Shown: positions 1 to 64,000 of the stretch, piece after piece | Layout of the letters: the number at the start of each line of letters is the position of its first letter | How positions within the stretch are numbered: the first letter of the stretch is position 1 | NCBI GenBank assembly: GCA_937883755.1 | Contig: CAKZYA010000038.1 | Coordinates: 1 to 64,000, forward strand | Reading direction: 5' to 3' | Source of the DNA: an uncultured Flammeovirgaceae bacterium | GTDB lineage: Bacteria > Bacteroidota > Bacteroidia > Cytophagales > Cyclobacteriaceae | DNA length: 64,000 nucleotides | Position numbers and translations under genes: made by a program | Notes under the pieces: model-generated | The model's input: only the letters and a program-made list of their open reading frames with translations | The model's database searches: none | What the model was told of the DNA's origin: nothing

Positions 1-62
1 TAACTGCTAACTGCTAACTGCTAACTGCTAACTGCTAACTGCTAACTGCTAACTGCTAACTG
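1..62. repeat. Heptamer tandem repeat (TAACTGC)n
   Basis: The window opens inside a perfect head-to-tail repeat of the heptamer TAACTGC, about 8.7 copies, ending 12 bases before the start codon of the first gene. Its left end lies outside the window, so the true copy number is unknown. The 7-base unit is not a multiple of three, so copy changes would alter spacing to the gene, or the reading frame if it were ever translated. No function is visible. Confidence 0.9.
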
Positions 63-73
63 TACATTGTTTT

Positions 74-751
74 ATGGTTGATTCTGTACCTTGGTTTGTT
101 GCGGGTGAGTTCATTCTGGTGACCTCACTAACTCTAGGGCTTTTTCATTGGGCGATTCGCGTGTCTAAAACGGCTTGGGTGCTAATATTGCTCTGGTGTA
201 TCTTGCAAGGAGGATTAGCCTACGTTGGTTTTTATCAGAAGACCGATATGCTGCCTCCCCGATTCATCCTGGTGCTGCTTCCGGCTATCCTGGTGATTGT
301 GCTCCTGTTTCAATTCAAACAAGGAAAGCGATGGATAGCGTCGGCTAACGTTTCGCGATTAGCACTTCTGCATATTATCCGCATTCCGGTAGAGCTTATT
401 CTCTATCAGCTATTCGCATACGGTGCTATCCCCGAACTGATGACCTTTGCGGGAAGAAACTTTGATATACTAGCGGGAATTACCGCACCGCTCGTCTATT
501 ATTTCGGTTATCAAAAGCAGTGGCTAAGTCGTTCGTTCATTATAGGCTGGCACATAATCTCGCTGCTGCTACTGGGCAATATTGTGGTTCACGCCATTTT
601 ATCTATTCCATCCCCATTTCAACAACTGGCGTTCGATCAGTCCAATATCGCAGTCTTGACGTTTCCGTTTGTGCTGTTACCGGGTTTGGTAGTACCCATC
701 GTGCTCTTTAGCCACCTAGTAGCATTGCGGCATCACAGTAAGACGGCTTGA
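74..751 (+). CDS. Polytopic inner-membrane protein, unknown function
   Basis: A 225-residue, very hydrophobic protein with about seven predicted membrane helices (roughly residues 8-28, 33-53, 62-80, 90-115, 128-146, 155-178 and 195-217) and short basic loops. No cofactor motif, catalytic signature or family was recognised. It starts 12 bases after the heptamer repeat, so its promoter or leader must contain or adjoin the repeat. The basic C-terminus (RHHSKTA) suggests a cytoplasmic tail. It could be a small transporter or a sensor-type membrane protein, but nothing in the sequence decides this. Confidence 0.7.
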   Translation: MVDSVPWFVAGEFILVTSLTLGLFHWAIRVSKTAWVLILLWCILQGGLAYVGFYQKTDMLPPRFILVLLPAILVIVLLFQFKQGKRWIASANVSRLALLHIIRIPVELILYQLFAYGAIPELMTFAGRNFDILAGITAPLVYYFGYQKQWLSRSFIIGWHIISLLLLGNIVVHAILSIPSPFQQLAFDQSNIAVLTFPFVLLPGLVVPIVLFSHLVALRHHSKTA

Positions 752-884
752 TTAAACGGTTACCAAACGGTAGTGTCCAGACATCCAAAGTTTCGGACAA
801 GAAATACTAAAACTAAAAGGGTATCTCGTAAACTTCAGATGTCTTCGTGTATTTATTTGTGAACACGCATTATTCCTGAGAATC

Positions 885-1109
885 TCAATGATGGCAAGGG
901 GCACAATTACGATGAACGATATGCATCACACGATCGGTGAAGGTAATTTGGTTTTGGGCGTAACCATAATTAGTACTTATAAGTATTCCCGCTAGGAAGA
1001 TAGTACACAAGCGAATCGCGCAATTCTCTGAACTATATTTTTCTGTCTCTAACCGATTTTTTATTTTGCTAATTACGTTAACTCTGAAAAATACGTAATT
1101 CTCATGCAC
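885..1109 (-). pseudogene. Truncated c-type cytochrome-like stub ending at CxxCH
   Basis: A 74-codon frame read from a GTG start. It contains a hydrophobic signal-peptide-like segment (about residues 33-51, ending GYAQ) and then a stretch resembling the start of a c-type cytochrome domain, finishing with RNCAPCHH and an immediate stop. The CxxCH haem-attachment motif is therefore complete, but the rest of the domain, including the distal Met or His ligand, is missing. The other two frames downstream do not continue the domain. It is divergent from the redoxin gene and overlaps its start by 6 bases. Redoxin and cytochrome c domains often occur together in Bacteroidota and Planctomycetes, so I read this as a decayed partner. 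A tiny secreted haem protein is possible but less likely. Confidence 0.4.
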
Positions 1110-1724
1110 CTTGCTCGTTGTTTAGCAGTAATGCTCATTAGCTTACTCGGAACAGTGCTTTCTACTGCATCGTTCGGACAGGTAATCCATTGGCCATTAG
1201 ATACATTTGAGACGCTTACTGGGCAAGAGTTCACCCCCCAGCAGATACGTAGCCAGGCAGCTACCGTCGTCTTATTTCTTGACCCTGACTGCCCGGTAAC
1301 CCAAAAGTACGGAGCAACTATTCGTAAGCTGCGGGAAGAGTGGGGGAGTAAGGGTGTAAACATGCTAGCGGTATATCCAGTAGTAAATATTGACAGTAGC
1401 ACCATAGCAGACTTTGCCCAGGCGTACCGGTATAATTTCAGTCATATACCTGATCCACAGCAACAGTTAGCCAAACAATTACAAGCCCGCACTACTCCCG
1501 AAGCCTTCTTACTAGACTCGCTAGAACAAGTACGCTACCGCGGTGCCATTGATAACTGGTTTTACGAACTCGGACGCTACCGCCGGATAGTCACCGAGCA
1601 TTACCTGAAAGATGCCCTTACTGCTTATTTACAGGGCGAACCAATTCTAGTAGCTAAAACCGAAGCGGTCGGTTGTATAATCGGAACCAGTATGGTCGAG
1701 GAATTGCATCACGGACATCACTAG
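1104..1724 (+). CDS. Redoxin (thioredoxin-fold) domain protein, exported
   Basis: A 206-residue protein with an N-terminal signal peptide (residues 1-25, ending ASFGQ) and a thioredoxin-like AhpC/TSA domain. The core reads VVLFLDPDCPVTQKYG around residue 55, giving the CPVT peroxidatic or redox Cys. A second Cys lies near residue 192 in the TEAVGC segment, a signature of the periplasmic redoxins usually paired with cytochrome c domains. The Cys pair suggests a thiol-based redox role in the periplasm; the substrate is unknown. The C-terminus is His-rich (HHGHH), which may bind metal. It is divergent from the truncated haem stub. Confidence 0.75.
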   Translation: MHLARCLAVMLISLLGTVLSTASFGQVIHWPLDTFETLTGQEFTPQQIRSQAATVVLFLDPDCPVTQKYGATIRKLREEWGSKGVNMLAVYPVVNIDSSTIADFAQAYRYNFSHIPDPQQQLAKQLQARTTPEAFLLDSLEQVRYRGAIDNWFYELGRYRRIVTEHYLKDALTAYLQGEPILVAKTEAVGCIIGTSMVEELHHGHH

Positions 1725-2000
1725 TAAGGATATGATTAATCATGTTCCTACGGATCAATATTTTACTCGCTACGCGGGATTTGTAATTCTATGCTAACCT
1801 ATCTAAGAAATACCATTCGGTGGATTGCTGCTCGATAGGCTTAAATCTGTCAATTGCTTATTCTAGGAGCTATACTTCCATTTAGAAAACCCTTCCTCAA
1901 TTTTTTCATATCTCACATCTCGTATTTCATACATTTCTCATCGCATATCCCGCATTTCATATCTTCATTTTGTACCTTGCGTAGCTAAGCCTGACCGTGT

Positions 2001-4250
2001 ATGGATTATTTAGACAGTTTGAACGAGCCGCAACGTGAGGCGGTCATTAACACTGAGGGACCCAGCCTGATTATTGCCGGAGCTGGCTCAGGAAAGACCC
2101 GTGTACTGACCTACCGCATCGCCTACTTGATGCAGAAAAAGGAGGTTGACCCGTTCAGTATTTTAGCCCTGACCTTTACCAACAAAGCTGCTAAAGAAAT
2201 GCGCGAGCGGGTGGAGCGAGTAGTTGGTACCGAAGCCCGTAACCTCTGGATGGGCACGTTTCACTCCGTATTTGCTCGTATTCTGCGATCTGAAGCTGAT
2301 AAATTGGGGTATAACCGCAACTTCACGATATATGATACGGATGATTCCAAAACGCTGCTTAAAAACATCCTGAAAGAAACTGGGCTGGACGATAAAGTAT
2401 ACAAGCCCAATGTCGTCTTTAATCGGATTTCCAGTGCCAAAAACCGTTTGATCTCTTGGCGATCGTATCAGGACAATCCTGCCATTCGTGCTGAAGACGA
2501 AGCCGCTGCTAAGCCCCACATGGCAAAACTGTACCGCATTTACGCCGAGCGTTGCTTTAAGGCCGATGCAATGGATTTTGATGATTTGCTGTTTAATACC
2601 AACGTGCTATTTCGCGAACATCTGGATGTACTGAATAAGTACCAACAATGCTTTCGCTACGTGTTGGTGGATGAGTTTCAGGATACCAACGTTTCTCAGT
2701 ATCTGATTACCAAGAAGCTAGCGGCGGTGCGGCGTAATATTGCGGTGGTGGGCGATGATGCCCAGAGTATCTACGCCTTCCGAGGAGCAGATATTCAGAA
2801 CATCCTCAACTTTCAAAAAGACTTTTCCGAAGCTCAGGTATTTAAGCTGGAGCAAAATTATCGCTCTACCAAAAATATTATCAATGCCGCTAATTCGGTC
2901 ATTGCCCGTAATAAAGCCCAGCTCAAGAAACACATCTGGACCGCCAATGATGAGGGTGAATTAATAGAAGTACTCAAAGCTACGTCTGACCAGGAAGAGG
3001 GGCGGTTAGTGGCGTATTCTATCTTTGAAACCAAGAATAATCAAAACGCCCGCTACCGCGATTTTGTGATTCTGTATCGCACCAACAGCCAGTCGCGGGC
3101 GATGGAAGAAGCCCTACGGAAGCGCAATATCAAGTACAAAGTAGTGGGAGGACTTTCGTTTTATCAGCGTAAGGAGATTAAAGACCTGATTGCCTACATG
3201 CGCTACACGGTGAATGCTAACGATGAGCAGGCCTTTCGGCGTATTGTGAATTTACCCAAGCGGGGTGTCGGCTCTACGTCGGTGGATAAGGTAATTGTAA
3301 CTGCTTACGAAAACGGCTACAACATCTGGGATGTATTGCAGGAATCTAAAGAGTTTTTCCCCGGTCGGCTCGGTAATACTTTGGGGCAATTTACCGATAT
3401 GATTAAGGGCTTTCAACTGGAAGCCGCTCGGAAAGATGCTTTTGAAGCTGCATCGCATATTGCTAAAGGGTCAGGCTTGCTGCGCGAACTGTACGAAGAT
3501 AAAACGGTAGAAGGTTTAAGTCGTTACGAGAACGTACAGGAATTGCTCAACGCCATCAAAGAGTTTGTGGATGATCCCGAGATAGAAGACAAAAGCTTGA
3601 ATGCTTTCTTACAGGAAGTGGCGCTGCTCACTTCTTCTGACCAGGATAAAGATGATGACCCTGACAAAGTAACTCTGATGACTATCCACATGGCGAAAGG
3701 GCTGGAGTTCCCTTACGTGTACGTAGTCGGAATGGAAGAAGACTTGTTCCCTTCCCAGATGATGCTAGCGAGTAGGCAAGACTTAGAAGAAGAGCGCCGC
3801 TTGTTCTACGTAGCCATTACCCGCTCCATGAAACGGGTTACACTATCGTATGCCTTAACCCGCTATCGTTTCGGTCGTCTTAAAAATTGTGAGCCTAGTC
3901 GCTTCTTAGAAGAAATTGATCCCGCCTATATGATGGTGAATAAAGAACTAGGAACTCGCTCTCCGGTAGGTGATACTAACCACGCTCGGGTGCTTATCAA
4001 AAGTATCCAACGTGACCGACAGCGGATTCCGACCAACCGAAGCACCTATAAAGCCCCAGCCAACTTTGCCCCCAGTGATACCAGTCAGCTAGCCACTGGG
4101 ATGAAAGTAGAACATCCTAAGTTTGGGTTTGGCCGAGTAGATGGTATTGATGAGCAAGGTGCTAACCGGAAGGCAAAAGTTATTTTTGATGATTTTGGAG
4201 AAAAGACACTATTGCTTAGTTTTGCTAAACTGAAAATTCACGAGGAATAA
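2001..4250 (+). CDS. pcrA: UvrD/PcrA/Rep-family ATP-dependent DNA helicase
   Basis: A 749-residue superfamily 1A 3'-5' DNA helicase acting in repair and replication restart. All family motifs are visible in order: Walker A AGAGSGKT (residues 26-33), motif Ia ALTFTNKAAKEM, the GTFHS segment, Walker B VLVDEFQDTN, motif III VVGDDAQSIYAFRGA, motif IV LEQNYRST, motif V TIHMAKGLEF and motif VI EERRLFYVAITRS. The C-terminus carries the PcrA-type Tudor-like tail (VEHPKFGFGRV). Length is normal for PcrA/UvrD. The start follows a pyrimidine-rich leader with a near-consensus TACCTTG element just upstream. It stands alone. Confidence 0.95.
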   Translation: MDYLDSLNEPQREAVINTEGPSLIIAGAGSGKTRVLTYRIAYLMQKKEVDPFSILALTFTNKAAKEMRERVERVVGTEARNLWMGTFHSVFARILRSEADKLGYNRNFTIYDTDDSKTLLKNILKETGLDDKVYKPNVVFNRISSAKNRLISWRSYQDNPAIRAEDEAAAKPHMAKLYRIYAERCFKADAMDFDDLLFNTNVLFREHLDVLNKYQQCFRYVLVDEFQDTNVSQYLITKKLAAVRRNIAVVGDDAQSIYAFRGADIQNILNFQKDFSEAQVFKLEQNYRSTKNIINAANSVIARNKAQLKKHIWTANDEGELIEVLKATSDQEEGRLVAYSIFETKNNQNARYRDFVILYRTNSQSRAMEEALRKRNIKYKVVGGLSFYQRKEIKDLIAYMRYTVNANDEQAFRRIVNLPKRGVGSTSVDKVIVTAYENGYNIWDVLQESKEFFPGRLGNTLGQFTDMIKGFQLEAARKDAFEAASHIAKGSGLLRELYEDKTVEGLSRYENVQELLNAIKEFVDDPEIEDKSLNAFLQEVALLTSSDQDKDDDPDKVTLMTIHMAKGLEFPYVYVVGMEEDLFPSQMMLASRQDLEEERRLFYVAITRSMKRVTLSYALTRYRFGRLKNCEPSRFLEEIDPAYMMVNKELGTRSPVGDTNHARVLIKSIQRDRQRIPTNRSTYKAPANFAPSDTSQLATGMKVEHPKFGFGRVDGIDEQGANRKAKVIFDDFGEKTLLLSFAKLKIHEE

Positions 4251-4519
4251 TCGAGTTATCGGTCAATAATTTTTACACAAAAACCCGTTTTTCTTCGTTA
4301 CCTTAGCAGTGCACATCTAGCCGAATAATTACTTTAGCATCGGTAACCTATTATTTATATTCAGATTCATCTTGGTATTTCCGAAGAACTGCTCGACGAT
4401 CTGTACTGTTGATGTACTTAAACCTTGTTCTAAATCTGAGTTTGCGTAACTCATACTATTCAAAATACTGATACCGGAAGTTTAATTAACTTTCAATTAT
4501 CCATTTTCAACTAATTACC

Positions 4520-5143
4520 ATGTTAGAATACAATGCCAGCCGACCCGATATCATCTTGAAAGAATACGGTCGTAACGTCCAGAAACTTGCTAATTATTTA
4601 TCCACGATTGAAGATCGTGATGAGCGTACTCGCTATGCCTACACGTTGATTGAACTCATGCGTCAGCTTAATCCAGCAGTGAAAGAGAATAACGAAACCA
4701 CTCAAAAGCTATGGGATGACTTGTTTATCATGACCAACTTCACCCTGGATGTAGAAGCCCCTTATCCACCACCGGAAGTAGATATCCTCACTAAAAAACC
4801 TAAGCGGGTTCCTTACAGTACCGAACCCGTCCGATATCGTCACTACGGAAAGAACCTGGAGAAGCTTATCGAGCAAGCGGGCGAACTGGAAGATGAAGAG
4901 GAAAAGAGGGCAGCTACTATTTACTTGGGTAAGCTGATGAAGACCTTCTACGGCACCTGGAACCGAGAAAATATAGATGATGAAGTGATTATTCGTGATA
5001 TGAAAAAAATGTCGCGAGGAAAACTCGATATTACCGTAGAAGAAGTGAAAGAAAAAGGTCTGTTTGAAGTGAACATGCCTAAGAATCGTAATAATAATAA
5101 TAACAATAATAAAGGCCGGCGCAATAATCGGCGAAAACGATAG
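4520..5143 (+). CDS. DUF4290 family protein
   Basis: A 207-residue soluble protein of the DUF4290 family, conserved in Bacteroidota and commonly found directly before murA, as here (3-base gap to the next start codon). Function is unknown; linkage to murA suggests a link with cell-envelope synthesis or growth, which is inference. The body is charged and mostly helical. The C-terminal 20 residues are a low-complexity tract of Asn with Arg and Lys (seven consecutive Asn, then a GRRNNRRKR-type tail), typical of a flexible nucleic-acid- or membrane-contacting tail. The AAT/AAC mixture argues against a sequencing slip. Confidence 0.85.
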   Translation: MLEYNASRPDIILKEYGRNVQKLANYLSTIEDRDERTRYAYTLIELMRQLNPAVKENNETTQKLWDDLFIMTNFTLDVEAPYPPPEVDILTKKPKRVPYSTEPVRYRHYGKNLEKLIEQAGELEDEEEKRAATIYLGKLMKTFYGTWNRENIDDEVIIRDMKKMSRGKLDITVEEVKEKGLFEVNMPKNRNNNNNNNKGRRNNRRKR

Positions 5144-5146
5144 TCC

Positions 5147-6472
5147 ATGGCATTCTTTAAAATTGAAGGCGGGCAATCCCTGAAGGGTGAAATTATTCCG
5201 CAGGGAGCGAAAAACGAAGCATTACAGATACTATGTGCGGTACTGCTTACTCCTGACCCCGTCACCATCCACAAAGTACCCAATATCCGCGATGTTAATA
5301 AACTGATTGAGCTACTCGGCTCAATGGGCGTAGAGGTAGAAAAGCTCGGCGAAGAATCCTACCGTTTTACTGCCAAGAATGTAGATATTAAGTACCTGAA
5401 TACTCCCGAGTACAAACAGCAAGCCGCTTCATTGCGAGGCTCAATTATGGTAATGGGGCCGTTGCTTGCTCGTTTTGGGGAGGCCTCCTTGCCCAAGCCG
5501 GGTGGAGATAAAATTGGTCGTCGTCGTCTAGATACCCACTTTCTAGGCTTTGAAAAGCTAGGAGCCAAATTCAATTACGATACCCAAGACAGCTACTATA
5601 CTATTGATGCCTCTAATCTGCGGGGCGCGTATATGCTACTGGATGAAGCCAGTGTAACCGGAACAGCTAATATCGTGATGGCGGCTAGCATGGCCGAAGG
5701 GGAAACTACCATTTATAACGCTGCCTGCGAGCCCTACCTACAGCAACTTTGCGGTATGCTGAACCGCATGGGCGCAAAGATTAGCGGAGTAGGTTCTAAT
5801 TTACTGAGGATTGAAGGAGTCTCTTCCCTGAAGGGAACTGAGCACACCATGCTACCTGACATGATTGAAGTGGGTAGTTTTATTGGGCTAGCTGCTATGA
5901 CTAGCTCAGACATTACTATTAAAGGCGCAGGAGTACATCAGTTGGGCGTAATTCCCAATACTTTCCGTAAGCTAGGAATCAATTTTGATATAATCGACGA
6001 TGACATTCACGTGTATGATAACGATCATTACGAGATTGATACGTTTATCGATGGGTCGATTATGACCATTGCTGATGCCCCCTGGCCCGGATTGACCCCT
6101 GATTTACTAAGTATTATTTTGGTGGTGGCTACCCAAGCTAAAGGAACTGTCTTGATTCATCAGAAGATGTTTGAGAGCCGTCTGTTCTTCGTCGATAAAC
6201 TGATTGATATGGGTGCCCAAATCATTCTTTGCGATCCGCACCGAGCTACCGTTATCGGTTTAGATCGAGTTCCATCATTGCGGGGAGTATCTATGACTTC
6301 ACCGGACATCCGAGCTGGGGTTTCTCTACTGATTGCAGCTCTTTCAGCCGAAGGGCAAAGTATTATCTACAATATTGAACAGATTGACCGGGGCTACCAG
6401 AACATTCACCAACGCCTGCAAAACTTAGGCGCGCCCATAGAGCGCTACGATAGCGTTGTTTTCGGTAAATAA
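5147..6472 (+). CDS. murA: UDP-N-acetylglucosamine 1-carboxyvinyltransferase, Asp-type active-site loop
   Basis: A 441-residue MurA (EPSP synthase-like fold) that transfers enolpyruvate from PEP to UDP-GlcNAc, the first committed step of peptidoglycan synthesis in the cytoplasm. Family features include KNEALQ near residue 22, which contains the conserved Lys-Asn pair, and the flexible loop around residue 120. The loop reads PGGDKIGRRRLDTH: the position that is Cys115 in Escherichia coli is Asp121 here. Cys-to-Asp enzymes are active but are not alkylated by fosfomycin, as known from Mycobacterium and Chlamydia. It is co-directional and tightly linked with the DUF4290 gene. Length is typical. 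Confidence 0.95.
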   Translation: MAFFKIEGGQSLKGEIIPQGAKNEALQILCAVLLTPDPVTIHKVPNIRDVNKLIELLGSMGVEVEKLGEESYRFTAKNVDIKYLNTPEYKQQAASLRGSIMVMGPLLARFGEASLPKPGGDKIGRRRLDTHFLGFEKLGAKFNYDTQDSYYTIDASNLRGAYMLLDEASVTGTANIVMAASMAEGETTIYNAACEPYLQQLCGMLNRMGAKISGVGSNLLRIEGVSSLKGTEHTMLPDMIEVGSFIGLAAMTSSDITIKGAGVHQLGVIPNTFRKLGINFDIIDDDIHVYDNDHYEIDTFIDGSIMTIADAPWPGLTPDLLSIILVVATQAKGTVLIHQKMFESRLFFVDKLIDMGAQIILCDPHRATVIGLDRVPSLRGVSMTSPDIRAGVSLLIAALSAEGQSIIYNIEQIDRGYQNIHQRLQNLGAPIERYDSVVFGK

Positions 6473-6498
6473 AAGAGACTTATCAAGTAGATATTGAG

Positions 6499-8202
6499 CT
6501 ATTCCATCAATTGAATATCCTTAATCTCTAGCTGCAAAGTAGTGCGGCCTTCGTAATGATTTTCAGTTACGGAATACGCCATTTTGAACGGTTGATTTTC
6601 TCGAACAAGTTCGTACAAGTGAGGCATTCGGAAACCGATGGCGTTGAGCGGGGCGCAACCATCTTGGCAAACCTCCAGCTTGAGATGCTGTTGTTTTAGC
6701 AGACGAGGTTCTCGGACTAACTGGAGGTTCTCACTGATGAATACCGGGCGCATATTACCAGGGCCAAACGGAGCCATCTGCCGAATGATATTGTATAGCT
6801 TAGGAGTCACTTCTGCTAGTGAAATATTTAAATCTATCGGAACTTGTGGCGTTTGTTGAGAATTGGTAATGCGTTGGGCTACTACCTTCTCAAATTTCTT
6901 CTGAAACTCTGGGACTTTTTCAACGGGTAGCGTTAACCCGGCAGCACTAGCGTGCCCACCAAACTGGTCTAGCAACTCAGCGCACTCAGCAACAGCATCG
7001 TGAACATCAAAGCCATCTACCGAACGAGCAGAACCAGTTGCCTTTTGGTTTGATTCGGTAAGAATGATGGTAGGGCGATAGTATTTTTCAATACAGCGTG
7101 ATGCTACAATTCCCACAATTCCTTTGTGCCAATCGGGATTGAATAATACCGTGCTGCTTGCCTGCTGTAAATTTGGATCAGTTTCGATCATCTCCAGGGC
7201 TTGCTCAGTTGTGCTGCTATCATACTGACGGCGTTGAGCATTTTTTTGGTGTAGGGCATCGGCAAACTGGTAGGCTTTTTCTAAGTCATCCTCTAACATC
7301 AATTTCAAAGCAGCATCGGCGTGGCTCATGCGTCCGGCGGCATTAATCCGGGGAGCGAAGCCAAATACTACTTTTTCAATGTTCAGAGGTGTTTTTAATC
7401 CGGCTACTTGAATCAGGGCTTGCCAGGCAGGACGAGGGTTTTGGTTGATTTCCTGAATTCCGTAATATGCCAACAAGCGGTTTTCTCCAGTAATGGGTAC
7501 AATATCGGCTCCGATAGCCACGGCTACGAAATCCAGTAGATGATACAGGGCTTCCGTTGATCGCTTGGTTTTGTGACAGAACCCCTGCAAGAATTTAAAG
7601 CCTACCCCACAGCCACATAGTTCTTTGTAAGGGTACGAGCAACCTTCTTGTTTAGGGTTGAGAATAGCGTGAGCGGGAGGCAACTCGTCACCCGGGCGGT
7701 GATGATCGCAGACAATACAGTCAATATTTTGCTTTCGGGCGCTATTAATCAATTTAGTAGCCCGAATACCACAGTCTAGCGTAATAAGCAGACCTATCTG
7801 ATTATCAACAGCAAACTGGATGCCCTGCTCAGAAATTCCGTATCCCTCTTTATAACGGTCGGGGATGTAGTAGTCTACTTTATCGTAGATTTCGTGAATA
7901 AAATGATACACCAGCGCAACTGAGCAGGTGCCATCAACGTCATAATCGCCATAAATCAGGATTTTCTCATTCCGTTGCATCGCCAGAATTAGCCGATGCA
8001 CCGCATGATCCATGTCTTTCATTACAAATGGATCGTGCAGTTGATTCAAGTCAGGGCGAAAAAATGCTTTGGCTTGGTCAAAAGATTGTATACCACGCTG
8101 CGCAAGTATTGTAGCCAATGAAGAGGAGATATGAATATCAGTGGACAGTTGTTTAACAATCTGCGGGTTGGGGGCATTCTGAAAAATCCACTGTTTGTGC
8201 AT
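6499..8202 (-). CDS. recJ: Single-stranded-DNA-specific exonuclease RecJ
   Basis: A 567-residue DHH-family 5'-3' exonuclease for recombination and mismatch or base-excision repair. The metal-binding motifs are intact: GDYDVDGTC (residues 85-93), LDCGIR (about 142-147) and DHHRPG (166-171). The DHHA1 domain follows, with GRMSHAD and the GGHASAAGL segment, and a C-terminal OB-fold-like region. Length is normal. It lies 14 bases downstream of a lipoprotein gene in the same direction, so it is probably the last gene of a three-gene transcript, although the two lipoproteins have no evident functional tie to repair. Confidence 0.95.
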   Translation of the reverse strand: MHKQWIFQNAPNPQIVKQLSTDIHISSSLATILAQRGIQSFDQAKAFFRPDLNQLHDPFVMKDMDHAVHRLILAMQRNEKILIYGDYDVDGTCSVALVYHFIHEIYDKVDYYIPDRYKEGYGISEQGIQFAVDNQIGLLITLDCGIRATKLINSARKQNIDCIVCDHHRPGDELPPAHAILNPKQEGCSYPYKELCGCGVGFKFLQGFCHKTKRSTEALYHLLDFVAVAIGADIVPITGENRLLAYYGIQEINQNPRPAWQALIQVAGLKTPLNIEKVVFGFAPRINAAGRMSHADAALKLMLEDDLEKAYQFADALHQKNAQRRQYDSSTTEQALEMIETDPNLQQASSTVLFNPDWHKGIVGIVASRCIEKYYRPTIILTESNQKATGSARSVDGFDVHDAVAECAELLDQFGGHASAAGLTLPVEKVPEFQKKFEKVVAQRITNSQQTPQVPIDLNISLAEVTPKLYNIIRQMAPFGPGNMRPVFISENLQLVREPRLLKQQHLKLEVCQDGCAPLNAIGFRMPHLYELVRENQPFKMAYSVTENHYEGRTTLQLEIKDIQLME

Positions 8203-8216
8203 TGTGTTTTAGCCTA

Positions 8217-8792
8217 TTATTGCTTGTTGAAGCGAAAACGATAATCAATCGTAAAATCTTCTATTTGGCTTGGGAGCTCATCTAGTCCAAGAGATTGCAA
8301 ATCTACATCCGCTTGTCTAATGGTAAATAGTAAAGAGACCTCCTGATTGGTCAGTGACTCTATAGTCAAGTTTAGTTGGTTTAGTCCTAGTTCGTTAGCA
8401 ACGTCTAAACTGATGGTTTCTTCATTATCACTTAGCGACCAGGTGCCTGTATCGGTACCATCCGAGCTACTAAAGGTATAATCATTATTTTCGGCAAAGC
8501 TAACTGTTGTCCCTGCCGGAAATACTACGCCAGCGGCATCTTCTAACCCCTGATCTAGTTCGTCAATATCTACTCCCGATCCGGCTAACAGCGGAGCGAC
8601 CGTCTGGATCTGGCTACGCTCAATATCTATTCCACTCACGCGTACCGAATAATTTACTAGCTCACCCGACTGAATTTCCCAGGTGCCCAACAGTAGATCA
8701 CGTCGGTTAGGATCTTCCTCGTCGGTGCAAGCAGCAAGAAGTAAAAACAGGGACACAAATAGGTAGTTTAACTTACTAATGATAGATTTCAT
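8217..8792 (-). CDS. Lipocalin-like lipoprotein
   Basis: A 191-residue secreted lipoprotein. The signal peptide ends in the lipobox LLAAC (Cys about residue 22), followed by acidic residues. After that comes the LLLGTWEIQSGE start of a lipocalin-like beta-barrel domain, common in Bacteroidota surface or periplasmic lipoproteins. Regularly spaced Trp and Gly in GTWSLSDNEETISL also fit this fold. The ligand is unknown. It is a diverged paralogue of the gene 12 bases upstream (both have LLLGTW after the lipobox and a TGTWSL or SGTWSL repeat in the middle), so the pair arose by tandem duplication. Confidence 0.8.
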   Translation of the reverse strand: MKSIISKLNYLFVSLFLLLAACTDEEDPNRRDLLLGTWEIQSGELVNYSVRVSGIDIERSQIQTVAPLLAGSGVDIDELDQGLEDAAGVVFPAGTTVSFAENNDYTFSSSDGTDTGTWSLSDNEETISLDVANELGLNQLNLTIESLTNQEVSLLFTIRQADVDLQSLGLDELPSQIEDFTIDYRFRFNKQ

Positions 8793-8804
8793 AATGTAGT
8801 TGAG

Positions 8805-9308
8805 TTATTTGGTAAAAGTAAGGATAAAATCAATCTCAAGCTGAATACCTTCATCGATTTGGCTAAAGGTAAATCCAGCCTTCATTTGATTTTCAGTTAA
8901 GGAAAGAATATTGAATATCAGAGGCTCACTAGAAATTTGTAGGGTAAGCTGAGTCTGGTCTTCGTTCAGACTCCAGGTGCCGCTAATATTTCCGGCATTA
9001 GCTGCATCCTCAATCTGATAGCTTTGGTCGTCATTGAAGGTAAAATCGGTACTTGCCGAGAAGAGCTGAAGGTCGTCGACTGTTACATCCTCGCCAGTAA
9101 TTGCCAGATACTGCACGAATTCTTCTTCCGAAAAAGTCAGAGAATTGTCACCTGATGAAATGGTGGCCTGTTCAATGGATTGTTGGCTTAGATCCCAGGT
9201 GCCTAGCAGTAGGGTTTGACGAGAAGTTTCGTCATCTTCTTCGCAGGCTGATAGTACGATGAGCCAGATAAGACAAGCGAACCAGCCTAAACTTCTCCAC
9301 TTCTTCAT
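8805..9308 (-). CDS. Lipocalin-like lipoprotein (paralogue)
   Basis: A 167-residue lipoprotein with lipobox VLSAC (Cys about residue 22), then EEDDETS and the LLLGTWDLSQQ start of a lipocalin-like domain. The mid-domain motif SGTWSLNEDQTQLTL parallels that of the downstream paralogue. It is first of a leftward group with the second lipoprotein and recJ (gaps 12 and 14 bases). The leader just before its start codon contains ACTACACTAACCTAAGG, which resembles the constant tail of the four hairpin repeats near 12.8-13.1 kb. Function unknown. Confidence 0.78.
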   Translation of the reverse strand: MKKWRSLGWFACLIWLIVLSACEEDDETSRQTLLLGTWDLSQQSIEQATISSGDNSLTFSEEEFVQYLAITGEDVTVDDLQLFSASTDFTFNDDQSYQIEDAANAGNISGTWSLNEDQTQLTLQISSEPLIFNILSLTENQMKAGFTFSQIDEGIQLEIDFILTFTK

Positions 9309-9402
9309 TATTTCCTTAGGTTAGTGTAGTGGCTTATGCCGTAGTATGGTACTACGCACCATGAGAACCATAGTTATAATGAAAAAATGGCAGGAATATT
9401 AT

Positions 9403-9450
9403 AAAAAATGGAAAGCGCACACTCAGGCCGACCTGATTATGCGCGCTTTC
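9403..9450 (-). terminator. Rho-independent terminator after the SPOR-like gene
   Basis: On the minus strand an 8-bp stem (GAAAGCGC at 9411-9418 with GCGCTTTC at 9443-9450) encloses a second perfect stem CAGG/CCTG (9424-9427 with 9432-9435). It is followed on the minus strand by a run of six T (complement of 9403-9408). It lies about 25 bases after the stop of the leftward gene ending at 9475. Confidence 0.85.
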
Positions 9451-9474
9451 CTGCGGTTATTTTACCTGCTCTTT

Positions 9475-10149
9475 TCAGTTAGCCGAAGCAGCACTAGAAG
9501 GATTATTACTGCGTAAATCTTCCAGAACGTCTTTTATTGGCACTCGTCCACCGTCGCGATAAGGAATTATCCAGGCATCTTTTACGCCCATGGCGCGTAG
9601 ATATTTTTTAAATTTATCGGCTTCCCAATAATCGCGGAAGTTACCTAAAGTGTACTTCTGCTTTCCGTCATCGCCATTTTCGGCAGTGAAGTTTTCGCTG
9701 GTATCATAATTGGATAAATCCTGATTTTGATAGGCTCCAATCTGTACTCTGAATACTAATCCTTGGTTATACTCAGTGTCGCCACTAGTGGTTACTGGTA
9801 CATTTTCCTGAGCGCTACTAGCTTCGGCTTTAGCCTGCTGAAGCTCGTCCTGCAACCGCCGTACTTGATCCTTCATCTGCTTTATTTCGGAATCTTTCTG
9901 AGAGAGATCATTCTTAGTTGAAGTAAGCTGGCTTTCCAGTTCACTGGCTTTAGCTGCTAGCTCTTTGGTCTTATCTTGCTGCTTCTGAAAGTCAGCGGCA
10001 CTCATCTTTTTGAGTTCTTTTAAACGCTTCTTCTGTTCTTTTTTCAAGCGTTTGCGCTCTTTTTTAGATAACTCCTGAGCCAAAATGGTCTCAGGTATTA
10101 CAGTAAGCCCCACCAGGAATAGGGCGATGATACAAACGTACTTCATCAT
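9475..10149 (-). CDS. Exported coiled-coil protein with SPOR-like C-terminal domain
   Basis: A 224-residue protein with a signal peptide (residues 1-24, ending ILAQE), a very basic KKERKRLKKEQKKR segment, and a long coiled coil (about 35-120). The C-terminal domain begins VFRVQIGAY and contains YTLGNFRDYWEADKFKKYL, the pattern of Bacteroidota SPOR-like domains that bind denuded septal peptidoglycan. It is probably a periplasmic or envelope-associated protein. It is monocistronic with a strong terminator just downstream. The domain call rests on motif resemblance. Confidence 0.75.
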   Translation of the reverse strand: MMKYVCIIALFLVGLTVIPETILAQELSKKERKRLKKEQKKRLKELKKMSAADFQKQQDKTKELAAKASELESQLTSTKNDLSQKDSEIKQMKDQVRRLQDELQQAKAEASSAQENVPVTTSGDTEYNQGLVFRVQIGAYQNQDLSNYDTSENFTAENGDDGKQKYTLGNFRDYWEADKFKKYLRAMGVKDAWIIPYRDGGRVPIKDVLEDLRSNNPSSAASAN

Positions 10150-10189
10150 TTCTGGGATTTAGTTGATAATATCTTTAGTCATATAAGTT

Positions 10190-10250
10190 CTCAGTCCACA
10201 GTCGATAGTCCACAGAAAGTATAAAGTGGACTGTAGACTATAAGCTGCGG
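10190..10250. repeat. Imperfect inverted repeat (AGTCCACAG family)
   Basis: Between the SPOR-like gene and fumC lie two direct copies of AGTCCACAG-type sequence, followed by the inverted form AGTGGACTGTAGACTAT. They can pair with about 12 of 14 matches. Related AGTCTACAG and AGTCCATAG words occur on the other side of fumC near 11850-11880. There is no T-run, so it is not an obvious intrinsic terminator. Confidence 0.55.
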
Positions 10251-10251
10251 T

Positions 10252-11661
10252 CTATTTCAAACTTCCTACCATATTTTCGGGGACTACCCACTCGTCGAAT
10301 TGCTCATTGGTGAGTAATTCTAATTCAAGGGCAGCTTCCCGAAGTGTTGTTCCGTCAGCGTAAGCTTTTTTCGCAATCTTAGCGGCATTCTCGTAGCCAA
10401 TATGTGGGTTAAGAGCTGTCACTAACATTAACGAGTTATTTAAATTTGCTTTAATTATTTCGGTATTAGGTTCAATGCCTACCGCACAGTTATCGTTAAA
10501 TGACTCACATGCATCGCCTAGCAACCGTGCCGAAGTCAGCAGATTGTAAATCATCATCGGCTTAAACACATTTAACTCAAAGTGTCCATTCATTCCTCCT
10601 ACACTAATTGCTGCATCATTACCAATTACCTGAGCACATACCATTGTCAGCGCTTCGCATTGAGTTGGGTTTACTTTACCAGGCATAATTGATGAACCGG
10701 GTTCGTTCGCCGGAATCAAAACTTCCCCAATGCCACAACGTGGTCCCGAAGCTAGCATCCGAATATCATTCCCAATCTTCATTAAGCTGACCGCCAATTG
10801 CTTCAGTGCTCCTGAGGTTTCTACAATGGCATCGTGAGCCGCTAGGGCTTCAAATTTATTTTTTGCGGTTACAAACGGATGACCACTATATTCAGCAATC
10901 TTTTCGGCTACCACTTCGGCATATCCTTGCGGAGTGTTTAGCCCGGTTCCTACTGCCGTTCCACCTAACGCTAATTCTGCTAAGTGCGAGAATGTATTTT
11001 TTATCGCAGTTATCGCGTGATCTAGTTGAGAAACATAACTACTAAATTCATGTCCTAACTTTAGTGGCGTAGCGTCCATAAAGTGCGTTCGCCCAATTTT
11101 CACAATATCTCCAAACGATTTTACCTTCTCGTCCAGCGTATTTCTCAGTTTTTCTACCTTAGGTAAGGTTTGTTCTACAATCATCGTATACGCAGCAATA
11201 TGCATCGCTGTCGGAAAAGTATCGTTGGATGATTGTGATTTATTCACGTCATCATTCGGATGAATTTCCTTTTTTTCGTCGGTTAGTGAACCTCCCATTA
11301 ACACGTGAGCCCGGTTGGCTACTACCTCGTTCACATTCATATTACTTTGTGTGCCGGACCCCGTTTGCCATACTACCAATGGGAACTGGTCATTCAATTC
11401 TCCGGCTAGTATTTCATCGCATACCTGTGAAATGATATCGGCTTTTTCTTGGTTCATTACCTCTAAACTAGCATTGGTTTGAGCAGCAGCTTTCTTCAGA
11501 ATAGCAAATGCGTGAATAATTTCCAGAGGCATTTGGGTAGCCAGTCCACCAATTTTAAAGTTTTCTCGCGAACGCTGCGTTTGGGCGCCCCAGTACTTGT
11601 TGGCGGGTACTTGTACCTCGCCCATAGTGTCTTTCTCGATACGATAGTTACTCATATTCAT
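10252..11661 (-). CDS. fumC: Class II fumarate hydratase
   Basis: A 469-residue oxygen-stable fumarase of the aspartase/fumarase superfamily, interconverting fumarate and malate in the TCA cycle. Seen directly: the SGTQSNMN segment (102-109), the conserved GRTH (residues 190-193) carrying the catalytic His region, and the superfamily signature [11 protein letters not shown] (322-332) containing the mobile-loop Ser. Length matches the class (about 465). The start could be Met1 or Met3 (MSNYRIEKD). A TAAATTTG element (minus strand, 11698-11691) upstream fits the Bacteroidota -7 box. It appears monocistronic. Confidence 0.95.
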
Positions 11662-11690
11662 GGTTGGTAGTGTTTGTACTTGTGTTCAAA

Positions 11691-11698
11691 CAAATTTA
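11691..11698 (-). promoter_or_regulatory. Candidate -7 box of fumC
   Basis: TAAATTTG on the minus strand matches the Bacteroidota sigma-A -7 consensus TAnnTTTG. It lies about 30 bases before the fumC start. No well-placed TTG -33 element is seen, so this is only a candidate. Confidence 0.4.
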
Positions 11699-11944
11699 GA
11701 AAAAAATAGGTACCAGATAATCTTCATTCAAGACACTTAATGTAGGATACTTGGTGAAATTGCTACTATTTGAGATAAAACGCTCAAAATCTGCTAAAGC
11801 TGACGTAGCTAATTGGTAATCATGCTTTTAATTCTCAACTTTGCCTATCTAGTCTACAGCTTTCAGTCCATAGCGCTCGGTACCTGATCCACAGTAAATT
11901 CCTGTCAGCGATTGTGGGCTGTCGACTAAAAAAAGCGAATCTCT

Positions 11945-12721
11945 ATGAAAAAGAACTATCGAAAATCTGCCCAGCCGAGCGAAAAGAAAGCGGATGCTGC
12001 TAGTGAGCTAATCCGGCTCAATCGCTACATTGCCAATGCAGGGGTATGTTCGCGCCGGGAGGCGGACAAGCTTATTGAAAGCGGCCAGATTAAGATAAAT
12101 GGTAAAGTGGTGACCGAGTTGGGTACGAAAGTCAAACGTTCAGATAAGGTAAAATACCAAGGAAAAATACTGAACCCAGAAAAACTGGTCTATATACTAC
12201 TTAACAAACCTAAAGACTTTATTACTACCACGGATGACCCCCAGGAACGTAAAACAGTAATGCAGCTGGTAGTTAACGCTGCTGAAGAGCGGATTTATCC
12301 CGTCGGTCGCCTTGATCGTAATACTACCGGGTTATTGTTACTTACGAATGATGGTGAATTAGCGGAACGGTTGACCCATCCTTCCTACGGTGTACAGAAA
12401 CTGTATCAGGTTGATATTAATAAGCCAATTACTGATGAAGACTTTGCTAAAATTGAAGATGGGGTAGTACTGGATGATGGCTCAGCTCCTGTGGATGAAA
12501 TTGGACTGGTAGGACCAGAACGAACCAGTTTGGGCGTCTCCTTGCATATTGGAAGAAACCGGATTGTTCGCCGTATTTTTGAACATTTAGGCTACGAAGT
12601 GGTGCGACTTGACCGGGTAATGTACGCTGGGTTAACTAAAAAAGATATCCCCCGAGGTAAGTGGCGTTATCTCAGTAAGACAGAAATAGTGAAGATTAAG
12701 CATATGGGGCAGAAAAAATAA
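11945..12721 (+). CDS. RsuA/RluB-family rRNA pseudouridine synthase
   Basis: A 258-residue pseudouridine synthase. An N-terminal basic tail (1-22) leads into an S4 RNA-binding domain (about 23-80, RLNRYIANAGVCSRREADK). The catalytic domain then contains GRLDRNTTGLLLLTNDG with the catalytic Asp124. The C-terminus has RNRIVRRIFEHLGY, typical of the RluB/RluE/RsuA branch. It modifies uridine in rRNA, most likely 23S rRNA if RluB-like; the exact target cannot be read from sequence. It is followed by the tandem hairpin repeats. Confidence 0.9.
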   Translation: MKKNYRKSAQPSEKKADAASELIRLNRYIANAGVCSRREADKLIESGQIKINGKVVTELGTKVKRSDKVKYQGKILNPEKLVYILLNKPKDFITTTDDPQERKTVMQLVVNAAEERIYPVGRLDRNTTGLLLLTNDGELAERLTHPSYGVQKLYQVDINKPITDEDFAKIEDGVVLDDGSAPVDEIGLVGPERTSLGVSLHIGRNRIVRRIFEHLGYEVVRLDRVMYAGLTKKDIPRGKWRYLSKTEIVKIKHMGQKK

Positions 12722-12762
12722 GAGATAGACTGCTGACTTACGGTTATATGGTTATAAAAAAG

Positions 12763-13105
12763 AAAAGGAGGCCCATCTGCTGTGGGCATCCCCTTTTACT
12801 ACACTACACAACCTAACCTATGCTTTGAATACTTTATTAGGATTCTGCTGAGAAGAAAGGTAAAGGAGGACCCGTCAAATGCGGGTACCCTCTTTTACTA
12901 CACTACACAACCTAACCTAAACGTTTAAATTCTTGAAGTTGAGAGGGGTAAAGGAGGGGTCATCTAAATTGTGACCCATCTCTTTTACTACACTACACAA
13001 CCTAACCTATATTTTGAATACTTTAGGGTTCTGTTGAGAAGAAAGGTAAAGGAGGACCCGTCAAATGCGGGTACCCTCTTTTACTACACTACACAACCTA
13101 ACCTA
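12763..13105. repeat. Four tandem hairpin repeats with constant tail
   Basis: Four copies of a roughly 60-bp unit, at 12763-12820, 12861-12919, 12949-13009 and 13047-13105, recur every 90-99 bp. Each has an outer stem (TAAAGGA or AAAAGG pairing with TCTTTTA or CCTTTT), an apical stem, and a fixed tail containing ACTACACTACACAACC. The apical stem differs in sequence but pairs in every copy: GCCCA/TGGGC, ACCCG/CGGGT, GGTCA/TGACC, ACCCG/CGGGT. Spacers after copies 1 and 3 are also similar. The block fills the gap between two convergent genes. It may be a stack of bidirectional terminators, a REP-like element, or small structured RNAs; the strand is undecided. Confidence 0.85.
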
Positions 13106-13118
13106 TATTTTTCGAGCT

Positions 13119-13619
13119 TTAGATAAGAATTGCCAAGCTAAGCAAGCTACTACTTGCCTGTAACCCAGTTTTCTTCAAAGCCAACTGATTAATCTTAAAT
13201 CGCAACTTAGAACCATCTATAACAAAGCTCACAGGAGCTCCTTCACTAGCCAAATCCTCTTCCGTTACTATCAGCACCCCCGCTTCATCCAGCTCTGATA
13301 CTAACGCAGTCAGCTGCGATGACGCTGATTTAGGTACATAAATAATATGACAGTCCTTTGCTTCACCTGATGAACTAATAGACTTAACAGCAATCTCTCC
13401 TTTATTTTTCAAGTTACCTTGCAACTCGCTAGCTACATCTTTCTCCTTGAGCACCCCGATAACATAGCCCGTTGAGGCTCCAGGAAAATTGATGTATTTA
13501 GTAAAGTTATAAAGATAAATTGCTTCTAACTTCCGCGTAGATATTTGGGCATCGACGCTCGTAAAACAGAATATCCCCACTACCAACAATACCCAACTAT
13601 ATACCTTAGCTTGCCTCAT
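13119..13619 (-). CDS. YfiR-like (DUF4154) exported protein
   Basis: About 166 residues from the Met at 13619. The sequence opens with a signal peptide (VYSWVLLVVGIFCF, cleavage after VDAQ), followed by the YfiR/DUF4154 pattern KLEAIYLYNFTKYINFP and later VLIVTEEDLASEGAPVSFV. YfiR in Pseudomonas is a periplasmic repressor of a diguanylate cyclase; in Bacteroidota, DUF4154 proteins are often near two-component sensors. An upstream Met at 13652 would put the start before the predicted transcription start, so the later Met, preceded by GGTAACA, is chosen. The gene ends directly beside the hairpin repeats. Confidence 0.75.
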   Translation of the reverse strand: MRQAKVYSWVLLVVGIFCFTSVDAQISTRKLEAIYLYNFTKYINFPGASTGYVIGVLKEKDVASELQGNLKNKGEIAVKSISSSGEAKDCHIIYVPKSASSQLTALVSELDEAGVLIVTEEDLASEGAPVSFVIDGSKLRFKINQLALKKTGLQASSSLLSLAILI

Positions 13620-13649
13620 ACTTGTTACCTGTTTCTGTTCTGATATATA

Positions 13650-13657
13650 CAAAGGTA
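13650..13657 (-). promoter_or_regulatory. Candidate -7 box of the YfiR-like gene
   Basis: TACCTTTG on the minus strand is an exact TAnnTTTG match. Transcription would begin near 13644, which favours translation from the Met at 13619 over the Met at 13652. Confidence 0.5.
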
Positions 13658-14050
13658 TCAGCTATTATTATCAATAAGAATTAGGCTTCGGGTAATTACC
13701 TACATATGTAACTTTGTTTCCACTTCTTACACAAAAACATAACTTATTGTAAGCTATTTTTGCTAAAATATTTATACTTACCCGCAGGAATAGAAATTAT
13801 TGATAGCTTTTTCACAATATCAATGAATGTCTTTTATTTTTCTTTCTTACTATTTTATTAAAATAAAGCGATGATTTCTTTCAAAAAATTATGATATAGT
13901 AGATTATTGATCGATATATTTCGTTATTGAAAAATAGTATGCTTGCATAACAAATTTTATAATCGTTATATTTGCAAACATTCGTTTTAGAAAAAATCGC
14001 ATGTAGTAAAGCAGGGCGTATTGTAAGAGAAATGAGAAAAAACAGACGCA
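13658..14050. other. AT-rich intergenic region
   Basis: About 390 bases of strongly AT-rich sequence between the YfiR-like promoter and the tRNA terminator. No convincing coding frame, RNA or repeat is visible. A minus-strand frame in it and across the tRNA is judged spurious. Confidence 0.6.
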
Positions 14051-14051
14051 A

Positions 14052-14086
14052 AATAGAAAAAGCCTTCCTGAAACATGCAGAAAGGC
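14052..14086 (-). terminator. Terminator of tRNA-Phe
   Basis: Minus-strand hairpin AGCCTTTCTG (complement of 14077-14086) pairing with CAGGAAGGCT (complement of 14061-14070) across a short loop, followed by TTTTTCTATTTT. It sits about 10 bases beyond the 3' end of the tRNA gene. Confidence 0.85.
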
Positions 14087-14094
14087 TCGGTGGG

Positions 14095-14167
14095 TGGTGA
14101 TGAGTGGGCTCGAACCACCGACTCACGGATTTTCAGTCCGATGCTCTACCAGCTGAGCTACATCACC
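14095..14167 (-). tRNA. tRNA-Phe (anticodon GAA)
   Basis: On the minus strand, a complete cloverleaf: acceptor GGTGATG/CATCACC, D-arm GCTCAGCTGGTAGAGC, anticodon arm CGGACTGAAAATCCG with anticodon GAA, and T-arm GGTGGTTCGAGCCCACT containing the GTTCGAG box. The CCA end is not encoded. It has its own promoter and terminator and is transcribed divergently from the Fe-S gene. Confidence 0.97.
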
Positions 14168-14178
14168 GTAATGGGCTA

Positions 14179-14208
14179 CAAAAGTAGGTAAAATTCTGAA
14201 TGCTGCAA
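14179..14208 (-). promoter_or_regulatory. Sigma-A promoter of tRNA-Phe
   Basis: On the minus strand, TTG (complement of 14206-14208) is followed by 19 bases and TACTTTTG (complement of 14179-14186). This matches the Bacteroidota TTG-N19-TAnnTTTG consensus. The box ends about 12 bases before the tRNA 5' end. Confidence 0.75.
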
Positions 14209-14232
14209 AAAATTTAAAAAAAGTTATACGCT

Positions 14233-15609
14233 ATGACCGCTTATCTTGTACAGGTTGCATTTATCATTATAGTAGGAGTGGCTTTCTTCATTTTGGCGAA
14301 GCGTATTCGGCGTATTCGGCAGAATATTTTACTGGGAAAAGAGTTTCATCAGTATGACCAGCCTGCGGCACGTTGGCAGACCATGTTGTTAGTGGCTTTT
14401 GGTCAGCAAAAAATGTTTAAACGGGTTATTCCTGCCTTTTTCCACTTCCTTATATATATAGGTTTTATCGTTATCAATCTGGAGGTACTAGAGTTTGTGC
14501 TGGATGGTTTGCTAGGCACTCATCGGTTATTTCTGCCTTATCTGGGTGATGTGTATCTGGTAGCAATGAATATCTTTGAAACGCTAGCAGTATTAGTAGT
14601 TATAGCCTGCATAGTTTTTCTCTGGCGTAGAAATGTGCAGAAGGTAAAGCGATTTCACGCTCGGGAAATGACGGCTTGGCCTAAGCTGGATGCTAACTTA
14701 ATCTTGGTAATTGAGATCATTCTGATGTTTGCTATCCTAACTATGAATGCTACTGACCAAGTACTACAAACTCGTCCTGACGCTGGTTATGTTACTACCG
14801 GAACACTATTCTTCAGTTCACTATTGATGCCAATATTCTTAGGTCTGGATACCAGTACTTTGATATTTCTTGAGCGGTTCGCCTGGTGGTTTCATATCAT
14901 TGGGATTTTAGGGTTCGCTATTTATGTCACCTACTCCAAGCATCTGCATATATTCATGGCCTTTCCTAATACTTACTTTTCCCGGTTAGTGCCCAAAGGT
15001 GAAATGGATAATATGCCTACAGTAACCAAGGAAGTGCAAATTATGCTAGGTGCTCAACCAGAAAGCAACGGAGAGGATAATGAAGAAGTAGGTCGCTTTG
15101 GAGCAAAAGATGTGAATGATCTAATATGGACGGATTTGATGGGAGCTTATGCCTGCTCTGAATGCGGACGCTGTACTTCGCAATGTCCAGCTAATCAGAC
15201 CGGGAAAAAACTATCTCCCCGTAAAATAATGATGGATACGCGAGATAGGTTAGAAGAAGTGGGTCAGCAGTTAGATAAAGGAGAAGAGGCTTTTGAAAAT
15301 GGTAAGTCTTTGTTAGATGACTACATCACGCGGGAAGAGCTAAATGCTTGTACTACCTGTAATGCTTGCGTAGAAGCTTGTCCGATTAATATTAGCCCGT
15401 TATCAATCATCTTACAAATGCGCCGTTATGTGGCAATGGAAGAAGCTCAGTCTCCGGCTTCTTGGAATGCGATGTTTTCCAACATTGAAAATAATTTTGC
15501 CCCCTGGAAATTTGCTCCTACCGATCGGTTTAATTGGGCAGACGAATTAAAAAACGAGAATAATACTGCAGCAACCGAAACGGAAACAGATCAATCAGAG
15601 CAGCAGTAA
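14233..15609 (+). CDS. Membrane-anchored (Fe-S)-binding oxidoreductase subunit
   Basis: A 458-residue protein. Residues about 5-245 hold five or six membrane helices with conserved His, like the NarI/DsrM-type haem-binding membrane domain. Residues about 300-390 hold two 4Fe-4S motifs: Cys308, 311, 314 and 318 (CSECGRCTSQCP), and Cys373, 376, 379 and 383 (CTTCNACVEACP). It resembles the HdrD/GlcF-type electron-transfer proteins of Bacteroidota and probably passes electrons between quinones and the soluble partner encoded 18 bases downstream. The physiological donor is unknown. The leader is short and shared with the divergent tRNA promoter. Confidence 0.8.
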   Translation: MTAYLVQVAFIIIVGVAFFILAKRIRRIRQNILLGKEFHQYDQPAARWQTMLLVAFGQQKMFKRVIPAFFHFLIYIGFIVINLEVLEFVLDGLLGTHRLFLPYLGDVYLVAMNIFETLAVLVVIACIVFLWRRNVQKVKRFHAREMTAWPKLDANLILVIEIILMFAILTMNATDQVLQTRPDAGYVTTGTLFFSSLLMPIFLGLDTSTLIFLERFAWWFHIIGILGFAIYVTYSKHLHIFMAFPNTYFSRLVPKGEMDNMPTVTKEVQIMLGAQPESNGEDNEEVGRFGAKDVNDLIWTDLMGAYACSECGRCTSQCPANQTGKKLSPRKIMMDTRDRLEEVGQQLDKGEEAFENGKSLLDDYITREELNACTTCNACVEACPINISPLSIILQMRRYVAMEEAQSPASWNAMFSNIENNFAPWKFAPTDRFNWADELKNENNTAATETETDQSEQQ

Positions 15610-15627
15610 ATTATTAAAGATGATATT

Positions 15628-16419
15628 ATGACAGAAATAAAAATACCTACGATGGCTGATTTAGTGGTCAAAGGAGAAAAACCTGAAGTATTGTTTTGGG
15701 TAGGTTGTGCGGGTTCATACGATGATCGTTATAAGCGGGTGACCAAAGCCTTTGTAAAGATACTAAATGCAGTAGGTACAAAGTTCGCAGTACTGGGTAC
15801 GGAAGAAGCTTGTACGGGCGACCCAGCTCGTCGAGCCGGTAACGAGTTTCTATTTCAGATGCAAGCGGCGGCCAATATTGAGGTGCTGAACGGGTATGAG
15901 ATTAAGAAAATCGTAACCGCTTGTCCGCATTGTTTTAATACCATTAAAAATGAGTACCCGGAGTTAGGCGGAAACTACGAAGTAATCCATCACTCTACAT
16001 TTCTTCAACAATTGATTAACGAAGGGAAGATTTCCATGAAGGGGGGCGGGAGCTTTAAAGGCAAGAAGATTACCTATCATGATTCTTGTTATTTAGGACG
16101 AGCCAATAATATTTACGAGGCTCCAAGAGAAGTACTGGAAGCTTTAGATGCCGATTTAGTAGAAATGAAACGCTGTCGGACTAAGGGCTTTTGTTGCGGA
16201 GCGGGTGGGGCTCAGATGTTTAAAGATGCTGAACCCGGCAATAAAGAAGTAAATATTGACCGCACGGAAGAAGCATTAGCTACCGGAGCTAAAACGATTG
16301 CCGTGGCCTGCCCCTTTTGCATGACCATGATGAGTGATGGGGTGAAAAATAAGGAGAAAGAAAACGAGGTAGAGGTAAAAGACTTAGCCGAGCTAATTGC
16401 GGAAAATAATAAGCTCTGA
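15628..16419 (+). CDS. CCG-domain (Fe-S)-binding protein, HdrB/GlpC/LutA-like
   Basis: A 263-residue soluble protein with two cysteine-rich CCG domains. The first has Cys62 (ACTGDPARR) and ACPHC at Cys99/102. The second has Cys154 (HDSCYLGR), CCG at 189-191 and ACPFC at 228/231. These domains bind a noncubane 4Fe-4S cluster in heterodisulfide reductase subunit B and occur in LutA and GlpC. It is co-transcribed with the membrane Fe-S protein just upstream, so the two probably form one electron-transfer complex. The substrate is not evident. Confidence 0.85.
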   Translation: MTEIKIPTMADLVVKGEKPEVLFWVGCAGSYDDRYKRVTKAFVKILNAVGTKFAVLGTEEACTGDPARRAGNEFLFQMQAAANIEVLNGYEIKKIVTACPHCFNTIKNEYPELGGNYEVIHHSTFLQQLINEGKISMKGGGSFKGKKITYHDSCYLGRANNIYEAPREVLEALDADLVEMKRCRTKGFCCGAGGAQMFKDAEPGNKEVNIDRTEEALATGAKTIAVACPFCMTMMSDGVKNKEKENEVEVKDLAELIAENNKL

Positions 16420-16459
16420 TAAAACTACAGTAAATTTATTAGCAATAGAGCACCTTGGG

Positions 16460-16924
16460 ATGGCTAACAAACCAAAATCGTACTTATTAGTCTACCTTTT
16501 AATCTCATCGGGGTTTCTTTTTGCAGTGAATTTCTACATGGACTTCGCGATTACGAGATTTACTGAATACTTAAAGATAACCTTGCTCATTTTTTTCATC
16601 TTAACATTTATCTCGACAACAATCTACTTGATCAAAAAGACCGGCAATACATTCAGAGGTAGTCTAGCCATAACTGCTATATTTTTCTTATTTAATACGG
16701 TTTTAGTTGCGGAAGTAATCGCATTTGAAATTCACGTAGCTAAACTCTCCAAAATAGAGAGAAAATTAGAGACATGTGAAAAGGCTGAAAATCAATTCAA
16801 GACCGATCTTGCAAGTGGGAATCTCAAATATTTCACTTTCGGAATTGGTGAAGACGAAGAATTTACCGAGAAATTGGAAAGCGATTATGGTCTCGAAGTT
16901 TACCATATGTATCATGTATCGTGA
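16460..16924 (+). CDS. Small membrane protein with soluble C-terminal tail, unknown
   Basis: About 154 residues from the ATG at 16460 (MANKPKSYLL). An upstream TTG at 16397 overlaps the preceding gene and is less likely. Three or four hydrophobic helices (about 8-27, 36-58, 67-90) are followed by a charged domain with two Cys-free helices. No family was recognised. It lies 40 bases after the CCG-domain gene on the same strand and may be read through from it. The sequence is noticeably more AT-rich than the Fe-S genes. Confidence 0.55.
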   Translation: MANKPKSYLLVYLLISSGFLFAVNFYMDFAITRFTEYLKITLLIFFILTFISTTIYLIKKTGNTFRGSLAITAIFFLFNTVLVAEVIAFEIHVAKLSKIERKLETCEKAENQFKTDLASGNLKYFTFGIGEDEEFTEKLESDYGLEVYHMYHVS

Positions 16925-17082
16925 ATCCTTCATTTAAGTGCTACAATACGCAAGTTGAGAGAGAATTAAGAATGTTAGAACCTACAAACTCGCCGAAAGA
17001 GAAAGGCCTACAGTAAATAATAAACTCTAAAAATTTTCTGAGCTATTTGTAATATTTGAGAAACCGGAAGATTGTTCACTGC

Positions 17083-17880
17083 TCAGCGAAACAAAGTGCT
17101 GAGTAGTGGGCGGGCGTTGGCTGCCTCCCAGAAGACAAATCCGGTAACTCCAGTATAAGTCAAGGCAAATAGCCACGTCCACACATGGGAATTTTGCCAG
17201 TTCTGCTGCTCAATTTTGTAGGCAAAAAATGGGATAATCTGTAATCCATGAATACCAATGAAGTGAGCAATGCGTAAATCGCCGCCCTCGGTGCTCCAGT
17301 TAACGAAGGGTAACCCTGCCCTTCCCTCGGCCACGCCTACGCTGTGTGATACCTGTCCTACCATCATCCCTCCTACAGCACTGGCAAAAAGAAACAACAG
17401 TAGTGCTAGACGAATTGCCAGTAAATAGGAAGGTGATAAATTAGTCCTTTCCACAAAAAACAAGACTGTCATCCATATAATTAACAAAGTGTTGATCCCG
17501 ATAGCGTTCCCCATAGCTAAGAAGATATAGGAATTCAGCTCAGTAGAATAGTTGAAATGGGATTGAACTCCTCTTGCCGACTGAAATACAATGCAAACAA
17601 TCTCAACTATCATGGTAATCGCTAATCCCCAAGAAATAATACGAATCGAACGAGGGTAATTCTTCAGATATTCCAGAAACCAACCAACCGTCCATAGGTA
17701 GATGGCAATAGACAACGCGAATTTCATAGGCTTAATCCAAGTGTTGATACCCATTACGGTGCGGGAATCAATGAGAGAAAACCCTAGGAAGAGAATGAAA
17801 AGCCCAATATGGGTCAATCCAACGTAAGCCAATAGGCGGTTTCGCTGAATCAGCTCCCGGTAGAATTCAGGCAACTTCAT
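17083..17880 (-). CDS. Seven-helix membrane protein, unknown
   Basis: A 265-residue membrane protein with about seven helices and several conserved-looking polar residues inside them (His23 region, RGVQSHFNYS, MMVGQVSHSVG, HFIGIHGLQ). Intramembrane His residues could bind haem or metal, but that is speculation. Its start overlaps the end of the ABA4-like gene by 14 bases, so the two are translationally linked and likely act together. No family was recognised. Confidence 0.65.
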   Translation of the reverse strand: MKLPEFYRELIQRNRLLAYVGLTHIGLFILFLGFSLIDSRTVMGINTWIKPMKFALSIAIYLWTVGWFLEYLKNYPRSIRIISWGLAITMIVEIVCIVFQSARGVQSHFNYSTELNSYIFLAMGNAIGINTLLIIWMTVLFFVERTNLSPSYLLAIRLALLLFLFASAVGGMMVGQVSHSVGVAEGRAGLPFVNWSTEGGDLRIAHFIGIHGLQIIPFFAYKIEQQNWQNSHVWTWLFALTYTGVTGFVFWEAANARPLLSTLFR

Positions 17881-18298
17881 GGATTAACTTTTTAGTGGCA
17901 ATAGCTCGTAAGATAAAGTACAGCAGAAGCCCTGCCGGACCCAGAAAAAGTGTGAGTAATAGACAAGGAATAACTAACCAATGAGATACTCCCAGTTTTC
18001 GGGCATTTTCTACCTCCCAGCTACCGACAAATAAATCGAACGCTAGGTAATGAACCCATCCTGCTAAAAGTGACCAGGGGTTTTCAAACAGTTGACTTAC
18101 TTCGGTTAAAGAACCAAATCCTCCCTCACTCTCGCCAAAAGTTGAGATAGCTATCGAAGTATACAATAGGGCTAACAAAAGCACTACTACCAAACGGACT
18201 AGCACAAGGGTGGGCTTCCATCGAGGGGCTATAATAAGTAGCAGCCAGCCGATAAGGGGGAAAGAATTAGCAATAGAGAAAACAGATTCAGGTTGCAT
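17867..18298 (-). CDS. ABA4-like (DUF4281) membrane protein
   Basis: A 143-residue membrane protein with four helices and the DUF4281 signature HYLAFDLFVGSWEVENAR. The family includes plant ABA DEFICIENT 4, needed for neoxanthin formation. The bacterial members are uncharacterised, so a carotenoid-related role is only a hint. It is the first gene of a two-gene leftward operon with the overlapping seven-helix protein, and is divergent from a Crp/Fnr regulator across a 303-base gap. Confidence 0.75.
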   Translation of the reverse strand: MQPESVFSIANSFPLIGWLLLIIAPRWKPTLVLVRLVVVLLLALLYTSIAISTFGESEGGFGSLTEVSQLFENPWSLLAGWVHYLAFDLFVGSWEVENARKLGVSHWLVIPCLLLTLFLGPAGLLLYFILRAIATKKLIHEVA

Positions 18299-18601
18299 GA
18301 GTGAAGGTTATTCGGTGAAAATAATAATTCATTTGGTTACTAACCGTATTCAAGTCTCGGTTAAGTTCGATAATTGCTTAGGAAAAGACCGGAGAAATCA
18401 GGTGAATTACACGATAGTACACATGTATCTACTGAAAAGCTTGGTAAATTACTATCTGACTGTAGTTAATCTGAGTAACAAACTTCTCTTTTTTATACCC
18501 TCTGAGAGAAACTGGTAAATGTTTAACTTTACCTGACGGGGTGCAGGCGATGCGAAATCAATATAATTGCTTCTCCCGGTGTACAAATATCTACTCGTAC
18601 C
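18299..18601. promoter_or_regulatory. Divergent intergenic region
   Basis: A 303-base AT-rich gap between the divergent ABA4-like gene and the Crp/Fnr gene, presumably holding both promoters. I see no perfect TAnnTTTG box and no copy of the TTTGACC operator found downstream of the regulator. Confidence 0.5.
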
Positions 18602-19168
18602 ATGCTTCAGCATTTTTCTAAGATTGAGCAACTCATTCACTCGTTTGATAGACCTACGAAAAAGGTTTTAGATGAAATAGCGGTGGTTAAGCATTTTAAA
18701 AAGGGTGATATTCTGCTTGCAGAGGGTGAAGTATGCCGTAAGAGCTTTCATCTGATCCGAGGTATCGCCCGAAAATACTACTTAAGCGAAGGAAAAGAAG
18801 TAACCACAGAATTCTATTTTGAAGATGATCTGGCGGTGGCGTTTAGTAGCTATACCTTTCAAGAGCCAAGCCGCGAATATATTGATTGCTTATCCGATAT
18901 TTCGGCCAGTGTGACTGACTACCAGGCATTTCAGCAAGCAAAACAATGCTTTCCCAGGCTGATGGAGTTAGACTTACTGCTTACCGAGGTGTACACCGGT
19001 TGGCTTGAGGAAAGCCTGTTTGATCGACATACACTCTCGGCCACCCAGCGGTACGAGAAGCTGCTGGCACAAACGCCTTATCTATTGCAACACATCAAAC
19101 TAACGCATATTGCGTCTTATCTGGGTATTTCATTGGAAACACTAAGCCGTATTCGGGCGAAAAGGTGA
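18602..19168 (+). CDS. Crp/Fnr-family transcription regulator
   Basis: A 188-residue regulator with an N-terminal cyclic-nucleotide-binding-like beta-roll (about 25-110, FKKGDILLAEGEVCRKS) and a C-terminal winged helix ending THIASYLGISLETLSRIRAKR-like. No FNR-type Cys cluster is present. It belongs to the same short subfamily as the gene at 36579. A perfect 18-bp palindrome begins 3 bases after the stop codon and precedes the next gene, so the regulator very likely controls the outer-membrane and DUF418 genes downstream. The effector is unknown. Confidence 0.88.
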   Translation: MLQHFSKIEQLIHSFDRPTKKVLDEIAVVKHFKKGDILLAEGEVCRKSFHLIRGIARKYYLSEGKEVTTEFYFEDDLAVAFSSYTFQEPSREYIDCLSDISASVTDYQAFQQAKQCFPRLMELDLLLTEVYTGWLEESLFDRHTLSATQRYEKLLAQTPYLLQHIKLTHIASYLGISLETLSRIRAKR

Positions 19169-19170
19169 TT

Positions 19171-19188
19171 ATTTGACCTAGGTCAAAT
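19171..19188. promoter_or_regulatory. Perfect palindromic operator, likely Crp/Fnr site
   Basis: ATTTGACCTAGGTCAAAT is a perfect 18-bp palindrome starting just after the Crp/Fnr stop codon and ending 49 bases before the next gene. Downstream, TTTG words at 19191-19194 and 19213-19216 occupy the same offsets as at the second Crp/Fnr locus near 36.57 kb. If transcription starts about 6 bases after the second TTTG, the operator centre is near -42, as in class II activation. Confidence 0.75.
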
Positions 19189-19237
19189 GTTTTGATTTCG
19201 ATTTGTAGGTGCTTTGCAGTAAGCAAAAGACCTACAA

Positions 19238-19804
19238 ATGATGATGTATAAAAAAAGTAGCTATATTCTCCTGACCATTGCCCTTGTGGTCGCTCCCTTT
19301 CTAGCCAAAGCCCAAACGCCTTCGGATTCAGCTATGACCGAAAGAATACACATGGTTACCTACACCAAAAATTTTAGCAAACGCTACGAAGGGTGGTCTA
19401 TTCAGTACCGAGAATTCGATGGCGGTACCGATGAGTTTGTTATTCCGATTACGCTCAGTTTTGGTAGTACTCGTATTGACCAAACCCTGCTAGAAAAGAA
19501 AGACATCGCCTCGCTAGACACCTATTCTTTAGGACTAGGTTTTGACGGGTATGAAAGGCTAGGTAAAGGTACGTACTTGAATCTCGGGCTAGGAGCAATG
19601 GCTGGTCTAGAATCCATTGAGACGACTAAACAGCAAAACATAAATCGTTTTCTGATTGGTGGTACTTCAAAGATAGGTTTGCTGTTTGTGCCCTTCCAGG
19701 AACTGGGGTTAGTGTTTGGAGCTAACGCCCTGGGGCGACTCTCCAACTCTAAAGCAGTTCGTTACGATTTGGGACTGAGCCTAGAGGTAGGTATCAATTT
19801 TTAA
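19238..19804 (+). CDS. Exported beta-barrel-like outer-membrane protein
   Basis: A 188-residue protein with a signal peptide (cleavage after FLAKAQ, about residue 26) and alternating amphipathic strands (LGLGFDGYERL, YLNLGLGAMAGL, LSLEVGINF at the end), a pattern typical of small outer-membrane barrels. The start is one of three leading Met codons. It is the first gene after the palindromic operator and is followed after 5 bases by the DUF418-like gene, so both are probably activated by the upstream Crp/Fnr protein. Function unknown. Confidence 0.65.
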   Translation: MMMYKKSSYILLTIALVVAPFLAKAQTPSDSAMTERIHMVTYTKNFSKRYEGWSIQYREFDGGTDEFVIPITLSFGSTRIDQTLLEKKDIASLDTYSLGLGFDGYERLGKGTYLNLGLGAMAGLESIETTKQQNINRFLIGGTSKIGLLFVPFQELGLVFGANALGRLSNSKAVRYDLGLSLEVGINF

Positions 19805-19809
19805 TCATC

Positions 19810-20907
19810 ATGGTGATGAGGGAGGTTTCAGCGCGAAAAAGAATTACCGGTATTGACCTCGCTCGAGCGTTAGCCGTTATCGGGATGATCATCGTTAACT
19901 TTAAATTAGTTGTCGGTGACGAGGGTGCACCGTGGTTACAACGTACAGTAAGTATATTGGATGGAAAAGCCGCAGCGACTTTTGTAGTATTGGCAGGGGT
20001 AGGCCTAGCTTTTACGACCAATACAGCCTTACGAAATAAGGACGAAGTAAAGTTGCGAGTAGTCCGTAAAAGGATTGCAAAAAGGGCATGTTTTCTATTC
20101 GTGATAGGCTTATCCTATCTTCTGATTTGGCCCGCGGATATTCTTCACTTTTACGGTGTGTACATGCTCATCATCCTGTTACTATTGAGGAGTCGTGCGA
20201 GCATAATTCTACTCGTTAGTCTTGCGCTCATCGCATTTTACCCCTTATCAATAATGCTGTGGCCTTACGAAGCTGGCTGGGATTTTGAAGCACTGAAGTA
20301 CGAAGGGTTTTGGACACTCAGTGGGTTTATGAGAAACCTCCTGTTCAACGGATTTCATCCGGTTATTCCCTGGGTATCCTTTATGCTCGTGGGCTATTGG
20401 TTGGGTAAGCAAGACTTACATAACGATAGAGTAGTCAAGAAAATATTTTGGATTTCCTTCGGTGCCTTCGTCGCTATTCAAGGCTTGTCCTATGGAGCTA
20501 TTATTGGGTTAGCTGCTGGTAACCCGCAAGTAGCGCAGGAGTTAACCGAAATTATAGGAACCAGCCCTATGCCACCGTTACCAATGTACATGTTCAACGG
20601 GATTGCTATTGCTTTCACCGTGATTTCAGGTTGCATCTTGCTGGCCAGGTCGTACGAAGATAACAAGGTAGTGAAGGCGTTAAGAAAAACGGGCAAACTA
20701 GCTTTGACGTTTTATGTCGCTCATGTGGTGGTAGGAATGGGAGTAGTGGAACTGGTCAATCCCGCAAAATTAGGACACTACCCGATTGGGTTTTCAGTCG
20801 TATACGCTATTTTGTTCAGTGTTGGTTGTGTGCTTTTTGCTGTTTATTGGCTAAAGTTTAATCAAACCGGGCCGTTAGAAGGGTTGATGAGAAAGCTAAC
20901 GGGTTAA
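19810..20907 (+). CDS. DUF418-family membrane protein
   Basis: A 365-residue polytopic membrane protein. The N-terminus RITGIDLARALAVIGMIIVN is the usual opening of DUF418/HGSNAT-like proteins. About nine helices follow, and the C-terminus ends YWLKFNQTGPLEGLMRK, the DUF418 tail. The relationship to acyltransferase-like membrane proteins suggests transfer or export of a small molecule, but no substrate is known. It lies 5 bases after the beta-barrel gene and is likely co-regulated by the Crp/Fnr protein. Confidence 0.8.
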   Translation: MVMREVSARKRITGIDLARALAVIGMIIVNFKLVVGDEGAPWLQRTVSILDGKAAATFVVLAGVGLAFTTNTALRNKDEVKLRVVRKRIAKRACFLFVIGLSYLLIWPADILHFYGVYMLIILLLLRSRASIILLVSLALIAFYPLSIMLWPYEAGWDFEALKYEGFWTLSGFMRNLLFNGFHPVIPWVSFMLVGYWLGKQDLHNDRVVKKIFWISFGAFVAIQGLSYGAIIGLAAGNPQVAQELTEIIGTSPMPPLPMYMFNGIAIAFTVISGCILLARSYEDNKVVKALRKTGKLALTFYVAHVVVGMGVVELVNPAKLGHYPIGFSVVYAILFSVGCVLFAVYWLKFNQTGPLEGLMRKLTG

Positions 20908-20929
20908 ATAACTGGCTAAGTAGAATTGT

Positions 20930-23002
20930 CTAAGGTTCAATCTGAGTAGATGTGAGATAGAGTAGCCAATCGTCCCCTTCCGAGGGTGGTTCCATTGGGT
21001 TAGCGTTGGTAATTGTTCCCGCTTCGTGTCGCTGACCAATATCCTGAGCATTAACCCAAACCGCCTGATATTCTCCCGGAGTAACTTGTACTTCTACGGG
21101 CTGTGGACTTTCCAGATATACTAAGTACCGTCGCCCTTCATCAGCTAAACAATAGCCCGCCGATGTTAAGTCCTGACGAGGTGTCATTTCGTAGAAGGGA
21201 ATTTCTTCAAAGAAGTCCCACACCTTTTTAATCACATTGTGTTTCTCCTGAACTTTCTGAGCGAAGTCAAGCGTGCCACTGAAACCGGAGGAAGAACTAC
21301 TGGTCATATCTCCAAAATTGATAGCCCCTGCCGCCATCGTAATGACGTAGGCGTGTTTCCGAACATCATCCAATGAGTAGGGTGGGTGCCCGAAGGTATT
21401 ACCAGGCCACAGTGTTTCTTGTACGTACAAAGGCCTATGTGGATGATGGCTTTCCGTTAGCCCCTCGTACAATTTTCTACGATCTAAGGTTTTAGGGCCT
21501 TGTAGTATGCCATAGTCATGCCATTCGTAGCTCATAAACTGATCATCTCCGGTGCGATTGTGTACCGAAAGTAGATGACCGTAAGGATCATTAGTCTGAA
21601 TTTGCTTCGCCAACCAATCAATCTCCTCTATCGTTAAATAAGGCTTCTTGGGTAATCTTGGCTCAGGGCCACCGAGCATAAAAAGATGGTTCCAATAAGA
21701 ACTAAAACGAGCTAAAGTATACCGGATGTACTGCTTTTGCTGAGTAGTATCGCGAGGAAAGTCAGAGCCTCGGCCGAAAAGTCCAGCAAAGGGGTAAATT
21801 AGAATTTTTCGCTCCTGAAGATCGTCCAGAACTACTTCAGCTCGGCGATACTCAGCTGGGTTGGGCTGTTGAGTTTCGTTATTCCATAGGTCCGGGGTGT
21901 TCCAGCCCTGCCCTCGTTTTTCCTCGTCTCTGTTCAAGTAAAAACTGGCGATAGATAGCATATTGTAACCCTGTTCCTGCACCCAGTTTAGGAAGTTAGT
22001 TCGCATAGCATCGTTCCAACCCTCTCCGGTTACAGAATTTGGTTGGTTAGCAAAGAAACGATCGCCGATATGAAAACTACGAACGAGTTCGGCCTCTCCA
22101 TCCTGGTAACCAAACCAGATTGGGTTGTCTTCGTAAGCAGAGACCATGCCCGGAATATCGGAATCCAGACACTCGAATGAGCCAGATTGGGCGGAACCGG
22201 AACCAGCGAAAAATGCTTCGTATTGCCAGGTACCCACTTCATTAGGCATGAAGCGGACGCGCCAGGTATTGTCGCTGTCGTAAAATCCGTATACTTCGGT
22301 ACGTCCTCCACTGGGACTTTCAAATGTGGCTGTTAATATTTCTTGAAAGGGGTTGGACGATGTATAAGTTAGTGATGTTTCGAACTGATCCCACTTTCCC
22401 ACTCGCTCTACCTTCATGGATGAGTCAACCATTGTCTCAGAGTGACCGACTTTGGTAGGAGTGATAGTATCCTTTTGAAGAATGATCTTATCCAGTGTAA
22501 ACCCTTGGCTCCGCGAAGCTATTTCTAGCGTATGTACACCGGGCTGATCAATTAATGCATACACTTTTCCATCGCGAATGGCATTGGGAGTATGAGCTCC
22601 CGGACCTTTGGGCAAGGATGACCAGACGAAAATATCCGAATGAACGCGAATACCTTCGGGACGAAGCGTAGAATCACTTGCAGCGTAAAGCGGTTTACCA
22701 TTTAAGGTTATGTAGCAATCATTCTTTCCGGTATCCCGCGCCGGAGCAAGGCATAGCAGATACACAAAATACTTTCCAGGACTTTCCACCTTGATGTTGA
22801 AGGTGAGCTTACCCTGCTTGCGCTCAGAATTATCTTGTAGAGCCTGTCCACTCTTCCCGTTTACTAATCTCCAACCAGTTAAGGTAGTAGCGTGCTCTGC
22901 TTCCAAAGCGATGGTCCCATTCTCTTCTTCAAAATGAGGCTGAGCATAGCCGTGGTGAAGCAATGGGGCGATTAAGACCAGAAGATAAAGGTGAGGTAGC
23001 AT
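20930..23002 (-). CDS. DUF5060-containing glycoside hydrolase-like protein
   Basis: A 690-residue exported protein (signal peptide about 1-20, GYAQ). Order of regions: a carbohydrate-binding-like beta-domain (about 22-180, IALEAEHATTLTGW), a DUF5060 domain (about 195-285, VERVGKWDQFETSLTY), a TIM-barrel-like catalytic region (about 320-590, with YNMLSIASFYLNRD, FMLGGPEPR and LYVQETLWPG) and a C-terminal beta-domain. DUF5060 proteins are associated with polysaccharide degradation. Candidate acids are Glu in GGPEPR and in VQETLW. It is downstream of a second glycoside hydrolase with a 20-base gap, so both probably attack one polysaccharide. Confidence 0.7.
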   Translation of the reverse strand: MLPHLYLLVLIAPLLHHGYAQPHFEEENGTIALEAEHATTLTGWRLVNGKSGQALQDNSERKQGKLTFNIKVESPGKYFVYLLCLAPARDTGKNDCYITLNGKPLYAASDSTLRPEGIRVHSDIFVWSSLPKGPGAHTPNAIRDGKVYALIDQPGVHTLEIASRSQGFTLDKIILQKDTITPTKVGHSETMVDSSMKVERVGKWDQFETSLTYTSSNPFQEILTATFESPSGGRTEVYGFYDSDNTWRVRFMPNEVGTWQYEAFFAGSGSAQSGSFECLDSDIPGMVSAYEDNPIWFGYQDGEAELVRSFHIGDRFFANQPNSVTGEGWNDAMRTNFLNWVQEQGYNMLSIASFYLNRDEEKRGQGWNTPDLWNNETQQPNPAEYRRAEVVLDDLQERKILIYPFAGLFGRGSDFPRDTTQQKQYIRYTLARFSSYWNHLFMLGGPEPRLPKKPYLTIEEIDWLAKQIQTNDPYGHLLSVHNRTGDDQFMSYEWHDYGILQGPKTLDRRKLYEGLTESHHPHRPLYVQETLWPGNTFGHPPYSLDDVRKHAYVITMAAGAINFGDMTSSSSSGFSGTLDFAQKVQEKHNVIKKVWDFFEEIPFYEMTPRQDLTSAGYCLADEGRRYLVYLESPQPVEVQVTPGEYQAVWVNAQDIGQRHEAGTITNANPMEPPSEGDDWLLYLTSTQIEP

Positions 23003-23022
23003 AAAAATCGTAAAGAGAAATC

Positions 23023-24507
23023 TTAAGATACAATCTTTAAGGCTACCATATGCTCAAACTCCGGTAGCTCCAGTTTCGTGATTGTACCTTGACTATCGAT
23101 TGTGCCACTATTGATTATCTTTCCGGTGAAGGGGGAAACAAATTCGTAATTAAACTTACCTGAGGGTAAGTCTAGTTTAATCCAGTCGGTAGCCCGCCCG
23201 GTGAGCAGGATAGCGTACTGTTGACCTGTTTCTGCGAAGCACTGGGTGTCTACTCCCGGGGCATGAGCTACAGTCGTAAAATCAGGCTGCATACGAATAT
23301 AATCTAGCGATTGCATGAACTTGTGCAAATAAGTTAGTTGCTCACGGAAAGTAGTGCTTCCGCCGCCAGGAGCGTTATTCTCGCCTTTTCCGTCCTCATG
23401 ACCGACGTAGAACGAGTAATCTAAATTGTTGAAGACGCTACCACCGGCAATGATAAATTGCCAGGCTTGGCGCAGATAGGTAGTATCGGAGCTACCGGCG
23501 AAGCCCGATTCATCAAAGCTAATAGGTCGGTTCCAGGCGTAGTTCATCCAAACGGCCTCCGGCCAGGCGTAGTGAAAGTTCAGAATGTTGACATCATCGT
23601 TAACTTCTTCTAAGGAATGGCGGAAGTTACAGTAATTTTGAGCAATTAGGTGTTTCTTAGGGAGGTTTCGCTCGGTAGCTACAATCTGATCAACCATAGC
23701 TTGCTGCCACTCCAGCGAAGCTTCAGAGGCAGTGTGTGCCCACTTAGCCCAGGTTAGATCTTTAGGGTCTAATGTTTTGAGTGTCCGCATTGCATCCTGT
23801 GGGTCATCCGCCCAAGGCTCATTCTGAATCTCGAAAAATATGTTGTCGAATGCATTCAATTCGGTAACAACTTTTTCCACTAACCTTTTCTGATAATTAG
23901 TCAACGAGCCGTTTGCTAATGTGTTGGATTGCTTACGATCGATGTTAGAAATATCGTTTACGTTATTTCCAGCGTTAAATGGGTTTCGTTCCCAGTAGCC
24001 ATCTTGGTAGGTAGAACAGAAAAAAGTTACTTCAACAATAATATTTCGCTGATCAGCTTCCTCAATGAAATCAGTCAGGCGTTCAAAATAATCAGGATTC
24101 CATTCGTCTAGGTCAAATTTCTTTTCACCTTCGTATAGTCCAGCTTCATCAGTACGTGTCCACGGAGCAATGAAGCGACCGATTGCTGGAGCCAAAGTAT
24201 TGTTCTCTATTCCAAAGCTACCGGGAATTTCTACGTAAGAGCCTACGAAGATTCGGGTATAGTTCATGCTCTCCTGATGCATCGTCTCTAGGTAGGCTCG
24301 GTAATCAAAATCTAAGTTGAGTACTGCACCGTAGTGTTCAGCCGAAGTAATTAATAATGTAGGCTCATCTTCATAGATAAAATAGTGAGGGTTATCAGGA
24401 TGTAATGCAATAGGTTGAGTCACGTTTGACTGAGCTGATACTGATGGAGTCACAAGTACTCCAACTTGCATGAGCAGTACTAGGGTAGCACGAGAAAAGA
24501 AAGTCAT
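23023..24507 (-). CDS. Exported clan-A-type glycoside hydrolase
   Basis: A 494-residue protein with a signal peptide (about 1-25, SVSAQ) and a TIM-barrel glycoside hydrolase domain. Seen directly: IFFEIQNEPWADD, the NEP-type acid/base motif on strand 4, and RPISFDESGF, which supplies the likely nucleophile Glu on strand 7. The C-terminal beta-domain ends in GTITKLELPEFEHMV. The closest general resemblance is to GH5-like or putative cellulase families; the substrate cannot be told. It is first of the pair with the DUF5060 enzyme and starts 32 bases after aroC ends. Confidence 0.72.
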   Translation of the reverse strand: MTFFSRATLVLLMQVGVLVTPSVSAQSNVTQPIALHPDNPHYFIYEDEPTLLITSAEHYGAVLNLDFDYRAYLETMHQESMNYTRIFVGSYVEIPGSFGIENNTLAPAIGRFIAPWTRTDEAGLYEGEKKFDLDEWNPDYFERLTDFIEEADQRNIIVEVTFFCSTYQDGYWERNPFNAGNNVNDISNIDRKQSNTLANGSLTNYQKRLVEKVVTELNAFDNIFFEIQNEPWADDPQDAMRTLKTLDPKDLTWAKWAHTASEASLEWQQAMVDQIVATERNLPKKHLIAQNYCNFRHSLEEVNDDVNILNFHYAWPEAVWMNYAWNRPISFDESGFAGSSDTTYLRQAWQFIIAGGSVFNNLDYSFYVGHEDGKGENNAPGGGSTTFREQLTYLHKFMQSLDYIRMQPDFTTVAHAPGVDTQCFAETGQQYAILLTGRATDWIKLDLPSGKFNYEFVSPFTGKIINSGTIDSQGTITKLELPEFEHMVALKIVS

Positions 24508-24539
24508 AGTAGGTTGTTATGAAGATAGCGAGACTTAAT

Positions 24540-25619
24540 TTACCCCAATTTAGTGGTTACATTTCGTAAATACATATCGGCAATCACTAACGCTGCCATA
24601 GCATCTACAATAGGGACCGCTCGGGGCACTACGCAGGGGTCGTGCCGACCCTTCCCTGAGACAGTTACCGTCTCACCAGCTTCATTCACACTATCTTGGT
24701 CTTGCATAATGGTGGCAACGGGTTTGAATGCTACACGGAAGTAAATATCCTCTCCGTTAGAAATTCCACCTTGTACTCCCCCAGAGTGGTTAGTCTTGGT
24801 GCGAATCACTCCCTCGTCATTGTAAATTTCATCGTTATGCTCTGAACCACGTAGGGTAACTCCTTCAAAACCACTACCGTACTCAAAACCTTTTACCGCA
24901 TTGATGCCGAGCATAGCTTTTCCCAGCTCTGCGTGAAGCTTATCAAAAACGGGTTCACCTAGTCCCACTGGAACTCCAGTGATCACCGAACTTACCACTC
25001 CGCCAATCGTATCCCGATCTTTACGGACACCATCGATCAACTCAATCATCCGCTCGGCAGTCTCCAAGTCGGGGCAGCGCACCGGAGTGGTTTCGGTCTG
25101 AGAAAAGTCTAACTCAGAATAATGTTTTTCTAGCTGTAGATTACCAACTTGCGATACATACGCCTGAACATCAATCCCTTTCTCTTTTAGAAAAAGTTTG
25201 GCTACGGCTCCGGCGGCTACCCGAGCAGCCGTTTCTCGAGCCGAACTGCGACCACCGCCCCGGTAGTCGCGCACTCCGTACTTCGTGTGGTAAGTGTAAT
25301 CAGCGTGGGAAGGGCGAAACTTATCCGCAATGTGAGAATAATCTTTACTGCGCTGGTCTTCATTAGGAATGTAGATCGCCAGTGGCGTTCCCGTAGCTTT
25401 TCCTTCAAATACCCCGGATAGAATCTGAAATGTGTCGCTCTCGCGGCGTTGCGTCGTGATTTTGGATTGACCGGGCTTACGTCGAATTAGCTCTTGCTGA
25501 ATAAATTCTTCGTCAATAGGCAGACCTGCTGGGCAGCCGTCAATCACTACTCCAATTCCTCTCCCGTGCGATTCGCCAAAGGTGCTAATTTTAAACAGCA
25601 TTCCGTAAGTGTTACTCAT
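24540..25619 (-). CDS. aroC: Chorismate synthase
   Basis: A 359-residue FMN-dependent enzyme converting EPSP to chorismate, the last step of the shikimate pathway. Signatures: [11 protein letters not shown] at the N-terminus, [17 protein letters not shown] (about 46-62), the [17 protein letters not shown] segment near residue 125, and [16 protein letters not shown] near the C-terminus. Length is normal. It does not sit with the other two shikimate genes of the window (55.9-58.2 kb). Confidence 0.97.
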
Positions 25620-25656
25620 AAATCAAAGCTAAAAGCAATTTGCAATTTAACTAAAA

Positions 25657-27099
25657 TTATTTCCTAAATACGACGACCGCGGTAAGAGCGAGCATCCCGA
25701 TAATTAAGATGTTAGCTGCTAATTGTAGCCAACCGTCATTATTTCGGCTCTGTAAAGTATTGTCTACCCCCGAAATCTTATTGTAAAAAGTGCCAACATC
25801 TTGCGAACTGATGTATTCGTTTTTTCGGCTTTTTCCTTCTACCAAAACTTGTATATCTGAGGTCAGAGTATCGTACTGACGAGTGGAAGGGTTAAAGAAA
25901 ACCCAGTTAAAGTAATTACCTAGGTTATATTCTCCCGGTTCATTAGGCACTGCGTAGTAAGAGAAAGCCTTAGAGCCTGCTACCTGGCTATTGCGCCGAT
26001 TGATATTTTGCTGCACGCTAGGGTCATAAAAGTCAAAGGTATCGGTAGTGCGGACATTGGGTTTTTCAATGTAGTTGATGTTGCCCTCACCCAAAATCTT
26101 GAAGGTGTAGTTAAAACTGTTCCCTGTACTTAACTCTTGTTGCGAAATAGATTCATCCAGGCGATAATTCCCTACTGCTACCGATGCTTTCAGTGGATGA
26201 GGGGGTAATTCTTTTACATAGACCGTGTGAGGGTCGGTACGAAAGGTTTTAAAATCTTCTTGTCGCCGTCTTCCAAAGAAGGAAGGGTTTTTAGCCACTT
26301 TATATTTGATCATCGTCAGAGGCACACTCGGAAAGCGAATAGGCTCAGTATTATTCGGATAATAAGCAGCCTGGTAAATCTTGTATTGAGTGTAACCTTC
26401 GCCATTGATAGTTACAGGTTGACCGTTAATGTTCTCGATGTTAAAGTTTTCTTCCCACACACTGGAGGGGCGTAGTTCCTTCAAAATATCAGTCAATTGC
26501 TTGCCAATATCATAAAATTGCAGCGGGGCTTGGTTTCTATCGGAGAGGTAAAATGCTAGGGTAGTGGTAAACCCTTCCCCCAAATATACAGTGTCCTTAC
26601 TAGTAGTTAAGGCTAAAAAAGCTTCGGCTTTCACATCCACAAATTCCTGAGGTTGGTTACGCCGTCCGAATAAATCATCAAAGGGATCGCTGAAGAAGGG
26701 GTTCTGAGCACTTCGTTGCTTAGGTGGTCCTACGGTAATGGTTGTTCCGGGCGAATTTACTTCGGTATCATTAACGGCCATGGTGAAGGGTGCTAACTTA
26801 AACGTTCCTTCCCGGGCGGGTAAGTACGACTGGATTACGCTATACGATGATGATATTTGCCCATTAACGATATTCGTAGAGGATGAAGATGATGTTCCGG
26901 CTTTCTCGAGACCGGGAATCTCAGGAAAATCCCCGTAGCGACGCAATCGATCGTTTTCTATCTTCAGGGTAATTGTAAACTGCTCATTTGATCCAATATC
27001 ATTCGGGCCAAGCTCAACCGAAACATTCTGTGCTAGTGCGGCAGTCTTGATCCCGAAAAATATTAGAAGAAATAGCTTAATCAGAATAATATTTCTCAC
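25657..27099 (-). CDS. batD: BatD-like protein
   Basis: A 480-residue exported protein (signal peptide about 1-23) of the BatD family, with repeated immunoglobulin-like beta-domains starting VSVELGPNDIGSNEQFTITL, and one C-terminal membrane helix (about 458-477) ending in VVFRK. BatD is part of the Bat system of MoxR/vWA/TPR proteins in Bacteroidota and spirochaetes, linked to oxygen tolerance or envelope maintenance. Other bat genes are not adjacent; a MoxR-vWA pair at 60-63 kb belongs to a different type. The protein ends shortly after the helix, which is shorter than many BatD proteins. Confidence 0.8.
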   Translation of the reverse strand: MRNIILIKLFLLIFFGIKTAALAQNVSVELGPNDIGSNEQFTITLKIENDRLRRYGDFPEIPGLEKAGTSSSSSTNIVNGQISSSYSVIQSYLPAREGTFKLAPFTMAVNDTEVNSPGTTITVGPPKQRSAQNPFFSDPFDDLFGRRNQPQEFVDVKAEAFLALTTSKDTVYLGEGFTTTLAFYLSDRNQAPLQFYDIGKQLTDILKELRPSSVWEENFNIENINGQPVTINGEGYTQYKIYQAAYYPNNTEPIRFPSVPLTMIKYKVAKNPSFFGRRRQEDFKTFRTDPHTVYVKELPPHPLKASVAVGNYRLDESISQQELSTGNSFNYTFKILGEGNINYIEKPNVRTTDTFDFYDPSVQQNINRRNSQVAGSKAFSYYAVPNEPGEYNLGNYFNWVFFNPSTRQYDTLTSDIQVLVEGKSRKNEYISSQDVGTFYNKISGVDNTLQSRNNDGWLQLAANILIIGMLALTAVVVFRK

Positions 27100-27298
27100 T
27101 TTATCCGTTTTATAAAATAAAAAATTGATATTAATGATTTATCTTACTTGAGGTCTTGCAAATTAACATAACTTGTTATATATTTATAACGTCTTCAGGT
27201 TGTCATTCATATGCGACAGCCAATTTTAGGAGTTTATCTTCCTAGTTCTCTTTTCAGTTCGTTAGAAACTTTTTAACCTTACTTAACCCTTTTCGCCT

Positions 27299-27523
27299 AT
27301 GCAAATATACAATAGACATGTCGACGCCAAGCGTATTCACGCTGAATTAAGTTATGCCAAACTTATTCTAGCTAAAGTGAGTTTTGACCCAACTCTTTTT
27401 CGAAAAGAGTTGAGAAAAGCGTTAACAGTCTTGTTACCTGCGGATGCTGATATACTCAGAAGTTGGTGTTATATCAAGTTTGGTCATCAGTACCGTGGTT
27501 TGTTGGATGAGTGCTTCGGTTGA
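27299..27523 (+). CDS. Small conserved-looking protein, unknown
   Basis: A 74-residue frame with an ATG start, a charged helical composition (LFRKELRKALTVLLPADADI) and two Cys (SWCYIKF and DECFG). It is followed by a strong intrinsic terminator 38 bases after the stop, which supports it as a real transcript. No family was recognised. It is divergent from batD across about 200 AT-rich bases. Confidence 0.6.
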   Translation: MQIYNRHVDAKRIHAELSYAKLILAKVSFDPTLFRKELRKALTVLLPADADILRSWCYIKFGHQYRGLLDECFG

Positions 27524-27560
27524 AACTCTCGTCTTTGACCAAAAAGTAAAAATTATAACC

Positions 27561-27585
27561 AAGCTGCTCTCGGGCAGCTTTTTTT
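27561..27585 (+). terminator. Intrinsic terminator of the small gene
   Basis: AAGCTGC (27561-27567) pairs with GCAGCTT (27574-27580) over a TCTCGG loop and runs into a T7 tract. Its last bases overlap the end of the convergent queG gene. Confidence 0.9.
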
Positions 27586-28510
27586 ATGTGCTTACAAATT
27601 TAATATTGCGCTTTAGTCCTGTAAATTTTGCCCGCTTCACGGCTGATTTCTTGAATACCTTACGAAAAACATCTTCAGTTAACTCTTGCCAATCCGCCTT
27701 GGTCATATCGGCTAAATCGGGGTGAGATGCGAAATCAGGCTCTTGATGGGGATGAGCGTGACGATTCCAGGGGCACACATCCTGACAAATGTCACAGCCA
27801 AAAATCCAATCGTCAAACTTTCCCCTTACTTCTTGCGGAATTTCTTCCTTAAGTTCGATGGTAAAATACGAAATACACTTACTACCGTCTACTATATACG
27901 GTTCTACGATAGCATCGGTAGGGCAAGCATCTAAACAGCGAGTACAAGTACCACAGTGGTCAGCGACAGGCTGATCGTACTCTAACTCTAAATCCAACAA
28001 CAGCACTGCAATGAAGAAAAAGCTGCCTTGTTGCTTATTCAGTAGTAAACTGTTCTTTCCAATCCAGCCTAATCCACTCTTTTTTGCCCAAACCCGCTCC
28101 AAAATGGGCGCAGAATCCACAAATGCCCGCCCTGCTACTTCACCAATTTCGTCTTGTACATTATTTAGTAATAATCGTAACTTCTTTTTGATGATAAAAT
28201 GATAATCTTGCCCGTAGGCGTACTTAGCAATTTTGTAAGAGCATTCTGAAGCCAGGTCTACTTCAGGATAATAATTATACAGTAAGGTAACTACCGATTT
28301 CGCGCCCTCCATCAGTTTAGTAGGGTCAAGGCGAAGATCAAAATAGTTTTCCAGATAGTGCATTTTGCCTTGCTTACCCTGGTTGAGCCATCGTTCCAAA
28401 CGTGGTGCTTCTTCCGAAAGAAATTCTGCTTTAGCTATTCCACAAAAGTCAAAACCTAGCTCTTGGGCAGTATTCTTTATAAAAAATGTTCGTTCGGTAC
28501 GGTTCATCAA
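27584..28510 (-). CDS. queG: Epoxyqueuosine reductase
   Basis: A 308-residue cobalamin- and Fe-S-dependent enzyme that reduces epoxyqueuosine to queuosine in tRNA. Two ferredoxin-like clusters are visible: Cys186, 189, 192 and 196 ([12 protein letters not shown]), and Cys239, 242 and 246 with Cys212 ([11 protein letters not shown]). The family Asp of VDSAP is residue 132. Length is slightly shorter than forms with a C-terminal HEAT-like domain, normal for this branch. Start is Met1 or Met2. Confidence 0.93.
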
Positions 28511-28605
28511 ACAGATTATGAATCACAGCTAAAATACTAAATCTAACAGTTTGATGATTAACATTTTATAAACAAACAAGCCGAATCAGCAATAATGACT
28601 TTCTC

Positions 28606-29637
28606 TTATTGGTCAAATAGCCCTTGTGCCCGACCTGGTGGAATCAATTTCAAATGCTTGTAAGCAATCTCAGTAGCTTCCCGTCCTCGCGATGTTCGTT
28701 TTATGTACCCCTCCTTAATAAGGAATGGCTCGTAGACTTCTTCAATAGTTTCAGCCTCTTCGCCACAGGCGGTGGCAATGGTGCTAATTCCAACCGGACC
28801 ACCTTTAAATTTTTCAATGATGGTGGATAAAATACGGTTATCCATATCGTCTAGCCCGTTTTGATCTACATCCAGTGCTTGCAATGCCATTTCAGCAATG
28901 GCTTTATTGATGGTTCCATCACCTTTAATTTCGGCAAAATCCCGTGTGCGGCGCAGTAGAGTATTGGCGATACGGGGAGTGCCTCGGCTCCGCCGGGCAA
29001 TCTCATAAGCGGCATCTTCGTCAATAGGGGTATTCAGAATATGAGCCGAACGCTTCACAATCGTGGTAAGCAGTTCAGCGTCGTAGTACTCCAGGCGGGC
29101 ATTAATGCCAAAACGTGCTCGCAGTGGTGAGGTCAACAAGCCGGATCGGGTAGTGGCTCCCACTAAGGTAAACGGGCTGAGACTGATCTGAACTGTGCGG
29201 GCATTGGGTCCCGAATCTAGCATAATATCAATCTTGTAGTCCTCCATTGCCGAATACAGATACTCTTCCACAATAGGATTTAACCGATGGATTTCGTCAA
29301 TGAATAAGACGTTACCGGGTTCCATATTAGTAAGTAACCCTGCTAGCTCACTAGGTTTATCTAGTACTGGGCCAGAAGTAGATTTTATTTGTGCGTCTAA
29401 CTCGTTAGCAATAATGTGGGAGAGCGTTGTCTTTCCTAATCCAGGAGGGCCGTGCAGTAGCACATGATCGAGTTGATCACCTCGCTTCTTAGCTGCTTGC
29501 ACAAATATCTTCAGATTATCTACAATCTTATGTTGCCCCGTAAAATCGCCAAACGAGAGTGGACGAAGTGCTTTCTCTATTTCCTTTTCACCCGGACTTA
29601 GGTGGGAAGGTTCTCCGGTTAAATAATCTTCTCTCAT
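28606..29637 (-). CDS. ruvB: Holliday junction branch-migration helicase RuvB
   Basis: A 343-residue AAA+ motor. Walker A GPPGLGKT (residues 63-70), Walker [10 protein letters not shown], sensor I GATTRSG and the arginine-finger region are present. The C-terminal winged helix reads [21 protein letters not shown]. With RuvA it drives branch migration; ruvA and ruvC are not in the window. It stands alone and is divergent from apbE. Confidence 0.97.
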
Positions 29638-29648
29638 AACAGAATTTT

Positions 29649-29764
29649 GTTAATGTGTTACTGTGCTAAAGTGTTAAGCCTTGGGTGTTTACGATAGGTC
29701 AATATCATTCAAAGAGTAGAATACAAAACTTTGTTATATGACCTGAGCATTGTAACACATTAAC
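29649..29764. repeat. Inverted repeat in ruvB-apbE gap
   Basis: GTTAATGTGTTAC (29649-29661) is repeated perfectly inverted as GTAACACATTAAC (29752-29764), about 90 bases apart, within the divergent ruvB-apbE gap. Additional short GTGTTA/TAACAC words lie nearby. No promoter or terminator role is evident. Confidence 0.75.
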
Positions 29765-29893
29765 ACCATAACACTACAATGTAATGTACAGAAAATTCCG
29801 TACTATCGTAGCAAAAATAACACATTTTGAACTTTTTATAAGTATAAAATACCTGAAATAGTTATTATAATATCAGAAAAGTAGCCTCTCAAT

Positions 29894-30922
29894 ATGGATT
29901 CTAATCAAAAGAAGAATATAATCTATTCTATTGTACTGCTGGCTTCAGTAGCTATCGTATGGTGGGTTCGTAACCAACCAGATACTGCCGTTAGTAATGA
30001 CACCTACTTGAGTATTGTGGGACAGACGATGGGCACAACCTACAATATTAAGTATCAGGATGGGCAGCAACGCGATCTCAAGTCCAGCGTAGATTCACTT
30101 TTAGAGGTTTTCAACCAGTCGGTAAATCACTACTTACCCGATTCGGAAATTACACGGTTTAATCAGCAAGACACACTACATTTTGATTTGCCCTATTTTT
30201 ACCCGGTACTAAAACGTAGCGACGAAATTGTACAAGCGACCGACGGAGCTTTTGACCCAACCGTAGCCCCACTGGTAAACGCCTGGGGATTTGGCCCCGA
30301 AGACCAACGACTACCCGATGGCAATACCATTGATTCGTTATTACAGCTAGTTGGTTTTGATAAAATTGAGTATACCACCGAATATGTGGCTAAAACTATT
30401 CCTGACGTAAGTCTTAACTTCAGTGCAATTGCTAAAGGTGCGGGAGTAGATGTAGTGGGAGCATTTCTGCGTGAGCAAGGCGTAGGAAATTTTATGGTAG
30501 AAATTGGAGGTGAGGTGGTCTGCCGAGGCGTAAATGATAAGGGTGAAACCTGGAAAATTGGGATTGATGACCCTAACCAAGTTGGAAATATGTCCGCCGC
30601 CGTGACGCTAGATAATCAAGCCATTGCTACTTCAGGTAATTATCGTAACTACTATGAAGTTGACGGAAAACGCTACGCCCATACTATTGATCCGAAAACC
30701 GGACAACAAGTCACACATTCAGTTCTGAGTGTGTCAGTAATTGCTGATGATTGTATGACCGCCGATGGCTACGCTACCGCTTTTATGGTACTGGGACTAG
30801 AACCGTCTAAAGAAATTATCGCCCAGAACCCATCGTTGGAAGTACTTATTATTTATGATGACAACGGCACTACCAAGACTTTTCAAACGGAAGGATTGAA
30901 GGATATGGTGGTTAATAGTTAA
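29894..30922 (+). CDS. apbE: FAD:protein FMN transferase
   Basis: A 342-residue ApbE-family flavin transferase, anchored by one N-terminal helix (about 10-26, IYSIVLLASVAIVWWV) and acting in the periplasm, where it attaches FMN to Thr of target proteins such as NqrB/C or RnfG. Family segments: MGTTYNIKY (about 47-55), DPTVAPLVNAWGFGP, NFSAIAKGAGVDVV, MVEIGGEVVCRG and YAHTIDPKTGQ. The usual Mg-binding acidic residues near the C-terminus (DDCMTADGYATA) are present. It is followed after 4 bases by anmK. Confidence 0.93.
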   Translation: MDSNQKKNIIYSIVLLASVAIVWWVRNQPDTAVSNDTYLSIVGQTMGTTYNIKYQDGQQRDLKSSVDSLLEVFNQSVNHYLPDSEITRFNQQDTLHFDLPYFYPVLKRSDEIVQATDGAFDPTVAPLVNAWGFGPEDQRLPDGNTIDSLLQLVGFDKIEYTTEYVAKTIPDVSLNFSAIAKGAGVDVVGAFLREQGVGNFMVEIGGEVVCRGVNDKGETWKIGIDDPNQVGNMSAAVTLDNQAIATSGNYRNYYEVDGKRYAHTIDPKTGQQVTHSVLSVSVIADDCMTADGYATAFMVLGLEPSKEIIAQNPSLEVLIIYDDNGTTKTFQTEGLKDMVVNS

Positions 30923-30926
30923 GCTT

Positions 30927-32030
30927 ATGAAGGGGCAAGTAAAATATCAAGTAATCGGGTTGATGTCAGGCACTTCGCTGGATGGGCTGGATATGGCCTA
31001 CTGTGAGTTTTCATTAGAAGATGGCCAATGGCAATTTATCATTCCGGTAGCAGAAACTCAGCCCTACAATGAAGTCTGGCAGCAAAAATTGGGTGAGATC
31101 ACCGAAGTGAGTGGTGAAGAGTTGATTTTTACTGATCGCGATTTAGGGGTTTGGATGGGCGAAGCGGTCAAAGAATTCATTAACAAGTACCAACTGAAAC
31201 CTGATTTTATTGCGTCTCACGGACATACTGTTTTTCATCAGCCCGAAAAGGGAATTACCTATCAGATGGGTAATTCATTCGCTATTCAGGCGATTAGCGA
31301 GCAAACAGTTATTGGTCAATTTCGCAATTACGACGTAGCCATTGGCGGACAAGGTGCGCCCCTAGTGCCCATCGGCGACCAACTGTTATTTAGCGATTAT
31401 GATGCCTGTCTGAACCTGGGGGGCATTGCTAACCTTTCTACTCAATGGCAAGGCAAACGTATTGCCTATGATATTGGCACAGCTAATATGGTGATGAACT
31501 ACTTTGCTCAGCAGCTTGGACAATCCTACGATGTAGGTGGGCAAATCGCCCAGCAGGGCGAACCTAATCAGTCTTTACTAGCCTCACTAAACCAGTTACC
31601 ATACTATCGGCAACCCTTTCCTAAGTCATTAGGATACGAGTGGGTGCATCAGGAAATTATTCAGCCACTGGAGCAGGAAAATCTTTCCATAGCCGATGCT
31701 ATTACTACTGCCCTACATCACGCTGCCTATCAGGTTGCTAAGGATGTAAACACTTTTGCTGATGAGAAGACAGGAACATTCCGGGTGCTGGTGACGGGTG
31801 GAGGAGCATTTAATGTCTATTTTATGGATACTATCCGAAAAAACTGCTCGGAAACTGTAGAACTAGTGGTACCTGATAAAAAGACGGTTGCCTTTAAAGA
31901 AGCCTTGGTATTTGCTTTTCTGGGAGTGCTTCGGGTACGTAATGAAATAAATTGTCTACAATCAGTTACCGGAGCTCAATACGATCACTCGGCGGGCGTT
32001 ATTTTTGGGAACCTAGATCACGCTCAATGA
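30927..32030 (+). CDS. anmK: Anhydro-N-acetylmuramic acid kinase
   Basis: A 367-residue sugar kinase that phosphorylates and opens 1,6-anhydroMurNAc during peptidoglycan recycling. The N-terminal phosphate-binding motif IGLMSGTSLDGLDMAY is clear, as are ASHGHTVFHQP, CLNLGGIANLS and VLVTGGGAFNVYFMD. Length is normal. It is in an operon with apbE and, by a 4-base ATGA overlap, with the following outer-membrane protein. Confidence 0.95.
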   Translation: MKGQVKYQVIGLMSGTSLDGLDMAYCEFSLEDGQWQFIIPVAETQPYNEVWQQKLGEITEVSGEELIFTDRDLGVWMGEAVKEFINKYQLKPDFIASHGHTVFHQPEKGITYQMGNSFAIQAISEQTVIGQFRNYDVAIGGQGAPLVPIGDQLLFSDYDACLNLGGIANLSTQWQGKRIAYDIGTANMVMNYFAQQLGQSYDVGGQIAQQGEPNQSLLASLNQLPYYRQPFPKSLGYEWVHQEIIQPLEQENLSIADAITTALHHAAYQVAKDVNTFADEKTGTFRVLVTGGGAFNVYFMDTIRKNCSETVELVVPDKKTVAFKEALVFAFLGVLRVRNEINCLQSVTGAQYDHSAGVIFGNLDHAQ

Positions 32031-32728
32031 GAACAATCGTTTTACTCGCCGGATTTCTGATTTATGCTCAAGCAATCCAGGCTCAAGATAGCCTGGCTAC
32101 TTACAAAAAGTGGAGTATCGGAGTAAAAGGAGGAGCTTCCTTTTCGTCTATATCGGCTAGTGATGAACAGCCTATTACCCGCCAGCGACCTCGGTTAAAT
32201 TTTATACAAGGAGTGGCCTACGGAGGTATAGTTCGTTATATGACTGAAAAAAACTTCGGATTACAAATTGAGGCTAACTATGTAGAGAAGGGCTGGGAAG
32301 AAGGGTTTTTTACCGTAGACTCAGAAGGAATAAGGAGACTTGATCCGAGCCGCTTTTATCGGGTAAACCTAGAATACCTAGAAGTGCCGGTACTTGCCCA
32401 TGGCTACTTTGGCAAGCGTAACCTGCGAATTTTTGCTACGCTGGGAATATATGGCGGTCTTCTTTTATCGAGTAGTACTGAAACTGCGCCAACGGTAGAC
32501 CCCAATGAAATTACTTACGAATATCTAGTACCGGAGGAAAACCAATATGATTTGGGAATACGAGGTGGAGCGGGAATAGCCGTAGTAACCAAGGTAGGCA
32601 CGTTTCAAGTAGAAGGAACGTACAGTCTGGGGCTAAACAGTATACTCGACCGTAACCGGACGGCTATTCCCAGCATCCTCCAGAATAATGCGATTGTCGG
32701 ATCGCTAGGATACCTAGTTAATTTTTGA
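32027..32728 (+). CDS. Outer-membrane beta-barrel (PorT-like) protein
   Basis: About 233 residues from the ATG at 32027, which overlaps the anmK stop as ATGA; a longer in-frame start at 31952 lies inside anmK and is rejected. A signal peptide (ending AIQAQ) is followed by WSIGVKGGASFSSI, the standard opening of porin-family barrels in Bacteroidota, and repeated aromatic strands, ending in GSLGYLVNF with terminal Phe. It is likely an outer-membrane protein; the ligand is unknown. Confidence 0.8.
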   Translation: MRTIVLLAGFLIYAQAIQAQDSLATYKKWSIGVKGGASFSSISASDEQPITRQRPRLNFIQGVAYGGIVRYMTEKNFGLQIEANYVEKGWEEGFFTVDSEGIRRLDPSRFYRVNLEYLEVPVLAHGYFGKRNLRIFATLGIYGGLLLSSSTETAPTVDPNEITYEYLVPEENQYDLGIRGGAGIAVVTKVGTFQVEGTYSLGLNSILDRNRTAIPSILQNNAIVGSLGYLVNF

Positions 32729-32762
32729 AGAGAGTTGCTGTTTTTATCACCGAAGATCCCGT

Positions 32763-33998
32763 TCAACTCCCTGGAACATACGCCAGTGTGCTCAGTGCAT
32801 CTTCCTGAAACATTTCCTGAGCAATTTCTTGTAGTTGCGCCGCTGTAATCGCGCTAATCTTTTGGTGCAGGGTTTCCAGATTCTCCAACTCGTACTGATC
32901 AAGCAGACTGCGACCCATCGCCAGCATCAAACTTTGGTTATTTTCACTGTTCATCGCCATTTGTCCCATCAGTTGCTCCTTGGCTCGGTGCAGTTGCATT
33001 GTACCCAGTGGTTTCTCACGTAGCGATTTTAATTCTTTCATAGTATAGCTGATCGCGCGGTTCAGTTGCCGGGGCTCGGTACCGAAGTAAATAGCAAATA
33101 GTCCGGTATCAGTGTATGATTGATACTCAGCATCGATAGAATAGACTAAACCGTGTTTTTCGCGTAGTGCCATACTTAGGCGAGTATTCATACTAGGGCC
33201 ACCTAACAGATTGGTCAACATAAAGAAGGGTAAACTGTGGTCGTCGCCTACAGGGTAAGCCGTTCGGCCAATGGCGCATTGTGCTTGAGTAAGTGAACGA
33301 GTCTTAGTTTCTTGTTGAGGATTTTGGTTACCGAACGGTAATCGATACCCCTTCCCTGCCAGTGGAGGGACTGAAGTCAAATACTTTTCGGCTAGGCGAA
33401 AAACTTTCTTGGTCGGAAGATTACCTACACAGCTAAAGATCAACTTTTCGGTATTCATGTTTTCCTGCAAGAACTGCTGAAAGTCCTCCCGGTGAAAGCG
33501 ACGAATACTCTCGTTGGTCCCCAAGATATTTTTTCCCAGAGGGTGCTCCCCGAATACTACTGTGTCGAATTCATCCTGAATGGCGTCTTCGGGCGAGTCG
33601 TAGTACATTGCCATTTCTTCCAGAATGACGCCCCGCTCTCGTTCGATCTGTTTTTCAGGAAAAATAGAATCAAAGGTAATGTCGGCTAACAGTTCTAAAG
33701 CATTCTCGAAGTGCCGGTCGAGCACTGAGGCGTAGAAGCAGATTTTTTCTTTGGTAGTGTAAGCGTTTAGTTCACCACCCACCGAGTCTACCCGATTCAG
33801 AATATGGTAAGCTTTCCGCTTATGCGTTCCCTTGAAAGCCATGTGTTCCCAGAAATGAGCCAGACCGTGCTGTTCCGGCTGTTCGTCGCGGCTACCAATA
33901 TCTAGAATAAAGCCGCAGTGAACTACTTTGGTGTGAGTGGCTTGTTTATGGGCAATCCGAATACCATTCGGCAAGGTGTGTAATTCAAATTCCAGCAT
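32763..33998 (-). CDS. M16-family zinc peptidase
   Basis: A 411-residue insulinase-family metallopeptidase. The inverted zinc motif HFWEH is at residues 48-52 and the distal Glu lies in the ENALELL helix. The C-terminal non-catalytic half has the usual GGPSMNTRLSMALREKHGLVY segment, so the protein carries both M16 halves in one chain. Length is normal. No signal peptide is visible, so it is probably cytoplasmic. It is a single gene. Confidence 0.92.
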   Translation of the reverse strand: MLEFELHTLPNGIRIAHKQATHTKVVHCGFILDIGSRDEQPEQHGLAHFWEHMAFKGTHKRKAYHILNRVDSVGGELNAYTTKEKICFYASVLDRHFENALELLADITFDSIFPEKQIERERGVILEEMAMYYDSPEDAIQDEFDTVVFGEHPLGKNILGTNESIRRFHREDFQQFLQENMNTEKLIFSCVGNLPTKKVFRLAEKYLTSVPPLAGKGYRLPFGNQNPQQETKTRSLTQAQCAIGRTAYPVGDDHSLPFFMLTNLLGGPSMNTRLSMALREKHGLVYSIDAEYQSYTDTGLFAIYFGTEPRQLNRAISYTMKELKSLREKPLGTMQLHRAKEQLMGQMAMNSENNQSLMLAMGRSLLDQYELENLETLHQKISAITAAQLQEIAQEMFQEDALSTLAYVPGS

Positions 33999-34072
33999 CG
34001 CTATCCAACTTTCCTATATGTTGTAACAAATCAATCGGCAAAATTAGTTTTTTTTACACTTGATTTGTGAGG

Positions 34073-35011
34073 TTAAGCATTCTTTTTCGCTAATCGGCGC
34101 CACCGTGACGGAAAAGTAATCAATGCTCGCCGAGTGGAGATTAGGAACACTCCCGTTATCAGCAGAGCCGCAGCGATGCCCGTTGTCATCGTCAGAATCT
34201 CACCCCGAAATAGCCAACCCAGCAGCACCGCAATCACCGGATTGACGTAGGCGAACGTTGCCACCTTATCGGGAGATTCTACTCGGAGTAAATAGTTGAA
34301 AGCGGAGAAAGCTAAAACAGACCCAAAAAGCACTAGAAATCCCCAAGAAACCCAAGCCACTGGTTCAACTGCTGATACAGAAAATGTGGTCCAGTTCTCA
34401 GTGATGCTACTAAGCCCAAGTAGTACTACGCCACTAATGAGCATCTGCATGGCAATACTCTGCGTTGGTAATGATGGCAACTTATTATGAGCGGGATAAA
34501 CCGAGCCAATCGACCACGCTAAAGCTGATAAAAAGATAATAAAAATCGCCCCAGATCGACTTTCCCCTATCTCTCCTAATGAGGGACCAACTAACACTAG
34601 CATTCCGGTAGCTCCCAATGCTAACCCCACCAAACGTTGTAAACCGGGCGGTCGTTTTTTAAGAGTCCATAGTATTAGTACGATAAGCACTGGCTCAGAA
34701 GTAATAATCAAAGCAGCTAAACTAGAGTCTACGTACTGCTCAGCCCAAGCTACGCTACTCATGCTGCCCATGAAGAGCATGCCCATCAGTAAGGCGTATT
34801 TCCACTGAGCCAGCGTGGGTCGGGGCCATCGCTGGAATAAACCGAAAGCGTACAGAATGCTACCCGCAGCAATAAACCGAGCAGCACACATGAGAAAGGG
34901 TGGGAAACTTTCTACAGCGTATTTCACGGCTAAGTAGGTAGAACCCCATACGAGATATAGCGTAGCAAATGAGGCAATTACCAGCCACGAAATACGTTGC
35001 GGAGTGGTCAT
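34073..35011 (-). CDS. EamA/DMT-superfamily transporter
   Basis: A 312-residue protein with ten membrane helices in two EamA repeats (about 10-145 and 160-298). Conserved segments are LVWGSTYLAVKYAVESFPPF at the start of repeat 1 and ALAWSIGSVYPAH at repeat 2. The family exports amino acids and other metabolites; the substrate is unknown. The basic C-terminus (FPSRWRRLAKKNA) is cytoplasmic. Confidence 0.88.
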   Translation of the reverse strand: MTTPQRISWLVIASFATLYLVWGSTYLAVKYAVESFPPFLMCAARFIAAGSILYAFGLFQRWPRPTLAQWKYALLMGMLFMGSMSSVAWAEQYVDSSLAALIITSEPVLIVLILWTLKKRPPGLQRLVGLALGATGMLVLVGPSLGEIGESRSGAIFIIFLSALAWSIGSVYPAHNKLPSLPTQSIAMQMLISGVVLLGLSSITENWTTFSVSAVEPVAWVSWGFLVLFGSVLAFSAFNYLLRVESPDKVATFAYVNPVIAVLLGWLFRGEILTMTTGIAAALLITGVFLISTRRALITFPSRWRRLAKKNA

Positions 35012-35161
35012 GATAAGATTGAGTAGAGCAGAAGTAAAAATAGGGTATACGCATGAGCCAGTTCGTTGTTTTACTTTATCCGAAAGATTATAGTATCCGC
35101 ATTCTGTTCTAGAAAATAATTATGAATAACTTTTTGATTATCAAAAACTTGCAATTATTTT

Positions 35162-36523
35162 TTAGTAGCCCATAATTCGGTTAGCTTCCCGAATACCCGT
35201 AAGATAAGCTCCATGCACGGTAGCATGGTGAGCCGATAAGGTAGCTTCACCGGCAAAATGGATTCTGCCTACCGGACAAGCGATTGCCTCAAAATCCTTA
35301 GCTTGAGAACCTACGGGTACGTACGAGTAAGAACCTAACGAATAGACATCTTGTCCCCATCGGGTAACTTTCACCCTTTTCAAATTAACGTTTTTTCGAG
35401 GAAACGCTTTGCTAAGAATATTCAGCCAGGTTTGCTGAATTACATGATCTGGTTCAGTCTCAATCCACCGGGCTGATTCAGCAACGGGCATAGCAATCAG
35501 GATAGGTCGCTTACGGTAGTGGTGGTAGTTAACGGCAATACCAAAATGGGCTAGGGTTTCGTGTTGGAAAACTAAAAAGTCAGTATTTCCTGGCCAAAAA
35601 TTTTCTTCAAACTCCATAAATACTTTGTTAAACAGACCCATGCTGATACGGGAGAAAGCCTGCTGTTTATAGTCAGGTAAGGTTGGATTAAATAAGATTT
35701 TCCCTTGCTGCAAAATGCTGAGCGGAACAGTCAGAATAATATGATCAGATTGGTACGTCTCATTATCTGTTATCGTCACAACCTCATTGCCAGTGATACG
35801 TATTTCTTTCACTTCTGATTGAAACTCCACATTAATTCCGCTCAGTAGCGACTTCACAATGGTATCATATCCCCCGGTGACCAAATAATCAGTGCGATCG
35901 GAGTAATCTTCGTATTCTAGAGTATAGTACTTAGCAGATACCTCCGATAAATCATCGGAGAAGTTGTTGGCGTAAGAGCCTCGAATCAACCGGTTAATGA
36001 CCTCCTGCTTGTTGCCACTGCTCGTATAAGACCTTGTTGCCAGTTCTAAAAAGGAAATATCACTGTCGCTGGCAGCTAACAGTTCTGCTTCTCTGGCAAG
36101 TTGCTTCTCAAACTTTATCATCGAGAGCTGTGTCCGGAGCCGACCTATTTTCCTCCCCTGACTATCATAAAGTTTAAACTTGCCATAATTAGTCTCTTGG
36201 GTAGCCACTTTGGCCTGGGTAGCTAAAGTATCGATATAATTGTCAGGATGACTAGCGCTGTGTATCCAATTAGCTCCTAATTCCAGATTCACCCCCCAGT
36301 CTTTAAACGTATGTATTCGGCCACCTACTCGGTTTCTGGCTTCCAGTACTTGTACTTCAAAACCAACGTCGGATAGGGTACGAGCTGCGGAAGCTCCCGC
36401 CATACCCGCCCCAACAATAATTACTTTTTTACCAGAGCTACGGTGCTTAGTGTAGGATAGGTTGGGTAAGAAAGCCGAGCCTAAACCCAAGGTGCATAGT
36501 CGTAAGAATGTTTGCCTTTGCAT
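35162..36523 (-). CDS. FAD-dependent amine oxidase
   Basis: A 453-residue flavin amine oxidase. The N-terminus (MQRQTFLRLCTLG, then a hydrophobic stretch) looks like a leader. A Rossmann dinucleotide fold follows (VIIVGAGMAGASAARTL, then VLEARNRVGGRIHTF). The C-terminal FAD contact is HFAGEATLSAHHATVHGAY. Such enzymes oxidise amines such as putrescine or tryptophan. The gene lies 55 bases after the Crp/Fnr gene at 36579 and directly behind a TTTGACC half-site, so it is the probable target of that regulator. Confidence 0.85.
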   Translation of the reverse strand: MQRQTFLRLCTLGLGSAFLPNLSYTKHRSSGKKVIIVGAGMAGASAARTLSDVGFEVQVLEARNRVGGRIHTFKDWGVNLELGANWIHSASHPDNYIDTLATQAKVATQETNYGKFKLYDSQGRKIGRLRTQLSMIKFEKQLAREAELLAASDSDISFLELATRSYTSSGNKQEVINRLIRGSYANNFSDDLSEVSAKYYTLEYEDYSDRTDYLVTGGYDTIVKSLLSGINVEFQSEVKEIRITGNEVVTITDNETYQSDHIILTVPLSILQQGKILFNPTLPDYKQQAFSRISMGLFNKVFMEFEENFWPGNTDFLVFQHETLAHFGIAVNYHHYRKRPILIAMPVAESARWIETEPDHVIQQTWLNILSKAFPRKNVNLKRVKVTRWGQDVYSLGSYSYVPVGSQAKDFEAIACPVGRIHFAGEATLSAHHATVHGAYLTGIREANRIMGY

Positions 36524-36566
36524 AGAAATCTTTTTTCACAAAGATTCTGCTCTATGCTTACAAATC

Positions 36567-36584
36567 ATTTGACCTATGTCACAA
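36567..36584. promoter_or_regulatory. Second Crp/Fnr-type operator
   Basis: ATTTGACCTATGTCACAA matches the left half of the perfect operator at 19171 exactly and retains GTCA in the right half. It overlaps the Crp/Fnr stop codon and lies about 44 bases before the amine oxidase start. On the minus strand, TTTG words (36564-36561 and 36542-36539) are at exactly the same offsets from the operator centre as at the first locus. Confidence 0.7.
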
Positions 36585-37154
36585 AGCGATTCTGGCGCGT
36601 AATCGACTCAAAGTTTCCCGGCTCATGCCCAGGTACGAAGCCAGGAAGGTAAGCGGTACCCGCTGAATGAGTTCCGGTTCATTTTGTAAAATGTAGGTAT
36701 AGCGTTCCATTCCTTCGCTAAACTGCAAACGATAAAGACGCTCTTCCAGAAACTCGGTATACTCCTCAATAATCCGCCGCATAAAGGTGTTGGTGACATT
36801 ACTAGTCTCGGCTTGCTTGGCTATTTTATGCAAGTCTATTTTAATACACTGGCTGTCTTCTAGAAATTCGGTAGTCTCCATCGAAGCTTTTCCCCGGTAG
36901 TTCTGAAATGAAGCCACTATTTCCTGTTCAAAGGCAAACCAGGTATTTACTTCCAGATGATCTTTAGAATAATAACTACGGGCGGCTCCCTGAATAATAT
37001 AGTAAGCAAAATCATGATGATAGGTCTGCCTGATTGGTCGGTCGCCCTTCTTAAAATTCGTGAATGAGAAATAATTTGTTAACGTATTTATCTCTCGTTC
37101 ATCAAGCTGTGCTGTGTGCAGATAGCGGTTTATAAATTGAGTAAGCTCGTTCAT
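36579..37154 (-). CDS. Crp/Fnr-family transcription regulator
   Basis: A 191-residue regulator with a beta-roll sensor domain (about 30-115, FKKGDRPIRQTYHHDF) and a C-terminal winged helix, PLTFLASYLGMSRETLSRLRA. It is a paralogue of the regulator at 18602, with the same length class and the same recognition-helix motif ETLSR-RA. No Fe-S Cys set is present. Its operator sits between it and the downstream amine oxidase gene, the same arrangement as at the first locus. Confidence 0.88.
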   Translation of the reverse strand: MNELTQFINRYLHTAQLDEREINTLTNYFSFTNFKKGDRPIRQTYHHDFAYYIIQGAARSYYSKDHLEVNTWFAFEQEIVASFQNYRGKASMETTEFLEDSQCIKIDLHKIAKQAETSNVTNTFMRRIIEEYTEFLEERLYRLQFSEGMERYTYILQNEPELIQRVPLTFLASYLGMSRETLSRLRARIAL

Positions 37155-37307
37155 TAACTGATTTATTCAAAAATATCTTCTAAATAGCTAATTAGCTCAG
37201 CTAGCTAGTTGTTAATACTCAAATTTCCCCCCATCGAGACTCGCATACTTGCCCGAACTTTGGTAAATTATGACTCTTTAAGATAGTCACTCCCTAAACC
37301 ATTTCCT

Positions 37308-37769
37308 ATGGCAGCTTTTACCATTAATGTAAACGGAAAACAGCATCAGGTAGATGTTGATCCGGATACTCCTGTACTCTGGGTACTTCGCGACAACTTA
37401 GATTTAGTAGGCACCAAATTCGGCTGTGGCATTGCCCAGTGCGGTGCTTGCACAGTGCATCTCAATGGCACGGCTGTTCGCTCTTGCTCGGTGCCCGTCA
37501 GTAGTGTGGGTGAATCAAAAATCACCACTATTGAAGGATTATCCGAAGACGCTAATCACGCGGTACAGCAGGCGTGGTTGGAGCACGATGTAGCTCAGTG
37601 CGGTTATTGTCAGGCTGGGCAGATGATGAACGCGGCTTCCCTCTTATCTAAAAATCCTAACCCTTCGGATAAAGATATTGAAGATGCTATGAACGGTAAT
37701 ATTTGTCGCTGCGGTACTTACGTTCGCATCAAAGCCGCTATCCGCACTGCCTCTGAAAAGCTGAGCTGA
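37308..37769 (+). CDS. Two-cluster [2Fe-2S] subunit of a molybdenum hydroxylase
   Basis: A 153-residue small subunit of the xanthine dehydrogenase/aldehyde oxidoreductase family. The plant-ferredoxin-type cluster uses Cys40, 45, 48 and 60 ([13 protein letters not shown]). The second cluster uses Cys98, 101, 133 and 135 ([12 protein letters not shown] and NICRCGTY). It passes electrons from the molybdenum cofactor of the large subunit. The three-subunit forms have an FAD subunit; none is here, so the electron acceptor is probably a cytochrome or quinone, as in isoquinoline 1-oxidoreductase-type enzymes. Confidence 0.93.
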
Positions 37770-37788
37770 TGCTAATTAAAAATTACAG

Positions 37789-37850
37789 ATTGCAAATTGA
37801 AAAATGGGTACTTGCTATTCTTCATTTAGCTAAATTTTTCAATCTGCAAT
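37789..37850. repeat. Inverted repeat between hydroxylase subunits
   Basis: ATTGCAAATTGAAAAAT (37789-37805) and ATTTTTCAATCTGCAAT (37834-37850) pair at 16 of 17 positions across 28 bases. It lies between the small- and large-subunit genes and might modulate expression of the second gene, but this is inference. Confidence 0.75.
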
Positions 37851-37881
37851 TTTTCAATCTTCCAATTCAAACGAGACTATC

Positions 37882-40077
37882 ATGACTTTAATAAAAACGC
37901 AATTTAACCGACGATCTTTTTTAAAAGTTTCCTCCGCTGCTGGAGGTGGTATGATGATCGGCTTTAACTGGTTAACCTCCTGCCAACCGGCGGGTAACGA
38001 GATGGCTGATGTGCCCAAGGAATGGTTTGACGTAAACGCCTTCATCAAAATTGGTGATAATGGGGCAGTGACCATTATGTCGCCTAACCCCGAGATTGGG
38101 CAGAACGTGAAAACCGCGATGCCAATGATTGTAGCGGAAGAGTTAGACGTGGACTGGAAAGATGTAACTGTGAAGCAAGCTCCTTTGAATACTGAAAAAT
38201 ACACTCGCCAGTTAGCGGGTGGAAGCCAGTCAATCCGGCAAGGATGGCAAAGCCTTCGGATGGCGGGAGCTTCGGCCCGTCGGGTGCTTATGGAAGCGGC
38301 GGCCCAACAGTGGGGCGTACCCGTAGGCGAACTTTCTACTACCAATGGAACGATCTCTCACACAGGTTCTGATAAATCTATCGGCTACGGTGAAATTGCC
38401 ACTACAGCAGCGGGTTTGGAAGTGCCTGAAGAAATTGAGCTGAAAGATCCGAAAGATTTTAAAATCATTGGTCAACCCACCAAGAACGTAGATGGGCCGG
38501 GAATCGTCTCTGGTAAACCTCTATTTGGATTGGACATTAAGCGAGACGGGATGATGACGGCGATGATTATCCATCCTCCGGCTTTCGGTATGAAGATTGG
38601 AGACTTTGATGCTAGTGAAGCTTTAGCTATGCCCGGTATCAAAGATGTGTTTAAAGTACAAACGGCCCCGTCTGAAGAAGGCAGAACGTGGTCGGATACC
38701 AATGCCTTTCCCGAACTGATTGCTGTAATAGGCGAAGGCACCTGGCCCGTGATGAAAGCTAAGAAAGCGATAAAAGTAAATTGGGAACAGGAAACGCCCG
38801 GTGAGAACTCCCAAGACCATGAAGCAGCCCTAGCGGAAGCCGTAACGAAAAAGACCGATGAGCCAGCTCGTAAAGATGGTGACCCGGATGCCGCGTTCCG
38901 CAATGCGGCTAAGGTAATTGAGCGAACTTATAGCGCGCCCTTCCTACCGCATAATACCATGGAGCCGATGAATTTCTTCGCTCACGTCACTTCTGAGAAA
39001 GCTGAATTGGTTGGGCCCATCCAGACCCCAGAAAATATGCGAAAGAGCGTTGCTGATTTGCTGGGAATGTCGGAAGAGAAAGTAAGTATTGATATGACTC
39101 GCATGGGCGGAGGCTTTGGCCGTCGCCTCTACGGAAACTTTGGATTGGAAGCGGCAGCTATTTCTCAGAAAGCTAATGCTCTTATTAAACTGGTTTATAC
39201 CCGTGAAGATGATATGACGCAGGGTACCTATCGCCCGGCTTATAAAATTACCTACCGGGCGGCATTAGATAGTGACAACAATCTGGTTGGCTTCCACGCT
39301 CGAGGAGCAGGTATTCAGGGCGGACCACTATTTGCTAATCGCTATCCAGCCGGGTCGGTTGATAACTATCTAGCGGAAAATCATAACGTTGAATCCAATA
39401 TATCTACCGGAGCCTGGCGGGCTCCTCGCTCTAACTTTGTGGCCGGAGCCGAGCAATCTTTCCTGGATGAAGTAGCCGAAGCCGCTGGAAAAGATCCGAT
39501 TGATTTCCGCTTGGAGTTATTTGAGCGAGCCATTAACGATCCGGTAGGTGAAGATAATGATTATGATGCTGAGCGTTACGCTGGGGTGCTGAAAGAAGTG
39601 AAAGAAAAATCGGGTTGGGGACAGGAGATGCCGGGCGTACACCGCGGAGTATCCGCTTACTACTGTCACAATTCTTACGTAGCTCAGGTGGTAGACGTAG
39701 TGATGGAGGGTGATAAACCTAAAGTACAGAAAGTATGGTGTGCCGTAGACTGCGGCATTGTGGTGAACCCCGAAGGGGCGATTAACCAGGTAGAAGGTGG
39801 TATCATTGACGGTATTGGCCACGCCCTCTACGGAGCGGTTACCTTCACCGATGGTAAGCCCGATCAGAGCAACTACGATAAGTACCGCCTCATCCGCAGC
39901 AAGGAAGCACCCGTAGAGATTGAAACCTTCTTTGTAGAAAACGGCATTGATCCTACCGGACTAGGAGAACCTTCGTTACCGCCAGTGATGGGAGCTTTAG
40001 CCAATGCCTTGTACCAAGCTACCGGAAAACGCCTCTACGATCAACCCTTCGCCCAGCGGGATATTAATATGGGTTGA
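37882..40077 (+). CDS. Molybdopterin-binding large subunit, xanthine dehydrogenase family
   Basis: A 731-residue IorB-type large subunit. A twin-arginine leader (FNRRSFLKVSS, Arg10-Arg11) sends the folded enzyme to the periplasm. Molybdopterin-binding segments follow: GGGFGRRL near residue 410, STGAWRAPRSNF near 510, and the active-site loop GLGEPSLPPVMGAL with the catalytic Glu near 695. It is transcribed with the [2Fe-2S] subunit upstream. The likely maturation factor XdhC is 7.7 kb away, beyond the AT-rich insertion. The substrate, an aldehyde or N-heterocycle, is unknown. Confidence 0.9.
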   Translation: MTLIKTQFNRRSFLKVSSAAGGGMMIGFNWLTSCQPAGNEMADVPKEWFDVNAFIKIGDNGAVTIMSPNPEIGQNVKTAMPMIVAEELDVDWKDVTVKQAPLNTEKYTRQLAGGSQSIRQGWQSLRMAGASARRVLMEAAAQQWGVPVGELSTTNGTISHTGSDKSIGYGEIATTAAGLEVPEEIELKDPKDFKIIGQPTKNVDGPGIVSGKPLFGLDIKRDGMMTAMIIHPPAFGMKIGDFDASEALAMPGIKDVFKVQTAPSEEGRTWSDTNAFPELIAVIGEGTWPVMKAKKAIKVNWEQETPGENSQDHEAALAEAVTKKTDEPARKDGDPDAAFRNAAKVIERTYSAPFLPHNTMEPMNFFAHVTSEKAELVGPIQTPENMRKSVADLLGMSEEKVSIDMTRMGGGFGRRLYGNFGLEAAAISQKANALIKLVYTREDDMTQGTYRPAYKITYRAALDSDNNLVGFHARGAGIQGGPLFANRYPAGSVDNYLAENHNVESNISTGAWRAPRSNFVAGAEQSFLDEVAEAAGKDPIDFRLELFERAINDPVGEDNDYDAERYAGVLKEVKEKSGWGQEMPGVHRGVSAYYCHNSYVAQVVDVVMEGDKPKVQKVWCAVDCGIVVNPEGAINQVEGGIIDGIGHALYGAVTFTDGKPDQSNYDKYRLIRSKEAPVEIETFFVENGIDPTGLGEPSLPPVMGALANALYQATGKRLYDQPFAQRDINMG

Positions 40078-40098
40078 TGTAATTGCTAAAGTATTTAT

Positions 40099-40144
40099 GA
40101 ATGAAAGGGCAGGCTCGGTTGGGTTTGTCCTTTTTTTTCACTTC
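40099..40144 (+). terminator. Terminator of the hydroxylase operon; repeat copy B1
   Basis: AAAGGGCA pairs with TGTCCTTT (one G-U) and leads into a T8 run, about 25 bases after the large-subunit stop. A diverged copy of this 45-base stretch (about 80 percent identical by eye) occurs at 43490-43532, at the other end of the AT-rich operon. Confidence 0.8.
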
Positions 40145-40177
40145 AGCATGCATCATACATTTTGTTAGTGAAAGTTA

Positions 40178-41479
40178 TTATTTCTTTTTTATTCTAATTC
40201 CCAGAGTCAGACTTATACTTTGTGCTCTTGATACATTACCCTCAATAATCGCATTATACAACTGTTGGTTGTCCTTAGGTAAATCAAGGAAATCATCATA
40301 AGAATTTGATATTAAAAGGCCTTTAAACCTTTCGACTCTTCTTCTCCCATAGATCTTTGCAAGAACAATTTCGTCATCTTGAATTACTTTTTCAAAGTAA
40401 TAGTACCAACGTTCTCTTGATATTTTTGATAATTTTTCTTTAGCTATTTCAGCAGCACTATTAGAAACGCCATAACTATTTCCAAGATACACTGCTAAAT
40501 ATGCTTGCATACAATCAATTAATGCTGGAGAAGGTATCGTGCTACCTAAACTCGCAAGTTTTCTTACTACTGATGGTTCGTTATAGAAATTGTTAAATGC
40601 AAAATGTGTTTCAATTACAGCTGCGGCAGCCTTTTTGAATGTTACAGATCTTAAATTTTCTGGTACAAAATCAAATCCTCCAATTTTTAGTAGCGCATTC
40701 TTAAGTCCCGATGATGCAGTTGTATTTCCTGCTGCAGTTACATCACGGTATGCAGTACCTATGTTCCATTTGTCATTTTCTCCTAAATTTGGCCAAATAC
40801 TTTCTATCAATAAGTTGAGATTCGCTAGCGAATGTTCCAATTTGGCTCCCTTATCATTCTTGATAGATCCTAACAATATTGACATCACTGTTCTTAAATA
40901 AAAAAGTGGTGAATTTATTAGTTGTTCAATTTGAGGGTCTTTTAATGAAAGAGTCTCACTTAGTAATCGTTCTCTAAACTGGGAAAATTCAATAGCTATC
41001 GAGACATCTTCCTCTCCGAGTATGTACTGTACACTTGATTTTATTATTTGAACAGCAGATAAATTATCTATTTCTTCAGATGCGTCTTTTGAAAAATAAT
41101 GAGTAATTAATTCGTTAGCTTGTTTTAGTTTGAGAGAGGCGGTTGATCCAATAACACCAAGCTGTTCAGCTAATTGGATTGTAGTATAGTCTGTCAGTGC
41201 GGTATCTATAGTAGAAAATTCGTCTATATCATTCCTCCCTAACATTTCACCTATAAACTTCATTCCTAAGGTAGAAATGGTTTCTTTTAGCTTTACCATT
41301 GCCTTCTTCCAAGCATATTCAGCAGCCATATCATAGGCCTCAATCTGAAAAGCAGCAACAATTTGATTTCTTTGTTTTTCGGACAAATAGTTTGCATAAG
41401 AGACGATATCGTTTGTGTCATTTACATTTGCAGGGATTTTTATCCCGTCCGGTCCTTGCCAAAGTTGTATTTCGCTCAT
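40178..41479 (-). CDS. Helical protein of unknown family, coupled to the DisA_N-like gene
   Basis: About 433 residues from the Met at 41479; that ATG overlaps the stop of the upstream gene as ATGA and is preceded by GGGAAAG, so translation is coupled. A Met four codons earlier is the alternative. The protein is acidic to neutral and almost all alpha-helical by composition, with no membrane helix, Walker motif or nuclease motif. A basic patch (GRRRVERFKG) lies near residue 390 and a Lys-rich tail (RIKKK) ends it. It resembles no family I know. Tight coupling suggests it binds or acts on behalf of the DisA_N-like sensor. The region is more AT-rich than the flanking core genes. Confidence 0.65.
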   Translation of the reverse strand: MSEIQLWQGPDGIKIPANVNDTNDIVSYANYLSEKQRNQIVAAFQIEAYDMAAEYAWKKAMVKLKETISTLGMKFIGEMLGRNDIDEFSTIDTALTDYTTIQLAEQLGVIGSTASLKLKQANELITHYFSKDASEEIDNLSAVQIIKSSVQYILGEEDVSIAIEFSQFRERLLSETLSLKDPQIEQLINSPLFYLRTVMSILLGSIKNDKGAKLEHSLANLNLLIESIWPNLGENDKWNIGTAYRDVTAAGNTTASSGLKNALLKIGGFDFVPENLRSVTFKKAAAAVIETHFAFNNFYNEPSVVRKLASLGSTIPSPALIDCMQAYLAVYLGNSYGVSNSAAEIAKEKLSKISRERWYYYFEKVIQDDEIVLAKIYGRRRVERFKGLLISNSYDDFLDLPKDNQQLYNAIIEGNVSRAQSISLTLGIRIKKK

Positions 41480-42528
41480 TTTCTTTCCCATATTTTAGTA
41501 TTTCCATCTTGTGATTTATAAAAACAAGCTGAAAATAATTTAGAATTAACCATTGATTGATATGCACGAGTCCTTGCGCCCCCAATTGGCTGTTCACCAT
41601 CTTCTTTAACAATTGGTTCTATAAACATATGATATCCAAGAATCTTTGCTTTATCTGTAATCACAGCGATTCCGTCATGATTTAACATTGAAATCATAAC
41701 CTTACCGAAAGCCGTTAATGAAACAGATGACTCATTGGTTTTTTCTTTTTCTGTATAGACTACATAGTCAGCGATATCAATAGGTGTTTTGAGGTAAACT
41801 CCGTCTGGTAGCTTTATTTTTAGTTGGTTTATTATTTCTTTATCATCTGCAACAATACCTATTAAATTCCCATGGCCTTGTTTGATGGCACTCTTAATAG
41901 TTTTGTCGATAAATGTCGTAATTTGGGTTTTAAATTCCTCATCACATTCTCGAGTTATTGCCTGAGAAATTTGATTTATCTCATTGTTGCTCGTAGTGAG
42001 GATTTTATCCAAAGTTAAGGAAACTATGAGTTTTTTCTTTAGTCCAGTAAGCTCAACTGTCTTACTACCAATATTTTTCAAATAGGCTATATTAATGCCA
42101 TTAAGTTCCACTTTTAATTCCCCTACTGTTTGTTCGTAAATTGATGGGCTTGTTTCAGTCATTTCTGCATCAACTAAACCGTACTTCATTCTATTTTTAT
42201 TCACCTCAATGAAAATAATCCAACTTCCAACTGCTAAAGGGGCACATAATTTAATGATTTTTTTAAATTTAGATACTGCTAGCTCCTCTTCTGCAATTAA
42301 TACTTCTCTATTAGAAATAGTCTTGAAAAACTCACCTGAATTATTTGTTACCAAAACTTCTGGAAACAGATGATTTCCCTCTTCAAAGTAATCAGAAAGA
42401 AGATTTATTAATTCTAATATTCCTTCTTTGAGTATTGTACTATTTTGAAAAGTTTCATCAAGTAAAAACTCTGCAATAGAAGCCAAGGTGTTATCTCTAA
42501 GAGATGCTAATTTTTCTTCTTGGTTCAT
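41476..42528 (-). CDS. DisA_N-like nucleotide-sensor domain protein
   Basis: A 350-residue protein. Its C-terminal part (about 205-350) follows the layout of DisA_N-like (diadenylate cyclase-type) domains: KQGHGNLIGIV (216-226), TAFGKVMISMLNHDGIAVI (272-290) where cyclases have the DGA motif, ILGYHMFI, then GGARTRA (316-322) where cyclases have RHR. DGA is DGI here and RHR is RTR, so it is more likely a nucleotide sensor of the DACN type than an active c-di-AMP synthase. The N-terminal 200 residues are unrecognised. No membrane helix. It is coupled to the next gene by ATGA. A homology search is needed to confirm the fold. Confidence 0.6.
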   Translation of the reverse strand: MNQEEKLASLRDNTLASIAEFLLDETFQNSTILKEGILELINLLSDYFEEGNHLFPEVLVTNNSGEFFKTISNREVLIAEEELAVSKFKKIIKLCAPLAVGSWIIFIEVNKNRMKYGLVDAEMTETSPSIYEQTVGELKVELNGINIAYLKNIGSKTVELTGLKKKLIVSLTLDKILTTSNNEINQISQAITRECDEEFKTQITTFIDKTIKSAIKQGHGNLIGIVADDKEIINQLKIKLPDGVYLKTPIDIADYVVYTEKEKTNESSVSLTAFGKVMISMLNHDGIAVITDKAKILGYHMFIEPIVKEDGEQPIGGARTRAYQSMVNSKLFSACFYKSQDGNTKIWERK

Positions 42529-42645
42529 TTATTTTCTTCTAATGATCAAATAAACTCATTGAGTATATTTTTCTTATTTAATTCAAAGTTGCTGCTCTCA
42601 CTAATTTTTGCTCAAGGCACGTGTGCTCATGGAGCCTATTATTTG

Positions 42646-42837
42646 TTAGTTCTTTTCTGAAATCACATGAACCTTCTCTTTGTTCAGATAGATTTTTTTT
42701 CCATTTCTTTCAATAATAACATAACCGCTTGAATCTAATGATAGCAGTTTACCATTCTCGGTTGATTTAGTACTACCCGCATTTTCGTATTCTACTTCAA
42801 CATTCTTTCCTATCAGAGCAACAATGAAATTGTCCAT
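42646..42837 (-). CDS. Small Sm-like-fold protein (63 aa)
   Basis: A 63-residue protein with the strand pattern of an Sm or Hfq-like barrel: LIGKNVEVEY, then GKLLSLDSSGYVIIE, NGKKIYLN and VHVISE. Sm-like proteins form rings and bind RNA, but short SH3-like barrels of other function look similar. It starts 2 bases after the membrane-protein gene ends, so it is in the same operon; the next gene follows after 117 bases. Confidence 0.5.
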   Translation of the reverse strand: MDNFIVALIGKNVEVEYENAGSTKSTENGKLLSLDSSGYVIIERNGKKIYLNKEKVHVISEKN

Positions 42838-42839
42838 AA

Positions 42840-43397
42840 CTATTTCTTTATTAATTGGATACTTGATTGTATTTTTTTTACAAAATATTGAGTGTCAATT
42901 GAGGCAATATTACCAAAGCAGAAAACAGATATGCTAATGCTAATCGCAATAATTCCACAGATCCTAATTACCGTTTTTAAATTTGGTAGATTTTTTATTT
43001 TGAAGAAACTCCCTATCCCAATTAATAAGAAAGCTAATGAACTCCCATTGAGTAGTTCAGCTTTTTGATCAAGGGAAAATAAATGTTTAAGAAGTAGGTC
43101 ATTTTTGGTTTGTGAAACAATCATGATTCGCTCAACTTGATCTATGTCGGGTGTTCCAAACGCGAAAGAAGATATCGATGAAGAGAGGAAGATTGCATAT
43201 AGCCCTACAATATAAGCGATAGCTAAGGATGGAATGGAAGCTAATAAAGTCCAAGAAGGAGTTTTAGCATAGGTGTTTAAATAATGGTATATCTTAGAAT
43301 TTGATCCATCAATAATGAGGTAAAATCCCAATATGCAAATAGCACCAATTCCTGTAGCACCTGCAAATCCTTGTATTGTATTCCACGGTATCCCCAT
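42840..43397 (-). CDS. Four-helix membrane protein, unknown
   Basis: A 185-residue membrane protein with four helices (about 10-29, 46-76, 118-130 and 143-164) and a roughly 40-residue polar loop (residues 77-117) between helices 2 and 3. It is the first gene of the AT-rich leftward operon with the Sm-like, DisA_N-like and helical genes. Small multi-helix membrane proteins are common effectors in nucleotide-signalled conflict systems, but no specific family was recognised here, so effector function is only a suggestion. Confidence 0.6.
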   Translation of the reverse strand: MGIPWNTIQGFAGATGIGAICILGFYLIIDGSNSKIYHYLNTYAKTPSWTLLASIPSLAIAYIVGLYAIFLSSSISSFAFGTPDIDQVERIMIVSQTKNDLLLKHLFSLDQKAELLNGSSLAFLLIGIGSFFKIKNLPNLKTVIRICGIIAISISISVFCFGNIASIDTQYFVKKIQSSIQLIKK

Positions 43398-43429
43398 TAC
43401 TTTTTCTATAAGTAATACTCTTAAGCCGA

Positions 43430-43491
43430 CATGATTTAAGTGTAATAGCTAACAATGAGCTTACGACTCAATATACAAACTCTAAGGAAGA
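43430..43491. repeat. Direct repeat copy A1
   Basis: A 62-base stretch about 80 percent identical, without gaps, to copy A2 at 46577-46638. Core words shared are ATTTAAGTGTAATAGC and CAATATACAAACT. It abuts repeat B2. The two copies bracket the S9 peptidase and the two-gene AT-rich unit. Confidence 0.75.
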
Positions 43492-43532
43492 ATGAAAGGG
43501 TAGGTTCAGTAGAGTTTGTCTTTTTTTGCTTC
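43490..43532. repeat. Repeat copy B2, degenerate terminator
   Basis: A diverged copy of the hydroxylase terminator at 40099-40144 (GAATGAAAGGG, then GTTTGTC and a T7 run). On this strand no gene ends just upstream, so it has no obvious job here; it reads as a duplicated remnant at the right edge of the four-gene operon. Its stem is weaker than in B1. Confidence 0.7.
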
Positions 43533-43651
43533 TAAGGGTGAATTATATGCGGAGCATGACCGTAGGGAACATTCAATCACAAACAGTGATAGCCAAAGTT
43601 GTTATGCTCAGTTTCTGTTCAGAGAACTATTACAACGAATAGTAAACTGGC

Positions 43652-45598
43652 CTATTTACCGCTATTTATTTCAACGCTCTTAACTGTCTCCTCTAACCAC
43701 TTAAAGAATTCTCTTTGCCAGACTAAGCTGTTTTGGGCGGAAAGTACCCAGTGGTTTTCTTCCGGGAAATATAAAAGCTTTGATTTGATCCCTTGCAGTT
43801 GAGCTGCCTGAAAAGCTTCTAATCCCTGGCCAATGGGCACTCTAAAATCTTTTCCTCCTTGAATAATCAGGATGGGCGTATCCCATTTATCGACAAAATT
43901 GATCGGATTAAATTCAGAATACGTCTTTTGAGCAGCAGCATTGTCTTTATCCCAATAGGCACCACCCAAATCCCAGTTCACAAAGAATAACTCTTCGGTG
44001 GTTCCGTACATGGATCTCCAATTGAAAATACCATCGTGAGAAATGAATGATTTAAATCTGCCTTCATGTCGGGAAGCTAAGTAAAAAACAGAGTATCCGC
44101 CATAACTAGCTCCCACGCAACCCAATCTATCGGTATCTACATAGGACTCTTTGGCAACATCATCAATGGCAGAAAGGTAATCCTTCATATTTTGTCCACC
44201 ATAATCTTTTGAGATTTGTTCATTCCACTCGACACCGTAACCGGGCATACCTCTTCGGTTGGGGGCGACTACGATGTAGCCATTCGCCGCCATAATTTGA
44301 AAGTTCCACCTAAAAGAATAAAATTGAGATAAAGCCCCTTGGGGTCCACCTTGACAATAAAGAAGGGTGGGATATTTTTTAGTGGGGTCAAAGTCTGGTG
44401 GATAGATCACCCACGTAACCATATCTTTTCCATCAGTGGTCTTGACCATTCTCTTTTCTATCTTAGACATTTTGATGTCTTCGTAGATTTCATCATTCGC
44501 TTGAGATAACTGTTTCATTGCACCCGTTTCGATATTCAGGTTATAAATCTCAGTGGCATGATTCATATCCATTCTGTACACCACTAGGTGATCTCCGCTT
44601 TGACCTATAATGCCATTTATATCAAATTGGCCATTAGAAATTTGTGTAGGCTTTGCTTGGGCTTGCTTACCAACCGGAACATCGATTTGAAATGCATGGA
44701 CTGTTCCACCTACTGGAGCGTTAAAATAAATTTTGGAACCATCTTCACTCCAAATAAATCCATTGACAGTACCGTCCCAATCCTCAGTAAGGTTCACATC
44801 TCCTTCTGGTAGCCGGACGATAATATCATTTTTATCAGATTCATAACCATCTCGTTCCATTTGCAACCAAGCGAGAGTGCCTTGGGAGGAAAATGCAGGG
44901 TGCGTATCATAGCCTTTATTACCCTCGGTAAGGTTAGTGGTTTGCTTGGTTTCCAGGTTGTACTCGTAGATATCTGAATTGGTGCTGACAGCATATTCGG
45001 TACCCGCTAATTTCTTAGTAACGTACAACACCTTTTTGGAATCGGGACTCCAGATATAATCTTCGTCCCCACCAAATGGTTTTTGCGGACAATCAAATGG
45101 CTTTCCTTCCATCAAGTCAATTCCATTATCCAGGGTATCGGTTGCCGATTGTATAAATACATGACTATAGGAGCCATCTTCCCAAGTGTCCCAGTGTCGG
45201 TAGTTTAGTTGATCATATATGAAGACATTTGAATTAGGGACATCATTATAGTGATCAGTACCACTGACGTTCTGGATTTTTACATCCTTGGCCACTAATT
45301 TCCATTTTCCGTCTGGGGACACATTTTTATCCTTCACCCGATCCCCAACTTCAGCCAAGGAAGTATGATCTTCACCATCAACCGAAACGGAATAGGTTTT
45401 ACTTGAGCGTTCATTTGTCTCTAAATCAAAGGTTGATGTTCGGTAAATCACTTGCTTCCCATCCTGGCTTAAGCCCACTGCAGAAACTCTGTTTAATTCA
45501 ATGAGCTGCTCCGCTGTCATTACTTTTGATTGGCAGATTCCAAGCGTGAAAATGAAGGTGCCACACAGTGTTAATATCAAAGTCTTTCTCATGATCAA
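43652..45598 (-). CDS. S9-family (prolyl oligopeptidase-type) peptidase
   Basis: A 648-residue exported serine peptidase (signal peptide about 1-23). A seven-bladed beta-propeller (about 30-370, with repeated SPDSKKVLYV-type blades) precedes an alpha/beta-hydrolase domain. The catalytic triad region is intact: GASYGGY nucleophile Ser, Asp in GGKDFRVPIG, His in EENHWVLS. Such enzymes cleave dipeptides or acyl-peptides in the periplasm. It lies between repeats A1/B2 and A2 and has base use closer to the core genome than the neighbouring AT-rich genes. Confidence 0.9.
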   Translation of the reverse strand: MIMRKTLILTLCGTFIFTLGICQSKVMTAEQLIELNRVSAVGLSQDGKQVIYRTSTFDLETNERSSKTYSVSVDGEDHTSLAEVGDRVKDKNVSPDGKWKLVAKDVKIQNVSGTDHYNDVPNSNVFIYDQLNYRHWDTWEDGSYSHVFIQSATDTLDNGIDLMEGKPFDCPQKPFGGDEDYIWSPDSKKVLYVTKKLAGTEYAVSTNSDIYEYNLETKQTTNLTEGNKGYDTHPAFSSQGTLAWLQMERDGYESDKNDIIVRLPEGDVNLTEDWDGTVNGFIWSEDGSKIYFNAPVGGTVHAFQIDVPVGKQAQAKPTQISNGQFDINGIIGQSGDHLVVYRMDMNHATEIYNLNIETGAMKQLSQANDEIYEDIKMSKIEKRMVKTTDGKDMVTWVIYPPDFDPTKKYPTLLYCQGGPQGALSQFYSFRWNFQIMAANGYIVVAPNRRGMPGYGVEWNEQISKDYGGQNMKDYLSAIDDVAKESYVDTDRLGCVGASYGGYSVFYLASRHEGRFKSFISHDGIFNWRSMYGTTEELFFVNWDLGGAYWDKDNAAAQKTYSEFNPINFVDKWDTPILIIQGGKDFRVPIGQGLEAFQAAQLQGIKSKLLYFPEENHWVLSAQNSLVWQREFFKWLEETVKSVEINSGK

Positions 45599-45741
45599 AA
45601 TGCTAATAGTTTAGATGTGAAGTTAAGGAATCACATCCAACTAAAACAGTTTTCATTCTTTGCTAAGCAATGCCAAGGGAAATAATATAACAACCTTCAG
45701 ATGAATAGTAATGTAGGTTATTTTCTAATTTTTTGAATTAT

Positions 45742-45804
45742 GGCTAACGTTTTGGCTATGCGCAGTATCCCGCAGGGTATTGCGTATAGGTTTTGTTGTG
45801 CTTA
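45742..45804 (-). other. attC-like recombination-site candidate
   Basis: On the minus strand it runs from the stop of the 106-aa gene: GCACAAC, an A-rich spacer, CTATACGCA, a central part with CCC/GGG, TGCGCATAG, an A-rich spacer, and GTTAGCC. The inner boxes pair over 9 bp with one wobble, the outer boxes pair mainly at AAC/GTT, and the A-rich spacers cannot pair. This is the R-L-L-R arrangement of integron attC sites, although the outer boxes deviate from RYYYAAC/GTTRRRY. No integrase gene is in the window. Confidence 0.45.
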
Positions 45805-46122
45805 GTTCTTTTTTAATTTTTCTTTTAATTTGTCAATCTCTCCATTCATAAGCAGATTGAAATATTCTTTTGCTGATTCCTTCTTATCAAGATTGATTTT
45901 GTAGCTTTCGACTTCTCCAAAGTTCCCAAAAAGTGTCAAACTTTTATGAAACTCGAGAACAAATTCATCAGTATCAGCTCCATATACTCCAACCCAAAAA
46001 GCACCGTGCTCATCGTCCATATTAGTCAAATCAATTAAAGCTTTATCAATGTCTGAACTTGTGACATTATCCTTGTCAAATCCAGCAGCATACTGAATAT
46101 ATGAACCTTCAATTTTAATCAT
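45802..46122 (-). CDS. Small acidic protein, unknown (second gene of unit)
   Basis: A 106-residue soluble protein, acidic in the middle and Lys-rich at the end (KEKLKKN). Its start overlaps the stop of the preceding gene by 4 bases (ATGA). The pattern FDKDNVTSSDIDKALIDL and the small size recall immunity-type proteins of polymorphic toxin systems, but no family can be named. Its stop lies within the attC-like hairpin. Confidence 0.65.
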   Translation of the reverse strand: MIKIEGSYIQYAAGFDKDNVTSSDIDKALIDLTNMDDEHGAFWVGVYGADTDEFVLEFHKSLTLFGNFGEVESYKINLDKKESAKEYFNLLMNGEIDKLKEKLKKN

Positions 46123-46457
46123 CCAATTTCTTCTATAATACTGTTAATCAATTCTGTTCTATAAGCTGAGTTATCAACATTTGAGTCGAACGGAACGACT
46201 GTTACATCAGCCCAAGCGACCTTTTCACATTCATCCATATATGGTGATTCTTCAAGTACAAACCAAGAATCTTTTCCGTCCCATATCAATCGAAAACAAT
46301 GCTTGTCGTTTCTGTTTACCCAAACAAAAAATCGAGAACCAAAAGCCCCCTTATGATATTCTTGATTTGCAAATTCATAACCTTTTTTATTCAAAGTGTC
46401 GTTTAGTGACTCTTTAATTAATTCACAGGTGTCGTCTATATTTTTGGTTCGATTCAT
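46119..46457 (-). CDS. Small soluble protein, unknown (first gene of unit)
   Basis: About 112 residues from the Met at 46457 (MNRTKNIDD); an earlier Met at 46475 falls within the flanking GTTGTGC sequence and is less likely. Rich in aromatic residues (FFVWVNRNDKHCFRLIWDG, then DSWFVLEE). Followed by an ATGA overlap with the 106-aa gene. No family recognised. Low GC and the flanking inverted sequence TTGTTGTGCTTA point to mobility. Confidence 0.65.
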   Translation of the reverse strand: MNRTKNIDDTCELIKESLNDTLNKKGYEFANQEYHKGAFGSRFFVWVNRNDKHCFRLIWDGKDSWFVLEESPYMDECEKVAWADVTVVPFDSNVDNSAYRTELINSIIEEIG

Positions 46458-46464
46458 TTTAATT

Positions 46465-46558
46465 AAGCACAACAACCGTGTAACATCAACTAGTCTCCGT
46501 TATCCGGCTGATATTGGCGGGTAACGGAGATATTGCCGTTATTTTTTCTATAGGCAAT
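46465..46558. repeat. Boundary hairpins upstream of the two-gene unit
   Basis: TTAAGCACAACAA at 46463-46475 is the inverted partner of TTGTTGTGCTTA at 45793-45804. Next come perfect inverted repeats TCTCCGTTA (46494-46502) with TAACGGAGA (46522-46530), and ATTGCC (46532-46537) with GGCAAT (46553-46558). The arrangement marks the 5' edge of the two-gene unit. No gene lies in the 387 bases from here to 46844. Confidence 0.6.
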
Positions 46559-46576
46559 GCTCTTTTTCTAAGCTGG

Positions 46577-46638
46577 CATCATTTAAGTGTAATAGCCACT
46601 AATGGCCTTACGTTCCAATATACAAACTTTAATAAAGA
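46577..46638. repeat. Direct repeat copy A2
   Basis: Partner of A1 at 43430-43491 (about 80 percent identity, no gaps). It forms the right boundary of the S9 peptidase segment plus the two-gene unit. Confidence 0.75.
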
Positions 46639-46695
46639 GTCTATTACTTTTTAACGGAGAACATTGAACCCGAGTCAATACAAAGAGGAAAGTAT

Positions 46696-46754
46696 TTCCC
46701 CGGATGAGGGAACCGAATTCCGGTCGGCGTCCAGCGTGGAACGCCCCGACGGAA
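46696..46754. other. GC-rich double hairpin, function unknown
   Basis: Two adjacent stems in otherwise AT-rich sequence: TTCCC (46696-46700) with GGGAA (46708-46712), and TTCCGGTCGGCGT (46718-46730) with ACGCCCCGACGGAA (46741-46754) across a 10-base loop. It could be a structured RNA, a mobile-element end, or part of the 3' region of the leftward GDSL gene. There is no T-run. Confidence 0.55.
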
Positions 46755-46844
46755 CAGATCCGGCAAGATAAAATGTACTTTATTCGTACACCCTTTAAAG
46801 GTAGTTACCATCTTTTTCGCGAAAGGCTTTCTTTATACCACTTG

Positions 46845-47771
46845 CTAGTTTAGTAACTCAGCAATCTCTCTATCAATCGCTACCACCTTTTCTTTAGCTT
46901 CATCAATGGGTAATCCCTTGGGCAAGCCTGGTCGTTGGTGGCCGATGTACGTTAGCCAGGCGTTTCTTAGAATTTCCTGGCGTTCACTTACCAACGATAA
47001 AAGCTTATCGACGTTTTGGAAAGACGATAATGCTTCTTCAATACTGTTGGCTGATGATACCGCCTGTTCTCCCAGAAACAATAATATTTCCTTGGCCATC
47101 AGCCAGTGTCCGGTAGAGCCAGGGTGGACCCCGTCCTCGGCCAAAACGAAAGCAGCGTCGGTAAGCCGCTTTCCTTCCAGGTACTTCCGCATGGGCCAGT
47201 GAATGTCAATTACATCCCAGTTGGAGGTGTATCTTTTGCTGATTAGCCAGTCCGAGTAGATGTCTAGTACGTTGGCGTAGGCGGCTCCTTTTCGTTCGTC
47301 AAATACCGGGGGAGTTGCGTGGATAATCGGGATGCCTTGCTTTACAACTTCATCGTGCAGCCAGACGATGCCTTCTTTAAATTTGCCAAACCGAGTTTCG
47401 TCAAACGGTAAATATATTCCGTCGTTCATGCCGTAGCAGGCAATCACCAGATCAGGTTCTATTGCCGTTAGTACCCGCGATAAACGTTCGTGCAAATCGG
47501 GGCGCGGAAATTTGCCATCGGCATGGTTGGGTTCAGATAGACCAGATACCGTTTCGCTAGGTAAGCCCGCATTGATAAATTCAAGTGAATACTCGGGCTT
47601 AACCGCTCTGAAATACGTCTCTATATAGTCCACGTACTCACCACTCCACGTAATACTATTTCCCAGAAACAATATTTTCTTTACCGATTCAGGTAGTTCA
47701 TACGCTGACTGAGCGTTTCCACTTATTTGAAATACAACTAAAAAGAGTAGGCAAAGAAATAGTCGTTTCAC
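46845..47771 (-). CDS. SGNH/GDSL-family hydrolase, exported
   Basis: A 308-residue secreted esterase-like protein (signal peptide about 1-21). The SGNH blocks are visible: block I ILFLGNSITWSG with the nucleophile Ser, block II Gly in NAGLPSETVSG, block III GMND, and block V DGVHPGSTGH with the catalytic Asp-His. It probably deacylates a polysaccharide or lipid substrate. It starts 4 bases after xdhC ends, in the same direction. Confidence 0.85.
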   Translation of the reverse strand: MKRLFLCLLFLVVFQISGNAQSAYELPESVKKILFLGNSITWSGEYVDYIETYFRAVKPEYSLEFINAGLPSETVSGLSEPNHADGKFPRPDLHERLSRVLTAIEPDLVIACYGMNDGIYLPFDETRFGKFKEGIVWLHDEVVKQGIPIIHATPPVFDERKGAAYANVLDIYSDWLISKRYTSNWDVIDIHWPMRKYLEGKRLTDAAFVLAEDGVHPGSTGHWLMAKEILLFLGEQAVSSANSIEEALSSFQNVDKLLSLVSERQEILRNAWLTYIGHQRPGLPKGLPIDEAKEKVVAIDREIAELLN

Positions 47772-47775
47772 TGCA

Positions 47776-48792
47776 TCAAAATTGGTTTTTCACCTGAACA
47801 ATCTCGCTCATAATGGATAAGGCAATTTCCTTCGCCGACTTTGCATTGATGGCTACGCCGATAGGAGAGTGAATACGATCAATCAGCGATTGTTCTATTC
47901 CCAGCTCTAACAGGCGGTTCACCCGTTTAGCGTGGGTCTTTCTACTACCTAGTGCCCCAATGTAACCTACCTCAGAAGGAAGTAGAATTTCCAGGGCATT
48001 ATCATCAATCTTAGGATCGTGCGATAAAACCGCACAGAAAGTGTAAGCATCTAGCGGAAACTCATGTAATACCTCAGAAGGATAGGCTTCTAGAATTTGA
48101 GCGGGCGGATCGGGAAAAGAAGTGTTTTGGGTGAAGTAGCCTCGGGGATCAATAACTACTGTCTCAAAACCAAACTGATTTCCTAATGCCACTAAGTCTA
48201 CCGTAATATGAGCCGCTCCTACAATCAGCAACACGCTCTTCCGCGGGAATATCTGAATGAAGTAGGTCTTCTCTTCGTGAGTAATAGTACGGTGAGCACG
48301 TTGGGTATACGCAGTTCGCGCCTCTTCCAGTACTTCCGAAGGGATTTCCCTACCCCAGCTTTGGCCGGCTTCGTCAATTAATGTATTAACGTTAGTGCCT
48401 TCTTCTAGTAGGGTTACTAGGGTAGAAATCTTATTTTCTTCTATGTTTGTGAGCAGATGTTGCCAGATACTACCTTCTGAGAAAGTGATGGGTTGAAGAA
48501 ATACACCCAGACGTCCTCCGCAAGAAAGCCCTACCGACCAGGCCTCTTCATTACTCACGCCAAAGTCTAGGGTTGCTGGCGTACTTTCCTGTAATACTTT
48601 CGGCACTTGTTTCACTACTGCTCCTTCTACGCAGCCTCCGCTTACCGAACCAGCCATTTTGCCTTCTTGATTAATCAACATAACCGAGCCTACCGGGCGG
48701 GGCGAAGAGCCCCAGGTTTTTATGACTCGCGCCAGGGCTAAAGTATTACTCTGTTCTAGCCAGGTTTGTATTGTTGAAAGATATTCACGCAT
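47776..48792 (-). CDS. xdhC: XdhC-family molybdenum enzyme maturation factor
   Basis: A 338-residue protein with the N-terminal XdhC/CoxI domain (ALARVIKTWGSSPRPVGS, then GSVSGGCVEGAVVKQ) and a C-terminal Rossmann-like domain (LLIVGAAHITVDLVAL, FCAVLSHDPKIDDNAL, YIGALGSRKTHAKR). XdhC proteins bind the molybdenum cofactor, aid its sulfuration, and insert it into xanthine dehydrogenase-family enzymes. Its client is probably the two-subunit hydroxylase at 37.3-40.1 kb, with the accessory block lying between them. Upstream, a VOC gene is divergent. Confidence 0.9.
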   Translation of the reverse strand: MREYLSTIQTWLEQSNTLALARVIKTWGSSPRPVGSVMLINQEGKMAGSVSGGCVEGAVVKQVPKVLQESTPATLDFGVSNEEAWSVGLSCGGRLGVFLQPITFSEGSIWQHLLTNIEENKISTLVTLLEEGTNVNTLIDEAGQSWGREIPSEVLEEARTAYTQRAHRTITHEEKTYFIQIFPRKSVLLIVGAAHITVDLVALGNQFGFETVVIDPRGYFTQNTSFPDPPAQILEAYPSEVLHEFPLDAYTFCAVLSHDPKIDDNALEILLPSEVGYIGALGSRKTHAKRVNRLLELGIEQSLIDRIHSPIGVAINAKSAKEIALSIMSEIVQVKNQF

Positions 48793-48866
48793 ACGTTCCG
48801 AACGTTGTTTTTACAAGGTACAAACTATATCTTCTCGAGATTAAAGTATATAACAAAAAAGAACGC

Positions 48867-49244
48867 ATGAATCTCAACCAAGTAACAGTACCCTCATTAG
48901 ATCTAAGTAAGTCAATTCCTTTTTATCAGCAGTTGGGTCTTAAACTCATTGTCGAATCGCTACCCCACTACGCCCGGTTCGAGTGCCCTGACGGTGATGC
49001 TACTTTCTCTATTCATCAGGTAGAGAAGCTACCAACCGGAGAAGGCATCTACGTATATTTTGAGTGCGACAACCTAGATACACTAGTAGATGAGTTGATA
49101 ACTGTAGGTGTGACTTTTGAAGAATTACCGAATGATAAACGATGGCTCTGGCGTGAAGCCCGGCTGAAAGACCCGGATAATAATCAACTTATTTTATTCT
49201 ACGGAGGCGATAATCGGAAAAATCCGCCCTGGCGAATAGATTAA
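48867..49244 (+). CDS. VOC-superfamily (glyoxalase/bleomycin-resistance-like) protein
   Basis: About 125 residues from the ATG at 48867 (MNLNQVTVPSLDLSKSIPFY). A longer frame from 48771 overlaps the divergent xdhC start and is rejected. The opening and the later EARLKDPDNNQLILFYGG segment are typical of a single VOC half-barrel pair, which binds a metal in dioxygenases, glyoxalases and fosfomycin or bleomycin resistance proteins. Function here is unknown. It probably uses a divergent promoter with xdhC. Confidence 0.8.
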   Translation: MNLNQVTVPSLDLSKSIPFYQQLGLKLIVESLPHYARFECPDGDATFSIHQVEKLPTGEGIYVYFECDNLDTLVDELITVGVTFEELPNDKRWLWREARLKDPDNNQLILFYGGDNRKNPPWRID

Positions 49245-49798
49245 GCTCTGTAAATTCAGCATAACTAATACTTTTTAGCGCCCTTGATCAGACATAATGA
49301 CCTTTACCATAGTAGCCGGAGGATACATTACAGGGTAAAAAGGAAGTGCTTTGTGCAGTATTCTTCCTTAAAAGTGCGAAACACCAGTTTTTTGTATTTC
49401 ATATTCTTGATAAGAAAAATACTTTTTGGAATAATATATTGAGTGTTAATTTAGTATAGCCTAGAAATTGTAGATTCCTCTTTGATAACACCCTCTATTA
49501 TTGAATCAATTTTATTGCTCTATCCGAAAATTATTACATCGAGCAGATAAGTGATGCAAAACCTAAATAATATTTTATTTATTGGAATGTTTATACTTTG
49601 TTTAAGCTAAGTAATAAATTACTTGCGTTACACCTTGTCATTCTGGGGATTTTTTGCTGAACCTTATCATAATTATTACTTAATCCGTTGTGTTCCAATT
49701 TTATACTAATTCCTGAAAACTATTAATAGTAGCAAAATTTACTTAATATTGTTAGAATAAAATCAAGAATAGCGTTTAAGCAACTATCAAAATTTACG
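49245..49798. other. Long AT-rich intergenic region
   Basis: 554 bases without a convincing gene. It contains one hairpin, AAGGAAG (49340-49346) with CTTCCTT (49363-49369), followed on the minus strand by five T, and otherwise AT-rich sequence leading to the start at 49799. No clear TAnnTTTG box was found. Confidence 0.6.
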
Positions 49799-51238
49799 AT
49801 GGCGAAACTTAAAAACATAATTAAGCAGTTATCCGACTCCGATTATACATCCATTCATGAGTCGTTGATTGAGAACAGTGCGGAGAAGTCAGCATACCTA
49901 CTTAAAGCCATGCGCGAGCGTTCATTATCTGATAATAAGATTATGGATGAACTAGGAGTTAACACCAACGCTTACTATACATTACGCTCTCGTCTTAATC
50001 AGAAAATCGAGGAATATTTGCTTCAGCAGATGGAGAACCCTCGTACTGATTTAATCAAAAAGGTAGCTAATATTAATGAGGTAATTTTTACCAAGAAACG
50101 CGCCATCGCTATTGCTACCTTGAAGAAGATTGAGAAAGAGTTGCTTGACTACGATTTACCCAGTGAGCTTACTACTATTTACAAGACGCTCCGCAAGCTA
50201 CATATCAATACTCCTGATCACTTCACCTACTCACAATTGTATAACAAGCACGTGGCGTATACTCTGGCAGTAGATAAAGCCGAGGAGCTATTGTGTCAGT
50301 ACTTCAAAAAATACGGTGACTATACTATGTCACGGGATGAGACAACTCAGTTGGAGCTTTCGCTTCTGACTGATGAGATGAATAACCTCTGTAACTTGTA
50401 CGACTCGCACCGACTATACATTTACCAGAGCTGCTTAAATATCTTCCATCGTTTGTTTGTAGAAGGTGAGTCGTTTGACAATAATACGCACGAGCCCATT
50501 GAGGATATTCTGGATAAGATGCAGGAAATTCTTAGCAACTACTACTTGGATTCTATCTACCACCACCTTCAGTTGGTGTACGAACTGTTGCGTTTAGAAT
50601 ATTACAATCACTATAAAGTATATCGTAAAGCAGAAGACTATTACGAAGAAGTAAATGATGCTGTAGATACATTGCTGACTAATTATAGTCTACATACGTA
50701 TCCGGCTCAGTACTTAATCTCTAAGATTGAGCGATCTCACCGAATGGGTAATGAAGATACGCTCTATGAAGAAAATAAAATGCTCTTCCATGATTATGAG
50801 GGCGATCTGGAGGATGTACCAAAATATGTTACGTACATAATGTACCGGGCACTTGCTTGCTACTACGCAGGAGAGTACAATGAATCGGCTCGATGGATTA
50901 ATAATCTACTGAATGAACTAAGCCTTAAGAAATACCCGTACGCTCAGCTAGAGGTGAAAGCGGTACTAGCACTTCAGTACTGCTTGATGAATGACTACGA
51001 TTTATTTAATCAGTTAACGAATAGCATACAGCGCCAGATACGGCTACTGGGTAAGGATAACTGTGAGTCTATTGTTATCTTCACTAAGATTCTGAAAATC
51101 TCAGTTTCGGATGTGAAGCGCGATAAGTACAATAAGATAAAGACCTTAGCTGAGCGTTTCGATCGGTTCGATATGAAGCACTTTGCTCCTACCATGCTCA
51201 TTAAGATGGATGAGTCTTTTATCAACAAGCTTTGCTAA
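49799..51238 (+). CDS. Large helical (TPR-like) protein, unknown
   Basis: A 479-residue, mostly helical protein with Tyr-rich repeats. An N-terminal segment (about 40-66, DNKIMDELGVNTNAYYTLRSR) could be a helix-turn-helix, and the C-terminal half resembles TPR repeats (YIMYRALACYYAGEYNESARW). No family was recognised with certainty. It could be a regulator or scaffold. It has its own intrinsic terminator at 51272-51297. Confidence 0.7.
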   Translation: MAKLKNIIKQLSDSDYTSIHESLIENSAEKSAYLLKAMRERSLSDNKIMDELGVNTNAYYTLRSRLNQKIEEYLLQQMENPRTDLIKKVANINEVIFTKKRAIAIATLKKIEKELLDYDLPSELTTIYKTLRKLHINTPDHFTYSQLYNKHVAYTLAVDKAEELLCQYFKKYGDYTMSRDETTQLELSLLTDEMNNLCNLYDSHRLYIYQSCLNIFHRLFVEGESFDNNTHEPIEDILDKMQEILSNYYLDSIYHHLQLVYELLRLEYYNHYKVYRKAEDYYEEVNDAVDTLLTNYSLHTYPAQYLISKIERSHRMGNEDTLYEENKMLFHDYEGDLEDVPKYVTYIMYRALACYYAGEYNESARWINNLLNELSLKKYPYAQLEVKAVLALQYCLMNDYDLFNQLTNSIQRQIRLLGKDNCESIVIFTKILKISVSDVKRDKYNKIKTLAERFDRFDMKHFAPTMLIKMDESFINKLC

Positions 51239-51271
51239 TAATTAATTATACTCTTCATACGCGAAATAAGG

Positions 51272-51297
51272 CCGGAAATACAGTTTCCGGTTTTTTT
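51272..51297 (+). terminator. Intrinsic terminator
   Basis: CCGGAAA (51272-51278) pairs with TTTCCGG (51284-51290) over a TACAG loop, followed by T7. It lies 34 bases after the TPR-like gene. Confidence 0.92.
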
Positions 51298-51361
51298 ATG
51301 CCCAATTATGAAGGAACATGATCCAGCAAAGCTGTGTCTTTGCCTAATGCTACCTTACAGG

Positions 51362-52480
51362 CTAGTCTTGAAGATACTTCTCCACCGCTACATGTGGCAG
51401 ATCAAAAGCCTCAGCAACACTTTGGTAAACTACATCACCCTGTACTACATTCAGGCCTAGCTTAAGTGGATTAGACTGCCGACAGGCTTGCTTCCAACCT
51501 AGTTTTGCTAACTGTAGAGCGTACGGTAAGGTAGCATTCGTGAGGGCGAGGGTAGAAGTGTACGGAACTGCCCCCGGCATGTTGGCTACGCAGTAGTGCA
51601 GTACATTGTCAATCACGTAGGTAGGGCTCTCGTGAGTGGTAGGCTTGCAGGTCTCGATACAACCACCTTGGTCAACGGCTACGTCTACCAATACGGTGCC
51701 TGGTCTCATTTCCTTTAGCATATCGCGAGTAATTAGCTTGGGAGCTTTAGCACCTGGAATGAGCACTGCCCCTACAATCAGGTCGTGCGTGCTGATGAGT
51801 GAGCGGATGTTGTACTCACTTGACATGAAGGTATCGACGTTGGCTGGAAGAATATCATCCAGATAACGAAGGCGATCTAGGTTAATGTCCATTACAGTAA
51901 CATCACCCCCCAAACCAGCTGCCATTTTAGCCGCGTTGGTACCCACAATGCCTCCGCCCAAAATAAGCACCTTCGCCGGACGTACGCCGGGTACTCCACC
52001 TAGTAGAATTCCTCGTCCTTGCATCGGCTTTTCCAAGTACTTGGCTCCTTCCTGAATGGACATCCGCCCGGCTACTTCCGACATAGGAACCAACAATGGT
52101 AAACTGCGGTCCGGTAGCTCAACAGTTTCGTAGGCCAGGCAAATGGCTCCGCTCTTTATCATAGCGCGGGTAAGAGCCTCGCTGGAGGCGAAGTGGAAGT
52201 AGGTAAAAACCAACTGATCTTTGCGAACCAGATCGTATTCGGGAGCAATGGGTTCTTTCACCTTCACAATCATCTCGGCTGATTCATACACTGCCTCAAT
52301 AGAAGGCAGAATTTCGGCTCCTGCGTCCTGGTACTCCTGGTCAAGAAAGCCACTACCTTCGCCGGCGGTTTGCTGTATGTAGACGGTATGACCTACTTTG
52401 GTAAGTTCCTTGGCACCGGAAGGGGTTAATGCTACTCTATTTTCGTGATTCTTAATTTCCTTAGGTACTCCAATAATCAT
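51362..52480 (-). CDS. ald: Alanine dehydrogenase
   Basis: About 372 residues from the Met at 52480 (MIIGVPKEIKNHENRVALTP), which matches the usual Ald start and length; an upstream Met at 52519 adds a non-family leader. NAD-binding Rossmann region VLILGGGIVGTNAAKMA and the active-site segments KVKEP (Lys) and FTYFHFASS (His) are visible. It interconverts L-alanine and pyruvate with NADH/NAD. Confidence 0.95.
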   Translation of the reverse strand: MIIGVPKEIKNHENRVALTPSGAKELTKVGHTVYIQQTAGEGSGFLDQEYQDAGAEILPSIEAVYESAEMIVKVKEPIAPEYDLVRKDQLVFTYFHFASSEALTRAMIKSGAICLAYETVELPDRSLPLLVPMSEVAGRMSIQEGAKYLEKPMQGRGILLGGVPGVRPAKVLILGGGIVGTNAAKMAAGLGGDVTVMDINLDRLRYLDDILPANVDTFMSSEYNIRSLISTHDLIVGAVLIPGAKAPKLITRDMLKEMRPGTVLVDVAVDQGGCIETCKPTTHESPTYVIDNVLHYCVANMPGAVPYTSTLALTNATLPYALQLAKLGWKQACRQSNPLKLGLNVVQGDVVYQSVAEAFDLPHVAVEKYLQD

Positions 52481-52645
52481 GAGTGCGAGGTTAATGTTGG
52501 TGGTGTAATCAGGCTGCAAATATAGCGCATAACCAACAATTTAGTTTGCTTTTGTAAGTAAAAACCTAGCGCAATAAAGCAATCACTTTCTATCAAAATC
52601 GTTCTTTATAAAAGCGTAATTTTCTCTACTATCAACACAACAACT

Positions 52646-53275
52646 ATGAAGCTATTCTTCATTTCAATCGCAGTATTATTAGTCGCTCAATCTGCCTTGG
52701 CGCAGTTTCACTACGGTATTAAAGGAGGAGGAAGTTTAGTAAATATGGCTCTGAAGCAACCTGGAGTTAACAATGAGCAACATCGTTTGTCTTATCAAGC
52801 TGGGTTTTACGGAATGCAACAAGTGACTAAACGAGTTTTTTCTAGGATAGAACTTTTGTATGCCAACAAAGGCTTTCAAGCAGAGGCTTCTCCGGTCACC
52901 GTAGGAGGGGTGCCCGATGCGTTTAGTCTGCATCTGCATTATCTCACTCTACCAATACTGGGAGGCTACTCACCAACTGAAAATTTCTTTGTAGTCTTAG
53001 GCCCTGAAATCGGCTATCTGATCGCAGCCCGATCAAGATTTGGTTCAGAAAGTAACGATGTAAGTCTTACGTGGAATGAACCGTTTGATATTGGATTAGT
53101 AGCAGGGATAGGATATCGTATTATCTCAAAAATAGAGATTGAACTTAGATACGTATATGGAGTGAGAGAAGTAGCACCTGATAATTACCGATGGGTAGAC
53201 TCACAAGACCCGCTAAATGACTTTCAATCGCAGAACCGCGTATTCCAACTGTCGTTAGCTTATCAGCTAAACTAG
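52646..53275 (+). CDS. Outer-membrane beta-barrel (porin family) protein
   Basis: A 209-residue protein with a signal peptide (ending ALAQF, about residue 20) and FHYGIKGGGSLVNMAL, the common opening of Bacteroidota porin-family barrels. Amphipathic strands continue to the end (VFQLSLAYQLN). It is distantly similar in layout to the barrel at 32027. Single gene; function unknown. Confidence 0.78.
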   Translation: MKLFFISIAVLLVAQSALAQFHYGIKGGGSLVNMALKQPGVNNEQHRLSYQAGFYGMQQVTKRVFSRIELLYANKGFQAEASPVTVGGVPDAFSLHLHYLTLPILGGYSPTENFFVVLGPEIGYLIAARSRFGSESNDVSLTWNEPFDIGLVAGIGYRIISKIEIELRYVYGVREVAPDNYRWVDSQDPLNDFQSQNRVFQLSLAYQLN

Positions 53276-53316
53276 AGTGGATAATTTAATAACTATTAAG
53301 AATAGAATGCCACGGG

Positions 53317-53763
53317 CTACTCCACCACAATCACTCCATCAGCTACAAACGAAAGTTGCGTTTTAGGTTCGGTAATTTGATTGATTTCTTCTTCCGATTG
53401 TCCGGCATCTTCGGCTAGGTGACGCTGATCGTCTACCGACACCGTTTCTACCAATGCTTCGCCAGCAATAACGACGGTTTGCCCGGTGATATCCTTCGGT
53501 ACAAAGAAGCCGTAGTCTTTGAAGCGCACCATCATTTCCTGATTGTTGCCTACGTTTACGGTCATCCAGCAGCCTTTAGCTTGGCATACTCCGGTTACCT
53601 CACCGCGTACTTTGGTTTGTACGCTACTTTCGCTATCTAGCGCGGTTGGCAATTCAGTAGCGGTAACAGCATTTTCATCAGTAATCTTCTCGCCAAAGTA
53701 CTGCTGGGCTGAGACTGCACTGACGAAGAAACAGAACGCTAGGGTATACAATAAGGATTTCAT
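53317..53763 (-). CDS. DUF4920 family exported protein
   Basis: A 148-residue protein with a signal peptide (ending SAVSAQ). The DUF4920 core reads GVCQAKGCWMTVNVG and VRFKDYGFFVPKDITG. The two Cys (VCQAKGC) suggest disulfide or metal binding. Function of the family is unknown; its beta-rich core is OB-like in character. Single gene. Confidence 0.85.
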   Translation of the reverse strand: MKSLLYTLAFCFFVSAVSAQQYFGEKITDENAVTATELPTALDSESSVQTKVRGEVTGVCQAKGCWMTVNVGNNQEMMVRFKDYGFFVPKDITGQTVVIAGEALVETVSVDDQRHLAEDAGQSEEEINQITEPKTQLSFVADGVIVVE

Positions 53764-53807
53764 AAGTGTAAGACTTTAATGGTTGAAATAATTGTTATAT
53801 GCTATCA

Positions 53808-54521
53808 TTATGGAAGTTGCCCGCCGTCAACTTCTATTACTTGTCCATTAATAAATGAGTTCATCATTATCGAGGCTGCCATTTCAGCAATATCTTCTGA
53901 TTTTCCTAATCGGTTCACAGCAATCTTCTTTTTATTTTCTTCAAAGAGTTGGTTTCGTTCCGACTCTTCCATGTAATCCCAAAACCCACTATCAATGAAT
54001 CCTGGTCTGATAACATTGAAGCGTATTGGAGCCATTTCAACCGTCAGGGCTTTAGCAAAGCCTTCAACAGCATTGAAAGCAGCAGTAACTAATACGGTTC
54101 CTTTAGTAGGTTTTGTGGCGAACCCTCCGGTAATAAAAGTTATTGAACCGTGCTGATCAATTTTCTTTACCGCCGATTTGGAGATCATAAACAAGCTCCA
54201 AAACTTACCGTAAATGTATGTTTCTTTGATTTCTAACGGTGCTTCAAGGAAATCGCCGGTACCGCCGGGTGCAGCAGTTATAAAAACATGGTGTAAATTA
54301 TCTAGAGAGTTGAATAACTCCTCTATAGAATCAGGGTCAACAACGTCAACGTATCTGCTCTCTGCGCTTTCCGATAATTTTTCCAACGCAAGCGCATTCT
54401 TCTCTTCGTTATGTCCCGCAATAATCACTTTTCCCCCTAGCTTTTCAACCAGCGTAGCAGTGGCAAACCCCATGCCTGTAGCACCACCAATGATTAATAC
54501 GGTTTGGCTTTTTAAATTCAT
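53808..54521 (-). CDS. SDR-fold protein lacking the catalytic YxxxK
   Basis: About 237 residues from the Met at 54521 (MNLKSQTVLIIGGATGMG), chosen because the upstream Met at 54545 gives a poor leader. The Rossmann TGxxxGxG motif appears as GGATGMGFA; NNAG-like (ITAAPGG) and C-terminal PGFIDSGF and INGQVIEVDGG segments fit short-chain dehydrogenases. Where the Tyr-x3-Lys motif should be, the sequence is VTAAFNAVEG, so Tyr is Val and Lys is Phe. It may bind NAD(P) without classical catalysis. The start is close to the end of the proline dehydrogenase gene. Confidence 0.8.
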   Translation of the reverse strand: MNLKSQTVLIIGGATGMGFATATLVEKLGGKVIIAGHNEEKNALALEKLSESAESRYVDVVDPDSIEELFNSLDNLHHVFITAAPGGTGDFLEAPLEIKETYIYGKFWSLFMISKSAVKKIDQHGSITFITGGFATKPTKGTVLVTAAFNAVEGFAKALTVEMAPIRFNVIRPGFIDSGFWDYMEESERNQLFEENKKKIAVNRLGKSEDIAEMAASIMMNSFINGQVIEVDGGQLP

Positions 54522-54659
54522 ATTCAGCTTGCTAGTACCGCACAATACGGCTATAACATCCCCTCGTGCCTTCCGGTTCTCACCCTATCCACTTTCACCT
54601 CCCTGTCTGAATCTTTTTATGAGATTACTCGAAAGAGATCTGTGTCACGGTGACCAGAA

Positions 54660-55853
54660 TTAAGTTCGTTTTCTACGCTTTAGCTCTCGGGTTACTAGGG
54701 TGAGTTCACGGCTGCTTTGGCCGCGGACGGAGGTGTTCTCTTCGGCACGGCGGAAAAGGTAAGGCATTACGGCTTCCAAGGGACCATAAGGTAAGTATTT
54801 GGCTACATTGAAACCGTCTCGTGATAGATTAAACGATATATTGTCACTCATGCCATAGAGCTGGGCGAAGTATACGCGAGGATCATTAGGCTTCATGGAG
54901 TGCTTCTCCATTAGCATAGCGAGATAATAATTACTGTACTCATTATGCGAGCCCGAACAAAGCGAGATGCGTTGCTTATGGTTAAGGCAATACAGCACTG
55001 CCCGATTGTAATCTTCATCAGTGGCCTCCTTGTTCTGCTGAATAGGGTCGTGGTAACCGAGTTCTTCCGCCCGCTCTCGCTCCTTTTCCATGTAGGCACC
55101 CCGCACCAGTTTTACTCCCAGAAAATACTGATGGGTCACTGCCCGTCGGTAGGCTGCTTTTAGATTGTCCAGCATCTTGTGGCGGTACATCTGGTAGGTA
55201 TTGTACACAATCACCTTTTCCTGGTTGAAGCGTTGCATCATCTCATCGGCTAGATCATCAATCACCTCTTGTATCCATGACTCCTCACCGTCGATAAAGA
55301 TACCTACATCAGCTTGGTGAGAAGCTTCGCAGAGACGTTCTAAACGAGCTTTCCCCCGATTGAAGGCTGCTTCCTGCTCGGCAGATAGTGCTTTTCCGGC
55401 CTGTGCCTTCTCCATTAACTCAAACTGCATAATCCCCGTCATCTTGAAGGCACAAAAAGGCATATCGGGATTGTTTTTAGCGGCTTCAATTACCCGTAGT
55501 AGTTCGGCGGTAGTGTGTTCAAAACCTTCCTCGTTTTTGGTCACTTCTACTGAGTAGTCTAAAATAGTCTTCACGTTGTGCGAAGCCAGCATTTGAATAG
55601 TCTCATTCGAGTCTGCAATTGTTTCTCCGCCGCAGAATTGCTGAAATAAGGTATGTTTTAGTACACTATGGATAGGGAGTTTTAATTTCAAAGCGATTTT
55701 TACCAACTTTGTGCCCACGTTGGTCAGGAAGGGGTTGCCTACGGCCTTAAACAGCCAGTATGTTTTCCGCAAGTCTTGGTCAGATTTGTACGAAAAGGCA
55801 ATTGCAGTATTATCAAATGAAACCGGAGTAGCTTCGGTGAAAACGTAATCCAT
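54660..55853 (-). CDS. Proline dehydrogenase
   Basis: A 397-residue FAD-dependent proline dehydrogenase (ProDH domain, TIM-barrel) oxidising proline to pyrroline-5-carboxylate. Signatures: the VKLVRGAYMEKERERAEE segment and YLPYGPLEAVMPYLFRRAEE near the C-terminus. It is a stand-alone ProDH, not a PutA fusion; the pyrroline-5-carboxylate dehydrogenase is not in the window. Electrons go to quinones. Confidence 0.93.
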   Translation of the reverse strand: MDYVFTEATPVSFDNTAIAFSYKSDQDLRKTYWLFKAVGNPFLTNVGTKLVKIALKLKLPIHSVLKHTLFQQFCGGETIADSNETIQMLASHNVKTILDYSVEVTKNEEGFEHTTAELLRVIEAAKNNPDMPFCAFKMTGIMQFELMEKAQAGKALSAEQEAAFNRGKARLERLCEASHQADVGIFIDGEESWIQEVIDDLADEMMQRFNQEKVIVYNTYQMYRHKMLDNLKAAYRRAVTHQYFLGVKLVRGAYMEKERERAEELGYHDPIQQNKEATDEDYNRAVLYCLNHKQRISLCSGSHNEYSNYYLAMLMEKHSMKPNDPRVYFAQLYGMSDNISFNLSRDGFNVAKYLPYGPLEAVMPYLFRRAEENTSVRGQSSRELTLVTRELKRRKRT

Positions 55854-55934
55854 AACGTATTAATGTAACTAGGTGCAAGCTAATTATCCGCACCATATAA
55901 ACTATTTTAGTAAGCATATTTGTTTTCAAGCCTT

Positions 55935-57053
55935 ATGAAACTTACCGAATTACAGCAGTGGGGTGTTGGCAAAACCGACCCGCTTATTATCGCCGGGCCG
56001 TGTAGTGCCGAAACGGAAGAACAGCTTTACGATACCGTAAAAGCAGTTAAGGAGCAAGGGGTAACCCTAATGCGAGCCGGAGTGTGGAAGCCCCGTACCC
56101 GTCCTAATACTTTTGAAGGAATTGGACAAGAAGCCTTGCAGTGGATTCAGGATATTAAGAAAGACTTGGGGGTGCAGTTTTCTACCGAGGTGGCTAATGC
56201 TATGCACGTAGAAGAAGCCTTGCACTATGGTATAGATGTACTGTGGGTAGGCGCACGCAGCACCGTAAGCCCGTTTATTGTACAGGAGATTGCTGATGCA
56301 CTACGTGGTTGCGATGTGCCCGTGCTAGTAAAAAATCCCATCAACCCTGATTTGGCATTGTGGATGGGTGCGTTAGAGCGGCTTAACCAAGCCGGAGTTA
56401 CTAAGCTAGGAGCCATTCACCGGGGCTTCTCTACTTATCAGAAAACCCGATTCCGTAATGTACCCATGTGGCAGTTACCGATTGAGATGAAGCGGCAGCT
56501 ACCGGATTTGCCGATGGTTTGCGACCCTAGCCATATTATGGGCAAGCGGGAAGATATTGCCGAGGCTTGCCAGATTGCGATGGATTTGAACTTTGAAGGA
56601 CTGATTATTGAAACCCACCGCGACCCGGAAAAGGCTTGGAGCGATGCCCGTCAGCAAGTAACCCCTCAGTCGCTGGGTGAGATTATCCGCAATCTGCGAA
56701 TCCGTCAGGCCTCATCTGAAGATATTGAGTACATTACCCACTTGGAAGAGCTACGCACTCAGATTGACCACGCCGATCGGGAGATGATAGAGCTACTGGC
56801 GCAACGCTTAGATTTGGTAGCCCAGATTGGAGTGTGGAAGAAGAAAAATAATGTAGCTGCCTTTCAACTCGACCGTTGGAATCGGGTGTTTGAGTCACGT
56901 AAAGAATGGGCGAAAGACACAAACCTACGCGAGCGGTTTATTATTGATCTATTCAATGTGCTGCATGTAGAATCTATCCGCAAGCAAACCGAAGTAATGG
57001 ATAACCTGCCCGACGAAAGTGAAACCGAATCAGGTCTACGGGTAGAGTCTTAG
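55935..57053 (+). CDS. DAHP synthase-chorismate mutase fusion
   Basis: About 372 residues from the ATG at 55935; a TTG at 55920 is less likely. The N-terminal domain (about 1-262) is a class I-beta 3-deoxy-7-phosphoheptulonate synthase with IAGPCSAE, KPRTRPNTFEG, LVKNPINPD and CDPSHIMGKRE. The C-terminal domain (about 268-355) is an AroQ-type chorismate mutase (LRTQIDHADREMIELLAQR). The fusion starts the shikimate pathway and probably gives feedback control by the mutase domain. It is followed by aroB. Confidence 0.93.
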   Translation: MKLTELQQWGVGKTDPLIIAGPCSAETEEQLYDTVKAVKEQGVTLMRAGVWKPRTRPNTFEGIGQEALQWIQDIKKDLGVQFSTEVANAMHVEEALHYGIDVLWVGARSTVSPFIVQEIADALRGCDVPVLVKNPINPDLALWMGALERLNQAGVTKLGAIHRGFSTYQKTRFRNVPMWQLPIEMKRQLPDLPMVCDPSHIMGKREDIAEACQIAMDLNFEGLIIETHRDPEKAWSDARQQVTPQSLGEIIRNLRIRQASSEDIEYITHLEELRTQIDHADREMIELLAQRLDLVAQIGVWKKKNNVAAFQLDRWNRVFESRKEWAKDTNLRERFIIDLFNVLHVESIRKQTEVMDNLPDESETESGLRVES

Positions 57054-57143
57054 AAGGTGTTCGGGTGCTCAGGCCACCGTGGAATTGGTGTTCAAGCATT
57101 CCTATTAAATTACGACCTGAACACATAAACACACAAATAATTT

Positions 57144-58184
57144 ATGCCCGTTGATAACGTAATCATCACTAAAAACATCGCTGGAACGCTCGCTGACCTG
57201 CTGTCTAAAAGCAGCTTCTCTCAGGTTGCCGTACTGGTTGATGAGAATACTCGACAACATTGTTTACCATTAATTCAGGAAGTGTTACCGCCCGAGTACA
57301 CGCTGGTTGAAATTAAGAGTGGGGAGTTAAATAAAAACTTGGATACCTGCGCGCATATCTGGGCGCAGCTTACTGAGCAGCACTTCGATCGTAAGGCTTT
57401 GTTGATTAACCTTGGAGGTGGTGTAATCGGTGATATGGGGGGCTTTTGCGCGGCTACCTACAAGCGAGGTATCTCATTCGTGAATATTCCCACCACCCTG
57501 TTAGCTCAGGTAGATGCCTCAGTAGGCGGTAAGCTGGGTATTGATTTCCGAGGGTTTAAAAATCATATCGGTCTGTTTCAGGAACCTCAACAAGTGCTGA
57601 TTGATGCGACCTTCTTAAAGACGTTGCCGGAGCAAGAATTGCGATCGGGCTTTGCCGAAGTAATTAAGCACGCGCTTATTCACGATCAAGTATATTGGAA
57701 TGAATTACGTGGTGCGTCGCTAGTGCATCAGCCTTGGACTGAGCATATTCGTCATTCGGTGCAGGTGAAATCTTGGGTAGTAGATCAGGACTTTCGGGAG
57801 GGTGGTCTGCGGAAGATTTTGAATTTTGGGCATACAGTCGGTCACGCGGTAGAAAGCCATTTTCTGGAATCAGAAACTCCGCTGCTGCACGGCGAAGCAA
57901 TCGCCATTGGAATGATTACTGAGGCGCAACTTTCGGTGAAGTACGCTTCGCTTAGTCCGGAAGAGGCCGAAGAGATAGAAGATTTCATACTGGCTATCTT
58001 CGGAAAGGTTAGTATTCCTACGACTTCACTAGAAGAAATTACCCAACTGGCGAAGCAGGATAAAAAGAATCAACAAGGCAACATGCTTTGCACCTTGTTA
58101 GACAAAATTGGTAAAGCTCGCTACGATGTTTCAGTATCGGCCGAAGATATTCTTAGCTCACTACAGTATTATCGAGGTTTATAG
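57144..58184 (+). CDS. aroB: 3-dehydroquinate synthase
   Basis: A 346-residue NAD- and metal-dependent enzyme for the second shikimate step. Visible: the KSGELNKNLDTC segment, the nucleotide-binding GGGVIGDMGGFCAATYKRG, the metal-site region FAEVIKHALIHD and ILNFGHTVGHAVE with metal-binding His. Length is normal. It lies 90 bases after the DAHP synthase fusion on the same strand, so the two likely form an operon. Confidence 0.96.
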   Translation: MPVDNVIITKNIAGTLADLLSKSSFSQVAVLVDENTRQHCLPLIQEVLPPEYTLVEIKSGELNKNLDTCAHIWAQLTEQHFDRKALLINLGGGVIGDMGGFCAATYKRGISFVNIPTTLLAQVDASVGGKLGIDFRGFKNHIGLFQEPQQVLIDATFLKTLPEQELRSGFAEVIKHALIHDQVYWNELRGASLVHQPWTEHIRHSVQVKSWVVDQDFREGGLRKILNFGHTVGHAVESHFLESETPLLHGEAIAIGMITEAQLSVKYASLSPEEAEEIEDFILAIFGKVSIPTTSLEEITQLAKQDKKNQQGNMLCTLLDKIGKARYDVSVSAEDILSSLQYYRGL

Positions 58185-58189
58185 GTTAA

Positions 58190-59548
58190 TTACAACAACT
58201 CATTCGCGAGATTTGCCAGCTCAGAACGCTCACCCCGAACTAAGGTGACATGGGCGTAAAGTGGATGTTGGGCAATGCGGTCAATCAGGTACGAGAGACC
58301 ATTACTTTGAGAGTCGAGGTAAGGGGTATCAATCTGATAGACGTCGCCTGTAAATACAATCTTACAGTTTTCACCCGCCCGGGTAATGATGGTTTTCACT
58401 TCGTGGGGGGTTAGGTTCTGGGCTTCGTCCACGATAAAGAAAATATTAGACAGGCTACGCCCCCGGATATACGCCAGTGGAGTAATCACCAGCTTCTCCT
58501 TGTTCACCATCTCAGTGATGCGGGTGAAATCTTTATCGTTCTCATTAAACTGGTTCTGGATAAATTTCAAATTATCCCACAGCGGTTCCATATATGGGTT
58601 CAACTTCGACTTAATGTCACCGGGTAAATAGCCAATATCTTTGTTACTGAGAGGTACAATTGGTCGAGCCAGATAGATTTGCTTAAACTCCCGACGCTGC
58701 TCCAGAGCACCAGCTAATGCCAGTAGGGTTTTACCAGTCCCCGCCACTCCCTGAACTGTTACTAATCTAACATTAGGATTGGTGATGGCGTGTAAGGCAA
58801 AAGTCTGCTCAGCATTCTTCGGGCGGATTCCGTAAGCAGTGCGCTTTTCTACCTTTTCCATCTTCTCCGTTTCCGGATTATAATAACTCAGAGCCGAGTT
58901 TTTAGAGCTTTTCAGAATATAATACTGATTGGCTTTTACATCTTTTACCCCTCGGATGTCTTCCACTTCACAGAAGCCATCTTTGTACATGTTCGAGATT
59001 TTCTGACTGTTCACCCGCTCTAGCACGGTAGTCCCCTGATCCAGGTCGTCTACGTGCTTCACTTTTCCAGTTTCGTAATCCTGAGCTACTAGATTGAGCG
59101 ACTTGGCTTTCAAGCGAAGGTTAATATCTTTAGTAACCAGAATGATTTTACGGTCGGGGTAAGCATCGCTCAATGTGAGAGCTGCATTCAGAATTTTGTG
59201 GTCAGGCTTGCGTTCATCAAACACTTCTTCCGCGTTGATTTTACTCTCGTTGCTCATCACTACCTTAAAACTGCCTCGGGAACGACCATTCAGCGGAATC
59301 CAATCTTGCAAGGTGTGTTTTTCAGAGAGCGAATCGAGCAAGCGTATGAATTCTCTAGCCTCGAAGTTGCGAGTATCGCTGCCTTTTTTGAACTGATCCA
59401 ATTCTTCTAGTACGGTGATGGGTATGCCGACATCGTGCTCATCAAAATTCATGATAGAATCATGAGAGTACAGAATAACGGAAGTATCCAAAACAAAAAT
59501 TTTCTTTTCCTCAGTGGCGGGGATAGTATTTTTTTTACTTCGTGGCAT
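58190..59548 (-). CDS. PhoH family protein with PIN domain (PhoH2-type)
   Basis: A 452-residue protein. The N-terminal PIN ribonuclease domain (about 15-150) has FVLDTSVILYSHD and ILVTKDINLRLKAKS with the usual acidic residues. The C-terminal PhoH ATPase domain has VQGVAGTGKTLLA (Walker A) and FFIVDEAQNLTPHE (Walker B). PIN-PhoH proteins are predicted RNA helicase-nucleases. It is last in a leftward run with the AlbA_2, MoxR-type and vWA genes, though gaps suggest separate promoters. Confidence 0.93.
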   Translation of the reverse strand: MPRSKKNTIPATEEKKIFVLDTSVILYSHDSIMNFDEHDVGIPITVLEELDQFKKGSDTRNFEAREFIRLLDSLSEKHTLQDWIPLNGRSRGSFKVVMSNESKINAEEVFDERKPDHKILNAALTLSDAYPDRKIILVTKDINLRLKAKSLNLVAQDYETGKVKHVDDLDQGTTVLERVNSQKISNMYKDGFCEVEDIRGVKDVKANQYYILKSSKNSALSYYNPETEKMEKVEKRTAYGIRPKNAEQTFALHAITNPNVRLVTVQGVAGTGKTLLALAGALEQRREFKQIYLARPIVPLSNKDIGYLPGDIKSKLNPYMEPLWDNLKFIQNQFNENDKDFTRITEMVNKEKLVITPLAYIRGRSLSNIFFIVDEAQNLTPHEVKTIITRAGENCKIVFTGDVYQIDTPYLDSQSNGLSYLIDRIAQHPLYAHVTLVRGERSELANLANELL

Positions 59549-59625
59549 AGAAAAAATTTTAACTTACATGGGCACCCACAGGTGGTGATCTTATTCAAAA
59601 GAGGGCAACAAATATAGGGAAATAA

Positions 59626-60336
59626 TCAGGAAAAGTTGCGGATATACACATCTTCCTTTTCCTTAGGAATGATCGTGAGGACGTTGGCTAGCACCAGTCG
59701 TACCAAGGTGCGAGATGCTACCCGGCGGGGTAGTTGAGCAACAGCAGAAAAGTCCTGTAGCGTAATTTTGCGGTGCTGCTCTAAGTACTGCATCAGTAAG
59801 CGTTCTTTGTCGCCGTAGGTAAAGTGAATATCCCGGTTGCGACGACCTTGCTTCATAATCTGCCACATCTCAGTGCTAGCCTGTAGGCTTTGATCTTGGT
59901 AACGAACGTAGGCTGTGCCTTTGCGTTGAGGTTTAGCTGCTTTCTTTTCTGTATTGTTTTGGCTGTCAGAATTACCATTCTCAGCGAACTTCAGGGCACT
60001 GTTTAGTACTATGTGTGGTTTGCGGAGGCTAGCTGGGATGATGTAATTAACTACCGCCCGTTTTTGATTGAGAGGAACTATTTCATAGTGGTAGTTAATG
60101 TGCGGACGGCACCAACGTTGAATCGCCTGCTCCAGGGCAAAGATTTCTTCTTCGGCAAACTTAATTCCCGGAATGCTCCTGTCATCATCCACCCCAATTA
60201 GCAGATTTCCGCCGTGAGTATTAGCAAAAGCCACAATCTCCCGGACGATTTTATCTGGGTGAGCCACTTTTCGCTTGAATTCTACTGTTTCACCTTCGCC
60301 CTGCTCTACTAGCCGGCGGATTTCCTGTAACAACAT
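59626..60336 (-). CDS. AlbA_2 (Schlafen-like ATP-binding) domain protein
   Basis: A 236-residue protein with an AlbA_2 domain (about 10-120: GEGETVEFKRKVAHPDKI, IVAFANTHGGNLLIGVDDD, PHINYHYEIVPL) and a C-terminal winged-helix-like region (LLMQYLEQHRKITLQDFSAV). AlbA_2 proteins are often predicted transcription or RNA-related regulators. The partner or target is unknown. A KKAAKPQRKGTAYVRYQDQ stretch links the two parts. Confidence 0.8.
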   Translation of the reverse strand: MLLQEIRRLVEQGEGETVEFKRKVAHPDKIVREIVAFANTHGGNLLIGVDDDRSIPGIKFAEEEIFALEQAIQRWCRPHINYHYEIVPLNQKRAVVNYIIPASLRKPHIVLNSALKFAENGNSDSQNNTEKKAAKPQRKGTAYVRYQDQSLQASTEMWQIMKQGRRNRDIHFTYGDKERLLMQYLEQHRKITLQDFSAVAQLPRRVASRTLVRLVLANVLTIIPKEKEDVYIRNFS

Positions 60337-60345
60337 CCTTCATCA

Positions 60346-60440
60346 GTTGATAATTGATAAGGGAAAGTTGACGGTTAAAGAAATGTGTAACTTTGTTGGT
60401 ATTAACTATCCATTATCAACTTTCACCTATCAATTGATTA
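60346..60440. repeat. Inverted repeat between AlbA_2 and ATPase genes
   Basis: AATTGATA plus GAAAGTTGA on the left (about 60353-60371) pairs with TCAACTTTC plus TATCAATT on the right (about 60416-60436), with a short mismatch between the words. It sits directly downstream of the ATPase gene on the minus strand and upstream of the AlbA_2 gene. Confidence 0.65.
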
Positions 60441-61949
60441 TTAATCGTCGTCTTCCTCGTCGTAGTCCGACATGGAAAACATACTGCTGAGTAAGTCTTT
60501 GAACTGAGTACCAGAGGTAAGCTGCTTTTTGCTCAACTGGCTGTATTCGGCTAGGCCATGCAAGGCAAACTCCATCATAAATAGTTTCTCAGACTCATTT
60601 AGCCCTTTATGATATTCGTCAACTAGGTTCTCTAGTCCCGGCACGCTTTTTAGCAGTTTTTTATATTCACTATTGCTTAGATCGGTTAGTAGATCCACTT
60701 CGTTGCCCTCGCCAAACCAGTTAACGATTTTCCGGTAGGGGTTGCGCTCCTTTTGCTTACGCTTGTCCTCCGGATTTGGAAAGTATTCTACAAACTGAGT
60801 ACGAATGGCTTTACCCACCAAGTTATGGGCTACAATGCCTGGGCCTTCCTGCTCGCCTTCGTATACCAACTCTACCTTTCCAGTGATAGACGGAATGACA
60901 CCCACAAAATCAGATACGCGAATAAGGGTATTCTTCTCACTATTGATGAGCATTCGGCGTTCAGCGGAGCTTAACAAATTCTCATAAGCAGAAATGGTTA
61001 AACGAGCCGAAACCCCACTTTTCTCATCCACGTATTCGCTATCTCGGGCTTCAAAAGCAATTTGCTCAACCAAGTCTTTGGCTAGTTCGGTGAGCGTAAT
61101 TTTCTGCTGCGGTTCTTTTACGTTGGCTTCCTGATCGGTAATCTTGCGCCCAATGTCAATAGAACGAGGGTAGTGGGTGATGATTTGGCTATCAATCCGA
61201 TCTTTGAGCGGAGTTACGATACTGCCTCGGTTGGTATAGTCTTCAGGATTTGCAGTGAAGACGAACTGAATATCCAACGGCAAACGTACCCGGAATCCAC
61301 GAATCTGAATATCGCCCTCTTGTAAAATATTGAATAAAGCCACCTGAATCCGGGCTTGTAAGTCGGGTAACTCGTTAATCACAAAAATGCCTCGATGCGA
61401 GCGTGGTACTAACCCATAATGAATCACCCGCTCATCAGAGTAAGGTAACTTCAGAGAAGCGGCTTTGATAGGATCAGTGTCTCCGATCAAATCAGCCACC
61501 GAAACATCCGGTGTGGCTAGTTTTTCAGTGTAGCGTTCAGAACGGTGTACCCAATCGATAGGGGTTTTGTCACCATGTTCTTCCACTGTAGCTTTTCCGT
61601 AGTGTGAAAGAGGCTGTAGAGGGTCATCATTCAGTTCAGCATCTTTGATGACTGGAATATATTCATCCAACAGTTCTACCATCATCCTGGCCATTCGGGT
61701 TTTAGCCTGACCGCGTAGCCCAAGAAAAATAATATTGTGCATAGAAAGTAGTGCTCGTTCCGTATCCGGAATTACAGACTCTTCGTAGCCCCAAATGCCT
61801 TCAAAAACGGATTCTTTATTCTGAAGTCGCTGAATGAGATTATCGCGTAACTCTTGCTTTACTGATTTGGGCTGATAACCGCTGGCTTTTAGCTCACCAA
61901 GCGTATGAATTTTAGTCAGCTTATCAGAGGGTATATCTTGGTAGTTCAT
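60441..61949 (-). CDS. MoxR/ChlI-type AAA+ ATPase
   Basis: A 502-residue AAA+ ATPase of the magnesium chelatase/MoxR type. Walker A is atypical, GLRGQAKTR (near residue 78), and Walker B reads IFVINELPDL, so the usual Asp-Glu is Asn-Glu. Sensor I FVFTANPEDYTNRGS and an arginine-containing RIDSQI segment are present. It is followed downstream by genes on the same strand and lies just below the vWA gene, its usual partner. Such pairs are thought to act as chaperones or metal-insertion machines. The C-terminus is acidic (YDEEDDD). Confidence 0.85.
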   Translation of the reverse strand: MNYQDIPSDKLTKIHTLGELKASGYQPKSVKQELRDNLIQRLQNKESVFEGIWGYEESVIPDTERALLSMHNIIFLGLRGQAKTRMARMMVELLDEYIPVIKDAELNDDPLQPLSHYGKATVEEHGDKTPIDWVHRSERYTEKLATPDVSVADLIGDTDPIKAASLKLPYSDERVIHYGLVPRSHRGIFVINELPDLQARIQVALFNILQEGDIQIRGFRVRLPLDIQFVFTANPEDYTNRGSIVTPLKDRIDSQIITHYPRSIDIGRKITDQEANVKEPQQKITLTELAKDLVEQIAFEARDSEYVDEKSGVSARLTISAYENLLSSAERRMLINSEKNTLIRVSDFVGVIPSITGKVELVYEGEQEGPGIVAHNLVGKAIRTQFVEYFPNPEDKRKQKERNPYRKIVNWFGEGNEVDLLTDLSNSEYKKLLKSVPGLENLVDEYHKGLNESEKLFMMEFALHGLAEYSQLSKKQLTSGTQFKDLLSSMFSMSDYDEEDDD

Positions 61950-62067
61950 GAAGTATGGTTGAATTTCTCTATTGTTAAATGACTCAATGAATGAGTAATG
62001 ATTGCGGCCGCCGCCTGGATGACTAAGAAGAAACTAATCATCCATCATTAAACATTAATCATTATTG

Positions 62068-63174
62068 TTATTGTTTGAAGTTTTTCCGACGATTGCGGCG
62101 GTAGTCTTCAAAAATGAGGTGACCTAGCCCTTTCAGGCTGCTGTAGTAGGCATTGCCGTTGTTTACCTGGGTAAACTTCTGAACAAATTGTTTTAGGTAG
62201 GGGTCGGAGGCAATCATAAAAGTGGTAACTGGAATGCCCAGTCGGCGGCATTGTGCTCCCAGGTTTAGGGTTTTATTCAGGATTTTGCTATCCAGTCCAA
62301 AGCTGTTTTTGTAGTACTTGATGCCTTGCTTCAGGCAGGTAGGCTTGCCATCGGTAATCATGAAAATTTGCTTATTGGCGGTTTTCCGGCGACGCAAAAT
62401 ATCCATTGCCAGTTCCAGTCCGGCCACAGTGTTCGTGTGGTAGGGGCCGACTTGCAAATAGGGTAAATCTTTAATTTGAATTTGCCAAGCATCGTTACCA
62501 AAGACGATAATGTCCAGTGTGTCCTTACGATACTTAGTGGTGATCAGCTCGGCTAGAGCCATCGCTACTTTCTTAGCGGGGGTAATTCGATCTTCGCCGT
62601 AGAGAATCATGGAGTGCGAGATGTCAATCATCAGCACGGTGGAGGTCTGGGTTTTGTACTCAGTATCGTTTACCTCCAAGTCGCCTTCCGTGAGCGTAAA
62701 ATCCCCTAGACCATGATTGATCTGAGCATTACGAATAGAATCAGTCATGGCAATTTGCTCCAGCGTATCGCCAAACTGATAGTCGCGACGGTCAGTACTA
62801 GGTTCATCGCCAAATCCGCTATAGGGAGTTTTATGGTCGCCCTTGCCTGATTTTTTGAGCTTACCAAAGATTTCTTCCAGGGCACTGCGCCGGATATTTC
62901 GCTCGGTCTTAGCCGTTACCTCAAATTTTCCTTCCGGGTTTTCATCAGTGATGTAGCCTTTGTCTTTCAAGTCTTGGATGAAATCGCCCATACCGTACTC
63001 GTCATTGGTAATTCCGTACTGGTTGTCCAGGCTGGTCATCCACTGCAAGGTTTCAGAAACATCACCTGAGGTGATGACCATCAGTTCCATGAAAATCTTC
63101 AGCAGCTGGTCAAAAGTACTTTGGCCTTCTTGCTGAGGATCAGGAGTATATTCTGAAAATCGATATCCTATCAT
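62068..63174 (-). CDS. vWA domain protein (partner of the MoxR/ChlI-type ATPase)
   Basis: A 368-residue cytoplasmic protein with a von Willebrand A domain in the C-terminal half (about 185-350). The MIDAS motif reads LMIDISHSMILYG (DxSxS) and the later MITDGKPTC completes the metal site. The N-terminal half is helical. No signal peptide. It is encoded directly upstream of the ATPase gene, the usual MoxR-vWA layout. Confidence 0.9.
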   Translation of the reverse strand: MIGYRFSEYTPDPQQEGQSTFDQLLKIFMELMVITSGDVSETLQWMTSLDNQYGITNDEYGMGDFIQDLKDKGYITDENPEGKFEVTAKTERNIRRSALEEIFGKLKKSGKGDHKTPYSGFGDEPSTDRRDYQFGDTLEQIAMTDSIRNAQINHGLGDFTLTEGDLEVNDTEYKTQTSTVLMIDISHSMILYGEDRITPAKKVAMALAELITTKYRKDTLDIIVFGNDAWQIQIKDLPYLQVGPYHTNTVAGLELAMDILRRRKTANKQIFMITDGKPTCLKQGIKYYKNSFGLDSKILNKTLNLGAQCRRLGIPVTTFMIASDPYLKQFVQKFTQVNNGNAYYSSLKGLGHLIFEDYRRNRRKNFKQ

Positions 63175-63327
63175 AATCTGAAGAACGTGGTTGAGAAGGG
63201 TTTGTTCTAAGCTTTAGTACCACGTAGATACAAAGTTGTTTTGTTTAAAACAACAAAAGCAAATACTTGGTTGGCACTAGATTTGATCTATCTCTGGTAC
63301 AACATTTTTTACCTAACCATTAGTGCC

Positions 63328-63669
63328 ATGAAGTTTCTCTTATTATCACTCACAATGTTTGCAATAGTCTGTTGTACGCCTCGCATATTTTACTCGGGGG
63401 AAACCTACCCACCTTATACACCTCAGGAGATTGAGGTTTACTTTGATGAAAACAAAATCAGTCAGCCCTACGAGATTATTGGAACATTAGCCAATAGTGG
63501 AGGAGCGATAGCTAGTCAAGAAAAAATTCAGCAAGCCATGATTGATCGAGCAAGGGTAGCCGGTGCCGATGCAATTGTCTTTCACGATATAGATGTAGAA
63601 CACTCAGAAGCAACTACTGCATTGATACTGAAGGCCAAAGCCGTTCGTTACCAGTATGAAGATAACTAG
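63328..63669 (+). CDS. Small exported protein, probable lipoprotein
   Basis: About 113 residues from the ATG at 63328 (MKFLLLSLTMFAIVCC). An earlier start at 63241 adds a leader without lipoprotein character. Cys15-Cys16 may form a weak lipobox. The mature part contains IGTLANSGGAIASQEKIQQA and ends KAVRYQYEDN, recalling small periplasmic stress or YajG-like proteins, without a firm family. Its stop overlaps that of the convergent cysteine synthase-like gene. Confidence 0.6.
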   Translation: MKFLLLSLTMFAIVCCTPRIFYSGETYPPYTPQEIEVYFDENKISQPYEIIGTLANSGGAIASQEKIQQAMIDRARVAGADAIVFHDIDVEHSEATTALILKAKAVRYQYEDN

Positions 63670-64000
63670 GTGAATAAATCAGAACTGAGGTAACGGTCGC
63701 CGCGGTCGCAAATAATGTGTACGATTACTCCCGAATCAATTTCTTCAGCTATTTGTAAAGCGGCATAGAGAGCACCGCCACTACTCATTCCTGATAATAT
63801 TCCTTCTTCCTTTGCCAGTCGTTTGGTATGAGCGCGAGCCTCTTCTTCGCTCACGTCAATTACCCGGTCAACGCGTTCCGGCTCAAAAATCTTGGGTAAA
63901 AACTCCGGACTCCAACGGCGAATACCCGGAATACGCGATCCATCGGTAGGTTGAGTGCCTACAATCTGTACTGCCGGATTTTGTTCTTTCAAATAGCGAG
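63666..64000 (-). CDS. Cysteine synthase-like PLP enzyme (partial, 3' end only)
   Basis: The last 110 or so codons of a beta-family PLP enzyme of the CysK/CysM type; the rest lies beyond the window. Visible: DRVIDVSEEEARAHTKRLA, EEGILSGMSSGGALYAAL with the phosphate-binding GMSSGGAL loop, and the C-terminal HIICDRGDRYLSSDLF with the RGDRYLS signature of CysM/CysK. It makes L-cysteine from acetylserine or a related donor. Confidence 0.9.
   Translation of the reverse strand, partial: RYLKEQNPAVQIVGTQPTDGSRIPGIRRWSPEFLPKIFEPERVDRVIDVSEEEARAHTKRLAKEEGILSGMSSGGALYAALQIAEEIDSGVIVHIICDRGDRYLSSDLFT

Follow-up and report, generated by a model that had tools for sequence, protein, structure and literature searches.

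The locus considered here raises a double question: which genes of a compact, AT-rich block in an uncultured Flammeovirgaceae bacterium belong together, and which of them would sense and which would act. The window, by which we mean the whole stretch of 64,000 nucleotides that was analyzed (contig CAKZYA010000038.1), contains four leftward open reading frames encoding, in order, proteins of 185, 63, 350, and 433 amino acids. As a preliminary description of the sequence had stated, the 185-aa and 63-aa genes are separated by 2 bases and the 63-aa and 350-aa genes by 117 bases, while the stop codon of the 350-aa gene (P0002, hereafter P2; 41476 to 42528, minus strand) and the start codon of the 433-aa gene (P0001, hereafter P1; 40178 to 41479, minus strand) overlap as ATGA. 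The block is AT-rich, with a GC content of 32.5-34.8% in the 2-kb windows starting at 40001, 41001, and 42001, against 37-50% elsewhere in the window save for the 2-kb windows just beside the block.

The diverged terminator copies that had been noticed at both borders are a terminator-like 38-nt direct repeat, its left copy at 40099 to 40136 and its right copy at 43490 to 43527 (both plus strand), which are 84% identical. A pattern derived from this repeat, with up to three mismatches allowed, matches the two copies and nothing else, whether in the window or across the 7.6-Mb genome, and shuffled sequence of the window gave a mean of 0.00 matches. An oxidase-like gene left of the block is kept in all three genus relatives, and the sequence after it differs in the two that have enough contig (G673 and G671), indicating that the site is variable in the genus. 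The left repeat aligns with the sequence 3' of this gene in both relatives, and in G673 the right copy aligns there too. The aligned sequences fit an insertion with a copy of one terminator on either side.

Co-occurrence in other genomes answers the first question in favor of two genes rather than four. When P0002 was searched against plasmids by tblastn, two records were found, one from Agrobacterium and one from Vibrio, and in each P2 is followed immediately by a homologue of P1 (39% and 38% identical). With the P1 alignment as query, a species-genome collection yielded 98 relatives, of which 80 were kept. In 51 of these 80 loci the gene immediately upstream of P1, on the same strand, is P2, mostly with an overlap of a few bases between the two; this bears out the proposed coupling of the two genes. 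In the other loci P1 is accompanied by a caspase (4), fused to a Ser/Thr kinase (3), stands alone (19), or is broken or at a contig edge (3).

The two remaining proteins of the block lie outside this conserved unit. P0003 (42646 to 42837, minus strand; 63 aa), previously called Sm-like, is at best SH3/RimP-C-like, its matches to the RimP C-terminal SH3 domain and to MM0924 all being under the curated cut-offs. P0004 (42840 to 43397, minus strand; 185 aa) has three clear membrane segments in a simple hydropathy scan, instead of the four helices ascribed to it. A BLASTP search (E up to 1) of both proteins against open reading frames of at least 50 aa in loci L002-L089 gave no match, although the flanks are short in some of these loci and distant similarity could escape such a search. 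Among 295 other genomes of the phylum, P0004 had weak partial matches alone, in three. The expected co-occurrence of all four genes therefore holds for P2 and P1 and fails for the other two, and the four-gene unit is rejected.

Nor does any other gene regularly accompany the pair. Across 61 loci (54 with P2, seven with a caspase or kinase), the 797 flanking genes contain 10 clusters present in at least three loci, the widest in seven; none keeps one place beside the pair save a 204-aa gene in three Vibrio loci, and a regular third component is accordingly rejected. Membrane effectors, which the preliminary description had led us to expect in sensor-plus-membrane-effector pairs, are not significantly commoner beside the pair than elsewhere: among genes of 60-300 aa, at least two transmembrane segments are predicted in 4 of 41 that share the direction of the pair and lie within 300 nt of it, compared with 25 of 452 that are more distant or on the opposite strand (Fisher p 0.29). 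Three of the four are the 204-aa Vibrio gene and the fourth encodes a SLATT_5 protein, and we likewise reject a membrane effector as a regular companion. The flanking genes of the 61 loci encode no common downstream receptor, so a diffusible product of P2 would need a target in the host.

P2 consists of a conserved N-terminal part and a C-terminal DisA_N-like domain (residues ~182-350; 41479 to 41985, minus strand). Such a domain had been proposed from sequence motifs, and structural comparison found the DisA_N fold, with a match to DisA and CdaA. Two further lines of evidence agree: weak hits to the Pfam family DAC (PF02457) in 4 of 48 P2 family members (best E 0.0014), and an alignment of the P2 and DAC profiles that is in register both locally (probability 40%, E 2.9e-4) and globally (57%, E 1.5e-5), where the DAC side comprises 16 cleaned sequences and the E values are those for one comparison. 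The window P2 itself matched no Pfam family, PF02457 included. A PDB sequence search with the P2 alignment (A3, which omits L023, L045, L059, and L070 from the 51 paired loci) returned two matches, with E values of 0.056 (2fb5) and 0.16. P2 is short in L023, L045, and L059.

Conservation within the domain is strict but follows altered letters. Fifteen residues are invariant in all 48 members, in a family whose mean identity is 29% (47 loci). The conserved elements in the window P2 are H219-G220, D285-G286-I287, G316-G317-A318-R319-x-R321, and S339-Q340-D341-G342, which confirms the DGI at 285-287 and the GGARTRA at 316-322 reported earlier. Four cyclase letters are kept in every member (48/48): D and G of the DGA motif, the leading R of RHR, and S in the SEE region. 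The DGA position, however, reads DGI in 45 members and DGV in three; at the RHR position R319 is universal (48/48), the second R occurs in 40 of 48, and H is replaced by S, T, R, or K; and the E of the SEE region is Q in 46 members and H in two. The family thus does not carry the DGA and RHR motifs of diadenylate cyclases, of which RHR was required for ATP binding in the Mycobacterium tuberculosis enzyme (PMC3328451). P2 is a DisA_N-fold protein with altered cyclase letters, its fold being established, and its strictly kept pocket suggests that it makes, uses, or transfers a nucleotide.

P1 is all helical and resembles no named family closely. No family in Pfam, NCBIfam, or PADLOC matched it above cut-off, its best Pfam match being RbmA-like_FnIII (E 0.015, below the cut-off of that model) and no Pfam HEPN hit being obtained. 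None of P0001-P0004 hit a component model of the 2023 PADLOC set at E values up to 1, and across the 65 members of the P1 alignment (A4) three PADLOC models were matched by one member each, at E 6.7e-4 to 7.1e-3. A PDB sequence search with this alignment found nothing, and Foldseek found no match to P1 with E under 0.001 in PDB or BFVD. A helical-bundle match to HEPN (Z 9.5, a value that a common arrangement can also give) places a probable HEPN domain at residues ~29-161 (40997 to 41395, minus strand), followed by HEAT/ARM-like helical repeats at residues ~157-414 (40238 to 41011, minus strand). P1 is probably made up of a degenerate HEPN domain and, after it, HEAT-like repeats.

The degeneration tracks the company that P1 keeps. 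All 28 stand-alone P1 rows contain the motif RN(x5)H, whereas an R at that motif column is found in none of the 55 P2-paired, four caspase, and three kinase rows, and Rx4-6H is absent at the aligned columns from P0001 and from all 62 paired and fused rows. This count leaves out pieces shorter than 250 aa (L051, L053, L070), two rows (L063, L064) have no letters at the motif, and the 55 paired rows include the window locus twice (W and L001) and one Hymenobacter locus probably twice, as L002 and L052, which have equal scores. The loose expression R(x4-6)H occurs within ~15 residues of the motif columns in 12 of the 55 paired rows; we set it aside and take the aligned-column count as the evidence for motif loss. 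The P1 of L153, which lies outside the 55 rows, is also without the motif. Stand-alone proteins with a HEPN motif are thereby linked to a degenerate, probably regulatory relative. In L070 P1 is broken.

The loci in which P2 is missing bear on the second question. Three of the four caspases are fused to P1, and the fourth (L051) is a separate upstream gene next to a P1 in two pieces. Pfam identifies the caspase domain in L054 (E 5.6e-11) and L051 (E 6.8e-15) and the kinase domain in L065 (E 5.3e-32) and L068 (E 2.1e-29), while the calls for L055, L057, and L061 are made from sequence likeness and catalytic motifs. Two viral contigs add a P2-P1 pair (L153) and a further caspase-P1 fusion (L154). 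Catalytic motifs are intact in the caspase fusions (L054, L055, L057, L154) and in the kinase fusions (L061, L065, L068). In a quick maximum-likelihood tree of 65 P1 rows, five fusions among them, the stand-alone proteins are set apart with support of 100, and the five fusions form one group (SH-aLRT 97) nested in the P2-paired set, with moderate values of 83 and 91 on the two nesting branches. Where P2 is present, the two proteins have diverged together: across 47 loci P1 and P2 distances correlate with r 0.944, a value as high being found in 0 of 2000 permutations, and P2 evolves faster (mean identity 29%, compared with 41% for P1). P2 and P1 are paired and share a history, and a caspase or kinase takes the place of P2 in their relatives.

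Caspases and kinases generally serve as effectors or relays, not as sensors of ligands. The preliminary description had taken the altered motifs of P2 to favor sensing over synthesis; judged from the sequences of these loci, the swap points no less to P2 as an output than to P2 as a sensor, and because an intact caspase or kinase occupies the P2 place and the HEPN motif has been lost, we read P1 as the sensor or scaffold and P2 as the output. Our leading, though tentative, account, to which we give somewhat less than an even chance, is that two genes form the core, a defence module that moves laterally and in which P1 is a sensing scaffold and P2 its controlled output. The degenerate HEPN domain and HEAT-like repeats of P1 would form a trigger-sensing scaffold, with P2, or in relatives a caspase-type protease or Ser/Thr kinase that is fused or just upstream, as the output under its control. 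Infection would change the state of P1 and so switch on P2, which might then make or consume a nucleotide, or transfer one to a target, and growth would stop; the mode of defence is probably abortive infection. We infer that P1 senses and that P2 is the active output, and the ligand, the substrate, and the anti-phage effect likewise belong to what we infer. The more specific proposal, that P2 is a DisA_N-fold enzyme of a new reaction other than c-di-AMP synthesis, triggered by infection, that can be exchanged for a caspase or kinase under one pseudo-HEPN/HEAT sensor akin to the stand-alone HEPN RNases, seems to us rather doubtful. Several observations weigh against our leading account: P2 departs from the diadenylate cyclases in its catalytic letters (DGI, RxR, SQD), its faster evolution would also suit a part that confronts phage or a ligand that varies, no common downstream receptor is encoded, support for the nested position of the fusions is moderate, the HEPN assignment of P1 comes from a helical-bundle match of a kind that a common arrangement can also give, and the neighbors of the block in the window look metabolic or unknown by eye.

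Some of these same features would be expected if P2 were instead a nucleotide sensor whose pocket recognizes a signal and gates P1, the HEPN-HEAT body of which would then act on RNA or another target; this is the model of the preliminary description cut down to two genes. The DisA_N fold with altered catalytic letters, the faster evolution of P2, and nucleotide-signalling neighbors in some loci (L019, L004, L058) favor this arrangement, but paired P1 lacks the HEPN motif (0/55 rows) and the P2 place can hold a caspase or kinase, and we consider it rather unlikely. Motif loss might be accommodated if P1 retained RNase activity through different residues and P2 were a keeper that restrains this toxin, perhaps by nucleotide transfer as in MNT-HEPN pairs. 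We judge this distinctly improbable: the P1 His is missing in L031, L066, and L067 and in the kinase rows L065 and L068, the caspases and kinases in the P2 place do not resemble keepers, and P2 matched no Pfam family.

Our preferred reading, with P1 as sensing scaffold and P2 as output, can be set beside several known systems. DisA and CdaA (DAC, PF02457) share the fold of P2, but in the window P2 lacks a Pfam match, reads DGI, RTR, and SQD for DGA, RHR, and SEE, and carries an extra conserved N-terminal part. Burroughs et al. reportedly described DisA_N-like sensor domains in nucleotide-centred conflict systems in 2015, so the DisA_N domain as such is not new here; compared by description, P2 has in common with those sensors a DisA_N relationship, altered motifs, and a conflict setting, and differs in its partner protein and in the exchange with caspases and kinases. 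The helical bundle of HEPN RNases (Anantharaman et al. 2013, PMC3710099) probably has a counterpart in P1 residues 29-161, and the RN(x5)H of the stand-alone relatives lies where a helix ends and the next loop starts, in line with that survey; P1, in contrast, has no Pfam HEPN hit, a long HEAT-like extension, and a motif that is lost in all paired and fused rows counted. MNT-HEPN systems (HepT/MntA) likewise couple a nucleotide-type protein to a HEPN-like one, but the fold of P2 is DisA_N and the HEPN motif of P1 is lost. Among the titles and abstracts listed by searches of an open-access library that lacks most subscription papers, several of these searches being directed at related subjects, none concerns the P2-P1 pair, and a keyword search of PMC8195603 and PMC7159879 gave no passage on DisA-like domains. 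In the libraries searched, P1 and P2 had below-cut-off matches or none by which to name them. P2 and P1 look like an undescribed two-gene defence module, a compact and widely spread candidate whose partner family is unnamed in those libraries, and the DisA_N protein, caspase, and kinase occupying one slot amount to a natural experiment on re-wiring immune sensors to new outputs.

The distribution of the pair is rare and patchy. A P2 profile found the genome itself and one broken copy (G338) among 395 genomes of the phylum, and a search with P0002 in 291 genomes of the order gave the genome itself, one good match, and one marginal match, while the closest relatives of P1 are 86% identical and come from Splendidivirgaceae and Flavobacteriaceae. 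Phage records yielded no match to P0002 (E 0.01) or P0001 (E 0.001). The pair looks like one that moves laterally between distant bacteria. These data also bear on whether it is simply a stress or housekeeping regulator with no part in defence. The genes flanking the window block look metabolic or unknown by eye, not defensive, and some flanks of relatives hold housekeeping genes, as such a regulator would allow; its rarity (own genome and one broken copy in 395), the 86% identical P1 in two different families, the variable site in genus relatives, its presence on plasmids and a viral contig, and flanks enriched in defence genes make an ordinary regulator very unlikely.

That enrichment supports the defence setting suggested in the preliminary description. 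The 142 flanking genes scanned, from 50 of the 51 paired loci, match 252 PADLOC families (E no higher than 1e-8), against 19 for 140 control genes around DAC genes of 20 Bacteroidota genomes; the PADLOC models are redundant, so this comparison shows enrichment and not its exact size, and the control, being Bacteroidota only, has a lineage mix unlike that of the paired loci. The 142 were scanned from 176 picked, 34 having been omitted for size (the longest, mainly second downstream genes). Among the matches listed are Argonaute with SIR2, TIR, type IIG restriction, RT-linked SLATT, and DISARM- and Hma-type methylases. Individual loci illustrate the pattern: in L010 the pair has a TIR gene 98 bases upstream and a DndB-type gene beyond that, Piwi and SIR2 genes lie near it in L015, and a SLATT_5 gene adjoins it in L058.

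Two loci recall CBASS. In L019 a CBASS-like run of patatin, DncV-like cyclase, E2/ThiF, and JAB genes precedes P2 and P1, and a second patatin gene begins 10 nt after P1; in L004 divergent genes are annotated as nucleotidyltransferase and patatin, of which the nucleotidyltransferase gene gave no Pfam hit at 1e-4. Such neighbors could indicate a guard, in which a nucleotide constantly made by P2 holds P1 inactive until it is freed by phage proteins that sequester CBASS signals. A precedent is Panoptes, in which nucleotide synthases are reported to be coupled to HEPN RNases (PMC12657218). We nevertheless regard a guard as highly improbable: the CBASS-type genes, which adjoin the pair in L019 and probably in L004, have been seen in single loci only, the HEPN motif of P1 is lost, and a caspase or kinase in the P2 place does not suit a constant inhibitor. 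The pair shares with CBASS and Panoptes (the latter compared by description) a nucleotide-type enzyme fold in a small operon, and CBASS-type genes adjoin it in L019, but it has no detected CD-NTase family, Pfam finding no such domain in P0001-P0004, and no dedicated effector in common. Housekeeping families also turned up when the 142 flanking genes were scanned against Pfam, and ordinary neighbors occur in other loci, such as a tRNA synthetase in L028 and a TonB receptor in L011.

P1, the all-helical partner of the DisA_N-like protein P2, also has stand-alone relatives (L006-L009, L071-L089 and L155-L159), found on plasmids as well as on genome and viral contigs; their ORFs run to about 430-540 aa. 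The HEPN motif RN(x5)H is present in 28 of 28 rows of these relatives, and a Pfam scan gave no family above cut-off for L006, L007, L009 and L072, all of stand-alone architecture, or for L084. The stand-alone relatives likely represent an unnamed family of HEPN RNases.

Three Vibrio loci carry a gene for a 204-aa membrane protein directly downstream of P1, at a gap of 0-3 nt (9326-9940 in both L042 and L048, 3225-3839 in L005), and this protein may be a local third component. In L061, where a Ser/Thr kinase is fused to P1, a gene at 1119-2198 overlaps the start of the fusion by 22 bases; its 359-aa product has no Pfam family. A separate Bacteroidota protein of 580 aa (L116, G313:C94) has a DAC domain that is diverged and scores 44.9 bits; its HG, DGA, RGSRY and SVDG stand in an arrangement that resembles that of P2.

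In the window, the block is bordered by a prolyl-oligopeptidase-like gene (43652-45598) and an aldehyde/xanthine-oxidase-like gene (37882-40077), both named by eye. The place after the oxidase-like gene holds differing genes in two genus relatives, including in one of them an IS4-like transposase (names again by eye). Two related copies of a dispersed repeat lie at 43394-43491 and 46481-46664; the longer, used as query, matched 9 places genome-wide, counting itself, and copies are also present in the examined stretches of two genus relatives.
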